Assembly (NCBI GenBank): GCA_013816485.1
Contig: JACDEI010000008.1
Coordinates: forward strand, 22,798-86,797
Length of the DNA: 64,000 nucleotides
Reading direction: 5' to 3'
From: Planctomycetota bacterium
GTDB lineage: Bacteria > Planctomycetota > UBA11346
Part shown: piece after piece, positions 1 to 64,000 of the stretch
Layout: the number at the start of each line of letters is the position of its first letter
How positions within the stretch are numbered: position 1 is the first letter of the stretch
Made by a program: the position numbers and the translations under genes
Notes under the pieces: generated by a model
What the model was told of the DNA's origin: nothing
Database searches by the model: none
The model's input: the letters and a program-made list of their open reading frames with translations, nothing else

Positions 1-82
1 AAACAGGGCTCGGCGGTCGGGGCGGCTGGCGCCGCCTGACTCGGGGCTGTGCCCCCAAACCCCCGCGACCTTTGTCGCCCTT

Positions 83-110
83 CATCCTGGCCGAAACGGC
101 CAGGATGTTT
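83..110. terminator. Rho-independent-type hairpin, CATCCTGGCCG-AAA-CGGCCAGGATG then TTT
   Basis: Perfect 11-bp stem with 3-nt loop followed by a short T run; lies downstream of the minus-strand nuclease gene. Confidence 0.6.
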
Positions 111-167
111 GCGTGATGGGCTGCGCCGCGGGCGCGCGACTGCCGCCAATGCGCCCGTCATCACGGT

Positions 168-2792
168 TCACCCGTTCGCGTCCAACGGCCGCGGCCACAG
201 CAACGCGGCCAGCCAGCGCGGCAGGCGCGGGAGGATGGTGAAGCGCGCGATGCTCGGATCGTGGTCACTGATCTGATCAGTGAATTCGCTGTTGCTGTGC
301 ACCACGTCGAATGCGGGCAGCAGCGCGCTCAGCGCCGGTGAGGCCAGCATATGATCCAGCGTCTGACTGTTGCCCTGGAAGACGTACGAGTAGCGCTCAG
401 CCTCCGGCAGCAGGCCATCCATCTGCCGCAGTCCCACTGCGGTCAGCGATTGTAGCGGGCTGCTCCACGAGAAGTCGTTGAGGTCACCCACCACCGCCAC
501 CAGCGCCTGCGGATCGGCATCCAGGATGCGATCGACGAAACCGGCGACCACCTGCGCCTGCGCCACGCGTTGCAGCTCGCTCACCAGCGTCGGCGGCTGG
601 TAACGACCGAACAGCGGCTGGTCGCCGCCTTTGGAATTCCAGTGGTTGGCGATCACGATCAGGTCGCGGCCATACACGCTGAAAGTAGCCGCCAGCGGTT
701 TACGGCTGTTGGTGAAAGCCGGATTGGTCGGATCGATGCGGCCTGGGTTCAAGCTGAGCGCACCATCGGCCAACACCTGCGTCGGTGTCAGGGCATCCCC
801 CGCGACGCCGGGTTTCAGCGTCAGCGGCGCGCGGTAGAGGAACGCTTGGCGGATGTTGCCACCGGGTTGACCACCGTCCTGCCGGTTCACCGGAGCGATC
901 TCCAGGTACTGGTAGGTCGGGCCGCCAAGCGCGGTGATGGCGGCGACCAGCGCGGCACCTGTTGGCGTGCCATCGACGGTGCCGTCATTGGTCGGACCGG
1001 AGGCGTCCTGGATCTCCTCCAACGCTACGATCGCGGGCGAGCCCAGCCGCTCGACGATGGCCCGCGCGTGATTGCTCACCCGCGGATCGGCAGGGAACAG
1101 GTTCTCGACGTTGATCGTGGCGATGCGCAGCAAACGCAGCGGTGCATGCAGCGGGTGATCCGGCAGCGTGGTGACTTCCTTGGTCAGGCCACCCCCGATG
1201 AGCGCCGGCAGCGGCTCGGTGTTGTAGATGCGGAAATTGTCGAAGTTGTAGTGCATGATGCCGACGATGCGTCCTGGAAAGAGGTCGCCGACGTTGGCCT
1301 GTGGCTCGCCATCCACCAGAAAGTCATCGATCTGCACACGTTCAGGATTGAAGTCGCTCACCGTCACCCGCGCACCGCCGCGAACGGTCCGGGAGGTCGC
1401 GCCAGCGCCAGCGTCCGGCAGCACCCACACCTCACCAAAACCATTGGTCGGACCCACCACCACGGCATCGTCGAGAGCGACGCGCATGCCTTCGAGTGAT
1501 TCGTAGAAGTCGATCCCGTCGTTCGCCGGATCGAAGACTCCCAGTGCGTCATCATCGATCACCATGACTGGCGGCAGCCGACCGGCCGCGCCGATCACCA
1601 CGGCACTCGGCAGCGGTTGAGCGCTGGCCAGGACCGACACCGTCACACCGCTGAGTTCGGTGAAGGACAAGCCATCGCCGCTGACACCGTCGGGAGAGAA
1701 TTCGACCACCCGTCCGCGCACCATCACCAGATCACCGACCGCTGCCGTCGGCACGACGCTGGTGAAGACGTAGATGCCCTCCGAGGTAGCTGGATCGGCG
1801 TCGGTCTGAGCGTCCGGTTCCTGCATCCAGAAACCCCGCCCATCGCGCGCGGTCACCACCGCATCCGCGACCAGCACCACCAGCCCGACCAGCGGCGAGG
1901 CATGGGCGGCGCCCTGGATATCATGGACTGCCACCGTCGGGATGTCGTCGTCGGCCACGGTGATGACCAGAGTCGCGTCCTGGTATCCATTCGCGCTAAT
2001 CGCCAGTGTCACCACCGCATCAGGTTCTTGGAGCGTGTCGTCGATGACCGGCACGATGAGCACGCCAGCGGTTTCTCCCACCGCCAACGTGATGGTGCCG
2101 CCGCCAATGGTTCCCGCCGGCGTCGCGGTGAGGGTGATCGTGCTTTCGACATCCGCGGTGCTGCGCGTCACATTCAGCACGATGGTGCCCGACGATTCCA
2201 GCGCGGTGGCAGGACCGGTCAGGCCAAGGCTCGGAGTGCCACCGCCCGCTGGTGAAATGCCGATGTGGTCGAATGAGTTGTTCGGGAAACCGTCCCACGA
2301 GACCGACGGTACGAAGGCATCGCCGGTCACGGTGTCATAGTCGGGATTAATTCTGCGACGCAGCGTGTTGTCGGCGGTGCTTTGGTCGCCGCTGCCCCAC
2401 TCGGCTCCTGGGTCGAAGCCCACTTGACCGATGCTGTCGACCACCGCGTTGTCGGACAGACGGCGTAGCACCAGCGCATCATCACCGTTCCACAGGCCCG
2501 AGCCGGTGGTGGCATCGGCCGCAGCGAGGATCGCGGGATCGGCGCTGGCGCTGGCAAAGACATAGACCTCACCCGCCGGCACTGTCATCGCGGGTACATG
2601 GTTGACGCTCGCGCTGGGGCTGCCGTTGAAATACACCTCGACGCGGTAGCCACTCAGATCGAGCGCCGCCGGACCCGGATTGGCGATCTCCACCGCCTTG
2701 TTGTTCGATGATCCTTCGATGTATTCGCTGAAATAGGGTTCCGCCGCGATCACGGCGAGTGGGGTGAGAGCAAGGAGCAGCAGGGTGCGCAT
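168..2792 (-). CDS. Secreted extracellular nuclease (lamin-tail domain, Calx-beta-like domain, C-terminal endonuclease/exonuclease/phosphatase domain; ExeM/NucH-like)
   Basis: Signal peptide MRTLLLLALTPLAVIAAEP; LTD-like start YIEGSSNNKAVEIANPG; EEP motifs ATINVENLFPADPR, VALEEIQDASG, ANHWNSKGGD, VVGDLNDF, SDHDPS. Confidence 0.9.
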   Translation of the reverse strand: MRTLLLLALTPLAVIAAEPYFSEYIEGSSNNKAVEIANPGPAALDLSGYRVEVYFNGSPSASVNHVPAMTVPAGEVYVFASASADPAILAAADATTGSGLWNGDDALVLRRLSDNAVVDSIGQVGFDPGAEWGSGDQSTADNTLRRRINPDYDTVTGDAFVPSVSWDGFPNNSFDHIGISPAGGGTPSLGLTGPATALESSGTIVLNVTRSTADVESTITLTATPAGTIGGGTITLAVGETAGVLIVPVIDDTLQEPDAVVTLAISANGYQDATLVITVADDDIPTVAVHDIQGAAHASPLVGLVVLVADAVVTARDGRGFWMQEPDAQTDADPATSEGIYVFTSVVPTAAVGDLVMVRGRVVEFSPDGVSGDGLSFTELSGVTVSVLASAQPLPSAVVIGAAGRLPPVMVIDDDALGVFDPANDGIDFYESLEGMRVALDDAVVVGPTNGFGEVWVLPDAGAGATSRTVRGGARVTVSDFNPERVQIDDFLVDGEPQANVGDLFPGRIVGIMHYNFDNFRIYNTEPLPALIGGGLTKEVTTLPDHPLHAPLRLLRIATINVENLFPADPRVSNHARAIVERLGSPAIVALEEIQDASGPTNDGTVDGTPTGAALVAAITALGGPTYQYLEIAPVNRQDGGQPGGNIRQAFLYRAPLTLKPGVAGDALTPTQVLADGALSLNPGRIDPTNPAFTNSRKPLAATFSVYGRDLIVIANHWNSKGGDQPLFGRYQPPTLVSELQRVAQAQVVAGFVDRILDADPQALVAVVGDLNDFSWSSPLQSLTAVGLRQMDGLLPEAERYSYVFQGNSQTLDHMLASPALSALLPAFDVVHSNSEFTDQISDHDPSIARFTILPRLPRWLAALLWPRPLDANG

Positions 2793-3127
2793 GGGTAACT
2801 CCAGGGGTTGGGCCGGAACCTACCGGCGACCATGGGATCCAACACCCACGGATGAAGGGTATGCGCTGGGACGTGTGAACGGATCGACAACCGTGATGAC
2901 CGTCAAGCCATCTTATGCACGCTTCGCGGCTCGTTCACCGTAACGTTCGCCTGCTTCCATGCCTCCGCAAATGCCTCCGCAAACGCCTCCGCAAATGCCG
3001 TGCGCTTGGTGATCGCCGGATTGATGCGTGTTGAGACCACGCCTACCTCCAGGTAAACAGTGACGAATAGACGCGTTATTGCGCCTTTCCCATCCGCACT
3101 GATTGCCTCTTTGGCCATCAGCGGTGG

Positions 3128-3733
3128 ATGTTACCGTTCCGCACCATGATCCGCCTATACGCCCTCATACTCGTGCCCTTCCTCGTGGCCGTCGTCCTGC
3201 AGGAAGGTTGGGCTGCCGATGCCCCGCGCATCCGCCCCCTCACCTGGGCCCAGCCAGTGATCGGCACGCAGCTCGCAAATTTCCATCAGGTATCGCCCGA
3301 GGTCTACCGCTCCGGCCAGCCCAAGGCGCGGGATCTGAAGCTGCTGGTCGAGCAGCTCGGCATCAAATCGGTGCTGACACTGCGCGATCTGCACAACGAC
3401 GATGACGAGGCGGAAGGCCTGCCGCTGGCGCTCTACCGTGTCGAGATGGAAGCCGACGATGTCGAGCCTGACAAAGTCGCGCGCGCGATGCAGATCATCA
3501 AGGACGCGCCGAAGCCGATCCTCATCCACTGCTGGCATGGTTCAGACCGCACTGGCTTGGTGATCGCGGCGTACCGCATCACCTTCCAGGGTTGGGATCC
3601 GACCGTCGCCGCCGATGAATTGGTGAACGGCGGCTTCGGCTATCACCACAAGATGTTTCCAGGCATCGCCGCGTGGTTGCGCTCGGGCGCACTCAAACCC
3701 GGCACCGCACCGCTCGCGCCGGCGAAGCCATGA
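3128..3733 (+). CDS. Secreted dual-specificity/tyrosine phosphatase-like protein
   Basis: Signal peptide; P-loop signature HCWHGSDRTG (HCxxGxxR); stop overlaps the next start (ATGA at 3730). Confidence 0.85.
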   Translation: MLPFRTMIRLYALILVPFLVAVVLQEGWAADAPRIRPLTWAQPVIGTQLANFHQVSPEVYRSGQPKARDLKLLVEQLGIKSVLTLRDLHNDDDEAEGLPLALYRVEMEADDVEPDKVARAMQIIKDAPKPILIHCWHGSDRTGLVIAAYRITFQGWDPTVAADELVNGGFGYHHKMFPGIAAWLRSGALKPGTAPLAPAKP

Positions 3734-4851
3734 GCATCAAGAAGATCGCCGTCCTCAGCGTCTCTGCCGGAGCCGGTCACGTGCGTGCGGCCGAGGCGCT
3801 GGTCGCCACGGCAAAACTGCATCATCCAGGCGTCGAGGCCATCCACCTTGATGTGATGGAGCTGGTGCCAAAGCTGTTTCGCAAGATCTACGCCGAGAAA
3901 TACGTCGACGTGGTCAACCGCCATCCGGCGTTGTGGGGCTACCTCTACCACACCGCCGACAAACAGCGCGACGACTCGATCATCACGCGGGTCCGTCGGG
4001 TGATCGAGAAGCTCAACACCCGCGGCCTGGTGAAGAAGCTGGAAGAGCTGCAACCCGACGCGGTGATCTGCACACATTTCCTGCCGGCGCAAATCCTCTC
4101 GCGGATGATCGCCAAGAAGAAGTGGTCGACACCGGTATGGACGGTGGTCACCGACTTCGATGTGCATGCGCTGTGGGTCCATCAACACCTGACTGGTTAT
4201 TGTGCCGCCGCAGAGGAGATCGCCTGGCGCATGCGTGAACGCGGCCTAGCCGACACCCGTATCGAGGTCACTGGCATCCCGATCATGCCGGTATTCGCCG
4301 AACAACGGTCGCGTGAGGTCTGTGCGAAGGAGGCCGGCATTGATCCGAAGCGCACCACGCTGTTGGTGATGTCTGGTGGTTTGGGCGTTGGCGCCATCGA
4401 TCAGTTGTGTGAACGCATCCTCGCCATCCCTGGGGATCATCAGGTGTTAGCGCTGGCGGGGAAGAACGCCGCGCTGCTCGACAAGCTCAAAGCCATCGCG
4501 GCGAAACATCCTGGGCGGTTCTTCCCGCAAGGATTCACCCGCACTATCGAACGGTTGATGACCTGCGCCGATCTGGCGGTGACCAAACCTGGTGGGCTCA
4601 CCACCTCCGAATGTTTGGCCGTCGGCCTGCCGATGCTGGTGGTCTCACCGATCCCAGGGCAGGAGGAGCGCAACACCGACTACCTGCTGGAAGCTGGTGC
4701 GGCGCTCAAGGCGCATGACTTGGCCGGGGTCGATTTCCGCGTGCGGCAGTTGCTCGCCGAGCCCTCGCGCTTGGCGACGCTGCGGCTACGCGCCCGCGCC
4801 ATCGCCACGCCGCAGGCGGCGCAGACGGTGCTGCGGCATGTCCTTGGCTGA
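3730..4851 (+). CDS. Glycosyltransferase, MGDG synthase/UgtP-like (GT28 family)
   Basis: N-terminal SVSAGAGHVRAAEAL; C-terminal donor site ADLAVTKPGGLTTSECLAVGLPMLVVSPIPGQEERNTDYLL. Confidence 0.9.
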   Translation: MSIKKIAVLSVSAGAGHVRAAEALVATAKLHHPGVEAIHLDVMELVPKLFRKIYAEKYVDVVNRHPALWGYLYHTADKQRDDSIITRVRRVIEKLNTRGLVKKLEELQPDAVICTHFLPAQILSRMIAKKKWSTPVWTVVTDFDVHALWVHQHLTGYCAAAEEIAWRMRERGLADTRIEVTGIPIMPVFAEQRSREVCAKEAGIDPKRTTLLVMSGGLGVGAIDQLCERILAIPGDHQVLALAGKNAALLDKLKAIAAKHPGRFFPQGFTRTIERLMTCADLAVTKPGGLTTSECLAVGLPMLVVSPIPGQEERNTDYLLEAGAALKAHDLAGVDFRVRQLLAEPSRLATLRLRARAIATPQAAQTVLRHVLG

Positions 4852-5007
4852 GCACGACACCCTCCCGGTGTGATGGCGCAGAGTGATGGCGCAGCGCACT
4901 GGCGTGCGATCAGATCGCCTCGCACCCCGTCGACCAAATCTAGACAAGTGTCCGACAGAGCGGTCACAGACCCGCTCAAACCGCACTACATGATCATCGG
5001 AGTGTCC

Positions 5008-7671
5008 ATGTCCCGTCGCCTGCCTGCCCTGATCCTGTCCCTTGCCGTCTTCGCCGTCGTAGGTGCCGCCGACCAACCCGCCGTGAAGCGTACTGACGAG
5101 GTGCGAGAACCGGGACTGCCATTCGCTACCACGGTGATGGTGGAGAACACCGCGGCGACTGCAGTGACCGTGAGCGCCACCTGGACCCTCCAGGCCAATC
5201 CGCTCTATATCGACCAAGCGATCCCTGACCCACAACTCGGCATCGACCACGCGCTCGGCGCGCGTTGCACGCTCATGGTCGACGGCGCAGACCGTGGCGA
5301 TCCGTTGCTCTGCGATGGTGACGACACCAGTGGTTACCAGACGCCGTGGGGCAAGGTCGGCGAAGCGGTCGCCACCATCGACCTGGGCACCAGCCGTCCG
5401 ATCTCTGCTGTGCGTTGGATCGCCGGCGACGCCAACTGGATCTTCCAGGCGGATGTGTCGACCTCGATCGATGGCAGCACCTGGACGCCGGTCGCCGGTG
5501 CGCAGGGCGTGGCGATGAAGGGCAAGTGGGGCGGACCGCACGCGCTCCCGTGGTCGGTGCCGGTCAGCGCGCGGCATCTGCGCCTGCGCTTCCACAACGG
5601 CGGCGCCAAGGTCGACAACCTGCGCCTGCCGACGACCATTCAGGTTTATGATGGCGTCGCCAACGACACCATCGCGGTGCCGAACGTCGGGCCGGTGATC
5701 GCACGCGGCACCACCAACGCCACGATTCCACCCAAGGAAACCGCTGGTTTGGCGCTCACTGGAAGCGAGCAACTGAAAACCGGTGCGTACCTGCTTGGTC
5801 TCGACTTGACGATTGCTGGCCGACGCGAGGTGCGTTGGTCACATGTGTTCGTCTTGCCGAGCGACCAGGTGCCCGCCGGGCGAGCGCGCCGATTCGGCGT
5901 CAACGCTTCCCAGGCCGAACTCGCTGCCAGCATGCGCCGCTGCGGTTTCGGCTGGGTGCGTTTCGAGAACGCCAAGTGGATGATGTTCATGCCCAAGGCA
6001 GATCACGCCGCCTTCGACGGCTCGGTCGGCCCGTGGCACGTGAACCTCGACGGGATCTTCGACACCTACCGCAGCAACGACATCAACGTCCTGCCCTACG
6101 TCTTCCAGACGCCGGAGTACGCAACCTCCGCTCCGGCGAACGTGAAGCAGAACCGCTCCGGCTGGCCGCCAAAGAATCCGGCCGACTACGGCGAGGCGGT
6201 GTTCCAACTCGTCGCGCGTTTCGGTTCGCAGAAGGTCGAAGCGACCCAACTCAAGTCGTCGGACAAGAAAAGTGGACTCGGACTGATGCAGGCGGTCGAA
6301 CTGTGGAACGAACCGAACCTCACCGCCGCCAGTTGGGGACCGTTCGTCGGTCCCATCACCCAATACTTCGACGTGCTGCGCGCCGGCATCGAAGGCTCAC
6401 GTCGCGCCGATCCCAAACTGCCGGTGAGCGCCGCCGGCTGGGCCGGCATCGATCTGGAGATCGTCGCGCAACTGGCCGAGCACAAGTACGCCGACGGCAA
6501 GACGCCGCTCGATCTCATCGACATCATCAACGTGCATTTTTACAGCGGCCGCGAAGAGCCGGAGATCTGCGGTTGGGATCCCAACGTCGATCGCAATGGT
6601 CCATCGCATCGTGGTGACACCTACCCAGAGCAGTTGGAAGCGCTGGTGGCCTGGCGTGACCTGCACAAACCCGGCGCGGAGATCTGGCTGACCGAGATCG
6701 GCAACGATGTCGGCGGACCGATGGGCCGCAGCGAACGCCATCAGGCGGCAAAGGTCCCGCGCGGCATCATGCTGGCGCTCGCCGCCGGCATCGAACGGGT
6801 GTTCATCTACCGCGAAAAAGGCAGCGATCCGGCACAACACGCTGGCGCCGGTCTGCTGCGTAACGACGGCAGCATCCGTCCCGTGTGGCTGACCACCGCG
6901 ACCATGATCCGTCAGCTCCAGGGCATTGACGGACGTGCTGTGCGTCTGCCGCATGCCGATCCGAATGTCTGGGCCTTCCTGTGGCAGGACGGTGAACGTC
7001 GCGTCGTGAGCGCATGGACGCTGGGCACAGATACGAAGCTCGGGCTCGACCTGGGAAGCGCGGCGGTGTGCGATGCGTTCGGCCATGTCAGTACCGGCAA
7101 CGCCGCCGACGTCATGCTCGGGTATGCGCCCACCTACCTGACGCTCAGCAGCGCGACGCCGACGCTGACCAGGCTGATCTCTGAAGGCAAGGCGCGCGAT
7201 GCGACGCGCACGGCGGAACGCGTCCGCTTGGATAAGGTGGTCACCCGCGCCTTCGACTTCGGCACCACCGAACACGTCGGTGTGCTCAAGGGCCTCGGCC
7301 TACCGCGCCGCTTCACCGCCATCGGCAAGGACACGCTGTGGAGCGACAGCGCCGGCTTCGGTTTCCTACAACCGGCGGCGCAGGTGGAGGACACCCACTG
7401 GATCGGCAGCGCGCTCGACCGCGATGGCGTGAAGGTGGCGAAGGACGCGGTGTTCCGCATCCGTGTCCCCGCCGGTCGCCAGCGCGTGAAACTGTCGGCC
7501 ACGCCGATGGGCGATGGCAATCTGACGGCGACGATCGCCGACCAGAAGCTGACCATCACCAAGCAGCAGACGACCGCCGAGGTGGTGATCGATGGCGGCA
7601 AGGACCTAGATCTAGCGCTCGGCGACTGGGGCATCCTGCGTTGGCTGACAGTGGTGCCGGAAAAACCCTGA
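5008..7671 (+). CDS. Secreted glycoside-hydrolase-like protein with discoidin-like (F5/8C) domain
   Basis: Signal peptide MSRRLPALILSLAVFAVVGAAD; discoidin-like ATIDLGTSRPISAVRWIAGD...SARHLRLRFHNGG; TIM-barrel motifs VELWNEPNL and EIWLTEIGND. Confidence 0.85.
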   Translation: MSRRLPALILSLAVFAVVGAADQPAVKRTDEVREPGLPFATTVMVENTAATAVTVSATWTLQANPLYIDQAIPDPQLGIDHALGARCTLMVDGADRGDPLLCDGDDTSGYQTPWGKVGEAVATIDLGTSRPISAVRWIAGDANWIFQADVSTSIDGSTWTPVAGAQGVAMKGKWGGPHALPWSVPVSARHLRLRFHNGGAKVDNLRLPTTIQVYDGVANDTIAVPNVGPVIARGTTNATIPPKETAGLALTGSEQLKTGAYLLGLDLTIAGRREVRWSHVFVLPSDQVPAGRARRFGVNASQAELAASMRRCGFGWVRFENAKWMMFMPKADHAAFDGSVGPWHVNLDGIFDTYRSNDINVLPYVFQTPEYATSAPANVKQNRSGWPPKNPADYGEAVFQLVARFGSQKVEATQLKSSDKKSGLGLMQAVELWNEPNLTAASWGPFVGPITQYFDVLRAGIEGSRRADPKLPVSAAGWAGIDLEIVAQLAEHKYADGKTPLDLIDIINVHFYSGREEPEICGWDPNVDRNGPSHRGDTYPEQLEALVAWRDLHKPGAEIWLTEIGNDVGGPMGRSERHQAAKVPRGIMLALAAGIERVFIYREKGSDPAQHAGAGLLRNDGSIRPVWLTTATMIRQLQGIDGRAVRLPHADPNVWAFLWQDGERRVVSAWTLGTDTKLGLDLGSAAVCDAFGHVSTGNAADVMLGYAPTYLTLSSATPTLTRLISEGKARDATRTAERVRLDKVVTRAFDFGTTEHVGVLKGLGLPRRFTAIGKDTLWSDSAGFGFLQPAAQVEDTHWIGSALDRDGVKVAKDAVFRIRVPAGRQRVKLSATPMGDGNLTATIADQKLTITKQQTTAEVVIDGGKDLDLALGDWGILRWLTVVPEKP

Positions 7672-7819
7672 GGTCAGACTGATCGATCTGAGCAGTGGCA
7701 CCTCGATGCCTGTCGATCTAGGAAAGCATTGAACGTCAATCGGCGACGACCTCCCGGGCTCGCCGGCGAGCCCGGGAAGTAAGGCACCTGGGCACAGGGA
7801 TTGCCGTGGGGGCAACGAC

Positions 7820-8956
7820 GTGACGATCCCACCCATGGCATCGCGGGGACCGTACAACGCCAAGGCCGTACGCTTGGCGGATCAACTGGCTGGTGAGGTG
7901 CGCCGCGGGCGCTATCTGGGCGGCAGCCACTTGCCGGCCGAGCGTGTGCTGGCGAACGACTACGGTGCCGCACGCGAGACCATCCGCCGTGCGGTCGCGT
8001 TGCTGGAACAACGCCGCATCCTGCGCCGAGTGCCGCACCGTGGCGTAATGGTGCTTGGCGCCGACGCGCCGACGGTCAGCAATGTCCCGCGCAAGCTGCG
8101 CACCATCGCGGTGGTGCTGGCGAGCGAACCCGACACCGGCATGAACCTGATCCAGGCCGGCGTGCGCGACTACGCCCGCGAACGTGGCTACGATGTGCGC
8201 GCGATCATCTCACCCGATGATCCCGAACGGCCGTTCCAGGTGCTCGACCGTTTCGACGCTGCTGGCATCGACGGCGCGATCGTGCTGCCCTACCCAGGAC
8301 GCGAACACCGCGAGGTGCTGGAGCGCCTGTGGCCACGCGGCCTGCCAGTGGTGTGTGTCGAGCGCCGCAGTGCTGCGCTCAAGGTCCCCTCGGTCGAGAT
8401 CGACAATGCCGCCGGCATGTACCGCGCCGTCCGTCACCTGCTGGTGAATCATCGCCGGCCGGTGTGGTACCTCAGCCTGCGGCCAGGGCACCACACCGAC
8501 CGCATGCGGTATGACGGCTATTGCCGCGCGATGACCGATGCCGGCTATGGCGACCTGATCACCGCGCGCACCGTCTGGCATCCGTGGACCACCGATGATC
8601 CGCGCTACTGGCACGCGCATAATCCGTGGCAGCAGGGGTACGAGGTCGCGCAACAGCTCTTCGCCAACAACGAACGCTTCTGGTCGGTGGCGTGTCTGAA
8701 GGACGACATCGCCTGGGGTGTTTACCGTGCCGCCAACGAACGCGGACTATCCATCGGCCGCGAGGTGATGGTCACCGGCTTCGACGATCATCCGTACGCC
8801 GTCGAACTCGATCCACCGCTGACCACCGTGCGCCAACCGTTTCGCGACAAGGGCTATCAGGCCGCGCGCCTGCTCGACCGCGCGATGGTCGATGGCTTCC
8901 ATGCACCGGTGCAGGTGACACTCGGCGTCGAACTGGTCGTGCGTCGCTCGGGCTGA
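7820..8956 (+). CDS. GntR-family transcriptional regulator with LacI-type sugar-binding effector domain (AraR-like)
   Basis: Winged-helix start LADQLAGEVRRGRYLGGSHLPAERVLANDYGAARETIRRAVALLEQRRIL followed by periplasmic-binding-protein-like fold. Confidence 0.9.
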   Translation: MTIPPMASRGPYNAKAVRLADQLAGEVRRGRYLGGSHLPAERVLANDYGAARETIRRAVALLEQRRILRRVPHRGVMVLGADAPTVSNVPRKLRTIAVVLASEPDTGMNLIQAGVRDYARERGYDVRAIISPDDPERPFQVLDRFDAAGIDGAIVLPYPGREHREVLERLWPRGLPVVCVERRSAALKVPSVEIDNAAGMYRAVRHLLVNHRRPVWYLSLRPGHHTDRMRYDGYCRAMTDAGYGDLITARTVWHPWTTDDPRYWHAHNPWQQGYEVAQQLFANNERFWSVACLKDDIAWGVYRAANERGLSIGREVMVTGFDDHPYAVELDPPLTTVRQPFRDKGYQAARLLDRAMVDGFHAPVQVTLGVELVVRRSG

Positions 8957-8957
8957 G

Positions 8958-9500
8958 TCACTTCACCGGCGTCAACAACACCTGCCGCAGGTCCATCACC
9001 GCTACGCCGGGTTTGGTCTTGGGCTTCACGCTCAGGGTGATCAGGCCGGCCTCGCCGATGGTGATCTGGCCGATGCTGCGTTTGACGAAATTCTGGAAGT
9101 GGCCGGTATCCTCGACAGTGAAGGTCACCGCTTGCGCGCCGATGGTCACCGCGACCTCGGCACCGCCACTACCCTTGCCGCAACCTTGCAGGACTTCGAT
9201 CGCGAAGGTGCCGGGTTTGGCGACCGCGAAGGTCCAACTGACCCAGTCGTCTTGTTTGGTCCAGTAGCCGATGGTGTTCTTGTGCGGCTGGGGTTCGTAG
9301 CGCACGGTCGTGCCGTGGATGGTCACGTCGCGGGCGTGCAGCAGGACGGAGCCGTCCTCCGCCTGGGTGATGCTCGCCGGCGAGGGCATGGGCGGGTTGG
9401 CCGGGGTGCCCTCGGGTTGAGCATCGGCAGCCGACAAGGCGGCGGCACCCAGGCTGACGCCCAGGGCAAGGATCATGAGCAGGCTGGCGGTGCGTTTCAT
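8958..9500 (-). CDS. Secreted beta-sandwich/CBM-like protein
   Basis: Signal peptide MKRTASLLMILALGVSLGAAALSAAD; Gly/Val-rich DDWVSWTFAVAKPGTFAIEVLQGCGKGSGG typical of CBM-like modules next to esterases. Confidence 0.7.
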   Translation of the reverse strand: MKRTASLLMILALGVSLGAAALSAADAQPEGTPANPPMPSPASITQAEDGSVLLHARDVTIHGTTVRYEPQPHKNTIGYWTKQDDWVSWTFAVAKPGTFAIEVLQGCGKGSGGAEVAVTIGAQAVTFTVEDTGHFQNFVKRSIGQITIGEAGLITLSVKPKTKPGVAVMDLRQVLLTPVK

Positions 9501-10285
9501 TGGACGGTGAAAATCTCCCCGAAGAACCGCTCCATCGTGGCGATGCTGAGCTTCTCCGCGTTCATGTTATAAGCCGAACCACTCGCGACGTTGTCGCCTG
9601 CACCTGGGTTGCTGAAGCTGTGGACTGCGCCGCCGTAGGTTTCCATGCGCCAGACGGCCTTGGCCTTGGTCATCTCGTCCATGAAAGCGGCCACGTCGGC
9701 GGGCGGGACGAAGGGGTCGGCACCGCCGTGCAGGACCAGGACCTTGGCCTTGATGCCCCCCTCAGCGGCCGGGACGGCAGTGGCCGCCTTCAGGCCACCG
9801 TGGAAGGACACCATCCCCGCCAGTGGGTCGCCAGAACGGGCGAGGTTGAGCGACACCGTGCCGCCGAAGCAGAAGCCGATCGCGGCTACGCGCGCCAGGT
9901 CGACGGTCGACTGGCTGGTCAGCACCGCCAGGCCGGCGCGCGAACGGCGCACCATCAGCGGCAGGTCCTTGTAGAAACCGCCTGCCAGGGCCGAGGCGTC
10001 TTCGCGTGCGCTGACCACCTTACCATCGCCGTACATGTCGAGGGCGAAGGCGACGTAGCCACGCTGCGCCAGTTCCTTGGCGCGTTGCTGAGCGTAGGGG
10101 CCGCAGCCGTACCAGTCGTGCACCACCAGTACGCCTGGGGCGGTGCCGGCCAAGGCGGCAGGCGTGGCGAGGAAACCCTTCAGGGTCACGTCGCCATCTT
10201 TATAGGTGATGGTCTCGGTCTTCACCTCGTGGGCGGCATGCAGGGTGGCCGTCAGGGCGATGAGGCAAAGCAGTGTGCGGATCAT
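9497..10285 (-). CDS. Secreted dienelactone hydrolase family protein
   Basis: Signal peptide MIRTLLCLIALTATLHA; nucleophile elbow GFCFGG, VLVVHDWYG, VLHGGADPFVPP. Start trimmed from the longer ORF. Confidence 0.9.
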   Translation of the reverse strand: MIRTLLCLIALTATLHAAHEVKTETITYKDGDVTLKGFLATPAALAGTAPGVLVVHDWYGCGPYAQQRAKELAQRGYVAFALDMYGDGKVVSAREDASALAGGFYKDLPLMVRRSRAGLAVLTSQSTVDLARVAAIGFCFGGTVSLNLARSGDPLAGMVSFHGGLKAATAVPAAEGGIKAKVLVLHGGADPFVPPADVAAFMDEMTKAKAVWRMETYGGAVHSFSNPGAGDNVASGSAYNMNAEKLSIATMERFFGEIFTVQ

Positions 10286-10320
10286 GGGGACTCCTGGGAG
10301 AAATGATAAATGATGCATGA

Positions 10321-10698
10321 TCAGGCGACTACGGGGCGGGCTGCGCCGCTGGTGAGGTCGGCCTGGTGGCGTTCGATCCAGGTCTCGATCGCCTCGACGA
10401 TCGGCAGCAGCGTGCGACCGAGTGGCGTCAGCGCGTACTCGACCCGTGGGGGCACTTCGGCGAACACCGTGCGGGTGATCAGGCCGGCACCGTCGAGATG
10501 TTTCAGCGCATCGGTGAGGGCCTTTTGCGACACGTCGCCGATGGCGCGTTCGATCTCGCCAAAGCGCAGACGACCGCTGCGCAGGTGCCACACCACGATC
10601 AGCGTCCACTTGCCGCCGATGAGCTGCTGGGCGGTGTGGATGGCGCAGAACTCCCGAGTCGGCTCGCCGGTCTTCTTCGCTGGTGCTTTGTGCGGCAT
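10321..10698 (-). CDS. HxlR-family transcriptional regulator
   Basis: CAIHTAQQLIGGKWTLIVVWHLRSGRLRFGEIERAIGDVSQKALTDALKHLDGAGLITR; divergent from the pirin gene. Confidence 0.92.
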   Translation of the reverse strand: MPHKAPAKKTGEPTREFCAIHTAQQLIGGKWTLIVVWHLRSGRLRFGEIERAIGDVSQKALTDALKHLDGAGLITRTVFAEVPPRVEYALTPLGRTLLPIVEAIETWIERHQADLTSGAARPVVA

Positions 10699-10866
10699 TC
10701 GACGCTCACTTACCGCCAGGTAAGTGACCCAACGGCAGGTGCCTACTTGCCAGGATGGGGCCCGATCGCAATACAATACAGGCGTACGATCCGCTGATCC
10801 GCCGGCCACCAGGGCCTGCCGATTCACGTGGTCGACACTACGGGCCCCGCGCCCAGGAGGTTTCCC

Positions 10867-11565
10867 ATGATCACCGTCCGCAAAGCCAACGACCGCGGCC
10901 ATTCCGCCATCGGCTGGCTCGACTCGTGGCACACGTTTTCTTTCAGCGACTACTACGATCCCGACCACATGGGCTTCCGCGCCCTGCGCGTCATCAACGA
11001 TGACCGCGTCGCCGGCGGCATGGGCTTCGGCACCCATCCGCACCGCGACATGGAGATCGTCACCTACGTGCTCGACGGCGCGCTGGAGCACAAGGACTCG
11101 CTCGGCAACGGCGACGTCATGCGTCCAGGCGATGTGCAGTACATGTCCGCCGGCACCGGCATCTTCCACAGCGAGTTCAACCCGGATGCGGCCAAGCCCG
11201 TCCACCTGCTGCAGATCTGGATCCAGCCGGACAAAGTCGGTGGCAAGCCGACCTACGGGCAGAAGCACTTCCCGCTCGCCAGCCGCAAGGACCGCCTGAC
11301 CAAGGTGGTCGACAACGTGGGTGCCGATGGCGCGCTCAAGATCGGCGCTGACGCGGCGGTCTACGCCAGCGTGTTGTCAGCCGGCAAGCAGGTCGAACAT
11401 ACCCTGGCTCCTGGACGACATGCCTGGCTGCACGTGGCCAAGGGGTCGGTCACCGCGAACGGCCAGAAACTGTCCGATGGCGATGCCATCGCTGTGAGCG
11501 ACGAAGCACAGGTCTCCGTGACCGCCGACCAGGACAGCGAACTGCTGCTGTTCGACCTCAAGTAA
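10867..11565 (+). CDS. Pirin family protein (YhhW-like)
   Basis: WLDSWHTFSFSDYYDPDHMGFRALRVINDDRV...FGTHPHRDMEIVTYVLDGALEHKDS. Confidence 0.95.
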   Translation: MITVRKANDRGHSAIGWLDSWHTFSFSDYYDPDHMGFRALRVINDDRVAGGMGFGTHPHRDMEIVTYVLDGALEHKDSLGNGDVMRPGDVQYMSAGTGIFHSEFNPDAAKPVHLLQIWIQPDKVGGKPTYGQKHFPLASRKDRLTKVVDNVGADGALKIGADAAVYASVLSAGKQVEHTLAPGRHAWLHVAKGSVTANGQKLSDGDAIAVSDEAQVSVTADQDSELLLFDLK

Positions 11566-11630
11566 GCCTTGACCGAGCTGATGCAGACGATGCGGAACCT
11601 GTGCGGTTCCAGCAAATCGTCGCACCCGGC

Positions 11631-11671
11631 GCGACGCACCGGCGGCTTAATGGCTGCCGGTGCGTCGTTTT
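11631..11671. terminator. Hairpin CGACGCACCGGC...GCCGGTGCGTCG followed by TTTT
   Basis: 12-bp perfect stem then TTTT downstream of the pirin gene. Confidence 0.75.
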
Positions 11672-11893
11672 CGTGGGAGCACGACCATCCGTGACGTCAG
11701 GACTACCGCTCCTGGGACAAAGTCACGATCCACCTCGGATGCCGTTCGTTGGTGCAGGTCGGGCCGACCTCCCTGTCGCCGTCCGGCGAACCCGGACATG
11801 TTTGACACAGGTTGTGCAAGTTGCTGTCAGCACGGCAACAGGATCGAGGTACAACTGTCAATCACTGATGGCGGTAAACGCCTGGGGAGGCAC

Positions 11894-14239
11894 GTGCGGC
11901 GACTCGGAATCTGGCTGATCAGCGGTCTGCTGCCGCTCTCGTTGAGCGCACTCTCGTTAACAACGGCGGTGGGCGCGGAATCTTCGTTCACCAAAGACGT
12001 CAAGCCGCTGCTGGAGACCTACTGCGTCACCTGTCACAACCCGGAAAAGAAGAAGGCCGATCTCGACCTGACGATCTACAAGGACGACAGTTCGGCCAGC
12101 CGCGCGACCAAACTCTGGCGCAACGTCATCGACCAGGTGGGCGACCACCTGATGCCGCCGGACACCGCCAAGAAGCGGCCGTCGATGGAGGAGCGCGAAG
12201 CACTCGTTAAGGCGCTGAAGAATCTCAAAAAATATGACGGCCCGCCGGATCCCGGTCGCGTGACCATCCGCCGCCTGAACCGCACTGAGTACGACTACAC
12301 CATCCGTGATCTGATCGGGATCGATATGCGCACCGCGCGCAGTTCGTTCCCCTCCGACGACGTGGGTGAAGGCTTCGACAACATCGGCGATGTGTTGTCG
12401 CTGCCACCGCTGCTGCTGGAGAAGTACCTCGACGCGGCGACCACCATCCTCGACAAGGCCATCGTCGCGCAGCCGCTGTACGTTTCCTACAACGGCGCGC
12501 AGTTGCCGGCCATCCATGAAGGTAAAACGGTGCCGGCGGAATCCGGATCCGGACCGCGTGATTTCACCAGTCACGGCGAAGCGATCCTCACCGTCGCCGT
12601 TCCTGCTGATGGGAAATATAATCTGAAGATCCGCGTCGGTCAGGTCCCCGCCGGTCCGGATCCCGCCGTGCTGGTGGTCAAGGTCGACAACCAGGTGGTG
12701 AAGGAACTCAAGGCCACCGCCAAGAAGGGCAATCCGCCGTCGCAGACCGTGCCGCTGACCCTGGAGAAGGGTTCACGTCGCATCACCCTGCACTTCGCCA
12801 ATCCCTTCACCGAACCCGCGCCCGACAAGGATGCGAAACCCAAACCAGGCGAGAAAAAAGGCGACGGAAAACCAGCTGTGCGCACGCTCAGCATTGCCAG
12901 CCTGGAACTGACCGGCGGCCCCGGCGGCGGAAAAAACGTGGAGCGCAACAAGCGCATCTTCGTCGCCGAACCGACCGCAGATATCAAACCGCGCGATGCC
13001 GCGGTGAAGATCGTCGACCAATTTGCCTCGCTCGCCTTCCGTCGTCCGGCAACCAAGGAACAGGTAGAGCGCCTGCTAACCATCTTCGATCGTGCGACCA
13101 AAGAAGGCGAGACCTTCGATGAAGCGATCAAGTACACGCTCAAGGCCGTACTGGTCTCGCCCGCGTTCCTCTACCGTATTGAAACCGACCGCAAGGCGAC
13201 CCTGGCCAACAACGCCTACCCGCTTGACGATTACGAACTGGCCTCGCGCCTGTCGTACTTCCTGTGGTCGAGCATGCCCGACGCCGAGCTCTTCGACTTG
13301 GCGAAACAAGGCAAGCTGCGCGACCCAGCGATGGTCGAAAAGCAGGCCCGCCGCATGCTCAAGGACGGCAAGGCGCACGCCCTGGCCGAAACCTTCGGAG
13401 AACAATGGCTGACCCTGCGCAGCCTGGAAGAGATCACACCCGATTTGAAAAAATTCCCTGACTACAATCGGCAGCTCAAGACCGCGATGTACGATGAGGC
13501 TATGATGTTCTTCGAATACATCATGCAGGACGACCGCAGCATCCTGGAGTTCCTCGACGCCGATTACACCTTCGTCAACGAGCGCCTGGCCAAACACTAT
13601 GGCCTGCCGAACGTCAGCGGACTGAACATGCGCCGCGTCGAGCTCAAGGACCGCAACCGTGGCGGCGTGCTAACCATGGCGGCCGTGCTGACCGTGACCT
13701 CGCAGCCCGGTCGCACCAGCCCAGTGAAACGCGGCAAGTGGATCCTGGAACAGATCGTTGGCGAACCGCCGCCCCCACCCCCAGCCGCGGTCCCGCCATT
13801 GGAGGAACAGGACAAGGGCATCACCGCCAGCCTCAGCCTGCGCGAGAAGATGGTGAAGCACCGCCAGGACCCGGTGTGCGCGTCGTGCCACATCAAGATG
13901 GATGCTATCGGTTTCGGCTTCGAGAATTACGACGCCATCGGCCGCTGGCGTACCAGTGACGAAGGGGTCAAACTCGACACCGCCGGCGACCTGCCAGGCG
14001 GGGTCAAATTCTCCAATGCCGTCGAGCTCAAGACCATCTTCATGAGCCGCAAGGACGCCTTCACTCGCTGTGTCACCGAGAAGATGCTGATCTTCGCCTT
14101 GGGACGTGGGTTAATGGACTATGATGACCAAGTAGTTGAGAGCATCTCCGCCGCGGTCGCCAAGAACGAGTACCGTATGTCGACCCTGATCACGCGGATA
14201 GTCACCAGTTATCCCTTCATGAACCGCCGCAATCCCTGA
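11894..14239 (+). CDS. Planctomycete-type cytochrome c protein with DUF1587/DUF1592/DUF1588/DUF1585 architecture (pair 1)
   Basis: CVTCHNPEKKKADLDL (CxxCH) near N-terminus; GEPPPPPPAAVPPLEEQ and CASCHIKMDAIGFGFENYDAIGRWR characteristic of DUF1588. Start codon uncertain (GTG chosen within a longer ORF). Confidence 0.85.
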   Translation: MRRLGIWLISGLLPLSLSALSLTTAVGAESSFTKDVKPLLETYCVTCHNPEKKKADLDLTIYKDDSSASRATKLWRNVIDQVGDHLMPPDTAKKRPSMEEREALVKALKNLKKYDGPPDPGRVTIRRLNRTEYDYTIRDLIGIDMRTARSSFPSDDVGEGFDNIGDVLSLPPLLLEKYLDAATTILDKAIVAQPLYVSYNGAQLPAIHEGKTVPAESGSGPRDFTSHGEAILTVAVPADGKYNLKIRVGQVPAGPDPAVLVVKVDNQVVKELKATAKKGNPPSQTVPLTLEKGSRRITLHFANPFTEPAPDKDAKPKPGEKKGDGKPAVRTLSIASLELTGGPGGGKNVERNKRIFVAEPTADIKPRDAAVKIVDQFASLAFRRPATKEQVERLLTIFDRATKEGETFDEAIKYTLKAVLVSPAFLYRIETDRKATLANNAYPLDDYELASRLSYFLWSSMPDAELFDLAKQGKLRDPAMVEKQARRMLKDGKAHALAETFGEQWLTLRSLEEITPDLKKFPDYNRQLKTAMYDEAMMFFEYIMQDDRSILEFLDADYTFVNERLAKHYGLPNVSGLNMRRVELKDRNRGGVLTMAAVLTVTSQPGRTSPVKRGKWILEQIVGEPPPPPPAAVPPLEEQDKGITASLSLREKMVKHRQDPVCASCHIKMDAIGFGFENYDAIGRWRTSDEGVKLDTAGDLPGGVKFSNAVELKTIFMSRKDAFTRCVTEKMLIFALGRGLMDYDDQVVESISAAVAKNEYRMSTLITRIVTSYPFMNRRNP

Positions 14240-14274
14240 CAGTCAGTACCGAAGAAAGCGACAAGGAACATCCC

Positions 14275-15696
14275 ATGCAGAAGTCCTGGTTGATCTCCCG
14301 CCGCACCGCCCTGCGCGGTCTGGGCGTCGCGATGGCGCTCCCCCTGCTGGAAACCATGGGTTGGGCCGAGACGCCCAAGGGCAAAGGCGTGTTCAAGCCG
14401 CCCGTGCGCTCGATGTTCATCATGATCCCCAACGGCGTGGTCTACGACAATTGGAAGTTCAAGAAGGACGCGCCGGGCGTCATCCCACGCACGCTCCAAC
14501 CGCTGGTGCCGGTGATCAGCGACGTACTGGTGATCAACAACCTGCGCCACGATAAGGCCGGCGGCAACGGCGACGGAGCTGGCGACCACGCGCGCGAAAC
14601 GGCAACCTTCCTCACCGGTGCACAAGCGCGCAAGACCGCCGGCGCCGATATCCAGGTCGGCCAATCGATCGACCAGCTGTTGGCCGATAAGATCGGTATC
14701 TACACCTCGCTGCCGTCGCTCGAACTCGGGATCGAACAGGGCGGCCAGGCCGGCAACTGCGACTCCGGTTATTCCTGCGCGTATTCCTCGAACATCTCGT
14801 GGCGCACGGCCAACACCCCGATGGCCAAAGAGATCAATCCCAAGGCCGCCTTCGACCGCATGTTCTCGGCCAAGAAGAACGTGAAGCCCAAGAAGGGCGG
14901 CCCGGACGTCGACACCAGCAAGTTCGCCGCCAGCGGTGGCAGTGGCGATGAGAAGACCCTCGACCAGAGCGTGCTCGACCTTGTGCTCGAAGATGCCAAA
15001 CGTCTGCGCGGAAACATCGGTGGTGTCGACCAGCGCAAACTCGATGAGTACCTCGACTCGGTGCGCGCGCTGGAAAAACGCATCGAACACGCGCAGCAGG
15101 AAGCCGAAGTCGCCGCCGAGGCCGCCGCCGCCAAGAAGCCCGGCACCTACAGCGCCACCATCGAAGTGAAGGTCCCAGGCGACAAGCCGCAGAACTTCGC
15201 CGAGCACGTGAAGCTGATGTTCGACCTGTCGATCCTGGCCTTCCAGACCGACACCACCCGCGTCATCAGCTTTATGATGGGCAACGGCGGCTCGAACCGC
15301 AACTATCCCGACATCGGTGTCTCGCGCGCCCACCACGAGATGTCGCACCACCAGAAGGATGCCGGCAAACTCGAAGACCTGACCAAGATCAACACCCACC
15401 ACGTCGAACTGCTGTCGTACATGCTGCAACGCATGAAGTCGCTCAACGACGGCAAGGGCACGTTGCTCGACAACAGCATGGTGCTCTACGGCTCAGCCAT
15501 CGGTGACGGTGATCGCCACAACCACGACGACCTGCCGATGCTCCTCGCCGGTCGCGGCGGCGGCACGATCAATTCGGGCCGCGTGATCGACACCCAGAGC
15601 AATGTGTGTGACCTGTTCCTGGCCATGGCCGCCCGCGCTGGTTGCCCGCTCGAAAGCCACGGCGACAGCAAGAAGATGATGGAAGGCCTGTCCTAA
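14275..15696 (+). CDS. DUF1552 family secreted protein (pair 1)
   Basis: Tat-like start SRRTALRGLGVAMALPLLETM; follows the DUF1592-type gene; typical HNHDDLPMLLAGRGGG region. Confidence 0.88.
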   Translation: MQKSWLISRRTALRGLGVAMALPLLETMGWAETPKGKGVFKPPVRSMFIMIPNGVVYDNWKFKKDAPGVIPRTLQPLVPVISDVLVINNLRHDKAGGNGDGAGDHARETATFLTGAQARKTAGADIQVGQSIDQLLADKIGIYTSLPSLELGIEQGGQAGNCDSGYSCAYSSNISWRTANTPMAKEINPKAAFDRMFSAKKNVKPKKGGPDVDTSKFAASGGSGDEKTLDQSVLDLVLEDAKRLRGNIGGVDQRKLDEYLDSVRALEKRIEHAQQEAEVAAEAAAAKKPGTYSATIEVKVPGDKPQNFAEHVKLMFDLSILAFQTDTTRVISFMMGNGGSNRNYPDIGVSRAHHEMSHHQKDAGKLEDLTKINTHHVELLSYMLQRMKSLNDGKGTLLDNSMVLYGSAIGDGDRHNHDDLPMLLAGRGGGTINSGRVIDTQSNVCDLFLAMAARAGCPLESHGDSKKMMEGLS

Positions 15697-15721
15697 GCTT
15701 TCGTCACTCTCGAACGCACAT

Positions 15722-15756
15722 AAAAACCCAGCGGCCCGCGCCGCTGGGTTTTTTGT
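15722..15756. terminator. Intrinsic terminator AACCCAGCGGC-CCGC-GCCGCTGGGTTTTTTG
   Basis: 11-13 bp stem, 4-nt loop, T6 tract; 3' of the DUF1552 gene. Confidence 0.9.
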
Positions 15757-15799
15757 TGGCCTCAACTCAGTTGGCCTCAACTCAGTTGGCATCACCGCT
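15755..15799. repeat. 15-bp direct repeat (GTTGGCCTCAACTCA)x2 plus a degenerate third unit
   Basis: Read directly from sequence immediately after the terminator. Confidence 0.85.
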
Positions 15800-15853
15800 G
15801 TTGGCCTGACTTCAATGCTGCTCGATCAACAGCTATCAGATCGTCCTGCGGTG

Positions 15854-16564
15854 CTACACCAAACCTTCGCGCAGCGCCTTGGCCACCGCGCCGCCGAGGG
15901 TGTTCACGTGCAGTTTCGCGTAGATGCGGCGCACGTAGTTGTCGACCGTATGCAGGCTCAGATCGAGCTTGGTGGAAATCTCCTTTTTGGTCAGGCCATC
16001 GGCGAGCAAGCGCAGGACGTCGCGTTCACGCTCCGACAGTTCGACCGCGCCAGTCGACGGTCGCAGTCGGCTGAAGCGATCCAGGACGCTGCGGGCGATC
16101 TCCGGCGACATCGGGGCGCCACCGTGCAGCACTTCCTGCACGGCGCCGACGATGCGCTCCAGCGTCTCGGACTTGAGCAGATAGCCTGAGGCTCCGGCGC
16201 AGATGGCGTTAAACACGCGGGCGAGATCATCGAAGACACTGAACATGATGATGTGGCAGGCCGGCGCGAGCACCTTGAAGCGGGCGATGCCGTCGATGCC
16301 GGACATGCCTGGAAGCCCGATGTCGAGGATGATGACCTGTGGGCTACTGCCGCTAAGGCCGCTAAGGCCGCTAAGGCCGCTAAGGCCGCTAAGGCCGCTA
16401 AGGCCGCTACTGCCAGGACCTGGGAACGCGGCCAACGCCGCCTCGCAGCTGGCAAACAACCGGACCGTGGTGGCACCTGCCAGCGTCATGGCCTCGCCCA
16501 GAGTCTGACGCAACCGGTCGTGGTCCTCGACGATCCAGATGGTGGATAAGGTGGTTTCAGTCAT
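15854..16564 (-). CDS. NarL/FixJ-type response regulator (receiver + LuxR-type HTH)
   Basis: IWIVEDHDRLRQTLGEAM, phospho-acceptor VIILDIGLPGMSG, YLLKSE; HTH LSERERDVLRLLADGLTKKEISTKLDLSLHTVDNYVRRIYAKL. ORF start trimmed to MTETTLS. Confidence 0.93.
   Translation of the reverse strand: MTETTLSTIWIVEDHDRLRQTLGEAMTLAGATTVRLFASCEAALAAFPGPGSSGLSGLSGLSGLSGLSGLSGSSPQVIILDIGLPGMSGIDGIARFKVLAPACHIIMFSVFDDLARVFNAICAGASGYLLKSETLERIVGAVQEVLHGGAPMSPEIARSVLDRFSRLRPSTGAVELSERERDVLRLLADGLTKKEISTKLDLSLHTVDNYVRRIYAKLHVNTLGGAVAKALREGLV
16343..16414. repeat. 9-bp minisatellite: GCTACTGCC (GCTAAGGCC)x6 GCTACTGCC inside the response regulator gene
   Basis: Eight contiguous 9-nt units, the six central ones identical; minus strand encodes GSS(GLS)6GSS. 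Confidence 0.98.
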
Positions 16565-16601
16565 GGGTAATTCGTGGCGGTTGGAGGTTGCAGCGTGCGG
16601 C

Positions 16602-16762
16602 CTCAGAAGTGGTCTGGAAAGACCGAAATTTACATGGAGGACCGGAGAACCGGAGAGAAGCAAGTAACGAAGTGTCGGTGAACACCCGAGGTTCCGCCGC
16701 TCCGTATTCCTCCGGTCCTCCGGTCCTCCATGTCGGTCCAGCCTTTCCCGACAGCTTCTCAG
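16602..16762. mobile_element. MITE-like inverted-repeat element, copy 1
   Basis: Arms CTCAGAAGTGGTCTGGAAAGACC...ACATGGAGGACCGGAGAACCGGAG and CTCCGGTCCTCCGGTCCTCCATGTCGGTCCAGCCTTTCCCGACAGCTTCTCAG; same arms as the other three copies. Confidence 0.85.
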
Positions 16763-18741
16763 ATGGCCTCGATGCCCACGCTGAGTTGGATGCGGGTGCC
16801 CTGCCCTGGGCTGCTGTGCAGCTCCAAAGTAGCCGACAGCGCAGCGGCGCGTTGGCGGAGGTTGTCCAGTCCAGAGCCGCCGTGCGGGCGAGCGTCGTTG
16901 ACATCGAAGCCGGTGCCGTCGTCGCAGATTTCAATCACCAGCCGCTCGCTCCAGGTGATCGACACCCGTACGTGCTGCGCCTGGCTGTGCCGTCGGGCGT
17001 TGGTCAGGGCCTCCTTCATGAACGACACCACATCGCGTGACCAGGCGATCGCTGGCTGGCCATCGGGTGGCGTGCCAGTGACCACCACGCTATGCGGGAT
17101 GCCCTCCAGCAGGCGGTTGGCGATCGCCTCCATTCGGCGCGCAAGATCGCGCCAATCACCGGCCTTTGGCGCCAGCAGCCAAATGATGTCGCGCATGTGA
17201 TCGATCAACTCACGCGCCGATGCCGACATCGCATCAAGGCGGTCGCCGTGCAGGTCGCCTTGCTTCAAGTGTTGCTTGGCCAAGTCACTCTGCATCGCCA
17301 AGTGGGACAAGCCTGCGCCAATCTCATCGTGCAGGTCGCGGGCAATGCGCATGCGTAGAACGTCGCGTTCGCGCCCGGCACGTGTGCGCAGCAGCAGCAA
17401 GGCGATGGCGGCGAGCAGGGCGATGAGGACGGCGGCACTGATGGCGATGAGCACTAGGCGCTGCTGCCAACGTTCGTGTTCGAGCGCGAGACCAGCGCGC
17501 AAAGTCTTGGCTTCTTCGCGCAGATGTTCGCCGCGTTCAATGCCGTCGAGCCAAGCATCCCAATCAATGAGTTGATGACGGCTCGAATACCCGTCGGTCA
17601 GCGCCTCTGGCGACCAGCCTGTGGTTTGCGTGGCATCGGCTGCCAGCACCGGTCTCCAAGCGGCGATGTTCGTGCGACCGCGCCACACCTGCAGTTCGCT
17701 CAGCGCGAAGACGTGTTCATCGGGGCCTTTTCCGCTCCCCGGGCCACGCCGCCAGAGCGCTTGGCAAGAAACTCGGATGCGGCGAGCACTCAGCCCAGGC
17801 GTGGCCACCATCACCTGTGCCGAGCCGGGATTCGGCAGCGCATCGGCGGGCCACACGGGTTCCAACTCTTTGAGGATCACTGTCTCGGTCGGCGTCCCCG
17901 CATCACCCAGTACCCGGAAGTGCGTGGGGAAACCGAAGCCGGAGGAATCGGCGAAGTCGCGCGGATGCGCCGGCACCAAGTGGATCTGATCGATGGGCAT
18001 CACATCGCCCAGATCGACCTCGACCCAACTGCGGTCGGCCACCACGGCGGCGACACTGACGCCACTCTGGAAACCATGCGTCGGCGACGGCGACGCTCCC
18101 AACAGCGGCAGGCACCACAGATAGCCGTCATTGACGTTGATGCGCTCCCACCGCCGAGCCGACTCGGTGGACGCGGAACTGCTGACCGGCGCGTGCAGGG
18201 CAACGTTGAGGCCGTCCGCCAAGACCACGATCTCGCCGATGCGAAAATACTGCCGATCGCTTTGATCGGGATCGGGTCGCAGCCCGGTGACGCGTAAACG
18301 GATGAAGCGACCGGTCGCGCCATTGCCCGAGAAGATCAGAAACGGCAGGTGCTCGCCAGCACCCGGCAGCGGCTCGCTCCAGCGGACAATGCGGATGGCG
18401 CGAGCGAAGTCCTCGGTCTCGGCGATCTCCACATCGAAGGCCGCGGGAAACCCAGGAGAGGGCACCCGCTCCGCCAGTTGCGACCGCGCCGGAAAGACGG
18501 CAATGCGGTCCGGAGTGACGGTGCGCCCTAAATCGATGGCGATCCACGCCGGATCCGCCTGCAGCCCGTGAAAACCAATGCGCTGATGCGACTGCTGCGA
18601 CAGGATGAGCTGAGGCAGACTGGCCTGGTCGCGTTCGATCGCCGCGAGCCGTTCATGCTGGGAGGTCGATTCCTGAGCCCCCAAGCCGAGCGCGGCAGCG
18701 AGCAACCACCCCAATGTAGCTCGACGGACGGACATCCTCAT
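16759..18741 (-). CDS. NarL-class sensor histidine kinase with periplasmic discoidin-like ligand-binding region
   Basis: DLHDEIGAGLSHLAMQSDLAKQHL (HisKA_3), ATPase motifs EALTNARRHSQAQHV and DDGTGFDVNDARPHGGSGLDNLRQRA; TM VLIAISAAVLIALLAAIALLLL; ectodomain IDLGRTVTPDRIAVFPAR...GRFIRLRVTGL. Confidence 0.9.
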   Translation of the reverse strand: MRMSVRRATLGWLLAAALGLGAQESTSQHERLAAIERDQASLPQLILSQQSHQRIGFHGLQADPAWIAIDLGRTVTPDRIAVFPARSQLAERVPSPGFPAAFDVEIAETEDFARAIRIVRWSEPLPGAGEHLPFLIFSGNGATGRFIRLRVTGLRPDPDQSDRQYFRIGEIVVLADGLNVALHAPVSSSASTESARRWERINVNDGYLWCLPLLGASPSPTHGFQSGVSVAAVVADRSWVEVDLGDVMPIDQIHLVPAHPRDFADSSGFGFPTHFRVLGDAGTPTETVILKELEPVWPADALPNPGSAQVMVATPGLSARRIRVSCQALWRRGPGSGKGPDEHVFALSELQVWRGRTNIAAWRPVLAADATQTTGWSPEALTDGYSSRHQLIDWDAWLDGIERGEHLREEAKTLRAGLALEHERWQQRLVLIAISAAVLIALLAAIALLLLRTRAGRERDVLRMRIARDLHDEIGAGLSHLAMQSDLAKQHLKQGDLHGDRLDAMSASARELIDHMRDIIWLLAPKAGDWRDLARRMEAIANRLLEGIPHSVVVTGTPPDGQPAIAWSRDVVSFMKEALTNARRHSQAQHVRVSITWSERLVIEICDDGTGFDVNDARPHGGSGLDNLRQRAAALSATLELHSSPGQGTRIQLSVGIEAI

Positions 18742-18837
18742 GCTGCCATAATGGTGCAATCGCCAGATTGCCAGCACCCAGGGGTGTGACGGATTGTCGT
18801 GGCATGCGCCCTGGTGGCGGGCTGGCACTATCCCCTC

Positions 18838-18995
18838 TCAGAAGCTATCTGGGAAGGCAGGACTGACATGGAGGACCGGAGGACCGGAGGAAGAGAGCGT
18901 TGGAGAACCACTGATGTTCTTCGGCATATCGTTTCTCGTTTTTCTCCGGTGCTCCGGTTCTCCATGTGAAGTGGGTCTTTCCAGACAGCTGCTCA
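18838..18995. mobile_element. MITE-like inverted-repeat element, copy 2 (opposite orientation to copies 1/3)
   Basis: AGAAGCTATCTGGGAAGGCAGGACTGACATGGAGGACCGGAGGACCGGAGG ... TTTTTCTCCGGTGCTCCGGTTCTCCATGTGAAGTGGGTCTTTCCAGACAGCTGCT. Confidence 0.85.
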
Positions 18996-19053
18996 ATATA
19001 AACGCCGACGCGCCTCGAATGCAGGTGGTACCATGTCCAGACAGGATCCCGCG

Positions 19054-21471
19054 ATGAAGCTACTGATGACCACGCTGCTGCTGTTCGCCACCCTCGGCGG
19101 GCACCTCGCCGGCGCGGACAAGCCAGCAACCGCCGGCCGCGCCATCGACGGCTTCCTTAAAGACCACTGCCTGCGTTGCCACGATGCCACGAAACAGAAA
19201 GGCGATTTGCGCCTGGATACCCTGGGACGTGATTTTTCCAACCACGTCGACGCTGAGCGCTGGGCCGAGATTATGACGCGCATCAATGCCGGCGAGATGC
19301 CCCCTAAGGACGAGGCGAAGCCTTCGGTCAACGAACTCGGTGCGGTGGTGGACTGGATCGCCGGACAAATCAAAGCCGGCGAAGCGGCGCGCATGGCCAA
19401 ACGCGGCCCCATTGCGCATTACCGGCTCAGCCGCGAGGAATACGCCAACACCATCTACGATTTGCTGGGGGTGCACTACGACGTGCTTCTGCCTGGAACG
19501 TTCAGCGAGGACCCCAGGTGGCATGGGTTCGAACGCATTGGCTCGCTGCTGTCGCTGTCGCCGTCGCACGTCGAGCGCTATTTCAAGGCGGCGGAGACCG
19601 TGCTCGAACGCGCCTTCCCGGAACAGCCGACCAAGTCGACCGTCTTCCGCGCCGACGCCATCGAGATGGCGCACCGCAACGAACGCAAAAAACTCGAGGC
19701 CATGGGCATCGCCAAGCAGGTGCGCGCGGTGGTCTGGCCAGAGCACAAGCTGCCGGCCCTGCGCGGGTATTGGGGTGGCCTCCATATTCAGCCCGGCATG
19801 TACCGTGCGCGCATCCAACTCAGTGGCCTGCAGCCCGCTGGTGGCCGCGCACCGCACTTGGCGATCTGGCATACCGAATTGAAACGCACGATCTTTGACG
19901 AAGACATCATCGCGCCCGAAGGCAAACCGGTGATCGTTCAATTCGAAACTTTCCTGTCGCCGCCGGTGGAGCTCGACATCTACAACGCCGTGGCCGGGAC
20001 CATCGAAGGTCACACGCGCAATGTGCTGACCATGGGCAGCAATTATTTCATCAGCACCAGCGACACCCGTTATATGGAGCCGACCGGCTACAAGCTGACT
20101 GATGATGCCGGCAAGCCGCTGCACCCCCTGCTGCTGGTCGATTGGATTGAATGGGAGGGTCCGCTGGTCAGCGAAGCAGATCAGCGCAAACGCGACGGAC
20201 TGATGCCAACCACGGCTGGAGATATGAACCAAGCACGCGCGTCGCTGCAGTTATTTGCCGATCGCGCCTGGCGACGTCCGGCATTGGCGGCGGAGTTGGC
20301 GCGCTACGTCACGGTGCTGGAGCAAGAGCTCGCAGCGGGCGAGTCCTTCCGCTCCGCCATGCTCGCGGCGATGACCGGCATCCTGACCTCGAAAAACTTC
20401 TTCTTCATTGAGGAAGGATCGGCCACCCAGCGACGCGCGCGTTTGAATGATTGGGAACTGGCCACGCGCTTGGCGTATTTCCTTTGGGGGTCGATGCCGG
20501 ACGAGGCGCTGCTGGCAGCCGCACGCGCCAACACCTTGCATCAGCCGGAGCAATTACGCGCCCATCTGAAGCGCATGCTTGCCGACCCGAAGATCCGGCG
20601 CTTCACCGAGGCGTTTCCCCGCCAGTGGCTGCAATTGCACAAGGTCGGCATGTTCCCGCCCGATCCCAAGCTCTACCCCGACTACGACGTCTGGCTGGAA
20701 AAAAGCATGGTGCTGGAAACCACAGGTTTCTTCAGCGAAGTATTCGCCCGCAACCTCTCGCTCAGCGAATTCCTGCACTCCGACTGGACGATGCTGAATC
20801 CGCGCTTGGCCTTGCACTATCAGGTTCCGCCGCTCACGAGTTCCGGTTTCCAGCGTGTGGCACTGCGTCCGGAAGATCATCGCGGTGGTCTGCTGACCCA
20901 GGCATCGGTGCTGTCGCTGACCTCTGACGGTACGCGGCATCGGCCGGTACATCGTGGCGTGTGGGTTTCTGAGGCGGTGTTCGGCCACACGCCGCCACCA
21001 CCGCCGCCGAATGTCGAACCGCTGGCGCCCACACCGGCAAATGTGCCAAAGGCCACGGTGCGCAAACAACTGGAGGCGCATGCGTCCAACGCCAACTGCG
21101 CGTCATGCCACCGCAAGATCGATCCCCTCGGTTTCGCTTTCGACAACTACGATGCGATCGGGCAATGGCGCACGCAGGAAGTGATGACCGCGGGCCAGGG
21201 CACCAATCCCACCGTCGATGCCAGCGGCACGCTGCCCGATGGCCGGCGCTATGATGGGCCCGAGGCTTTCAAGCAGTTGCTCACGCAGGATATCGATCGT
21301 TTCGCCGAGGCCTTCGTCGAGCAGCTTGCCACCTTTGCCGTGCGACGGGTGATGACCGTCGATGACCTGGCACAGATCCATGCGATCGCCCAGGGCAGCG
21401 CCAAGGACAAGTACCGTCTTAAGGATGTCGTCGAACAACTGGTGCTCTCCGACTTGTTTCAGAAACGCTGA
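19054..21471 (+). CDS. Planctomycete-type cytochrome c protein with DUF1587/DUF1592/DUF1588/DUF1585 architecture (pair 2)
   Basis: CLRCHDATKQKGDLRLDTL; GHTPPPPPPNVEPL; CASCHRKIDPLGFAFDNYDAIGQWR. Confidence 0.88.
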   Translation: MKLLMTTLLLFATLGGHLAGADKPATAGRAIDGFLKDHCLRCHDATKQKGDLRLDTLGRDFSNHVDAERWAEIMTRINAGEMPPKDEAKPSVNELGAVVDWIAGQIKAGEAARMAKRGPIAHYRLSREEYANTIYDLLGVHYDVLLPGTFSEDPRWHGFERIGSLLSLSPSHVERYFKAAETVLERAFPEQPTKSTVFRADAIEMAHRNERKKLEAMGIAKQVRAVVWPEHKLPALRGYWGGLHIQPGMYRARIQLSGLQPAGGRAPHLAIWHTELKRTIFDEDIIAPEGKPVIVQFETFLSPPVELDIYNAVAGTIEGHTRNVLTMGSNYFISTSDTRYMEPTGYKLTDDAGKPLHPLLLVDWIEWEGPLVSEADQRKRDGLMPTTAGDMNQARASLQLFADRAWRRPALAAELARYVTVLEQELAAGESFRSAMLAAMTGILTSKNFFFIEEGSATQRRARLNDWELATRLAYFLWGSMPDEALLAAARANTLHQPEQLRAHLKRMLADPKIRRFTEAFPRQWLQLHKVGMFPPDPKLYPDYDVWLEKSMVLETTGFFSEVFARNLSLSEFLHSDWTMLNPRLALHYQVPPLTSSGFQRVALRPEDHRGGLLTQASVLSLTSDGTRHRPVHRGVWVSEAVFGHTPPPPPPNVEPLAPTPANVPKATVRKQLEAHASNANCASCHRKIDPLGFAFDNYDAIGQWRTQEVMTAGQGTNPTVDASGTLPDGRRYDGPEAFKQLLTQDIDRFAEAFVEQLATFAVRRVMTVDDLAQIHAIAQGSAKDKYRLKDVVEQLVLSDLFQKR

Positions 21472-21513
21472 GCCGTTTCCCGCACGCACTGACCAAACCG
21501 CAAGGATGACACC

Positions 21514-22884
21514 ATGAACATTCGCCGTCAGCATTGGCTGCTCAGCCGCCGTCATGTCCTGAAGGGCCTCGGGGTCGCGCTCGCTTTGCCGCTGCTCGAT
21601 TGCATGCGTCCGCTGTCTGGTGCCGACCCGCTCAAACGCAGCACCGGAAAGGCGCAGCGTAGCGTGTTCATCTATGTGCCGAATGGCGTCAACACGCTGG
21701 ACTACCAGATCACCACCGCTGGGCCCGACTATAAAATGTCGACCTCGCTGCGGGCGCTGGAAAAACATCGCGCGGTGATCACTCCGATCAGCGGGTTGTA
21801 CCATCCCAACGGGCTCGGGAATCATCACAACTGCGTCAAGATCTGGCTCACCGGTGGTCGGCTTGGCCAGTCGGATCGCAACACCATCTCGGTCGACCAA
21901 CTCATCGCGCAAAAAACCGCACAGCACACGCGGTTCTCCTCCATCGAGCTGGCCGCCCAGGGCGCGTTGTCGTGGAACGCCGATGGCATCCAGTTACCGG
22001 CGGAGTCCAACGCCGGCGTGGTGTTCCGCGCCCTGTTCGAAGAGCCCAAGGGCGGACCAGCCAAACAACGCCGCGGCCTGCACCGCCGCGGCAGCATCCT
22101 GGACGCCATCCTGGACGAAGCGCGTGGACTGGACGGGCAACTCGGGCGCGAAGATCGCGGACGTTTGGAGCAGTACCTGACCTCGGTGCGCGAAGTCGAA
22201 GTGCGAACCGAGCGCGCGGATTCCTGGCTCGATACCCCACGGCCCAAAGTCGATGCGCCGGATCAACAACGCCTCAACCGCGACGTCTCGCAGCAACAGG
22301 TCGGCGATTATTTCCGCACCATGTACGACCTCATGGTGTTGGCCTTCCAAGCCGACCTCACACGTGTGGCGACCTTTTGCACCGGCCAGGAAGGTCAGGG
22401 CCTGGCGATTCCGGAGATCAACATCCGCCAGGACCGGCATTCGCTGTCGCATCACAACGGCAACCCGGACCTGCTACGTCAACTCACCGAGAGCGATGCC
22501 TTCAACATCGCGCAGTTCGCCTACCTGCTTGAGCGGCTCAGTACGGTGCGTGATGCCGACGGTCCACTGATCGACACCACCATGGCGCTCTACGGCAGCG
22601 GGATGTCGTTCGGCCACAGCCACGGCAACGCCAACCTGCCGATCATCCTTGCCGGCGGCAGCAAGTTGGGCTTCAAACATGGCCGCCACGTCGACTTCAA
22701 CGCCATGGCCAAGTTTGACGGCTACGACCTGAACGATGCGGGAAGACACTACGGAATCTGCGGTCGTCCGGTGAATGAGAAAGCGCGCCTGAGCAACCTG
22801 TTGTTGACCATGGCGCAACGCATGGGCATCGAGGCCACCAGCTTCGGCGACAGTATCAGCACGATGCCGGAGGTGTTGTCATGA
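21514..22884 (+). CDS. DUF1552 family secreted protein (pair 2)
   Basis: SRRHVLKGLGVALALPLLDCM; FIYVPNGVNTLDY; NLPIILAGGSKLGFKHGRHVDF. Confidence 0.88.
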   Translation: MNIRRQHWLLSRRHVLKGLGVALALPLLDCMRPLSGADPLKRSTGKAQRSVFIYVPNGVNTLDYQITTAGPDYKMSTSLRALEKHRAVITPISGLYHPNGLGNHHNCVKIWLTGGRLGQSDRNTISVDQLIAQKTAQHTRFSSIELAAQGALSWNADGIQLPAESNAGVVFRALFEEPKGGPAKQRRGLHRRGSILDAILDEARGLDGQLGREDRGRLEQYLTSVREVEVRTERADSWLDTPRPKVDAPDQQRLNRDVSQQQVGDYFRTMYDLMVLAFQADLTRVATFCTGQEGQGLAIPEINIRQDRHSLSHHNGNPDLLRQLTESDAFNIAQFAYLLERLSTVRDADGPLIDTTMALYGSGMSFGHSHGNANLPIILAGGSKLGFKHGRHVDFNAMAKFDGYDLNDAGRHYGICGRPVNEKARLSNLLLTMAQRMGIEATSFGDSISTMPEVLS

Positions 22885-24191
22885 GGAACGCAGACAATTC
22901 TTTAGACGTTGTCGGGAAAAGCAGACATTCACATGGAGGACCGGAGGACCGGAGAAAAACGAAAATCGAGTTGTCGGTTAAGATCGCCCGTTCATCCGCT
23001 CTCTCCTCCTCCGGTCCTCCGGTCCTCCATGTCAGTCCTGCCTTTATAAATAGCTTCATAACCCAACGTTGCTTCTGGGCGCTGATTTTCATCTGCTTGG
23101 TAGCCGGTGGACTGCACGCCGGAGAGCCGGCCGCCTATGTACCCAAGCTGGGAGAGTTCCCGCCGCCGGACGCCGGCACGTACTACGCCGGTGAATTGGT
23201 GTCGGTGGATCACGTGAATCGCCGCGGTGCCATCCGTCTCGACGGCGACGGCTCGGACGGCAAGTACCACAGCGCACCGTCCCATCGCTTCGCGCTGCTG
23301 CCCTACGGCACGATCCGCTATCACGGCGCACCCGCCGAACTGCGCGACATTCCCATCGGCACGCATGTGCATGGCCGGTTCGTGCTCCCGCCCGCGGGCG
23401 ACACCACCATCGCTCCGCCGACGCGCGAGCCTCAACACGTGCCCAAGGAAACCCACGTCATCACCTTGGAAGACGACATCAGTTTCTATCAGCGCCAGGG
23501 CCAAACGTGGACCATCACCGCCGTGGATCTGAAGAAAGGCACACTGGCGGTCACGTCATCTGGCACCACCGCGGCCAACGGGCTGCGCGGCGCCAAAACT
23601 TTGGAGATCGACCTCAGCACGCGTATTTGGAAAGGCCGGCAATTCGCGGAACTCAGCGAGCTCGCCGCTCAACAAGTCGTGCAGCTCAATCTGACCTGGG
23701 CGCCAGAATGGAAGAACGGGGTTTTTCACATCGCCGATGTGTGGATCGATCAAGAGAGCCGCGACGTCGCCGCTGAGCAGCAACGTCGCCTTCACGTGCA
23801 TCATCAACACCACCGTTGGCTCGCCGGCTGGATTGATCATGTCGAACACCTCGCGGGTGGCCATGGCATCGTCACGGTCACGCTGTTTGGTGGTATGGAC
23901 CCATCGCTCTACGACGAGGTGCGCAAACACACCGGCGGTTTCGACATCGCCGCTGCTGACGTGACCCTGCGCTCGTGGTGGCAGGACCACGACAAGAAGG
24001 GCGGCGATCGCGTCGAACTCAAGGAGCTCCCTAACCCGCCGCCCGGCAGCAGCGGCATCCAACTCAGGGTGAATTGCTGGGCACTGCTGGAGGGCTACCG
24101 TCCCGGCCGCATCGTGCGCGTCCGTCCGCACTCCTGGCCCAACTCCAAACTACCGCCCGAAGAACGGATCCAGAACGCCGACGATCGCTGA
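22881..24191 (+). CDS. Secreted protein of unknown function, downstream of DUF1552 pair 2
   Basis: ATGA overlap with the upstream stop; signal-peptide-like CFWALIFICLVAGGLHAGEP only ~60 aa in, after the translated repeat element; long open frame. Confidence 0.6.
   Translation: MRNADNSLDVVGKSRHSHGGPEDRRKTKIELSVKIARSSALSSSGPPVLHVSPAFINSFITQRCFWALIFICLVAGGLHAGEPAAYVPKLGEFPPPDAGTYYAGELVSVDHVNRRGAIRLDGDGSDGKYHSAPSHRFALLPYGTIRYHGAPAELRDIPIGTHVHGRFVLPPAGDTTIAPPTREPQHVPKETHVITLEDDISFYQRQGQTWTITAVDLKKGTLAVTSSGTTAANGLRGAKTLEIDLSTRIWKGRQFAELSELAAQQVVQLNLTWAPEWKNGVFHIADVWIDQESRDVAAEQQRRLHVHHQHHRWLAGWIDHVEHLAGGHGIVTVTLFGGMDPSLYDEVRKHTGGFDIAAADVTLRSWWQDHDKKGGDRVELKELPNPPPGSSGIQLRVNCWALLEGYRPGRIVRVRPHSWPNSKLPPEERIQNADDR
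22902..23060. mobile_element. MITE-like inverted-repeat element, copy 3
   Basis: GTTGTCGGGAAAAGCAGACATTCACATGGAGGACCGGAGGACCGGAG ... CTCCGGTCCTCCGGTCCTCCATGTCAGTCCTGCCTTTATAAATAGCTTCAT. Confidence 0.85.
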
Positions 24192-24270
24192 TGGGGTGAT
24201 GTGTCCTTACGCCATGAAACGTGGCGGCTGCAACCTGGGGCTGATGAAGTTACATCCATTGAAATAAGCG

Positions 24271-24292
24271 AGGGCCGCATCTCTGCGGCCCT
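24271..24292. terminator. Hairpin AGGGCCGCA-TCTC-TGCGGCCCT between convergent genes
   Basis: 9-bp perfect stem; adjoining CCTCTGCGTCTCTGCGG resembles a half-copy of a tandem-unit repeat arm. Confidence 0.6.
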
Positions 24293-24359
24293 CCTCGTAC
24301 CTCTGCGTCTCTGCGGTTACCGTGCTCGCGCGCGGCGATCGCGTACCGCTATTGCGGAA

Positions 24360-25322
24360 TCACTTCTTTTCCAGCAACCAGATGTTGCGGTAGAATGTCG
24401 GATTGCCGTGGTCCTGGAGGTGCAGGCCGCCGGGTTCCGCGCTCTCCGGTTTGCCGCCACCGGTGGGCTTCGGCAGTTCCTGATCCTGGTGGATGACCAC
24501 GCCGTTGTGGCGAATGGTGACCTTGGCGTTGGCGGTCTTCTTGCCGTCGGCCCACGCGGCGGCGGTGAAGTCGACGTCGTAGGTCTGCCACGACAGCGGC
24601 GGGAAACACATGTTCACCTGCGGCTTGGCGATGGTGTAGATGCCGCCGCACTCGTTGTTCTCGCCGTTCAGCCCGAAGGAGTCGAGCACCTGGCACTCGT
24701 AACGTTCTTGCAGGTACAGCCCGCTGTTGCCGCGATCCTGGCCGCGACCGTAGGGCTTGAACGGCAGGATGAACTCCAGGTGAAGCGTGAAGCTGCCGAA
24801 CTTTTGTTTGGTCGTCGCGCCGTACTTCAGCAGCTTGCGGTCATCCATCGAACCGTTCCAGGCATCGACGTTGCTGCCGTCGAACAACACGATCGCGCCT
24901 TCCGGCGGTTTGGCGCCCATGGTCGGGCTCTGGCGGAGGACCTTCTTCAACTGCACGGTGCGCTTGTCGGTGTCATCGATCGCCGTGACGCCACCGTCGT
25001 CGAGAGTCAGGTTCCAGCCTTTGCCGTTCACGGCGACCTTGCCGCCCTCGGCCTTGCCCTCCAACTGCACCTTGCCCATGCCATCCCAGCCGGCACCTGG
25101 CAGACCACCGGCCTCAATGCACACGCGGAAAGTTCCGCCACCGAGCGCGATGACCTGCACGCCGAGTTTGTCAGCTGGCGCGGCCTCGTACTCACCTTGG
25201 ATGGCAAAGTCAGGGCCGGCTTTCGCCGGATCGAGCGCCAGGTCGGTGTTCTTGTCCTCGGCGCTGGCGAATTGCGACCACGACAGGGCGACCAACAAGG
25301 CGGGAACAAGCATGCGGATCAT
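24360..25322 (-). CDS. DUF1080 (3-keto-disaccharide hydrolase-like) secreted protein
   Basis: PPEGAIVLFDGSNVDAWNG; GSFTLHLEFILPF; RGNSGLYLQERYECQVLDSFG; WQTYDVDFTAAAW. Confidence 0.93.
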   Translation of the reverse strand: MIRMLVPALLVALSWSQFASAEDKNTDLALDPAKAGPDFAIQGEYEAAPADKLGVQVIALGGGTFRVCIEAGGLPGAGWDGMGKVQLEGKAEGGKVAVNGKGWNLTLDDGGVTAIDDTDKRTVQLKKVLRQSPTMGAKPPEGAIVLFDGSNVDAWNGSMDDRKLLKYGATTKQKFGSFTLHLEFILPFKPYGRGQDRGNSGLYLQERYECQVLDSFGLNGENNECGGIYTIAKPQVNMCFPPLSWQTYDVDFTAAAWADGKKTANAKVTIRHNGVVIHQDQELPKPTGGGKPESAEPGGLHLQDHGNPTFYRNIWLLEKK

Positions 25323-25472
25323 GTGGACTCCTGGGAATGGTAGGCAGATGGCAAAACGTGCCGGTAGTACCGCCGGGTGCCATCGGTCGTTGCCCGCCAC
25401 CTGAACTATGAGTCATAGGCCGGCTCTGCACACCGGGTTGCGCTCCCGTCCGCCAGCCCAGGATGCCCCGCC

Positions 25473-27086
25473 ATGCCGCGCATGACTTGGATTGGAAAGG
25501 AGGCGGTGCTCGACCTCCACCGGAAGGTGCCGCTGCGCCTGTTGGATGAGGTCGCCGCGCAGGCCATTCCTGGGCGGGACGTCGGCCATGAACTGATCGA
25601 AGGCGACAATCTGGAGGCCCTGCGCGCGCTGCTGCCGCGCCACCAGGGTCGGGTGAAATGCGTCACCATCGATCCCCCCTACAACACCGGCAACGAGAAC
25701 TGGGTCTACAACGACGCAGTGAACAGCCCGGCGATGCGCGCGTGGCTGGGCAAGGCGGTCGGTCGCGATGACCTGACGCGCCACGACAAGTGGCTCTGCC
25801 TGATGTACCCGCGGCTGATGCTGCTGCGCGAGTTGCTGAGCGAAGACGGCAGCATCTGGGTGTTCCTTGATGATCACGAGATCGGCCCCCTCCGTTTGCT
25901 GATGGATGAGATCTTCGGCGCCGAGCAGTTCATCGCCACGGTGATCTGGCAGAAGGTCTATTCACCGAAAAACAGTGCGCGTCATTTCAGCGACGACCAC
26001 GACTACCTGGTGATCTACGCCAAGGACGCACGTCGCTGGAAACCGAACTTGGTGCCGCGCTCCGCCGCGCAGGACAAGGCCTACAAGAATCCCGACAAGG
26101 ATCCCCGCGGACCGTGGAAGTCCGGCGACCTGTCGGCGCGCAACAGCTACAGCGAAGGCACCTACTCCATCACGTGCCCAGGTGGGCGTGAAATCGCGGG
26201 GCCACCGAAAGGTTCCTACTGGCGCGTGTCGGCGACCAAACTTGCGGAGCTGCACCGCGACAAACGCATCTGGTGGGGCAAAGACCGCAACAGTGTGCCG
26301 TCGATCAAACGTTTCCTCTCCGAGGTGAAGGCCGGCGTCACGCCGCAAACCTTGTGGACCTACGACGAGGTCGGCCACACGCAGGAAGCCAAGAAGGAAC
26401 TCGTCGAGCTGATGGACTTCCGCGATAGCGCGGCGGTGTTTATCTCGCCCAAGCCGCTGCGGCTGATCGAACGCGTGCTGACCATCGGCAGTAATCCCGG
26501 CGATACGGTGCTCGATGCTTTCGCTGGTAGCGGAACCACCGGGCATGCGGTGATGCGCCTGAACTCGATCGGCGGAGAATCCCGTCGCTGCATTTTGGTG
26601 CAGCTCGGTCGCGACCAGGATGACGGTCCGAACATCTGTCAGAAGATCACCCGCGAACGCCTGCGCCGCGCGAGTGTTGGCAACGGTGAGTCAGGACTGG
26701 GCGAGGCGTGGACCTATAAACGTCTCGGCAAACCGCTGGTCGATGGCGACGGCCGACTCGGTGACTTGGCCTACCCGGACCTCGCCGCGCTGGTGTGGTG
26801 GCACGCCACCGGGGCAACGTGGCCAGCGGATAAAACCGCTGAACGGGCGTTCCTCGGCGTTGGTGGCGATGGCACTGGTGTCTACCTGCTCGCCGGCGGC
26901 AGCGTGCCGGACAAAGACGGTGCGAGCCGCAACGCGCTGACGCCAACGATGCTCGCCAAGCTCGCACCGCACGACGGACCACGTCTGATCTACGGCGCTG
27001 TCTGCCGCCTGGGCGAAGACGATCTGCGCCGCCACCGCCTGACCTTCCGCCAACTGCCGCAGGCGCTCGCCGCGCTCGGCGGCTGA
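25473..27086 (+). CDS. Type III-like site-specific DNA (adenine-N6) methyltransferase, Mod subunit
   Basis: Beta-class order: motif IV DPPYNTGNENWVYND before motif I DAFAGSGTTGHAV; paired with a Res-like helicase. Confidence 0.92.
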   Translation: MPRMTWIGKEAVLDLHRKVPLRLLDEVAAQAIPGRDVGHELIEGDNLEALRALLPRHQGRVKCVTIDPPYNTGNENWVYNDAVNSPAMRAWLGKAVGRDDLTRHDKWLCLMYPRLMLLRELLSEDGSIWVFLDDHEIGPLRLLMDEIFGAEQFIATVIWQKVYSPKNSARHFSDDHDYLVIYAKDARRWKPNLVPRSAAQDKAYKNPDKDPRGPWKSGDLSARNSYSEGTYSITCPGGREIAGPPKGSYWRVSATKLAELHRDKRIWWGKDRNSVPSIKRFLSEVKAGVTPQTLWTYDEVGHTQEAKKELVELMDFRDSAAVFISPKPLRLIERVLTIGSNPGDTVLDAFAGSGTTGHAVMRLNSIGGESRRCILVQLGRDQDDGPNICQKITRERLRRASVGNGESGLGEAWTYKRLGKPLVDGDGRLGDLAYPDLAALVWWHATGATWPADKTAERAFLGVGGDGTGVYLLAGGSVPDKDGASRNALTPTMLAKLAPHDGPRLIYGAVCRLGEDDLRRHRLTFRQLPQALAALGG

Positions 27087-27093
27087 GACGACG

Positions 27094-29370
27094 ATGAGCG
27101 TCACGCTCAAAGCCTTCCAACGTCAGGTGCTCACGCGCTTACGTCGTTACTGTGATCGCTTGTCCGCAGGTAGCGATCCCGCTGTCGCATTTGCCGAGTA
27201 CGGCGAAACCTATCGACCACCACCATTGATCGACGCGCCCTGCGTCTGTCTCGCCATCCCCACCGGCGGCGGCAAGACGCTGCTGGCCGCTGCCGCCGCC
27301 GGCATCGTCGCCGGCCATGCGCTGCACCGCGTTCCGGCGCTGGTGGTGTGGTTGGTACCCTCGACCGCGATCGCCGAGCAAACGCTGCATCATCTCCGCG
27401 ATCCCGCGCATATGGTCGCGCAGGCCAGCACCGCCGGCATCGATGGTTTCGGAGGTCTTGGTCCGGTGCGCGTGGTCGACGTAGCGCAGGCGCTACGGTT
27501 ACCACCGAGCGCCTACCACGCCGCCAGCGTGATCCTGGTGGCGACCATCCAGCAGTTCCGCATCGCTGATCCGCAAGGCCGGCAGGTCTACGCCACCAGC
27601 GACGCCCTCGGCGGCTCTTTCGGCGAAAGCGGCGCACACACCTTGGCTGAAGTCATCGCCCGTCGCCGCCCGGTGGTGATCGTCGATGAGGCGCACAACG
27701 CACGCACGCCGCTGTCGTTCGAGACGCTCACACGTTTGGCGCCAGGCTTCGTGCTCGAACTCACCGCCACGCCCGCACGGCAACCGTGGCCAGCGAATGT
27801 TCTGTGCCGGGTAGATGCCGCGGCGCTCAAAGCTGAACACCTATTGAAATTGCCGTTGGTGCTCGCCACCGATCCCGCGCCTGACCGCTGCCTAGCGGAT
27901 GCGGTGCAGCGACGCCACGACCTGGCAGCGCTTGCTGCGGCAGAAACCGACGCACCCGTACTCCGTCCCCTCCTGCTGATCCAGGCCGAGGCCCGCCGTC
28001 ATCCTGGGGCGATGACGCCGGACGTGGTGCGCGAGCACCTCATAAAATCCTGCGGTCTGACAGACGACGCCATCGTCATCGCCACCGGTGATGAGCGCGG
28101 GCTCGATGGCATCGACCTTGATGATCCCACCTGCCCGATCACCACCATCATCACCGTCGAGGCGCTGCGCGAAGGCTGGGACTGTCCGGCCGCCGCGGTG
28201 CTCTGCACGCTGCGTGGTTCCTTCACCGACACCGCCGCGGTGCAACTGGTCGGGCGCATCCTGCGGCAACCTGGTGCACGGCTGCGCAGCCACGACGCGC
28301 TCAACCGCAGCTACGCCTACGCGGTCGCGCCGGAGTTCGATGTCGCGCTGGCAGCGCTGCGTGGCTGCCTGACCGAAGGGCTCGGCTTCAGTGCGCAAGA
28401 GACCCTGCAACTGGTGCAATCCGCGGGAAAAACCACAGCGACGTGGCAGGCGGAACCGTCGCCGCCGTTCCTGGTACCACGCCTGCTGGTACAGGATCCC
28501 CTGCGTCCATCGGTGTGGGAACCGTTCCGCGATACGCATCGGCTGGCCAGTGAGTGGGTGCTGACCGCCGACGCTGCGCGGTTGTCACCAGGGGAATACC
28601 AACCCGGTGCCGCCGGTCCTGGGATTGCCGAGGTCGACCTCGATGACGACGGCACTTGGCAGGCCGAAGCGCTGCCGGTTCCCCCGCACGAGCCGACCAC
28701 CGCGACCCAGGCCGCGCTCGCCGCGTGGATCGAACGACGTTTGTGGGCTGACGATGTGCGGCCCGATGACCTCAGCGCCTGGGTCGCGGTCGCCTTGACG
28801 CATCTCCTCGACCAACGCCTGTTGTCCTTGACGGAGCTTGATCACGACCGTTGGCGTCTGGCGACGGTATTGCGTGAACGGCTCGATCACCTGCGCGAAC
28901 AGGCTGCGCGCAGCGCAACCGATCGCTTGCTGACACAGGTGCAGACGAGCACCGCTGCGGACCACTTCCGCTTCACCACCTACCCGGCAGACGGCAACGC
29001 CGACCACGGCTTCCGTCGCCATGCCTACCCGCTGGTGGCGGGCTTCGATTCGGGCGAGGAACAGCGCGCCGCCGAGGCCCTCGACCAACATCCCCGCGTG
29101 GTGCGCTGGATACGCAATCCGGTCGGTGACCACGGCTTCGCCCTGCCCCGTCGGCCACTCGACGGCAATCGTTGGTTCCATCCCGACCTCATCGCCGAAC
29201 TGACAGATGGCCGGCTGCTGCTGGTGGAAGTCAAAGGCGCGCATCTCGCCACCACCGTCGATACCCAGGACAAGATCGCCTGCGCGACCATCTGGGCTCA
29301 GGCCACCGGCAATGGATTCGTGTTGGTGGTGGGTGGTGATGCCGCTGCGATCGATGAGGCTCTGGGCTGA
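27094..29370 (+). CDS. Type III-like restriction endonuclease, Res subunit (SF2 helicase + PD-(D/E)xK nuclease)
   Basis: Walker A AIPTGGGKT; VVIVDEAHNA; ELTATPA; motif VI QLVGRILRQPG; C-terminal HPDLIAELTDGRLLLVEVKGAH nuclease motif. Confidence 0.92.
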   Translation: MSVTLKAFQRQVLTRLRRYCDRLSAGSDPAVAFAEYGETYRPPPLIDAPCVCLAIPTGGGKTLLAAAAAGIVAGHALHRVPALVVWLVPSTAIAEQTLHHLRDPAHMVAQASTAGIDGFGGLGPVRVVDVAQALRLPPSAYHAASVILVATIQQFRIADPQGRQVYATSDALGGSFGESGAHTLAEVIARRRPVVIVDEAHNARTPLSFETLTRLAPGFVLELTATPARQPWPANVLCRVDAAALKAEHLLKLPLVLATDPAPDRCLADAVQRRHDLAALAAAETDAPVLRPLLLIQAEARRHPGAMTPDVVREHLIKSCGLTDDAIVIATGDERGLDGIDLDDPTCPITTIITVEALREGWDCPAAAVLCTLRGSFTDTAAVQLVGRILRQPGARLRSHDALNRSYAYAVAPEFDVALAALRGCLTEGLGFSAQETLQLVQSAGKTTATWQAEPSPPFLVPRLLVQDPLRPSVWEPFRDTHRLASEWVLTADAARLSPGEYQPGAAGPGIAEVDLDDDGTWQAEALPVPPHEPTTATQAALAAWIERRLWADDVRPDDLSAWVAVALTHLLDQRLLSLTELDHDRWRLATVLRERLDHLREQAARSATDRLLTQVQTSTAADHFRFTTYPADGNADHGFRRHAYPLVAGFDSGEEQRAAEALDQHPRVVRWIRNPVGDHGFALPRRPLDGNRWFHPDLIAELTDGRLLLVEVKGAHLATTVDTQDKIACATIWAQATGNGFVLVVGGDAAAIDEALG

Positions 29371-29374
29371 GTCT

Positions 29375-29537
29375 TGGAGGCTGTCTGGAAAAGGGACTGA
29401 CATGGAGGACCGAAGAACCGGAGGAAACCCGAAGGCCGAGTCACCGCGTGGATCCCACCTCTTCTGACTTGCTCTTTCTCCGGTTCTCCGGTCCTCCGGT
29501 CCTCCATGTCCGATCCTGTCTTGCTCGGCAGCATCTT
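29375..29537. mobile_element. MITE-like inverted-repeat element, copy 4 (opposite orientation to copies 1/3)
   Basis: GAGGCTGTCTGGAAAAGGGACTGACATGGAGGACCGAAGAACCGGAGG ... CTCCGGTTCTCCGGTCCTCCGGTCCTCCATGTCCGATCCTG; starts 4-5 bp after the Res stop codon. Confidence 0.85.
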
Positions 29538-29735
29538 GGTGAAAACCGTTCTCATCACCCAGTGCGATTGAAACCAATTCCACCGCTTTGCTCGCCTACG
29601 GATGTCAGTCTTTTTGCCCCCACACGGAAATCCGTCTCAGTGACAACAAGCTGACAAGACAGGTGCTTGCGACCTCAGGTTTTTCTGAGACAGATGCGCC
29701 CTTCTCAACCTCCAGAACCATTCCACGAGGACCCC

Positions 29736-30119
29736 ATGCTCAACGTCGTCCGTGCGTCCGCTGCCGCTCTGCTGCTCGGCGCCTTCGCTGCCCCCTCCCT
29801 CACCGCCGCCGATGAGACTTTCGCCAAGGCGTGGCCGATCATCGAGAAGTCCTGCATCAGTTGCCACGGCGCCGAGAAGCAGAAGGGCAAGCTGCGCCTC
29901 GACACCAAAGAAGCATGGCTCAAGGGCGGCGAGAACGGCAAGATGGTCGAGCCGGGCAAGCCTGAGAAGTCCGACGTGGTGAAGTCGATCAAGTTTGAAC
30001 ACGAAGATCCCGACTACAACATGCCGCCCCAAAAGAAGGGCAAGGATACGAAGCTCACCGCTGATCAGGTGAAGATCATTGAAGAGTGGATCAAAGCCGG
30101 GATGCCCTGGGACAAATAA
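29736..30119 (+). CDS. Small secreted cytochrome c (planctomycete-type)
   Basis: Signal peptide; CISCHGAEKQKGKLRLDTKEAWLKGG; GMPWDK end. Confidence 0.9.
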   Translation: MLNVVRASAAALLLGAFAAPSLTAADETFAKAWPIIEKSCISCHGAEKQKGKLRLDTKEAWLKGGENGKMVEPGKPEKSDVVKSIKFEHEDPDYNMPPQKKGKDTKLTADQVKIIEEWIKAGMPWDK

Positions 30120-30145
30120 GCGGATATTCTCCGTGCCGTGAAACG

Positions 30146-30183
30146 ACGACGCGCTGGCAATCGCCAGCGCGTCGTGCGTTTTA
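30146..30183. terminator. Intrinsic terminator ACGACGCGCTGGC-AATC-GCCAGCGCGTCGT...GTTTT
   Basis: 13-bp perfect stem, 4-nt loop, T-run; directly 3' of the cytochrome c gene. Confidence 0.9.
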
Positions 30184-30272
30184 ACCAGCCTCATGAAGCC
30201 ATTGAATCCCTTCACGCTGATGTTCTCGCAGACGGCCGGACGTTGGTGCCGTGGTTTTGTTGTGGTTGCGAC

Positions 30273-31175
30273 TTCCCCAACCGTGGACGCCTGCAACGCG
30301 TCATCGTCCAAGCGGATGCGATGGACCGCATGAACCCGGAGGATCTCGCCTCGCTGCCCGTGCGCAGCCAACGCGGCGACCTCGTGCCGCTCGCGGCCTT
30401 CACCACCATGCGCTGGGTCGACGGCCCGGTGCAGGCGGTGCGTTACAACGGCTACCCCGCGGTGCGTATTTTTGGCGACACCGCGCCTGGGTACAGCACC
30501 GGTGAAGCGATCAAGGAGATGGAACGACTCGCCGCACAACTGCCACTTGGTTTCGGTTACGAATGGACCGGCACCTCGGCAGAAGAAAAAGCCTCCGGCG
30601 CGCAAGCACCGGCGCTGTTCGCACTGTCGTTCCTGGTGGTGTTCCTCTGCCTCGCTGCGCTCTATGAAAGCTGGTCGATCCCTGCTGCGGTGATGTTGGT
30701 GGTACCGCTGGGCATCCTCGGCGCGCTGCTTGGCAGCACGCTGCGCGACATGCCGAACGACGTTTACTTCAAAGTCGGTCTGGTGGCGATCATCGGCTTG
30801 TCGGCAAAGAACGCGATCCTGATCATCGAGTTCGCCAAAGAACTCCAGGCCCAGGGACGATCTGCGATCGACGCCGTGGTCGAAGCCGTGCACCTGCGCT
30901 TCCGCCCGATCCTGATGACTTCGCTGGCGTTCATCTTAGGCGTACTCCCCCTCGCCATCGCCAACGGCGCCGGCTCCGCCAGTCAACGGGCTATCGGCAC
31001 CGCCGTGATGGGCGGCATGATCACCGCAACGGTGCTGGCGGTGTTCCTGGTGCCGGTGTTTTATGTGGTGGTGCGGCGGATCTTCCCGGCTAAGCCGCCG
31101 CGGTCGATGGAGACGGACGATCTTCCGCCATCCCATGTACCCGTCATTCCACCGACGACGAGCGGTGCGCCGTGA
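30273..31175 (+). pseudogene. 5'-truncated RND (AcrB/MexB-type) efflux transporter remnant, C-terminal third only
   Basis: Reads [33 protein letters not shown]...[33 protein letters not shown]...[16 protein letters not shown]...[22 protein letters not shown]...[28 protein letters not shown]; no RND porter/TM1-6 upstream, and the ORF 'start' lies in a terminator. Confidence 0.88.
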
Positions 31176-31193
31176 ACATAAAGAATGCAGTTG

Positions 31194-31342
31194 AACCGCC
31201 GAGGTCGCCGAGAGCGCCGAGGGAAAGCAGTTTTTTCAAGAGATTGCGTTAGCAGCTGCGCGACTTCACCGGGTTCGCCAACCTGTTGAGGCGGGATTTT
31301 TCATAACTCCTTTCCTCGGCGCTCTCGGCGACCTCGGCGGTT
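31194..31342. repeat. Long inverted repeat with tandem-unit arms (AACCGCCGAGGTCGCCGAGAGCGCCGAGG)
   Basis: Left arm 31194-31227 AACCGCCGAGGTCGCCGAGAGCGCCGAGGGAAAG; right arm 31310-31342 is its reverse complement minus one G. Confidence 0.95.
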
Positions 31343-31440
31343 ACTTCTTCTGCGCGTCTTCTCGGATTAATCACGTCGCAGCTCGCATCACCGTCGGCGG
31401 ATCCTGACGCTGATCGGTACGGCACGTGACCACCTCCGCA

Positions 31441-34400
31441 TCAGCCGTTCGCTGGTAACACTGCCGGAGCAACGGTGCTCGACTCCATGACCCCATAACA
31501 CTCGAACTCACGTAGTTCGAGCAGCTTGCCGGCTGGCGCTTGGCACACCACGCGCACTCGGCTGGTGACGACATCGGGAAAATCGACCGCGCTCCAGCCG
31601 GCTGTGGTGGATGACTGGAAGGGGAAGGCATCACGCCACGTGCTCCCGTCGTACCATTGCAGTTTCCATTGACCGATCTCGTGCGCGTCACTGTTGTCGT
31701 CGAAGACCCGCGCATGCGTCAGCAGGTGCGAACCGCCGAGATCGTACTCCAGCCACACCGCGTGGCCGACATCGGCATAGGCCTCGGTCGCCGTGCTGCC
31801 GTCATGTGCCCTTGCAACCGTCTTGGTGGTGCTGGTCCATTCACCACTCTGGCCGGCATAGGTGGCGGCACTGATCAGATCGACCGGCGTGACGACAACC
31901 GGTGCGGCGATGCCGAAACACTCGAACTCCCGCAGTTCAAGGCGCTTCCCCGATGGTGCCTGACAAACCACGCGCACCCGGCTGGACACCACCTCTGGAA
32001 AGACCACCTCGCTCCAGCCGATGACCGACGACGTGGTGAAGGCGAAGGCGTCACGCCACACCGTCCCGTCCTGCCATTGCAGTTTCCATTGCCCGATCTC
32101 GTAGTTGCCGGCGTTGTCGTCATAGACCCGTGCGCGCTGCAGACGATGTGGTCCGCCCAGATCGTACTCCAACCACACGGCGTGACCGACCTCGGCATAG
32201 GCTTCGGTGGCGGTGCTGCCGTCATGGGCGCGTCCGACCGGCTTGGTGGAACTGGTCCACTCGCCGCTCTGGCCGGCATACGTGGCAGCGCTGATCAGAT
32301 CGACCGCCACGTCATCCGTTGGGATGGAGGTGAAGGTCAGCCAATTGAGATTGAACAGTCCACCGGTGCCGCCGATGAAGGTCAGGCGCAACACCCGCGT
32401 ACCGGCAGTCAGCGGTAGACCATCCGACACTACCGTGCGCCACGTCTGCCAACCGCCGGTACCAGCGACGCTGAGGGCGGAACCAAGCACGACGCCATCG
32501 ATAGAAAATTGCACGCTGCCGCCAGCCGTACCGCTGGCCACCCGCAGCGACGCGGCATAGGTGCCGCTGCTCGGGATGTTCACGGTGTACTCCAGCCATT
32601 CGCCGGTGCGGGTCCAACCAACGTTGTAGCCACCACCCGTGTCGGTGGTCGCTTGGATATCGACAGCATCGTTGCGGTAGCTGCCGCCTTCGTTGGCGCT
32701 CGATACGTCATAGTAGGCGATCCCCGCGCCGCCGAGGTCGTAGTCCTCGGCTTGGATGGTGGTGGTGATCGTACGGGGCGAGCCGCTGAAAGGCGCCTGT
32801 CCGGTGGTCTCGGTGACCGTCATCACCATATCGTCACTGCTTGCGAGCATCCCATCGCTGGCGGTTAGACGCAGCACGTAGGTACCGGCCACGGTGACGC
32901 TGGCGGTGGTATCGACCGCAGCGGCGTTGGCGAAGGTCACCGTACCTGGGCCAGAGACGCGACTCCAGGTCGTGGTCAGGGTGCCGTGTGGTTGCCCATC
33001 GTCGCTCACCGTGCCATCCAATGCGACACTCCCACTGGGCAGGGTCGCACTGCGATCCGGGCCGGCGTTGACGGTCGGCGCGAGGTTGGCGCCGTCTTCG
33101 CGCACCAGATGCAGCACCCAGTCGCTGCCGCTCGGCGCGCTCAGGCCCTGCCCGGTAGTGGTCACACCGCCATCGCTGCGTTGCGCCGGAAAACCAGCGT
33201 TGTGCCAGCCGACGCGGTAGGTGCCCGCCGTCACCGCCACGTTCACCGTGCCGCCAGTCGGAAGATAGACGAGGTACCGTTTCCCAGGTTCAGCGAGCGC
33301 GAAGCCGTTGCTGACCAACTGCTGCGCGGGATTCATGCGGTAAAGCGGGATGTCGGCCAAAAAATCCCAGATGCGTTTGGGCACCGCATGACGATCCGGC
33401 TGCATGTCGGCGAGGTCGAGGCTGCCGCTGAAACCGCTGATGTTGTTGCCGGCCATGTCACCGAGCACCAGCGTGGTCGCCGCCATCATGTGCACCCAGG
33501 TGTGTTTGCGCAGATCGGTCAGCGTCCATGCCGGCTGCAGACTGTTGCCCATCCAGATATTTTCCTGCGCCAGCACGGGCTTGCCAGCAACGTGATTGGC
33601 GAGGAGGTAGGAGTGCAACGATGAGAGGTTGGTGATCTCAGCCTGCAACGTGACCAGGCTGTTCCACGATTGACTGCGGTAGTTGTCGTTGCCATTGAGC
33701 TGATGCACGCCGAGCGGATGACCGAACGGATCGAGCCCGGCGATCTCGTTGCCGAGACGGTTGATCTCGGTGGATGACAAATAGGTCTCGGCTTCGTAAC
33801 CACCAACGTTGAGCAGGATGTTCCAATAAGGTCCGAGGCGCGCGAGGTAGTAGCGGATCAACAGCGTCTTGTCGGCGACCGAGGACGGACGTCCCTGCTC
33901 CGACTCGCGCGGCAGGAATCCACCGAACGGATAATACACCATCCGACGCGCGGCTAGATCGTTCAGCACCGTTTCTATCTGACGGTAATTCGCTGGCTCG
34001 ATCGGCCAGCGATACGGGAAACCCGTGCCCTGGAATTCATTCACCGAGAGCAGGTTGTACCCCTGCTCACCGGCCCAGTCGAGAAATGCCGCGCGCTTGC
34101 TGGCGCTGAAGCCCGCCTTGAACAACGGCGGTCCGCCGTGAAAGGCACGAAGTAACGTGTGTCCCCCTCCTTTATAGCCGAGCCAACGGGGGTTGTGTGT
34201 ATCTGCCGCAACCATGCCCGGCAGATCGGAAGCGACGCAGGAGAAACTGCCGCTGACCCCAGCAGCGCCGTCGGTGAAAGTCGCCGCATACTGCCAGGTG
34301 CCGAGCATGTCGGGCATGAAACGGATGCGCCACGTGGTGCCACCATCCCAGAACCCCCAGAAACTGCGCTTCATGCCGTCGGGGCGCGTGTACTCGACCT

Positions 34401-34551
34401 GCACGGTGACGTTGCGCAGCGGATCGGCGTAGGTCCGCGTATTGGTGATCGCGCGCTCGAAGCGATCCCACTGGCCAACGGTTTCGACGCCGGGCAAGAC
34501 GGTGACCAGGACCAAGGCAAAGGCGACAAGGATGGAGCGGAATGTGGTCAT
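31441..34551 (-). CDS. Large secreted DUF5060/DUF4038 glycoside-hydrolase-like protein with PKD-like, CBM6-like and two tandem discoidin-like domains
   Basis: N-terminal VGQWDRFERAITNTRTYADPLRNVTVQVEYTRPDG; GFWDGGTTWRIRFMPDMLGTWQYAATF; PKD-like TVNAGPDRSATLPSGSVALDGTVSDDG; two copies of VDLISAATYAGQSGEWTS...ELREFECFG. Confidence 0.88.
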   Translation of the reverse strand: MTTFRSILVAFALVLVTVLPGVETVGQWDRFERAITNTRTYADPLRNVTVQVEYTRPDGMKRSFWGFWDGGTTWRIRFMPDMLGTWQYAATFTDGAAGVSGSFSCVASDLPGMVAADTHNPRWLGYKGGGHTLLRAFHGGPPLFKAGFSASKRAAFLDWAGEQGYNLLSVNEFQGTGFPYRWPIEPANYRQIETVLNDLAARRMVYYPFGGFLPRESEQGRPSSVADKTLLIRYYLARLGPYWNILLNVGGYEAETYLSSTEINRLGNEIAGLDPFGHPLGVHQLNGNDNYRSQSWNSLVTLQAEITNLSSLHSYLLANHVAGKPVLAQENIWMGNSLQPAWTLTDLRKHTWVHMMAATTLVLGDMAGNNISGFSGSLDLADMQPDRHAVPKRIWDFLADIPLYRMNPAQQLVSNGFALAEPGKRYLVYLPTGGTVNVAVTAGTYRVGWHNAGFPAQRSDGGVTTTGQGLSAPSGSDWVLHLVREDGANLAPTVNAGPDRSATLPSGSVALDGTVSDDGQPHGTLTTTWSRVSGPGTVTFANAAAVDTTASVTVAGTYVLRLTASDGMLASSDDMVMTVTETTGQAPFSGSPRTITTTIQAEDYDLGGAGIAYYDVSSANEGGSYRNDAVDIQATTDTGGGYNVGWTRTGEWLEYTVNIPSSGTYAASLRVASGTAGGSVQFSIDGVVLGSALSVAGTGGWQTWRTVVSDGLPLTAGTRVLRLTFIGGTGGLFNLNWLTFTSIPTDDVAVDLISAATYAGQSGEWTSSTKPVGRAHDGSTATEAYAEVGHAVWLEYDLGGPHRLQRARVYDDNAGNYEIGQWKLQWQDGTVWRDAFAFTTSSVIGWSEVVFPEVVSSRVRVVCQAPSGKRLELREFECFGIAAPVVVTPVDLISAATYAGQSGEWTSTTKTVARAHDGSTATEAYADVGHAVWLEYDLGGSHLLTHARVFDDNSDAHEIGQWKLQWYDGSTWRDAFPFQSSTTAGWSAVDFPDVVTSRVRVVCQAPAGKLLELREFECYGVMESSTVAPAVLPANG
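31480..32306. repeat. Tandem duplication (~0.4 kb units) encoding two discoidin-like domains
   Basis: Units ~31480-31889 and ~31890-32306 share near-identical DNA blocks (GGCAGCGCTGATCAGATCGACC / GGCGGCACTGATCAGATCGACC). Confidence 0.85.
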
Positions 34552-34661
34552 GCAGGACCTCCTGATGGTGGTGCAGCCAATCGTTGTCCCTCACTGCCAC
34601 GCCATAACGCACCAGTCCGACACCCGGTGCTCGGTGCCATAAAGCCAACGCCACGCAGACA

Positions 34662-34770
34662 GCAAAAGCAGACAACCTAGCCACAGAGGCCACAGAGGCC
34701 TCAGAGGAAATGCCCTGTTTTCCCCCTCTGTGCTCTCTGTGGCCTCTGTGGCTAGCTGTCTTGCCTTTGC
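34662..34770. repeat. Long inverted repeat with tandem-unit arms (CTAGCCACAGAGGCCACAGAGG)
   Basis: Left CTAGCCACAGAGGCCACAGAGGCCTCAGAGG, right CCTCTGTGCTCTCTGTGGCCTCTGTGGCTAG; arms extend to GCAAAAGCAGACA / TGTCTTGCCTTTGC. Confidence 0.93.
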
Positions 34771-34869
34771 GATTAGCCTCAGTTCCACGACCTTGACCCG
34801 CGCTGCAGGCACCAAGGCAAGTCTTGCGTTATGCCCACTAGGTGAGGGACAATGACCCGCGGAGGATGT

Positions 34870-35463
34870 ATGGACGAGTTCGCCGCCACCGACGCCGAGG
34901 ACGCAGCCCTGGCAAAACGCGCACTGGCTGGTGACGCTGACGCCTTCGATCTGCTGGTGCGCCGGCACCAGGGACGCATCCGCGCCTATGTCGCCATACG
35001 TGTCGGTGATCCGGTGCTCGCTGATGACCTCGCGCAGGATTCCTTCGTCATCGCCTTCAAACGCCTCGCCACCTTCGATGCGCAGCGGCCGTTTTATTTG
35101 TGGTTGCGCGGCATCGCGCTCAACGTGCTGCGCAATCAGATGCGTCGCCGCAGCGAACAAGCCGCCGACCATGACCAGTTGCAGGCCCTGCTCGACGCCC
35201 GCCTCGACACGCGCGCCGCACTGATCGACGGTGATGGCGATGCCGATCTCCTGGCACGGTTGCGCCGCTGCATGGAGCACGTCTCTGGCACCGCCGCTAC
35301 CACCGTGCGCGCTCACTATTTCGAGGCCCGAAACCTGGAGGACATCGCCCGCGATCAGGGACGCACCGCCGCGGCAGTCGGCATGTTGCTGATGCGTGCG
35401 CGACGCTGGTTGCGCAGTTGCATCGAACGGCCCGAGCCACGTGGCGACGGAGCGGCGTTATGA
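34870..35463 (+). CDS. ECF-type RNA polymerase sigma factor (1)
   Basis: ALAGDADAFDLLVRRHQGRIRAYVAIRVGDPVLADDLAQDSFVIAFKRLATFDAQRPFYLWLRGIALNVLRNQMRR; sigma4-like LEDIARDQGRTAAAVGMLLMRARRWLR. Confidence 0.92.
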   Translation: MDEFAATDAEDAALAKRALAGDADAFDLLVRRHQGRIRAYVAIRVGDPVLADDLAQDSFVIAFKRLATFDAQRPFYLWLRGIALNVLRNQMRRRSEQAADHDQLQALLDARLDTRAALIDGDGDADLLARLRRCMEHVSGTAATTVRAHYFEARNLEDIARDQGRTAAAVGMLLMRARRWLRSCIERPEPRGDGAAL

Positions 35464-37046
35464 ATCAGGAAGAACGTCTGCTGCGAGCCTTCCACCTCAA
35501 AGCCACGCATGATGCGGGCTCGATCCCGTCGGACGAGCACCGCGAACTGCTGCACCTAGTCAGCACGGACGTGGCGATCGCCGATGCGCTCGCCGACGAC
35601 CTCTTGGTGCATCGCCTATTGCGCCAAGCTGCCAATGGAGTGGGCGACGAACGTTTCGTCACCGGCGTTACGGTGCGGGTGAAGAGCGAACGCGACGGTT
35701 CCGCCTTCCTGCGGCGGGTCGAACGGTGCCTACCGGCGCGCCGGCGTTGGCCGTGGCTCGCGGTAGCCAGCGTGGCCGCGGCTGCTTGCCTGCTGGTGAC
35801 GCTGTTGATCGCTTGGCCGCGTCCGGCGTCCGGTGATCTGCTGGTGGTGAGCGGGACTACCGGCGAAACGAGTATTTCCGGCATCCGTGCCGGGACCGGT
35901 ATGACGGTTTCACCGGGCGCCCCGCTGACCTGTGGTGCCGATGGCCAACTCGCGCTGCGGGTCGGCGACGGCAGCGTGCTGACTTTGATCGGGACCAGCT
36001 ATGCCGAAGTCGAGCGCGTCACCGACGGTCTCGCGCTGCGCCTGGAACGCGGCACCCTCACCGCCACGGTTGCTCTGCGTCCGAGCACAGCACCGCTGCG
36101 GGTGCGTACGCCGCACGGCGAAGCGTTGGTGCTCGGCACCCGTTTCACCCTGACGGTTGGTGAGCTCACCACCCTGACCGTCGACCAGGGCCGCGTGCGG
36201 CTTACGGATGCACGTGATGGCACCGCGATCGAGGTCATTGCTGGCGGTCGCGCGATGATCGGCGCACGCACCGCCGTACTGCGCACGCACGCACTGGCGT
36301 GGTACGACTTCAACGAAGGCTCCGGCAACACAGTCCGTGATCATGCCGGACGTGGCACGGCACTCGATCTCCTCATCACCGATCCCACCGCGGCACGCTG
36401 GCTGCCTGGTGGTGGACTGCGCCTGGAGCGACCAACCCGTCTACTTTCCTCCGCACCGGCGAAGAAGATCGCCGAAGCCTGCCGCCTCAGCGGCGAACTG
36501 ACCATCGTCGCCGCCATCGAACCGGACGCGGCCAACACCCGCGGAAGTCCAAGTGATTATCCCAAGCGACTGGTGTCATTGACCGCCGGACTGGATGCGC
36601 GCGACGTCAGCCTATCGCAGGGCCTGTACCACGGCGACCGCAACGTGCTCGATGTACGCCTGCGCACCTCAGCCTCGACCGTCGACGGCAAACCGTCGCT
36701 CACCAGCGCCGAGCCGGTGCTGACGCCACCGCGCCGACTGGTGGTCGCCTTCAGCAAGGACCGTCATGGCGCTTGTCGCTTTCACGTCGATGGTCAGACG
36801 ATCCCACTCCGTCTGACCGAAGAGCAGCCGGATGGCAGCGATCGTCGTTTCTCCCCACCTGCGGCGACCCAGCAGCTAGCGGGTGATCTCAGCGCCTGGG
36901 CGCTGGACATGCCGTTGGTGGTCGGCGCCGAACGCGAAGCCGCAGCAAGCGGCATGCGTGCCTGGCTCGGGACTCTGCGACGTATCGCTATCTTCGATCG
37001 GGTGCTGAGCGATGAGGAGCATGCAGCGTTAGCGCGTTGGCCCTGA
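35460..37046 (+). CDS. FecR-domain membrane protein with C-terminal LamG/concanavalin-like domain (putative anti-sigma partner 1)
   Basis: ATGA overlap with the sigma gene; TM WPWLAVASVAAAACLLVTLLIAW; FecR-like LRVRTPHGEALVLGTRFTLTVGELTTLTVDQGRVRLTD; LamG-like LAWYDFNEGSGNTVRDHAGRG. Confidence 0.85.
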   Translation: MNQEERLLRAFHLKATHDAGSIPSDEHRELLHLVSTDVAIADALADDLLVHRLLRQAANGVGDERFVTGVTVRVKSERDGSAFLRRVERCLPARRRWPWLAVASVAAAACLLVTLLIAWPRPASGDLLVVSGTTGETSISGIRAGTGMTVSPGAPLTCGADGQLALRVGDGSVLTLIGTSYAEVERVTDGLALRLERGTLTATVALRPSTAPLRVRTPHGEALVLGTRFTLTVGELTTLTVDQGRVRLTDARDGTAIEVIAGGRAMIGARTAVLRTHALAWYDFNEGSGNTVRDHAGRGTALDLLITDPTAARWLPGGGLRLERPTRLLSSAPAKKIAEACRLSGELTIVAAIEPDAANTRGSPSDYPKRLVSLTAGLDARDVSLSQGLYHGDRNVLDVRLRTSASTVDGKPSLTSAEPVLTPPRRLVVAFSKDRHGACRFHVDGQTIPLRLTEEQPDGSDRRFSPPAATQQLAGDLSAWALDMPLVVGAEREAAASGMRAWLGTLRRIAIFDRVLSDEEHAALARWP

Positions 37047-37136
37047 AAAAACAAAGCGCCAGACGCGCGGTAATACTTCACGAGCCAGCACGATGGACCG
37101 GTGGGCTGACCTATCGCCGATTGGATCGACGCACGT

Positions 37137-37697
37137 CTACTTGATGAATGTGTATCCCACCGTAATGCCAAGCAGTTCGCTGTTCTCCTGTTTCGCTGCT
37201 TCGGCGACTGCACGCGGATCGCGATCGAGGTCCTTCGAATTCCAGAACGGGATCCGTTGCCTGACGATGCGGTCGATCTCGTCATCGGAAAGCTGCTTGG
37301 CCTTGGGATCATAGGGATTTCCGGCGACGTAGAAGAGCTGGTAGTGGGCTTCGGCGAACCAGACGCCGACCTCGTCATTGCGCTCGGTGATAGTTTCCGA
37401 CCAGGGAAAGCGTTTGCTGCTCTGAAGAACCGTGATGGACCGCGCAGGCGCGGTCATCGGTACTTTGCCGATAGGGTGACCGCGCGTGGGAACGGCGGCT
37501 GGGCGATTTCGCACCACTGGGATGCCAAAATAGGATCCATTGTAATGGAAGGCCCCGGTTCGACGGTCGATAATGAGCGTCCATGATCGGTACGGGACGC
37601 AGAGCCCATAGACGAGCAATCCGCTGACCAGGACCCCGGTGAGGATCATCCCGACGGAGAAACGTGACACCCTGACCGAGGTTGCGTCGTCAGCCAT
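37137..37697 (-). CDS. Membrane-anchored protein of unknown function
   Basis: MADDATSVRVSRFSVGMILTGVLVSGLLVYGLCVPY; single TM; overlaps the 3' end of the TrmH-family gene. Confidence 0.6.
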   Translation of the reverse strand: MADDATSVRVSRFSVGMILTGVLVSGLLVYGLCVPYRSWTLIIDRRTGAFHYNGSYFGIPVVRNRPAAVPTRGHPIGKVPMTAPARSITVLQSSKRFPWSETITERNDEVGVWFAEAHYQLFYVAGNPYDPKAKQLSDDEIDRIVRQRIPFWNSKDLDRDPRAVAEAAKQENSELLGITVGYTFIK

Positions 37698-38442
37698 GGA
37701 ACGAATCCAATTGCTCGCCGTGTTTCCCCGTCTCATCCGTCGCCCCGCTGTGACGTAACGCGGCGTCGGCGACGTCACCCTTGTGCGTACGAATCCAATG
37801 GTCGTAGAGCGCCGTTTGTCGCGCTGCTGGTAGATCTCCTGGCTGGTCGGCGGTCAACTCACGGCCGCGGAGCGACCACAGGGTTGCAGCAACCGACACC
37901 GAGAGATTTAGGCTCTGCGGGAATCCGACCATCGGGATGAGGAAATGCCCATCCGCCTGCGTCGATGCTTCACGCGTGACGCCGCTGCCTTCGTTGCCGA
38001 ACACCAGTGCCAGCGGGCGTTCCGCCAGCAACGGACGCAGATGATCGGGACTCTGCACCGCGTCGGCTGAGAGGTCCGTCACCAAGATGCGATAACCTTC
38101 GGCGCGCAGCGACGCGTACGCGGCGGTGATCTCCGGAAATACCTGAAGATCCATGTAAAGATGACTGCCCTGTGAGACCTTGCGGTTGACCTTGAAATGG
38201 TTGCGCCCGGTGGTGACGACCACGCGTTGCAAACCGAAGGCATCGCAGGTGCGCACGATGGCGGTGGCGTTGTGCGGGTCGTAGCAGTCTTCGACCACGA
38301 TGACGAGGCGATCGGTGCGCCGCGCCAGTACTTGGCGGTATTTGCGCGCGCGCTCCGGCGTGATCAGCGGATCGAGCGGATGCGGGGGCACCGGACTGGG
38401 CAGGTCGGCTTTGCCGATGACGGGATGGTCAGGGCCACGCAT
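37690..38442 (-). CDS. TrmH/SpoU-family RNA 2'-O-methyltransferase
   Basis: DRLVIVVEDCYDPHNATAIVRTCDAFGLQRVVVTT; RPLALVFGNEGSGVTREA; MVGFPQSLNLSVSVAATLWSL. Confidence 0.93.
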   Translation of the reverse strand: MRGPDHPVIGKADLPSPVPPHPLDPLITPERARKYRQVLARRTDRLVIVVEDCYDPHNATAIVRTCDAFGLQRVVVTTGRNHFKVNRKVSQGSHLYMDLQVFPEITAAYASLRAEGYRILVTDLSADAVQSPDHLRPLLAERPLALVFGNEGSGVTREASTQADGHFLIPMVGFPQSLNLSVSVAATLWSLRGRELTADQPGDLPAARQTALYDHWIRTHKGDVADAALRHSGATDETGKHGEQLDSFHG

Positions 38443-38460
38443 GCGTACTCCATTGCCACA

Positions 38461-38571
38461 GTCCGGGGTCCGGGGTCCGGGGTCCGGGGTCTTGTAGACG
38501 GACGATCGGCTTGGCGCAGCGAAAAATTCCGCCAACAGGACTCCGGACTCCGGACTCCGGACTCCGGACCC
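38461..38571. repeat. Long inverted repeat with 7-bp tandem-unit arms (TCCGGGG)x4 / (GGACTCC)x4
   Basis: Left 38461-38492 GTCCGGGGTCCGGGGTCCGGGGTCCGGGGTC; right 38538-38570 GGACTCCGGACTCCGGACTCCGGACTCCGGACC; arms pair with one G.U per unit on the + transcript. Confidence 0.93.
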
Positions 38572-38883
38572 TCACAAACCCACCACCCGCCCGGCCGCAT
38601 CGATCGCCACCCGCAGGCGCGTCAGCGAATCGCCCGAACACGGGCCGTCGGTGCAGTAACCAGTGTCGGCGTCGAACAGCGCGCCGTGCATGTTGCAGAT
38701 CAGTTGCCGCTCGCCGTGTTTGCAGTGGCCGTCGCCGTAGTCGAGGCCGATGCCGATGTGCGGGCACGAATTGCGGTAGGCATGGACCACGCCATCGAGC
38801 TTGACCAGGATGACCTCGAAGCCTTCTGGGTGTTTGACCATCACCTGATGGAAGTCGCTGTGCGGATGCAGGATCACCGGCAT
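38572..38883 (-). CDS. Rieske [2Fe-2S] ferredoxin-like protein
   Basis: SCPHIGIGLDYGDGHC and CNMHGALFDADTGYCTDGPCSGDSL. Confidence 0.85.
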   Translation of the reverse strand: MPVILHPHSDFHQVMVKHPEGFEVILVKLDGVVHAYRNSCPHIGIGLDYGDGHCKHGERQLICNMHGALFDADTGYCTDGPCSGDSLTRLRVAIDAAGRVVGL

Positions 38884-38994
38884 GGGCGTGGGACGATCCG
38901 CGCCCTGTGCTCTGCGGCAAGGGTAGATCGCCACGGCCGCCAGTGGCCACAACTGGTCTGTAAGATTGCTCGCGCTCGAGGTAATCATGGGCCT

Positions 38995-39075
38995 CACCCT
39001 CCCGGCCATCTGGCCGGACCGCTCCCTCTCGGCCATCCGGCCGGACTACTCCCTCCCGGCCGTCCGGCCGGACTA
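38995..39075. repeat. Three tandem 27-bp units, each with a CGGCCATCCGGCCG-type palindrome
   Basis: CACCCTCCCGGCCATCTGGCCGGACCG / CTCCCTCTCGGCCATCCGGCCGGACTA / CTCCCTCCCGGCCGTCCGGCCGGACTA. Confidence 0.95.
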
Positions 39076-39089
39076 CTTAGGACTCACCC

Positions 39090-39722
39090 ATGAAGAACAT
39101 CCTGCTCCCCTCCTGCCTGCTGCTGCTCGGTGCCGCGTTGGGCGCGGCCGACTACAAGCCTGACGCGGACGGCTACCTGCGGAATTGGCTGATGCTGGAG
39201 GCGTTCGCCGTGGGCGACAGCGCTAGCGAACACGGCGAAGACGCGCAAAAGAAATTCTTCACCAGCGAAGCCTTCGCCGGTCACTTCACCGCTAAACCAA
39301 AATCCGGCGACAAGGTCACTATCAGCATGGCTGGCGTCGATGCTGCCACGGTCACGTGGAAGGAAATGACCGCGGACGGCGCCGTGCTCAGCCTGCCGGA
39401 GCAGGAAAATTCGCTCTTCCTGGGGGTGGTCTACGTCACCAGTCCACGTGCCTACGAAGGCGCGATGCTGTCGATCGGTTCCGATGACAGCTCGTGCTGG
39501 CGTGTCGACGGCAAGGAAGTGGTGACCGTGTACGAAGGCCGCGCTGCCGAAGCTGACCAGAACCGCAGCAGCCCGTTCACCCTCAAACAGGGCACCACGG
39601 TGATCTCGGCGGCGGTGATCAACGGTGGCGGCCAGGTTGGCCTGAGCGCCCGTGTGCTCGACAGTGCCGGCAATGCGATCGCCGATCTGACCGTTTCACT
39701 GACGCCGCCAGCAGCACCGTAA
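39090..39722 (+). CDS. Secreted protein of unknown function (PA14-like region possible)
   Basis: Signal peptide MKNILLPSCLLLLGAALGAAD; NWLMLEAF...; GSDDSSCWRVDGKEVVTVYEGRAAEADQNRSSPFTLKQGTTVI. Confidence 0.75.
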   Translation: MKNILLPSCLLLLGAALGAADYKPDADGYLRNWLMLEAFAVGDSASEHGEDAQKKFFTSEAFAGHFTAKPKSGDKVTISMAGVDAATVTWKEMTADGAVLSLPEQENSLFLGVVYVTSPRAYEGAMLSIGSDDSSCWRVDGKEVVTVYEGRAAEADQNRSSPFTLKQGTTVISAAVINGGGQVGLSARVLDSAGNAIADLTVSLTPPAAP

Positions 39723-39739
39723 ACGTCAATCGATCAACG

Positions 39740-39778
39740 CCAGGGAGCGCCGACTACGTGCGGCGCTCCCTGGTGCAT
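39740..39778. terminator. Hairpin GCCAGGGAGCGCCG...CGGCGCTCCCTGG
   Basis: 13-bp perfect stem just 3' of the 39722 stop. Confidence 0.65.
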
Positions 39779-39857
39779 CTGCACTGACCCGTTCACCACG
39801 TTCCAAGCCTAGCACTTCTTCACTCCCCGCTGATCCGTCACCAGGTACTTTTCTGCC

Positions 39858-40454
39858 ATGGCCGCCACCGCCCTGTTGTCGAGCGATGATCCCGCCGCGG
39901 TCGACTTGGTCGTGCGACGGATACAGGCCGGTGAACGTGAGGCCTTCCGCCTAGTGTTTCTCGCCTTCGAACGCCCGATCCGTTGTTACCTGTCGGCCCA
40001 TGCCACCTCGGCCGAGCTGGTCGATGAAGTCCTGCAAGCGACCTTCGTCGCCGCCTATGAAGCCATCCGCACCTACGAGCCACGTGGCAGTTTCGCCGCC
40101 TGGTTGCGCGGTGTCGCGCGCATCCGCCTGCTGAAGGAACTGCGTGCACGCGCACGGCTCAATCACCTGGACGGTGATGCGCTGGAAGCCACGTTGGCCG
40201 CCGCCGCCGCCGAGCGCCTGGCCAAGACCGGCGAACGCCAACCACCCGAACTCGACCGTTGCCTACAACAGCTCACACCGCGCGTGCGCGATTTGCTGCA
40301 GCGTCGCTACGTCGACCAGACCCCGGTCAAGGTGCTGGCAGTCGAGCTGGCGCATACCGAGACCTGGGTGTCGGTGACCCTGCACCGCGCACGCGCCACA
40401 CTGCGTGAATGCCTTCAGCGTCTGGGCATCAGCCAGGCCGAAAGCATCCCATGA
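39858..40454 (+). CDS. ECF-type RNA polymerase sigma factor (2)
   Basis: RIQAGEREAFRLVFLAFERPIRCYLSAHATSAELVDEVLQATFVAAYEAIRTYEPRGSFAAWLRGVARIRLLKELR; sigma4-like QRRYVDQTPVKVLAVELAHTETWVSVTLHRARATLRECL. Confidence 0.92.
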   Translation: MAATALLSSDDPAAVDLVVRRIQAGEREAFRLVFLAFERPIRCYLSAHATSAELVDEVLQATFVAAYEAIRTYEPRGSFAAWLRGVARIRLLKELRARARLNHLDGDALEATLAAAAAERLAKTGERQPPELDRCLQQLTPRVRDLLQRRYVDQTPVKVLAVELAHTETWVSVTLHRARATLRECLQRLGISQAESIP

Positions 40455-42457
40455 CCACAGATGAACTCGCCACGCTGGTCGAGCGACTGCTCGACAACGA
40501 TCTGGCCGCGCACGAGCGCGATGCGCTGGCCAACCGGCTGACCAGCGATGTGGTTCTGCGTGAACACCTCACCGACGAACTGGCGCTCGCGCTACAAGTA
40601 CGTGCCGCTTTGACTGGTGCGCCCGACACGCGCGCTGAGTTGCTGATGGCGTCGTTGTCCGGCAGTCGGCGGCTGCGCCTGGGCGATCGCATCGACGCCG
40701 CCATCACTCTATCGCCAATCAACACTCCATCGCCAATCCGTCGACCGTGGTTGGGCGTGGCGCTTACCGCGGCCGCGCTGGCTGTGCTGGTGATCGGCTG
40801 GTGGATCTTGCCGCAACGCCACGCGACAGCCGGACGTGCGGAATTGACGCAGCAGAGCGCCGTTCCTCGTCCGCCCACGGCGGAACCATTCACCAGGACG
40901 CCCGACACCGTCGACCAACGCCAACCCACGGCGCCCACATCCAGCACCACCCCGGTGGAAGTGACGCGAATCCAGCCGGACGAACCGCAGCCGGTGGCGA
41001 TCGCTGATCCGGCACCAGCAGCGTCCCAGGTAGAAGCGCCGTCGTTTGGCGCACCAACGGATGGTGCGGCACCGAGCGATCCGCAGCGAACAAACGAGCA
41101 ACGCGGCGCGGTGGTCGCGACCCAGGCCAGCCCAAAGTTGCCACAGCCAGATCCCAAGGCGCTGCGACTCACGCCCACCTTGCAGCTCAACGGCAATGCC
41201 AACCTCAAACGCCAAGATCGAATCGCGCCGGTCGAGCAGGCAGTGCGCGTGGTCGCAGGCGATGAGGTGACCGTGACCGGCGATGGCGCCGAACTGTCGG
41301 ACGAACGCGGCATGTGGTGGTGGGCTGGGCCTGGGACGTGTCTCAGCGTGCTCAATCCGCGTCCGGTCGATGCCCAGCGTCAGCCGCTGCACCTCACGAC
41401 GGGGACCCTGCACATCACCGCTACCCAAGGCCTGCGCCCGCTGTTGACCACACCGCACGTGCGCATTTCTTGCGAAGAAGCCGATCTGTGGGTCACGGTG
41501 TTCAGGGGCTGGACGCGTATCGAAACCATCAGCGGCACCGTGCATCTCGGGACCTCGGTGGTACGACCATTGGCGCCTGGGAATTACGCCGTGGTCCTTC
41601 CTGGACAGCCGCCCCAGATCAATGCCGCCGGACGCGACCGCTGGTCGGTGATCGGCGGTCGCTTGACCCGCGATGGCGTGCCGTTCATCGCGCGCTTGGT
41701 GGATGGCGTCGAGGTCGCCACCGCGGTGGAACTGGGTGCCGATGGTCTGGTCGCTCCCGCCGACGATGGACGCTGGCTGGACCATGCGACCTTCCATGAA
41801 ATCCGCGCGCTCATTAACAGTACGACGTCACCATCCGCACGCGTGCTGCAACATCCCGCGATCGCCGGCTGGTTCAGCGATACCCGTACCGGCGCAGCGC
41901 TGCGGCGCGCGGATCCGCTACGTTGGATACACCTGGATGGCGAACGTCCTGCCCGCTGGCCGACCTGGGCCGACAGCAGCGTCCTCCTTGCGGATGAAGA
42001 CGCGAAAGGCCCGCATCCGCTGCTGGCCACCATCGCGGTCGACGACGAGGTGCGCAGCCATACCTGGGAAGCGCTGGCACGCGGTGCCCAGGGTGTGTTG
42101 TGGCAGGTCGACGGCGACCATAGCGCACTGAGCGCACTGACCGACACCGTGCGTGCGTTGTCCGACGCCATCCGAGTGGTGAGTCCGCTCCTTTGCGACG
42201 GCACGCGCACACGCCTGGACCTGGGTGACGGCGTGACCGGCGCCTCATGGAGCCGTCAAGGCCGGCGGGTGCTAGTGGTGGTCAATCGGCGCGACCAGCC
42301 CGCAACCGTCACGATTCCGCAGGCGCGTGGCCTGCATCCGCTCGAACAGGCCGGCGCCATCGACTTGGCTCCCGACCAGACGAGCGTCGAGCTGCCGGCT
42401 GGCACCGCGCTGGTGCTGCACGGCGAGGTCAGCAACAAGTCCACCAGCGCGCCGTAA
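40451..42457 (+). CDS. FecR-like membrane protein with large C-terminal sugar-hydrolase-like ectodomain (putative anti-sigma partner 2)
   Basis: ATGA overlap with sigma 2; MTTDELATLVERLLDNDLAAHERDALANRL; TM PWLGVALTAAALAVLVIGWWI; FecR-like region; C-terminus QGRRVLVVVNRRDQPATVTIPQA resembling the tail of GH-like barrels. Confidence 0.75.
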   Translation: MTTDELATLVERLLDNDLAAHERDALANRLTSDVVLREHLTDELALALQVRAALTGAPDTRAELLMASLSGSRRLRLGDRIDAAITLSPINTPSPIRRPWLGVALTAAALAVLVIGWWILPQRHATAGRAELTQQSAVPRPPTAEPFTRTPDTVDQRQPTAPTSSTTPVEVTRIQPDEPQPVAIADPAPAASQVEAPSFGAPTDGAAPSDPQRTNEQRGAVVATQASPKLPQPDPKALRLTPTLQLNGNANLKRQDRIAPVEQAVRVVAGDEVTVTGDGAELSDERGMWWWAGPGTCLSVLNPRPVDAQRQPLHLTTGTLHITATQGLRPLLTTPHVRISCEEADLWVTVFRGWTRIETISGTVHLGTSVVRPLAPGNYAVVLPGQPPQINAAGRDRWSVIGGRLTRDGVPFIARLVDGVEVATAVELGADGLVAPADDGRWLDHATFHEIRALINSTTSPSARVLQHPAIAGWFSDTRTGAALRRADPLRWIHLDGERPARWPTWADSSVLLADEDAKGPHPLLATIAVDDEVRSHTWEALARGAQGVLWQVDGDHSALSALTDTVRALSDAIRVVSPLLCDGTRTRLDLGDGVTGASWSRQGRRVLVVVNRRDQPATVTIPQARGLHPLEQAGAIDLAPDQTSVELPAGTALVLHGEVSNKSTSAP

Positions 42458-42467
42458 TCGTATACTC

Positions 42468-42672
42468 ATGAGCAGCACTCGCGCGCTCCTGCTGTTGATG
42501 ACGGTCTTGCTGCGCCTGCCGGCGGCCGATCCCCACGCCGAGTTCTTCTAAAAAAACTTCCGCCCAGTGCTGGTCGAACCCTGTTCACACCCAACAGACC
42601 TACCGCTTCAGCGGGCGGGACTTCCGTTTGACCGACGTCCATGGACGCGTGGTGCGCGAGGTGCTCGCCTGA
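42468..42672 (+). pseudogene. Deletion scar: 5' end of a PSCyt1/DUF1549-DUF1553-type gene joined to 3' end of a DUF1501 gene
   Basis: Frame [41 protein letters not shown]; frame [29 protein letters not shown], the canonical DUF1501 C-terminus. Confidence 0.8.
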
Positions 42673-42736
42673 TGAGAGCGAGCAGGGTGTATTATCGCCC
42701 CTGGCGCCCCTGCGCCCCGCCCTAGATTCCCGCCCC

Positions 42737-43474
42737 ATGCCAGCGATCTGGGCCCTTTCTGATCTGCACCTGTCGACCTCCGGGGCCAAGCCCATGGATG
42801 TGTTCGGTGATCATTGGGGCAACCACGCCGGGCGAATGGCCGAGAGTTGGGACCGGCTGGTCGCTGACGACGACATCGTGCTGACACCGGGCGACTTCAG
42901 TTGGGCGTCAAAGCCGGCCGAGGCCGCTGGCGACTTCGCGTGGTTGGGTGCGCGCCCAGGGCACAAGATCATGGTCAAGGGCAACCACGACTACTGGTGG
43001 ACGGGTACGCATAAACGCATGGCAGAGTTGTTGCCGCCCAAGACCTACGCGCTGAAGAAGACCGCAGTGTCGATCCACGGCGTCGGCTTCTTTGGCGTGC
43101 GTGGTGGCGACTTCGCCGCGCTCACCCGTTACGGTGACACCCGCACCGCGGAGGACATCGAGGCCTGGCTCGCGCGCGAAGAGCACGAGTTGAAGTTGTC
43201 GATCGCCGCGCTTGACCAGGCGGATGCCGCCGCTGGTCGTACGCGCGGGCAACGCATCTGCCTGTTCCATTATCCGCCGATTCCGCCAGGGCGCACGGCC
43301 AGTCGCTTTACGCCGATCATCGAAGCCGCCGGCGCGTCGTTCTGTATCTATGGCCACCTGCATGGCCAGGAACTGGGGCCAGCGAAAGTCGAAGGCACGT
43401 GGAACGGCGTGACCTACCGCTGCACCAGCTGCGATCAGGTGGACTTCACGCCGACGCTGGTCTGCCGGATCTGA
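42737..43474 (+). CDS. Metallophosphoesterase
   Basis: ALSDLHLSTSG, VLTPGDFSW, VKGNHDYWW, FHYPP, YGHLHGQ. Confidence 0.95.
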   Translation: MPAIWALSDLHLSTSGAKPMDVFGDHWGNHAGRMAESWDRLVADDDIVLTPGDFSWASKPAEAAGDFAWLGARPGHKIMVKGNHDYWWTGTHKRMAELLPPKTYALKKTAVSIHGVGFFGVRGGDFAALTRYGDTRTAEDIEAWLAREEHELKLSIAALDQADAAAGRTRGQRICLFHYPPIPPGRTASRFTPIIEAAGASFCIYGHLHGQELGPAKVEGTWNGVTYRCTSCDQVDFTPTLVCRI

Positions 43475-43475
43475 A

Positions 43476-43583
43476 CCGTGGCACGGGCGTCTCGCCCGTG
43501 AATGGTTTGGGCCAGCACGTACCACCCGATCTGCGCCTGTCGTGTGCGTGCGTCGATCCACGGGCGAGACGCCCGTGCCACGG
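43476..43583. repeat. Perfect 25-bp inverted repeat whose arms are themselves palindromic
   Basis: CCGTGGCACGGGCGTCTCGCCCGTG (43476-43500) and its exact reverse complement (43559-43583). Confidence 0.97.
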
Positions 43584-43776
43584 GGATAGCAGCGCTTCCA
43601 GCAAATAGCTGATCTGGTCCCGCGACTTGCCCGCTTCTGGTGGGAGTGCTGTTCTGTCTGCATGCCCGCGTCACATGGATCCCCCGTCACGCAGTGGAAA
43701 CCTCGGACACTTGTGCCCATCCGCATGGAATGCCGGCGACGGATGCGCGTACACGCTGCACCAGGAGCCCACCGCT

Positions 43777-45297
43777 ATGCGCCCAGTCCTTCGTCTGCTG
43801 AGCATCGCCGCCACTCTCGCCGTCGGTTCGTCGGCGTTGCAGGCCGCGGTCGCGCTCGCCTCGCCCTTCACCGATCACGCCGTGCTGCAACGCGGCCAGC
43901 CGATCCCGGTGTGGGGGACCGCCGACGTGGGTGAGAAGGTCACCGTCACCTTCGATGGTCAGACCAAGACCGTCACCGCCGGCGACGATAAGAAGTGGCT
44001 GATCAAACTCGACGCGCACACCGCTGGTGGGCCGTACGACCTCACCATCGCCGGCACCAACACTATCACGCTCACTGACATCCTGGTCGGTGAGGTGTGG
44101 GTCTGCTCCGGGCAGTCGAACATGGAGTGGACCGTCAAGAACTCGAACAATGCCGACGCCGAGATCGCCGCTGCTAATTTCCCGCTCATCCGTCACTTCA
44201 AGGTCGAGAAGAAAACCAGCGATGTGCCGCTGACCGCCTGCAAAGGCGCGTGGACGGTGTGCAGTCCGGAAACCGCCGGCGGCTACACCGCGGTCGGTTA
44301 TTACTTCGGGCGCAAGCTGCACCAGGAACTGAATGTGCCCATCGGCCTGCTGCACACCTCCTGGGGCGGTACGCCGGCGGAAGCGTGGACCAGCAAGCCG
44401 GCGCTCACCAGCGCCGCGACGTTCAGCGGTGTGTTCACCGCGTGGGACAAGCAGATGGAAGGCTACCCGGCGCAGATGGAGAAGTTCAAGCAGACGCTGG
44501 CGAAATGGGAAGCCGATGCCGCCGCCGCCAAGACCGCCGGCAAACCAGCCCCTAACAAACCACGCGCGCCGAATGGCCCGGATTCGCCGCACAAACCCGC
44601 TGCGCTCTACAACGGCATGCTGAGTCCGCTGGTGCCCTACGGCATCAAGGGCGCGATCTGGTACCAGGGCGAATCAAACTCCAGCCGCGCGGCACAGTAC
44701 CAAGAACTCTTGTCGCTGATGATCAGCGACTGGCGCGCGAGTTTCGGTCAGGGCGACTTTTCGTTCTACGTCGTTGAGCTTGCCAACTACATGGCGCGCA
44801 AACCGGAACCGGGCGAATCGAACTGGGCCGCGCTGCGTGAAGCGCAGTACCTGACCACCGTCACGGTAAAAAACGCCGGCCTGGCGACGATCATCGATGT
44901 TGGCGAGGAGAAGGACATTCACCCGAAGAACAAACAGGACGTCGGCCTGCGCCTAGCACTCAACGCATTGGCGAAGGACTACGGCAAGCAGGTCGTCCAC
45001 TCCGGCCCAGTGTACAAGGCGCTGAAGATCGACGGTGCCAACGCCGTGCTGAGCTTCGACCACCTCGACGGCGGCTTGGTGACCAAGGGCGACAAGCTCA
45101 CCGGTTTCGCCATCGCTGGTGAAGACAAGAAGTTCGTGTGGGCCGAGGCCAAGATCGTCGGCGATACCGTGGTGATCTCCGCCACGTCGGTGACCAAGCC
45201 GGTGGCGGTGCGCTACGCCTGGGCCGACAACCCCGAGTGCTCGCTGAGCAACAAGGCCGGGCTGCCGGCGGTACCGTTCCGCACTGATCGTCCCTGA
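43777..45297 (+). CDS. Sialate O-acetylesterase
   Basis: FTDHAVLQRGQPIPVWGTADVGEKVTV; VGEVWVCSGQSNMEW; TSWGGTPAEAWTS; GAIWYQGESNSSRA. Confidence 0.96.
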   Translation: MRPVLRLLSIAATLAVGSSALQAAVALASPFTDHAVLQRGQPIPVWGTADVGEKVTVTFDGQTKTVTAGDDKKWLIKLDAHTAGGPYDLTIAGTNTITLTDILVGEVWVCSGQSNMEWTVKNSNNADAEIAAANFPLIRHFKVEKKTSDVPLTACKGAWTVCSPETAGGYTAVGYYFGRKLHQELNVPIGLLHTSWGGTPAEAWTSKPALTSAATFSGVFTAWDKQMEGYPAQMEKFKQTLAKWEADAAAAKTAGKPAPNKPRAPNGPDSPHKPAALYNGMLSPLVPYGIKGAIWYQGESNSSRAAQYQELLSLMISDWRASFGQGDFSFYVVELANYMARKPEPGESNWAALREAQYLTTVTVKNAGLATIIDVGEEKDIHPKNKQDVGLRLALNALAKDYGKQVVHSGPVYKALKIDGANAVLSFDHLDGGLVTKGDKLTGFAIAGEDKKFVWAEAKIVGDTVVISATSVTKPVAVRYAWADNPECSLSNKAGLPAVPFRTDRP

Positions 45298-45319
45298 CCT
45301 TGTCTGAGTTTAGGTAACC

Positions 45320-45354
45320 ACGACGGCGACCCAGCGGGTCGCCGTCGTGCGTTT
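45320..45354. terminator. Hairpin ACGACGGCGACCC-AGC-GGGTCGCCGTCGT then GCGTTT
   Basis: 13-bp perfect stem between convergent genes. Confidence 0.85.
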
Positions 45355-45362
45355 GGCGTCTC

Positions 45363-47198
45363 CTAATCGCGTTCCAGCACGTAACCGCGGCGTGCGCGCA
45401 CGAGCTTCAAGCCGGTGATCTGACTGAAGAAATCCAGGACATTTTCGACGCGCATGTCCTCACAGCGCAGGCTCACCGGGGGCAGTGCACTCAAGTCTTC
45501 ACGGGTGAGACCGCCCCCGAGCCGCATCTGTGGTAGTCCACGATTGCCCAACAGCAGATTGAGATGATCAAAAACCTCCGGCGCTGGCACGTCAGTGTAG
45601 TCCGCGCTGAGGCCAGCTGGTTGCGGTGTCAGCGACGGCAGGAACGGCCTCAACTCATAGGTGTCGGCCAGTTCCACCACGATCAGTTCCTCGCCCAGGC
45701 CTTCGAGGCCAAGGCAGGCGCCACCAAGGCTGGGACGCCGGATCGGTTCGCTTTCCAGTAAGCGGCCGGTGTGGTCCTGGCTGGGCAGACTGACCCAGAC
45801 GCTGAAGCCCGAAGCAGTGCGCACGCCCGTCCCGATGCGCAAGGGCAGATCGAGCTGCTGACGCACGAAGGCTACCCAATCATCGATGCTGTCGCCGTAA
45901 CCCAGGCGCGCGAGATCGGCCAGCGACAGGTGCTGTTGCCAGCACCAAGACCGATACGTCCCGCCGGTGATCACGCCGAGCTGCACCAGTCGGTCGTACC
46001 ACTGATGTAAATTGACCAGCGGTACTGCTGAAGCCTTCTGCGGCTGCGGCAGTGCAAACCACGCCTGCCGTCGTTGATCGCGACTAGCAACGGCGAGGTC
46101 GATCAATGAGGTGAGCGTCGGCGGATGTAGTTCAGTAATAAAACTCAGCTGGACCGACTCGTTCTCCAACAATGGCTCACCATCGACCCAGCGGCGGATT
46201 TTGCGCTGCGTCCAGTGCCCGGGCTGCTGCACCAGGGGATGCAGTGTCAGTTCGGACAGATCCTGAGTCGCCGTGGGATCGAGGATGCGTAGTCCACGTT
46301 TCCAGGACGCCAGATCGTTCCACTGCGTACTGGTGCTCACCAGCCAGTGCAATTCGGTCGCCGTACAACGCTGGGCGGTGCTCACCAATGCTGTGCTCAG
46401 TGGGTGCCCAACCAGGGCCGGAGCGACGACAGCAGGCTCGACAGCCGCAACACGCAACCGGCGATCGCCTTGTTCCCCATCATTGATCTGCGTCCCGGGC
46501 CAGCGGCAGGATCCCTCGCCTAGGGTTTCCACCGGGAAGACCAGACACTCACCCCCCGTCAGGTACGCGGACAGCAGAGCACCGCCATGGATCGCAGCGT
46601 CTTTACGCGCATCGGCCGAGAGCGCGACACGTCGACCGATCGGCGCCTGTGCCAGCGTTAGCCGCTTGAGCGTCGCAGCGAACGTCGCGACGGCACGCTG
46701 ATGCTCACCATCCGCCAACTGATCCAGGATCGTTCCTCGATCAGTTCCATCGATGGTCCAGTGCGGTTCACGACGCTCGATCAGGAAGACCTCACCCGTG
46801 GACTGGCCGAGGCGCAACAAGCTGGGCAAGGCGACGGTAACATCACTTCCATACTCACCACGGGCGTTGTCCATCACCAACACCACCCGACGACCAGGAC
46901 TGACAGGCTGGCCATCGGGAAGGCGTTCGTAGCCGTCACCGACCTCCTGCCACAGATCGACCGCCACGGTGCCTTCCGCAGGCCGGCGCGTCGTCTGCTG
47001 CACGATCAATTCCAGATGCACCAACGTGCCCGGCTCCGTGCGCAGCCGCAAGCTTTCACCCACCAAGCCCGCCCACTCAGAGAAGACGCTGGCGGGCAGT
47101 ACCACATCGCGCTGCTCAGCGATACCGGTGCTGAGGACGACCTGGTTGATGGCGACTTCAGATTTTTCCGGCAGCAGTTCGCACGCCAGCACCGCCAC
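45363..47198 (-). CDS. C-terminal portion of an alpha-2-macroglobulin-like protein, or downstream partner, ending in an STN-like domain
   Basis: LPPVSLRCEDMRVENVLDFFSQITGLKLVRARRGYVLERD resembles STN domains; no ATG start; meaningful sequence extends back to the stop of the preceding A2M ORF. Confidence 0.6.
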   Translation of the reverse strand: MAVLACELLPEKSEVAINQVVLSTGIAEQRDVVLPASVFSEWAGLVGESLRLRTEPGTLVHLELIVQQTTRRPAEGTVAVDLWQEVGDGYERLPDGQPVSPGRRVVLVMDNARGEYGSDVTVALPSLLRLGQSTGEVFLIERREPHWTIDGTDRGTILDQLADGEHQRAVATFAATLKRLTLAQAPIGRRVALSADARKDAAIHGGALLSAYLTGGECLVFPVETLGEGSCRWPGTQINDGEQGDRRLRVAAVEPAVVAPALVGHPLSTALVSTAQRCTATELHWLVSTSTQWNDLASWKRGLRILDPTATQDLSELTLHPLVQQPGHWTQRKIRRWVDGEPLLENESVQLSFITELHPPTLTSLIDLAVASRDQRRQAWFALPQPQKASAVPLVNLHQWYDRLVQLGVITGGTYRSWCWQQHLSLADLARLGYGDSIDDWVAFVRQQLDLPLRIGTGVRTASGFSVWVSLPSQDHTGRLLESEPIRRPSLGGACLGLEGLGEELIVVELADTYELRPFLPSLTPQPAGLSADYTDVPAPEVFDHLNLLLGNRGLPQMRLGGGLTREDLSALPPVSLRCEDMRVENVLDFFSQITGLKLVRARRGYVLERD

Positions 47199-47259
47199 CA
47201 GATCATCCGTCCATTCCCGTTGCCCCAGCAGTGCCGCGAGGCGTTTGCTGCTAACGCGG

Positions 47260-50200
47260 TCATCCGCCAGCCGGGCAGCGTCGCAGGATGGCGAGTGCCT
47301 GATCGCTGACGGTGGTGGGATCGCTCTCCAACAACTCGCGGCGAGCGGCCTGCCACAAGCCTAGACCTTCACTCCAGCCTTCAGCAATGGCGGTGGCGGC
47401 ACACGCAACCCGGTCGTTCAGCGTGGTCCCAACGATACCACGCAGACGCGGCGAGGGCAGCGACTGACCAGCAGCACGCCCACGCGCCAACAGCCAATCA
47501 CCGATGGCGCCATCCGGCACACGGTTGATCCCACTGGTCGCCTCACCCCGACGGATGGCTGACTGTTTGACCAGCGTCGAGGCCGCATCATCGCCCAAGC
47601 GCGGCCACCACCCCGCCAGTTGTTTGCGCCGTTCGGCACCAGGTTCGGCCAACAACCAGCCCATCGCTGGCCGCGGCGGATGATCACTCCCGCTGAGTTG
47701 CCGCCAGTCGGCCAGCGTCGCGCTACGCCGAGTGGCGGCATCCGGCCACGCGCGCAGGCGCAGCCACAGACCAGCCGATGGTTGGATCACCAACGGCAGA
47801 CGCACCACGCCATCAGCATCCGCGACCAATTGCAGGTGGCGAAGATGTGGATGCCCAGGCAGACGCCGCAAGGTGGTGGCGCTGGCGGTAACCACGCGGG
47901 CACCGGCTGTCGGTGTGGTCACCGCGATGCGCAGGCTCAGGCGTTCACCCAACAGGCTGCCCAGACGCACGACCTCGGTGGCTGGAAGTGCACTGGCGGG
48001 AATGGTCACCGGCAGCGTCAGCGTGCGCCGCGCCTTAGGTCCCAACACCAATTCGCGCGTCGTGCCATCCGGCAAGGTCAGCATCAGGGTGGCCGCCTGA
48101 TCTTCATGGTTGGCGACCTGGATTTGCGCCGGCACGACGTCACCGGCGGCGACCACGTCCGGCAGATCGAGGGCGCAGGCATACGGTTCGCGACTGGCGA
48201 TCACGCTGCGCACCTCACCCACCAGCACGGCGGCGCTGGCGTCGTTCGCCCGCGCGGTGCAGCGGAAACGTCCCGCATGTTCCGGGAGCGGGAAACGCAC
48301 GACCGCTTTGCCCTGTGCGTCAGTACGCAGGTCGGCAACCCACCAGATCGCGCCATCGGCTTCCGGTTGAATCAGCGCACGGGCCGCCATCCCCCGTGAT
48401 TTTCCCCCACCCATTCTATTCCCAAACATGCCCGCACTGCTGCGTCCAGCCCCGATGGCCATGAACGCACCACCCCCCTGCCAACGGGAGATGACCGAAC
48501 GCCAAAACAACGCGTGGGGCAAAGCGAAATCGCTGATTCGTCCGTCGACCAAGCCCCAGGGACGACGGTAGGAATGAAAATACCGCCAGAGGTCAGGCGT
48601 CGGATCTTCTGCCAGTTGGTAGAGCAGATCATTGACCACTCCCAGCGACAGCGAGCAGTCCGCCACCGACTGACCGTGCCAATCGACCACCTGCACCACC
48701 GCGTCGACCTGTTCTCCCGGACGCAGGTCGGTACGCGCCGGCGTCACGGTGACGGTCAGCAGACGATCAATCGGCAGGACCTCGACTTCACGTCGTTCGC
48801 TGGTGACGAATCCTGCACCGGGCAAGTAGGCGATCGCCGAGAGAAAAAGGTTTGGTGCCCACGAACCGGCAACCACCACGTCACTCTGCTTCGCGCTCTG
48901 GTCCATTCGTTCAACCTGCGCCAACACCAGATCCCGCGCGCCACCGAGCACCAGCACATCACGTCCAGGATCACTGACTCCAAGTGCGAGCGGCAGGGTC
49001 TCGCCGGTCTCGACGCGGTTGCGCACCGGCCGCAAGACCACCTGCGCCACCCCGTCCGGTGCCGCCCGCGACTGGACGCTCAGTGGCAGCGTTCGCGTTG
49101 CCGTGCCACCACCCAACACGGGGGTGCTGATGGTCAAGGCATCGGCGCCCACATGGACCTCATCGACGCCGATGGCCACCTGCGTCCAGGCAGGCCAGCG
49201 TCCCTTGGCCGACAACGGAACACCGAGGGAAACACCAGCACGGGTGAATTGGAGGGACACCTCAGCGCCGACCGGCAGACGCAGTTCGACCTGCGCCACG
49301 CCGCCGACCTGCAAACCACGCTCACGCAGGGTCGCTTCGAGTTGGAACGGGAAGGTGCGGGTGCGCCAAACGTGACCCGCGTGGTAGGTGACACCATCAT
49401 AGACGAAGGTGATGCCCGCCTGGTAGTCGGCCTCGACTCCTGCAGCAGTGGGAACGGTGAAATGAACTTCGCCCGCCAGGTCAGACGTGAGATCCGTCAC
49501 CGCTTCACACGGGATCTTCTCGCCCGCCACGTGTGCCGTGAGGCCACACTTCACCACCATGCCCGCCAACGGTTCGCCACCACGATCACGCAGTCGCACC
49601 GTCAACGGAATGGTTTCACCGGCACGCACCTGATGACCCGCATCGAGTCCGCTGATCTCGTAACGCACCGGCGGCAGGCGCACACGTTCGACGCGCGCGA
49701 GGTGATGTGGGCTGCCCTCACCCAACACCAGGGTGACTCCGCCGTCCGTTGCGCCTGGGGGGATCAGCACCTCACCCGAGACGGTGCCGTGATCACTGAC
49801 TGCCAACGTTGTTTCACTCAGTACCTCTTCACCCAGGCGAACGCGGGTACGCAATTCACCGACCGGCAGGCGATACCCATCACCATTGAAATCACGCAGC
49901 AGCGCCTTGAAGCGTAACGTCTCGCCCGGTCGGGCGAGCGGCTTGTCGGCCCACACCACCGCTTTGCTGGTCCAGGCGGCATCTTCACCAAAAGTCGCGG
50001 TGCGCTCGACCGCTACGGCGGGGCGCGTGATGTGGGCGTGCACCTGATAGGCGCGACCGTGCAGACGTGCGGGCAACGCCAGGCGAACCAATCCCTGCGC
50101 GTCGCTGACACCAGTCAGCTCGACGCTGAACGCCGGATCATGGACTGCTGCCGTGGCGCCGGCGCGCACGCCTTGAGCGAACAAGTCCTGCTGGTCCGGA

Positions 50201-51885
50201 CGTTTGAAATCGAGTGAGGCGACGCCGGTGAAACCTTCGGCGAAACCGCTGCGCCACGCGGGATCCGCGGTCGACCAGGCGTTTCCCGCCGCGCGTTGGG
50301 TATTCCGTTCCATCGTCACGGTGGCACTGAGTGGCTCGCCCGATTTGCCCTGTCCATTCGCGCGGCGAACCACCCAAGCGAGCAGTTCTGCTCGTCCTGC
50401 GATCAGGTGCAGGTCGGGGTCGAGCACCGTCAGGCCAGTCATGATCACCACCGGGCAACCGCGGGCGGAGACGGTCGCGACATAGAAGCCCTCTGCGAGA
50501 TCCGGAAACACGAGCGGATGATCCGACCGCGTGCCGATGCTGGCCCAGTCTTTGAGATCAATGGTCTGCTCAGCGACTGCGACCGTCGGCAACTGCTCGC
50601 GCGTCGGTGTGCGGCTGAGCGCATCCCATGCCGCACGTCCCGGCAGGCGGTAGACGCGCACCTGGTGTTCGCCGCGATGATTACTGGTGAGGTAAAGTCG
50701 CACCGGGCTGCCCACCGCGAACGCCAGTCGCTCAGCCCGCAGCGACAGTCCGTCGTAGTCGAAGGCGAGCCGCCACTCTTGCTGGGTTTCCACGCTCAGC
50801 GACTGCTCGTCGATGAGCGGTCCCGCCACCACTTCAACAGCGGACTTCTCCAACTCTGCCCGAACTCCTTTTTCTACCACGGCGGTTACCCCAGTCGTCA
50901 TCGCCACCTGGTTGATCTCGCGTTCCTGACGGAAGCTGGTCGCGGCACTGATCGCCATCGCGGTATAGGTCGCAGCCAGCGCATCCAGGCGCTGATCGAT
51001 CGCTGGGTACGCCCACAGGCGCAGCGTTTTTCCCATCGCCTGACGCTGCAGCTGCCACTGGCGTAGATCGCGGAACGCCAGACCCGCCTGTGGTGTGTCC
51101 GCATGCCGGGACCATAGGACCTCGGCGGTAGTGAAGGCGGCCTCCGGATCGTGTTCGCTCAGATGCAAGTGCATGAGTGAGAACGCCAGATCGGGACGCC
51201 AGAGCGCCGGATCACCGAGCGACGCCATCAGCGTGGCAAACGAGCCGTCCCCGCGGCTGTACCGTGCAACCGTCAAGATGTCCGCCGTGCCTGGCATCGA
51301 CACCTGCCCACCTTCGGCGGCCACCATGCGTACACCGCGATCGATTGCAGTGGCGAGCGCGCGGTACTGGTTCCAACGATCCTGCCACAATCCTTCGGCC
51401 CGACCGAATGGCGCCTCCCGAGAGATCGCCGGAGGCAACGCGCCACTCACCAGATTCATCTGCTCATCGAACAGCCCGCGCCAACGCACCGCGAGTTCCA
51501 GGCCGACAATGTCGGCAGCGATCTGCGGCCCTTTGTCCGCCCACGGGATCGCCAACACCTGTGCCAAGGCCTGATCACGCCGACCACTGGTCAGGCAGGC
51601 GCGTGCCACCGCCATACGTGCACGATCACCCTGGCCGGTAGCCGCCAGATCACTGCGTCGCAACAATACCTCAAGCACGCTGGTGGCGGCATCGACCTCA
51701 CCGGCGGCAGAAAGTTTTTCCACGCGCTCGACCAACGTATCGCTTTCGGCACGCCATTGTTCCACACCGCCGGTGGTCGCCACTGCCGGGCTGCGCGAAG
51801 CTTGCTGGATGAGCACCATGCTCACCGCCACACCCACCAACAAGACCCCGAGCATCATCCACCGACGACGATTGGACCACGGCAT
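47260..51885 (-). CDS. Alpha-2-macroglobulin family (YfaS-like) membrane-anchored protein
   Basis: N-terminal anchor RRWMMLGVLLVGVAVSMVLI; MG2-like DKPLARPGETLRFKALLRDFNGDGYRLP; A2M-type VVDWHGQSVADCSLSLGVVND; IWWVADLRTDAQGKAVVRFPLPEHAGRFRCTARA. Confidence 0.88.
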   Translation of the reverse strand: MPWSNRRRWMMLGVLLVGVAVSMVLIQQASRSPAVATTGGVEQWRAESDTLVERVEKLSAAGEVDAATSVLEVLLRRSDLAATGQGDRARMAVARACLTSGRRDQALAQVLAIPWADKGPQIAADIVGLELAVRWRGLFDEQMNLVSGALPPAISREAPFGRAEGLWQDRWNQYRALATAIDRGVRMVAAEGGQVSMPGTADILTVARYSRGDGSFATLMASLGDPALWRPDLAFSLMHLHLSEHDPEAAFTTAEVLWSRHADTPQAGLAFRDLRQWQLQRQAMGKTLRLWAYPAIDQRLDALAATYTAMAISAATSFRQEREINQVAMTTGVTAVVEKGVRAELEKSAVEVVAGPLIDEQSLSVETQQEWRLAFDYDGLSLRAERLAFAVGSPVRLYLTSNHRGEHQVRVYRLPGRAAWDALSRTPTREQLPTVAVAEQTIDLKDWASIGTRSDHPLVFPDLAEGFYVATVSARGCPVVIMTGLTVLDPDLHLIAGRAELLAWVVRRANGQGKSGEPLSATVTMERNTQRAAGNAWSTADPAWRSGFAEGFTGVASLDFKRPDQQDLFAQGVRAGATAAVHDPAFSVELTGVSDAQGLVRLALPARLHGRAYQVHAHITRPAVAVERTATFGEDAAWTSKAVVWADKPLARPGETLRFKALLRDFNGDGYRLPVGELRTRVRLGEEVLSETTLAVSDHGTVSGEVLIPPGATDGGVTLVLGEGSPHHLARVERVRLPPVRYEISGLDAGHQVRAGETIPLTVRLRDRGGEPLAGMVVKCGLTAHVAGEKIPCEAVTDLTSDLAGEVHFTVPTAAGVEADYQAGITFVYDGVTYHAGHVWRTRTFPFQLEATLRERGLQVGGVAQVELRLPVGAEVSLQFTRAGVSLGVPLSAKGRWPAWTQVAIGVDEVHVGADALTISTPVLGGGTATRTLPLSVQSRAAPDGVAQVVLRPVRNRVETGETLPLALGVSDPGRDVLVLGGARDLVLAQVERMDQSAKQSDVVVAGSWAPNLFLSAIAYLPGAGFVTSERREVEVLPIDRLLTVTVTPARTDLRPGEQVDAVVQVVDWHGQSVADCSLSLGVVNDLLYQLAEDPTPDLWRYFHSYRRPWGLVDGRISDFALPHALFWRSVISRWQGGGAFMAIGAGRSSAGMFGNRMGGGKSRGMAARALIQPEADGAIWWVADLRTDAQGKAVVRFPLPEHAGRFRCTARANDASAAVLVGEVRSVIASREPYACALDLPDVVAAGDVVPAQIQVANHEDQAATLMLTLPDGTTRELVLGPKARRTLTLPVTIPASALPATEVVRLGSLLGERLSLRIAVTTPTAGARVVTASATTLRRLPGHPHLRHLQLVADADGVVRLPLVIQPSAGLWLRLRAWPDAATRRSATLADWRQLSGSDHPPRPAMGWLLAEPGAERRKQLAGWWPRLGDDAASTLVKQSAIRRGEATSGINRVPDGAIGDWLLARGRAAGQSLPSPRLRGIVGTTLNDRVACAATAIAEGWSEGLGLWQAARRELLESDPTTVSDQALAILRRCPAGG

Positions 51886-52018
51886 GGCTCATCCTCCGGC
51901 GGATGAACGAAGGGCGATCACGCACGTTCATCATGCCAGCGCAGGAGGAACGACCATTCCTGTCACGTCCGCTCCAACGGATCGGCAACGTGGACTGGCA
52001 GCAACAATCAACGGCGGA

Positions 52019-53512
52019 TCATTCCATCCGGGTGGCGCCAAGCCGATCAAGACACGCGCGCATCATCAGGTGTTCGGGTGCGTCGCGACCAGTCCAACGT
52101 TGGTACTGACCGAGCGCCTGACGCAGCAACATCTCCAGGCCACCGACGGTACGGGCGCCCGCCCGCTGGGCATCGCGCAGCAAACGGGTTTCGAGCGGAT
52201 GATAAACGGTGTCGAACACCACGCTGCTCTCACGGTGATGGTCCGTCGGCCACGGGGTCTCTTCCGGTTTGCCCATGCCAGCAGACGTGCCGTTCACCAG
52301 CACGTCGAACTCCACCGACAGCGCCTGGTCGAGCGTCATGTATTCGGCGCCGATCTCGGCCGCCAGTTCCTTGGCCTTTTCGGCGGTGCGATTGGCGATG
52401 ATCACACGTGCGCCGCGATCCTTCATCGCCACGCCGATGGCGCGACCGACGCCGCCGGCGCCGAGCACCAGCACGATACGCCCCTTCACCGAACAGATCT
52501 GTTCCTCGACACAGGCGATCACTGCCAGGGCATCGGTATTGGCCCCGACCGGCTTGAGGTCACGGTCACGATAGATGGTGTTCATCGCGCCGATGCGCCG
52601 CGCAAGATCTTCGATGGTGTGCATCTGGCCGATGAGCTCAGTCTTGTGGGGAATGGTGATCGATAGGCCCTCGATCCACTCGCCACATGCGCGCCAGAAA
52701 CCGACGGCGTCCTCGACGCGGAAGGGCACGTACACCGCGTTGAGCTTTTGATGGATGAAGGAGGTGTTGTGGATCAGCGGGCTGAGCGAATGGCTGACCG
52801 GGCTGCCGATGACGCCATAGATCTTGGTCTGGGCGTTCTGCTGCTTCACGCGGTAGAGCTTGAGCAGTTCGCCGACCGTCGGCTGCCCAGGTGCCGAACC
52901 GAGATCGCCATCCAGGCGCGCGAACGTCAGCGCCGCGCCCCAGGCACCCGACAGCAGGCGCGACGGCAGGCCGTGCTCGCCCATGGCGATGGCGATGAGC
53001 GGGCCCTTGGTGGTCTGGTAGAGATCGCGGATGACGGCGAGGTCCGCCGCGTCGCGCGCAGCCACGGCGATCTTCGGCCAGTCGGCACCCGCGGCCTTCA
53101 TCGCCGCGATGCGCTTGGGCAGGTCCGTGCTCATGCCCTCGAAGTCGTGATGGCTGAGGATCAGCTTGGTGCTCTTGCCACGCACCAAGCCGGCAGAGGT
53201 CAGCGCCGGAAGCTGGGCCAACTCGATGTCGACGTGGGCGACACCTAGGCGCATCGCCTCGTTGTAGAGTCGCACGCGGTCGATGTCGCTCGCCTGCCAG
53301 TCGCCATTTTCGGATTCATGACGGATGGTGAGGATCGTCGGCAGCGAGAGCGTGGGGATCGCCGCCACCACCGCCGCCGGATCGGCGCCGAGTTTGGCGC
53401 AGGTGTCGAGGCGGACCTCCACCAAGTCGGCACCCGCGGCCAGGGCGTGGCGCGACAGGGTGATGACGCCCTCGGCGTCGGCGGCGAAGATCGGGACGGC
53501 GATGCTGACCAT
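52019..53512 (-). CDS. aroDE: Bifunctional type I 3-dehydroquinate dehydratase / shikimate dehydrogenase
   Basis: DHQD: GADLVEVRLDTCAKLG, ILTIRHESENGD, KLILSHHDFEG; SDH: YGVIGSPVSHSLSPLIHN, LSITIPHKTELIG, NTDALAV, VLGAGGVGRAI, NGTSAGM. Confidence 0.95.
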   Translation of the reverse strand: MVSIAVPIFAADAEGVITLSRHALAAGADLVEVRLDTCAKLGADPAAVVAAIPTLSLPTILTIRHESENGDWQASDIDRVRLYNEAMRLGVAHVDIELAQLPALTSAGLVRGKSTKLILSHHDFEGMSTDLPKRIAAMKAAGADWPKIAVAARDAADLAVIRDLYQTTKGPLIAIAMGEHGLPSRLLSGAWGAALTFARLDGDLGSAPGQPTVGELLKLYRVKQQNAQTKIYGVIGSPVSHSLSPLIHNTSFIHQKLNAVYVPFRVEDAVGFWRACGEWIEGLSITIPHKTELIGQMHTIEDLARRIGAMNTIYRDRDLKPVGANTDALAVIACVEEQICSVKGRIVLVLGAGGVGRAIGVAMKDRGARVIIANRTAEKAKELAAEIGAEYMTLDQALSVEFDVLVNGTSAGMGKPEETPWPTDHHRESSVVFDTVYHPLETRLLRDAQRAGARTVGGLEMLLRQALGQYQRWTGRDAPEHLMMRACLDRLGATRME

Positions 53513-53670
53513 CGCCACACTATGCGTGGGATGAAGATCCGACCAAGGGCCTGCACCCGTCGCCACACATGGGTCAACCACCCGCGGACGCATGCATTGT
53601 GCACCCGCTGCCTTGACCATTGCATGGACTAGAGCCCCAACCAACGTGTGCGCCTCCGAACGAGGACTCG

Positions 53671-55113
<1,443 letters not shown>

Positions 55114-55185
55114 TCCGCGCCGCTCAATCGCTGCTCCACCGCCGCTACGCACACCTAAGCACTCAGCACGCAAAGAGACCGAACC

Positions 55186-56076
55186 ATGGCCGTCCTCGTC
55201 AACAAGAAGACCCGCCTCATCTGCCAGGGCATCACCGGTAAGGTGGGCACGTTCCACTCGAACGGCGCCATCACCTACGGCACCAACTTCGCTGGCGGCG
55301 TGACCCCAGGCAAAGGAGGCCAGACCTGGGTGTCGGAAAAAGGTAAAAACTTCCCAGTGTGGAACACCGTCGCTGAAGCGGTGAAACACGGCGGCGCGAC
55401 CGCGTCGATGATCTTCGTGCCGCCCCCAGGCGCGGCCGATGCGATCTGCGAAGCGATCGACGCGGGCGTTCCCCTGATCGTCGCCATCACCGAGGGCATC
55501 CCCGCCCGCGACATGTACATCGTGAAGAAGAAGCTGGCGAATTCGTCGTCGCGCCTAGTCGGCCCGAACTGCCCAGGCGTCATCACCCCTGGCGAGTGCA
55601 AGATCGGCATCATGCCCGGCTACATCCACAAGCGTGGATCGACCGGCATCGTCAGCCGCTCCGGCACGTTGACCTACGAAGCGGTGCTGCAGTCGACCAA
55701 CGCCGGCCTGGGCCAGTCCACCTGCATCGGCATCGGCGGCGACCCGATCAAGGGCACCGACTTCATCGACGCGCTCACGCTGTTCCAGCATGATGATGAG
55801 ACCAAGTACATCATCATGATCGGCGAGATCGGCGGCGACTCGGAAGAGAAGGCCTGCGCCTTCATCGAGAAGCACGTCACCAAGCCCGTCGTCGGCTTCA
55901 TCGCCGGCTCGCGCGCACCCAAGGGCAAGCGCATGGGCCACGCCGGCGCCATCGTCAGCGGCAACACCGGCACGGCCGAGGCGAAATTCGCCGCCATGCG
56001 CAAGGCCGGCGTGTTCATCGCTGAAAGCCCGGCGGCTCTGGGCGAGACGTTGCTGATCGCCGCTGGCAAGCGCTGA
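55186..56076 (+). CDS. sucD: Succinyl-CoA synthetase alpha subunit
   Basis: [63 protein letters not shown]-type [30 protein letters not shown]. Confidence 0.97.
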
Positions 56077-56133
56077 GCCCACCGCTCAGCGACTGTCTGT
56101 TACCCACAAGTCGATCGAACGAAGAGATAGCCT

Positions 56134-56251
56134 GATTTTCCGCCACGAAGGCACGAAGACACGAAGGTCAGACAGAAATCATCGCATTTCTTCATGGGCC
56201 AAGAGCCCGACAAGAAGGATGGATTCCTTCGTGCCTTCGTGGCGAAAAATC
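56134..56251. repeat. Long inverted repeat with tandem-unit arms (CGCCACGAAGGCACGAAG)
   Basis: Left GATTTTCCGCCACGAAGGCACGAAGACACGAAGG; right CCTTCGTGCCTTCGTGGCGAAAAATC; left arm carries one extra ACACGAAG unit. Confidence 0.93.
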
Positions 56252-56297
56252 GATTCGATTCCCCGCTGAAGGTGGAGTTGTGGGTAATGGGCAGCGC

Positions 56298-56666
56298 TCA
56301 GCGACCGGGCTGTCCCGTACGCAATACGTCGCACCGCCACACCGCCCGACCATCGGGCGGAAAACCGATCACATCGAAGCGCAGGCGATAACGCTCCAGG
56401 CCATGTGAACGCACCAGCGCCTGTGCCGCCGCCATCGTCCGATCGAGCTTCGCCCGGTCGACCGAGGCGACCGCCGCGGCACCCGTGACCCGCTGACGGA
56501 CCTCGACGATCAGCAGGGTACGCCAACGGCTGGCGACGATGTCCAGTTCACCGCCACCGCCGATCCAGTTGCGCGCGCAGATACGCCAACCGCGGAGGAT
56601 CAACATGCGGCAGGCGCGGCGCTCAGCCGCCGCACCGATCGCCCGGCGATCCACCAGCGGAGGCAT
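56298..56666 (-). CDS. UPF0102 (YraN) family putative endonuclease
   Basis: AIGAAAERRACRMLILRGWRICARNWIGGGGELDIVASRWRTLLIVEVRQR. Confidence 0.9.
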   Translation of the reverse strand: MPPLVDRRAIGAAAERRACRMLILRGWRICARNWIGGGGELDIVASRWRTLLIVEVRQRVTGAAAVASVDRAKLDRTMAAAQALVRSHGLERYRLRFDVIGFPPDGRAVWRCDVLRTGQPGR

Positions 56667-56726
56667 TGCCGATGCAGGTGGTGTGGTCACCCGATCAGCA
56701 TGATGCCCCCACCAGCGGCGGTCCAC

Positions 56727-59027
56727 TCAGAAGCGGGCGCCTGCTGAAGCGATGAGATTGAGACCACTGCCATCGATGCCCGAACCTGGCTCGCGGTAAC
56801 TACGGTTGAGCAGGTTTTCCACGCCCAGATCGACCCAGTACTTCCCACCCGGAATCACCCAGCCGACCTTGAGATCGAGCACGGCGTAACCGGGCATGGC
56901 TCCAGGATCTTCGCCCGGCGTCTGCCAGACGGTGTGACGGATGTCGAGACCATCGCCAGGCGATGGGTCATTGTAGGCGGTCGACCAACGTGTGCGCACC
57001 AGACCCCACCAGCCCTGCTGCAAGTCCATCCGCACGCCCGCCTGTCCGAACAGGCGGTTGGCCTTGGAGATCTTGAACTCATCGACGCTGGCGGTCGCCG
57101 GATTGTAGGTGTCGACCTTGCCGTTCACCCAGTTGGTGACCTGGAACAACGACAGTCGCGCGCCGCTTGGCAACCATGCTGCGATCGGCAGGCCGTAGTC
57201 GAAGGAGAACTCCAAGCCCCACAGGCGGGCCTGCTCACTATTCACCACACGCGCCGAGTCATCCGGCGCACCATTTGGTGCCGTGATCACTCCGTCGCCA
57301 TCCCCGTCGGTGTATTCCACCTGGATCAGGTCCTTGATGGTGGTGTAGAACGCCGTGAGCGCGACAGTGTCGCGTTTCTCGGTCCAACGACCGCCGAGTT
57401 CGTAGGTCAGGCTCTTTTCCGCATCCAGTTCCGGATTGCCCTGGATCTGGATAGTGGAACTGCCGCGATCCTGGATGCCGGCGAGATTCGACAGGTTCGG
57501 TGCGCGGAAACCCTGCGACACACCCGCGAAGGTGTAGACCGGAGACACCGGGCTGAAACCAAGGCGCAGATTGCCGGTCCAGGCATCGACGCCTTCATCG
57601 ATGGTGGTGTTGCCGATCGCCGCGTAACCGGCGCGATCAGCCGTCACATCGAAGTCCCAATCGTAACGGCTGTAGCGGATGCCGGCGAGCAGGTCCCATT
57701 GGTCGGTGATGCGCCAGAAGTCCTGGAGGAAGACGCCCGTGCCGTTGTAGACTGAACCATCCGGAACCGTGGTTGATCCTGGGTTCGAGGCGCTGCTCTG
57801 ATCCTGCACCGCGTTGTCGGGATTGAGATCGTTGTTGACCTGCGTGCGGATGCGCTGGAAGTCGTTCGACGAGCGATCCTGATAGATCGTGCCGCCGTAG
57901 GTGAGTTCGTGCTGTTTGATGAAGCTGGTGAGTTGCAGGTCGAGCCCGAGCGTGCTGATCTCATCCTGGTACTGGCGGCGACGGTAACGCAGGTTGTTGA
58001 TGTCCTCGCGGAACTGTTCCTCCTGCTGCAGGTGCCAATACGCGGTCGTCTGCACACGCGGCACGGCACCCGCCCCGCCGTAGATGTGACGGGCGTGAAC
58101 GTAGGAGAACGTCTGCGGATCGTAGTAACGACTGATGGCCGCAGCGCTGCCATTGTTCTGCTGGTAGCCATCGGCACGCGGCGCGTCCGATTGTTCCGTC
58201 ATGCCGGTCGCGAGTTCGAAACGGTTGTTCGCCAAGCCCAGGTAGGCGACACGTCCGCCGAAGTGGTATTCACGGAAACCACTATTGGGGATCTCGTCAT
58301 CGTTCTTGCCGTTGAACAGATGGTCCTCGGCATCCTTGCCGCCGACCAGGTCGTGGTAGTAGGCGTAGCCGCCATCGATCGAGTAGGCGACATCTCCGAC
58401 CCGCCCGTCAACACCCGCCGCACCACGATAACCATCGGCGGTACCGGCCCGACCGCTGACCCAGGGCGACACCGCCTGTTCGAGTCCGCGTCCAGCCTCG
58501 GCTAAACAGAAATCGATCGCGCCGGTCAGGCCGTCGCTGCCCGTGACCGTGCTGGAACTACCCAGGATCACATCGATGCCGCCGATGCTGCTGTCGGGGA
58601 TGAGTGCCGAATACTGATTCGCGCCTGGGCGGAACATGGCGTTGCTCAGACGTACGCCATCGAACAGCAGCAGGGTCTGCTCACCGGTCAGGCCGCGGAT
58701 GTACGGGCTCGACTGGTTGCCGGCGGTCTTCTGCACGAAGACCCCTGGGGTGTTGTTGAGCGCCTCGACGGCGGTGCGTCCGGTCTGGTGGTCGAGTTCG
58801 TTGCGGCCGTGCTGGTAGAACGCGTAGGGCTGATCCTGCGGCGCAGAGGTCAGGCGCGTGGCGGAGATCACCAACGGAGTGGACGACCCCTGGTCGTTGG
58901 TCGTCGGCGTCGTGGCTGGCGCAGGGACAGGAGCTGGAGCCGGCGCGGGAGCGACGGTGGCCTCCTCCGCGTTCAGGGCGAAGGCGGCCAGAGCCAACGT
59001 GGGGACGAGCAGACGACGATGGTACAT
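56727..59027 (-). CDS. TonB-dependent outer-membrane receptor
   Basis: TPLVISATRL; plug EALNNTPGVFVQKTAGNQSSPYIRGLTGEQTLLLFDGVRLSNAMFRPG; C-terminal NLLNRSYREPGSGIDGSGLNLIASAGARF. Confidence 0.95.
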   Translation of the reverse strand: MYHRRLLVPTLALAAFALNAEEATVAPAPAPAPVPAPATTPTTNDQGSSTPLVISATRLTSAPQDQPYAFYQHGRNELDHQTGRTAVEALNNTPGVFVQKTAGNQSSPYIRGLTGEQTLLLFDGVRLSNAMFRPGANQYSALIPDSSIGGIDVILGSSSTVTGSDGLTGAIDFCLAEAGRGLEQAVSPWVSGRAGTADGYRGAAGVDGRVGDVAYSIDGGYAYYHDLVGGKDAEDHLFNGKNDDEIPNSGFREYHFGGRVAYLGLANNRFELATGMTEQSDAPRADGYQQNNGSAAAISRYYDPQTFSYVHARHIYGGAGAVPRVQTTAYWHLQQEEQFREDINNLRYRRRQYQDEISTLGLDLQLTSFIKQHELTYGGTIYQDRSSNDFQRIRTQVNNDLNPDNAVQDQSSASNPGSTTVPDGSVYNGTGVFLQDFWRITDQWDLLAGIRYSRYDWDFDVTADRAGYAAIGNTTIDEGVDAWTGNLRLGFSPVSPVYTFAGVSQGFRAPNLSNLAGIQDRGSSTIQIQGNPELDAEKSLTYELGGRWTEKRDTVALTAFYTTIKDLIQVEYTDGDGDGVITAPNGAPDDSARVVNSEQARLWGLEFSFDYGLPIAAWLPSGARLSLFQVTNWVNGKVDTYNPATASVDEFKISKANRLFGQAGVRMDLQQGWWGLVRTRWSTAYNDPSPGDGLDIRHTVWQTPGEDPGAMPGYAVLDLKVGWVIPGGKYWVDLGVENLLNRSYREPGSGIDGSGLNLIASAGARF

Positions 59028-59053
59028 GCGAGAGCGTTCCTGAGGTTGCCCCC

Positions 59054-59076
59054 GCATGGCACATCACGTGCCATGC
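59054..59076. promoter_or_regulatory. Hairpin/operator-like palindrome GCATGGCAC-ATCAC-GTGCCATGC upstream of the TonB receptor
   Basis: 9-bp perfect arms ~27 bp upstream of the start codon. Confidence 0.45.
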
Positions 59077-59199
59077 ACAGCCGGGTTCTCCGCCCCCTGC
59101 TGCACAATCGACGGACAGCATCACCGCTGGTGGCCCAACTTCTCGACACGTCCTTGCAGCTCGCAGCAAAAGCCTGGAACGACGACCACACCAACGCAA

Positions 59200-59225
59200 G
59201 AACGCCAGGCGATCGCCTGGCGTTC
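59200..59225. terminator. Perfect palindrome GAACGCCAGGCGATCGCCTGGCGTTC 3' of rplS
   Basis: 26-bp perfect palindrome downstream of the minus-strand rplS. Confidence 0.7.
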
Positions 59226-59249
59226 CCATGCATCGACGTACGCGTCGGA

Positions 59250-59630
59250 TCAGGCCTTGGGGGCGCTGCCTTCGTCGGAGCTAAGCTGTTCGCGCACCTT
59301 GGTCGACTTGCCCACGCGGTCGCGCAAGTAGTAGAGCTTGGAGCGACGGACCTGGCCGAGGCGGGTGACTTCCACCTTCTCGACGCGCGGGCTGTGCACC
59401 GGGAAGCAGCGCTCGACACCTTCGCCAGCAACGATGCGGCGGACGGTGAAGGAATCGTTGATCTCGCCGTGGCCGTTGGAGCGGGCGATCACCGTGCCGT
59501 TGAAGATCTGGATGCGCTCTTTGTCGCCTTCCTTGATCTTGGTGTGCACGTCGACGGTATCGCCGACTTTGAAGTCGCCGATCGGCTTGGCGCGCAGGGA
59601 CGACTGAAATACTTTTTGGAGCAGATCCAT
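59250..59630 (-). CDS. rplS: 50S ribosomal protein L19
   Basis: [46 protein letters not shown]-type sequence and [39 protein letters not shown]. Confidence 0.97.
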   Translation of the reverse strand: [126 protein letters not shown]

Positions 59631-59708
59631 GACAACCTCGCAGTGGAAAGGAAACAGTGGGAACCCCCTACCTGGGGGTCGCGGCATGTTAGAATCGAAC
59701 CCTCGTTG

Positions 59709-60737
59709 TCAATCACGCGCAGGGGCGTCGTTACCGGGTGCTTGGTCCTTGGCCGGACGGTGGTTGGAACTCCCAGGGACGTGCCGGGCCAGCGCCGCCA
59801 GCGCCGGATCGCGCATCCGACGCGTGATCACCACCGCTCCCAGGGCCACGACCGCGAGGGCAAGGTACAGGCTGACCGCCTGCGACGTAGTCATCGCCCA
59901 CAGGCCGAAGAACGAACTCCCGACGGTGTCACCCCGCAGGCCTTCGTTGATGAAACGCCAAGCGGCGTAGCCGAGCATGGCCACAGCGGCGATCTCGCCC
60001 TGCCAGCGGCGATGACGCCACCACCACCAGGTCAGCGCAAACAGCACGAGGCAGGCGATGGTCTCGTAGAGCTGGGTCGGATGCACTGCCGTGCCCCCTC
60101 TGCCGCTGATCGCCCACGGCAGTGATGACGGCCGGCCATAACAGCAGCCGTTGAGGAAACAGCCGACGCGACCAAGGCCGAGGCCGAGCACCGCCGCCGG
60201 AATCAGGAGGTCGGCGAGTTCCAGGATGCGAATCCGTCGTTGCCACGCGACCAGCGCGATTAGCAGACCACCCAGGATCGCGCCGCCATACCACACCATG
60301 CCACCGCCATCGATGTCGGCGGCCTTGCGCAGCAGGTCACCGAGCGCCAGGGACTGTCCCTGTGCATCGCGACCGAAGGCTGGCCACTGTTCGATCATCT
60401 CGCCGATGCGTGCACCAACCAGACCGCCGATCAGACCGACGATGGCGAAGTCGATGACGGTACGCTCCGGCACGCCGATGATCCGCGCGCGCGGCACGGT
60501 CACGAGGTAGGCGGCGATGAAGGCCGCCAGCATCGCGATGCTGTACCCGGTCAGATGCAGGTCACCGGTCCACGGCACGCCACCGAAGCTCGCCACCACG
60601 CTGGCGACCACCAGACCGGCCAGCAGCACCAACCACCAGCGACGCCATGCCGGCGGGACCAGCGTTGCCAGCACGATCGACGCGACCAGCGCCACGCCCA
60701 GCCACGCGGGACTCAGGAACGGCACGGTCACACTCAT
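59709..60737 (-). CDS. lgt: Prolipoprotein diacylglyceryl transferase
   Basis: GLIGGLVGARIGEMIEQWP; GGMVWYGGAILGGLL; GLGLGRVGCFLNGCCYGRPS; AVHPTQLYETIACL. Confidence 0.93.
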   Translation of the reverse strand: MSVTVPFLSPAWLGVALVASIVLATLVPPAWRRWWLVLLAGLVVASVVASFGGVPWTGDLHLTGYSIAMLAAFIAAYLVTVPRARIIGVPERTVIDFAIVGLIGGLVGARIGEMIEQWPAFGRDAQGQSLALGDLLRKAADIDGGGMVWYGGAILGGLLIALVAWQRRIRILELADLLIPAAVLGLGLGRVGCFLNGCCYGRPSSLPWAISGRGGTAVHPTQLYETIACLVLFALTWWWWRHRRWQGEIAAVAMLGYAAWRFINEGLRGDTVGSSFFGLWAMTTSQAVSLYLALAVVALGAVVITRRMRDPALAALARHVPGSSNHRPAKDQAPGNDAPARD

Positions 60738-60776
60738 CGACCACCAGCGCGCAGAGGGATCAGCCGACCACCGTCC

Positions 60777-63380
60777 TCACGGACGGCGCAGGCGCAGGTG
60801 GAAGAACAGGCCGAAGCCGAGCAGCAGGAAAACCGTCAGTCCGGTGCCGAAGCCACAGGCTTTCGTATCACTCGCGTCGTTGTCGGTGATGGTGAGGGTC
60901 GCCGAATTGGCGACCAGCGAACCATCCTGCGGCACGATGGCCAACGTCCCGGTCACGTCACCGGTATCGACGAAGTTGTCGTTGATGGGAATGGTGAACA
61001 CGTAGGTGCCCGCTGGCGCCAGTCCGACGAGCGACACATCGCGCCCTTCGATGATGCCGCCAAATGCACGCAGCACTGGTGCGGTGCCACCTGCGCTGGC
61101 GGTCACGGTCACCACCAGGGTGCCCACAGTCTCATCGACGACGAACGGACCGGGTGGCGTGAATGCCATCGTGCGACCCGAACTCAGCAGCTGGACAGAT
61201 GTCGGGTTATAGATGATTCCCGCGTTATTCGGCATGCCGTTGAAAATCCCAGTAACCGCTGATCCAGTGATGATGGTATTTCCCGCACCGGCATAGGCCT
61301 GGAGCACGGCCCCGGTCGACGGGCTGGTCCCGGTGAGATTCACCACACCGCCGGCAGCGATGGCCGGATTCGCTGAAGCTCCAACCGGCAAGACGAGCGC
61401 TGTACCCTGCGCCAAGTTCACCGCACCAGCGACGTTGAACGCACCTGACGGTGACAGGTTACCGCTGGTCACATTGATGGAGGCCAACGTACCCGCACCA
61501 GCCAGCGTGCCGCCCGCAACGGTTGCGGCGACCCCCGTGTTAATGCCAGAAAGACGCAGCACACCTGAACCACGTTTTATGAAACTGCCGTTAGTCAGCA
61601 CGGCGCTGATCGCCAGATCGCTGTTGGTGATGTTGGCTTCACCGCCCGCGCCGGCAGCGCCGGCAGCCACCGTAATGTTTTTATTGGTTCCAGCGAGATT
61701 CAGCGTGGTTCCTGAAATCGTCGACGCGTTGCTGGATGCTCCGGTGGAAATTGTGCCGCTCACCGTGGCGGAGGCACCAGCAATATTCAGATCCGCACCG
61801 TTGCTGAGCGCCAAGGTAGTGATGTTCGGCTGGGCGACGACTCCAAAAGTCGTGGCCCCACCGCTGAGATTCAACGCCGTGGTAGTCGGCAAGGCCCCGT
61901 TGATCGCGATGGTGCCCGTATTGGTGATCGACAGGGAGTGGAATGCTGGAGTCACTGCGGCGGTAACCGTGTTCACGGCCACCGCGCCACCACCAAGCAC
62001 ACTGATCGTTCCAGGAACGTCCGCGACCAGTGACATGCCGCCCAAGGTGGCGTTGCCGGCAAATACCAATGAGCCGATGCCGCCGACGCCGGTGCCCTGG
62101 ACGCTGACAGTCTCGTTGGCCAGGATCAAACCGGCGGCAACCCGCAGGGATGCACCGTTGGCGATCGTGGTGCCAGCGCCACCAACGCCGCCAAGTGCAT
62201 CATTGCTGGCGATATCGATCACTCCCGAACTGATGGTCGTGACACCGGTGTAGCTGTTAGTGCCGGAAATAGTCAGCGGGCCCGAGGCGGAGAGGATCAT
62301 ACCCGCCGCGGCGCCGTCGTTGCTGATGTTGCCCTGCAAATTGAGTCCGCCAGCGCCGGTCACCGAAACGGTCGGCTGCCCGACCAGGGCGATGGGCATG
62401 TTCAGATCGACGGCGGCAGTCGAATTCACCGACAGCGTCGAGTTGGCAATCAGGGTGATGCTGCCTGCGCCGGTGGCGGAGAAATCGTATCCGCCCGTCA
62501 CGTTCATGGTGACAATCCGAATCTCACCGATGTTATTGATGCTGGGACCTGCAGCGGCCAATGGGAAGATCAGCAGGCTGCTCGCCTCACCGACCGTCGG
62601 AACGTTGCCACCCACCCAGTTCAGCGCCGTGCTCCAGTTGTCATCAGCGCCCCCGCCAGTCCAGATGTGCGGACCGGGTTCAGTGATGGTCATGCTCCAA
62701 TAGATCAAGGTGCCGTCGTCTGCTGAATTGAAAATGTCTTCAATGTATAACCGCCACGTGCCATTCGACTGGGAAGGCGGCATATTATTGAAGGCCGCCA
62801 GAGGTTGGAATGGGGCATAGGTACCCGGCAACAGATGGACATTGTCCTTGACGTTGTTCACGTGGGCGGGGAGGTCTTGATCGATGATCGCTTGGCCATC
62901 GCTGAACGACACGCGTCCAGCGGGTTGATTGCTGATGCCAATGCCGGTGTTGAACGATGACCGATTGGACTGGCTGTAGAAGTCGCCAGCGGGGTAATTG
63001 GTAGACGGAGACTCTGTAATGGGCACTTGCGTGGAGTACACCAGGTTAGCGCCAAGCAACACTACACCATCAACAACCTCGCCACCGGGTGGAATGAGGG
63101 TGATGCGTAAATCCGCCGGCCACCGGTGGTTGATAAAGAGTGAAACCGTGACCCGAGTGATGCCAGTTTGGATGCCGCTGACCAGCACGGTGGATTCCGT
63201 GGCTGCGTTCGCCCCGACACCGGCCTGGCGCGGAATGCGCAACCCGACATTGGTGCTGACGAAGGTGGTGGTGATGTCCGCTGCGCTCGCAGCGAGCTGT
63301 CCGACGACCAGCATCCACGTCACCAGGGCCAAGCGCTGCCACCACGAATCAAGGCGACGGGATGCTACGAGACCGGACAT
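60777..63380 (-). CDS. Secreted protein with proprotein-convertase P-like domain, autotransporter-type repeats and a C-terminal sorting-signal-like tail
   Basis: P-domain-like ITRVTVSLFINHRWPADLRITLIPPGGEVV; GTNSYTGVTTISSG-type repeats; C-terminus CGFGTGLTVFLLLGFGLFFHLRLRRP. Confidence 0.82.
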   Translation of the reverse strand: MSGLVASRRLDSWWQRLALVTWMLVVGQLAASAADITTTFVSTNVGLRIPRQAGVGANAATESTVLVSGIQTGITRVTVSLFINHRWPADLRITLIPPGGEVVDGVVLLGANLVYSTQVPITESPSTNYPAGDFYSQSNRSSFNTGIGISNQPAGRVSFSDGQAIIDQDLPAHVNNVKDNVHLLPGTYAPFQPLAAFNNMPPSQSNGTWRLYIEDIFNSADDGTLIYWSMTITEPGPHIWTGGGADDNWSTALNWVGGNVPTVGEASSLLIFPLAAAGPSINNIGEIRIVTMNVTGGYDFSATGAGSITLIANSTLSVNSTAAVDLNMPIALVGQPTVSVTGAGGLNLQGNISNDGAAAGMILSASGPLTISGTNSYTGVTTISSGVIDIASNDALGGVGGAGTTIANGASLRVAAGLILANETVSVQGTGVGGIGSLVFAGNATLGGMSLVADVPGTISVLGGGAVAVNTVTAAVTPAFHSLSITNTGTIAINGALPTTTALNLSGGATTFGVVAQPNITTLALSNGADLNIAGASATVSGTISTGASSNASTISGTTLNLAGTNKNITVAAGAAGAGGEANITNSDLAISAVLTNGSFIKRGSGVLRLSGINTGVAATVAGGTLAGAGTLASINVTSGNLSPSGAFNVAGAVNLAQGTALVLPVGASANPAIAAGGVVNLTGTSPSTGAVLQAYAGAGNTIITGSAVTGIFNGMPNNAGIIYNPTSVQLLSSGRTMAFTPPGPFVVDETVGTLVVTVTASAGGTAPVLRAFGGIIEGRDVSLVGLAPAGTYVFTIPINDNFVDTGDVTGTLAIVPQDGSLVANSATLTITDNDASDTKACGFGTGLTVFLLLGFGLFFHLRLRRP

Positions 63381-63567
63381 GGCAACTCCTTACGTGGAAT
63401 GCGTCAGGGTGGAGCAGAGCACCGGGCCAGCAAGCCCCCGCTGACCGGAGTGCGCAATGGCGTCCGGCGGTGTCTCAACCTTGTTGCACCGAACGGACGT
63501 GAGCGTCGGGAAGGGACACCGATCGTTCACAAGTCCGTACGGCATGCAGATTTCCTAGGTCGTTAGT

Positions 63568-64000
63568 TTATTGCGGGGGTGGTGGCGGCGGCGGCGACAG
63601 AGGACCAAACGCGCCAGAGAACGCCGTGTTGATGACCTGATCGCCGGGGCCGGCATTCAAGTCATCGAACAAGGCATCGCCAAGGGCATCGGCCAGTTCA
63701 GCGATCAACGCATCATCCAGCCCGAGCTGATCGAGCAGGTCGTTCAAGAGGTCGAGCGCCAGGTCCGTATTCCATCCACCGTCCCCCTGCTGGGCACCGG
63801 TCGCCTGCTCCTTGATCGATTTCTTGAGTGAGGCGATCTGCGGGCGGTTGGTCAGCGAGGCGACCTGTTCCAGGCCACCGCCGTTCGAGGCACCAATGCC
63901 CTGACGGCTGTCGATGTCGAAGCGCTGGTGTTTGTTGAGCGCATCCGCCACGTCCCTGCGCAGACCAGCGTTCAACTTGCCCTGCACCAGGGCCACGTAG
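63568..64000 (-). CDS. C-terminal part of an unidentified protein, truncated by the window edge
   Basis: Open frame to the window end; ...LLNDLLDQLGLDDALIAELADALGDALFDDLNAGPGDQVINTAFSGAFGPLSPPPPPPPQ. Confidence 0.5.
   Translation of the reverse strand, partial: YVALVQGKLNAGLRRDVADALNKHQRFDIDSRQGIGASNGGGLEQVASLTNRPQIASLKKSIKEQATGAQQGDGGWNTDLALDLLNDLLDQLGLDDALIAELADALGDALFDDLNAGPGDQVINTAFSGAFGPLSPPPPPPPQ

Follow-up and report, generated by a model that had tools for sequence, protein, structure and literature searches.

A lineage-specific 9-bp tandem array in the receiver domain of a planctomycete NarL-type response regulator

The response regulator gene and its neighbourhood

We have analysed a 64,000-nucleotide stretch of DNA from a member of the Planctomycetota (referred to here as the window), in which a response regulator gene carries a short tandem array within the coding sequence of its receiver domain. 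The features of the locus are summarized in Table 1. The regulator gene starts with ATG at 16564-16562 and ends with TAG at 15856-15854. Both of its domain matches pass the Pfam cut-off (1.1e-16 for PF00072 and 3.7e-15 for PF00196); the insert encoded by the array causes the match to PF00072 to begin no earlier than model position 31. In the alignment the regulator is 37-69% identical to 38 relatives, and its best solved relatives by sequence and fold are LiaR, VraR and NarL. The acidic pair (E16 and D17), the phospho-acceptor D84 and K134 do not vary among the 39 aligned sequences, and the switch Ser is found in the motif MFSVFDD. Strand beta3 is separated from the array only by the linker residues PQ; its coordinates were derived from residues 80-84 of window:15857-16573:-.

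Table 1. Features of the response regulator locus (positions in the window).
Feature	Position	Strand	Evidence
Neighbouring gene	14275..15696	+	homologue beside the orthologous kinase-regulator pair in L037 (549-1880)
NarL/LuxR-type response regulator, receiver and GerE helix-turn-helix	15854..16564	-	PF00072, PF00196, relatives
Strand beta3 with phospho-acceptor Asp, VIILD	16322..16336	-	alignment and model
Tandem array, eight 9-bp units, GSS(GLS)6GSS	16343..16414	-	sequence and TRF
Partner sensor histidine kinase	16759..18828	-	HisKA_3 7.2e-13, HATPase_c 5.7e-10

An adjacent HisKA_3 kinase, as looked for with regulators of the NarL/LuxR type, is present just upstream on the same strand, and its sensor region is F5/8-type-C-like. 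The kinase and the regulator are paired in the same order in two of the relatives (L037 and L041), and orthologous kinase-regulator pairs exist that lack the insert. Judged from their sequences, the catalytic residues of the regulator and its partner kinase look intact. The neighbouring gene on the other strand, which we take from its sequence to be DUF1552-like, is a possible regulatory target of the pair, although this is a link that we infer. The nearest relatives of the regulator (L035-L042) are 58-69% identical to it in the alignment, whereas the best matches in the congeners (G001-G003) reach only 30-52%; the record titles of these nearest relatives name Planctomycetaceae, Planctomycetota, Chthoniobacteraceae, Verrucomicrobiota and Akkermansia. 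From these sequence comparisons, the kinase-regulator pair may have been transferred between lineages. A hairpin sequence built of 8-bp units, ACATGGAGGACCGGAG.../...CTCCGGTCCTCCATGT, recurs in the window, at 16632-16655 with 16710-16733 and also at 18870, 22935/23007 and 29478; one copy falls in the gap that separates the regulator gene from that of the kinase.

Sequence and reading frame of the array

The array covers 72 bp and is made up of eight 9-bp units: one copy of GCTACTGCC, then six perfect copies of GCTAAGGCC, then a second copy of GCTACTGCC. In the minus-strand orientation, the two outer units are GGCAGTAGC (Gly-Ser-Ser) and the six inner units are GGCCTTAGC. The reading frame was set by homology; in the frame of the response regulator the codons are GGC AGT AGC, followed by six repeats of GGC CTT AGC and a final GGC AGT AGC, which together encode GSS(GLS)6GSS. 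At the DNA level the six inner units do not differ from one another, and each has CTT for Leu, a rare codon that accounts for 4.6% of the Leu codons in the sampled genes. TRF delimits the array at 16349-16409, with a period of 9, 100% matches and a score of 122. Since the best TRF score in 60 simulated first-order-Markov windows was 70, a chance origin of the array was rejected. The initial annotation had described the array and pointed out that 9-bp units would preserve the frame; its description is correct to the base, by sequence and by TRF, and the array indeed consists of eight whole units within the regulator frame.

Two other readings of these 72 bp were discarded. The mRNA fold of the array region is ordinary (z -0.79), and a reading as RNA structure was rejected on that ground. 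We also dropped the idea that (GXY)8 is collagen-like, as the stretch is too short, its units contain no Pro and it is predicted to be disordered.

Length and placement of the alpha2-beta3 loop

The alpha2-beta3 loop has 30 residues in this regulator versus 7-10 in all 38 relatives of the alignment. The insert thus amounts to about 21 amino acids, or 20-23 residues extra relative to the compared sequences. Removal of seven units of three amino acids from the 30 residues leaves 9, which is exactly the length of the loop in several near orthologues (L038-L042). The insert is absent from all 38 aligned relatives; the remaining receivers encoded in this genome lack it too and run as normal-length domains (80 PF00072 matches in total). 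Paralogues from the same genome and from the congeners have short loops too. An orthologue with the array was not found in the congeners, where the matches are at the level of paralogues only and do not exceed about 50% identity; searches widened to the order and the class led to the same 23 genomes. The initial annotation had named a fixed family feature as one of the findings that would speak against its reading; this is ruled out by the 38 relatives and by the other receivers of the genome, all of which are without the insert. In a paralogous regulator (L006 / L204, congener G002), the stretch GGQSGSGTLSEPQ ahead of beta2 is longer than the corresponding part of its G000 relative.

The AlphaFold2 model of the regulator has a mean pLDDT of 83.7, with alpha2 at residues 43-48 and beta3 at residues 80-84. 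The pLDDT falls below 50 at residues 54-74 and lies between 92 and 97 in blocks that cover most of the receiver core; residues 54-74 are predicted to be disordered and the remaining receiver is predicted to be normal. Loops in the receiver fold are usually short. In this fold, the alpha2-beta3 loop leads into beta3 at its N-terminal end, on the side away from the active site, which is found at the C-terminal strand ends. Both the alignment and the model uphold the original placement of the array in the alpha2-beta3 loop of the receiver, ahead of VIILDIGLPG, but this is not a placement at the active site: the loop joins beta3 opposite Asp84, and a location just before the phospho-acceptor strand therefore gives no active-site position. 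A flexible loop between alpha2 and beta3 need not disturb phosphotransfer.

Short arrays elsewhere in the genome

A three-unit array was found at the regulator locus only in a genome-wide search, and searches with two units and up to 3 mismatches returned scattered partial matches elsewhere. On these grounds, the insertion of a dispersed repeat element was ruled out. There is no inverted partner of the array nearby, and its unit has no match in viral contigs. A degenerate pattern for arrays of the Gly-hydrophobic-Ser/Thr type matches 13 of 392 genomes of the phylum.

Other short arrays are numerous, and most of them are arranged as inverted pairs. The 9-bp arrays GCCACAGAG/CTCTGTGGC give 100 pattern matches in this genome and 0 in 22 other genomes of the family; they occur as inverted pairs in which an arm comprises about 2 to 9 units, and examples are the pair at 34680-34707 and 34725-34752 and those at C46, C71, C75 and others. 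Heptads of the form GTCCGRN give 451 matches in this genome. Heptad arrays (GTCCGRN, AGCTNCG and others) occur as dispersed inverted pairs, for example at 38461-38491 with 38538-38569 and at many further loci, and GTCCGRN arrays are abundant in five members of the family (G005, G020, G013, G019 and G002) and absent from others. In a background sample of 434 kb, composed of the window and 20 further stretches, there are 22 heptad pairs, whose arms are often about 31 bp long and each homogenised separately; the arms are 37-104 bp apart in most pairs. Units of 8 bp are present as well, among them the inverted pair CACGAAGG / CCTTCGTG at 56144-56167 and 56226-56241, with similar pairs elsewhere in the genome. 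A much longer unit of 420 bp is present in about two copies at 31497-32306, with 78% matches.

The abundance of arrays of 7-9-bp units suggests a lineage in which short arrays expand easily. Within the 434-kb sample, judged with rough gene calls, the regulator array is the only perfect one that lies deep within a well-supported conserved domain, and a general proneness to arrays is therefore insufficient to explain its location. The coding calls for the other arrays are rough; several of these arrays, located close to ORF ends with an inverted partner alongside, are probably intergenic.

Origin of the array and alternative explanations

We read the array as a lineage-specific in-frame minisatellite, and we favour as its probable origin an expansion that was recent, kept the frame and took place in a loop tolerant of added length, with a copy number that is probably mutable and an effect that is probably near-neutral. 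One ancestral 9-bp unit, GGCAGTAGC, would have been amplified by slipped-strand or recombinational duplication, the presumed mechanism, and the inner units would descend from one changed copy of this ancestral unit. Such an amplification would have extended the alpha2-beta3 loop from 9 to 30 residues in a NarL-type receiver that is otherwise normal. The loop would then form a flexible, disordered tether on the domain face that points away from the phosphorylation site, for which reason phosphotransfer and DNA binding should continue largely unchanged. The insert would persist because steps of 9 bp hold the frame and because the site tolerates changes in length. The identity of the inner units in DNA, including the rare CTT codon, argues for recent copying at the DNA level and not for selection on the peptide. 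We infer near-neutrality and a copy number that is still mutable. On the other side, the arrangement of six perfect inner units between two outer units, which are identical to each other and differ from the inner ones, could be a maintained structure, which would count against a recent expansion.

A contingency locus, the reading put forward in the initial annotation, in which unit number often changes and the length of the loop quantitatively tunes the phosphorylation or the output of the regulator, appears unlikely. Perfect 9-bp units are prone to slippage and keep the frame, and there are precedents in the repeat number of tolA (PMC3477136) and in the slippage of flgR (PMC3930126). However, the loop, which is predicted to be disordered, meets beta3 at the far end from Asp84, and no link leads from its length to output. 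That the receiver minisatellite shifts its unit number at high frequency, and by setting loop length produces two-component variants that are graded and not on/off, we consider quite improbable.

It is similarly unlikely that the Gly/Ser/Leu loop is a fixed functional insert that binds a partner, as has been proposed for fungal receivers, with the repeat as its mere origin. The array occupies the same loop as the fungal inserts and is predicted to be disordered, and the fungal inserts are hypothesised to bind targets (PMC8510515). Against this, the inner units are identical in DNA down to the rare codon, which gives the impression of a recent event without selection on the peptide; no insert is kept in any of the 38 relatives, and (GLS)n is without a recognisable motif.

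A partial artefact of assembly or consensus, in which the repeat is real and the unit number in the draft is wrong or represents a mixture, is very unlikely. Tandem repeats are a known cause of assembly errors, and the genome is a draft of 101 contigs that is 87% complete with 3% contamination; however, the whole array is only 72 bp and can be spanned by ordinary short reads, the frame is intact and the flanks are unique on both sides. A role of the repeat at the level of DNA or RNA, through protein-binding iterons or RNA structure, and not as peptide, is scarcely credible, for although other arrays of the genome form inverted pairs and potential hairpins, the regulator array lies inside a conserved coding domain without a nearby inverted partner, and the mRNA fold is ordinary.

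Should the unit number of this probably near-neutral expansion vary, the array would offer a natural length series for probing the role of the alpha2-beta3 loop and might represent a graded counterpart to on/off phase variation. Even a neutral array would point to a site in a very widespread domain where insertions are tolerated.

Comparison with known systems

In-frame repeats, regulators switched by slippage and disordered alpha2-beta3 inserts (in fungi) are already known. A literature search of incomplete coverage yielded no description of a minisatellite in bacterial receiver domains, in agreement with the initial annotation, which knew of none. With the NarL/FixJ-type regulators LiaR (5hev), VraR (4gvp) and NarL (1a04), the regulator shares a receiver with a GerE helix-turn-helix, as well as the conserved acidic pair, phospho-acceptor Asp and Lys. 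It differs in its alpha2-beta3 loop of 30 residues, derived from a 9-bp tandem array, where the compared relatives have 7-10.

In 31% of fungal hybrid-kinase receivers, alpha2-beta3 and/or alpha3-beta4 carry inserts of 10 residues or more, for which target binding is hypothesised (PMC8510515). As in Ssk1 and several hybrid kinases, the insert described here is longer than this minimum, lies in alpha2-beta3 and is predicted to be disordered (20-23 extra residues, pLDDT <50). Conservation within the receiver subtype, which is asked of inserts of the fungal type, was found in 0 of the 38 relatives. Unlike the fungal cases, the present insert is in a bacterial NarL-type regulator, is encoded by a perfect 9-bp array and occurs in one genome only; the fungal inserts are described in the accessible part of the paper without mention of tandem DNA repeats.

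The array has the perfect in-frame tandem units of an intragenic VNTR (eight 9-bp units, six of them identical). In E. coli tolA, the number of in-frame repeats alters stress tolerance, and contractions occur at 6.9e-5 (PMC3477136). In both genes the repeat unit keeps the frame, and a change in copy number could alter the length of the protein without destroying it. In tolA, however, the variation and its effects have been measured, whereas both are hypothetical for the regulator repeat, which sits in a receiver loop. Simple repeats within a response regulator gene are also found in Campylobacter flgR, which is switched on and off by homopolymer slippage (PMC3930126). The flgR repeats are homopolymers that act through frameshifts, in contrast to the 9-bp units of the present regulator, which would alter length only.
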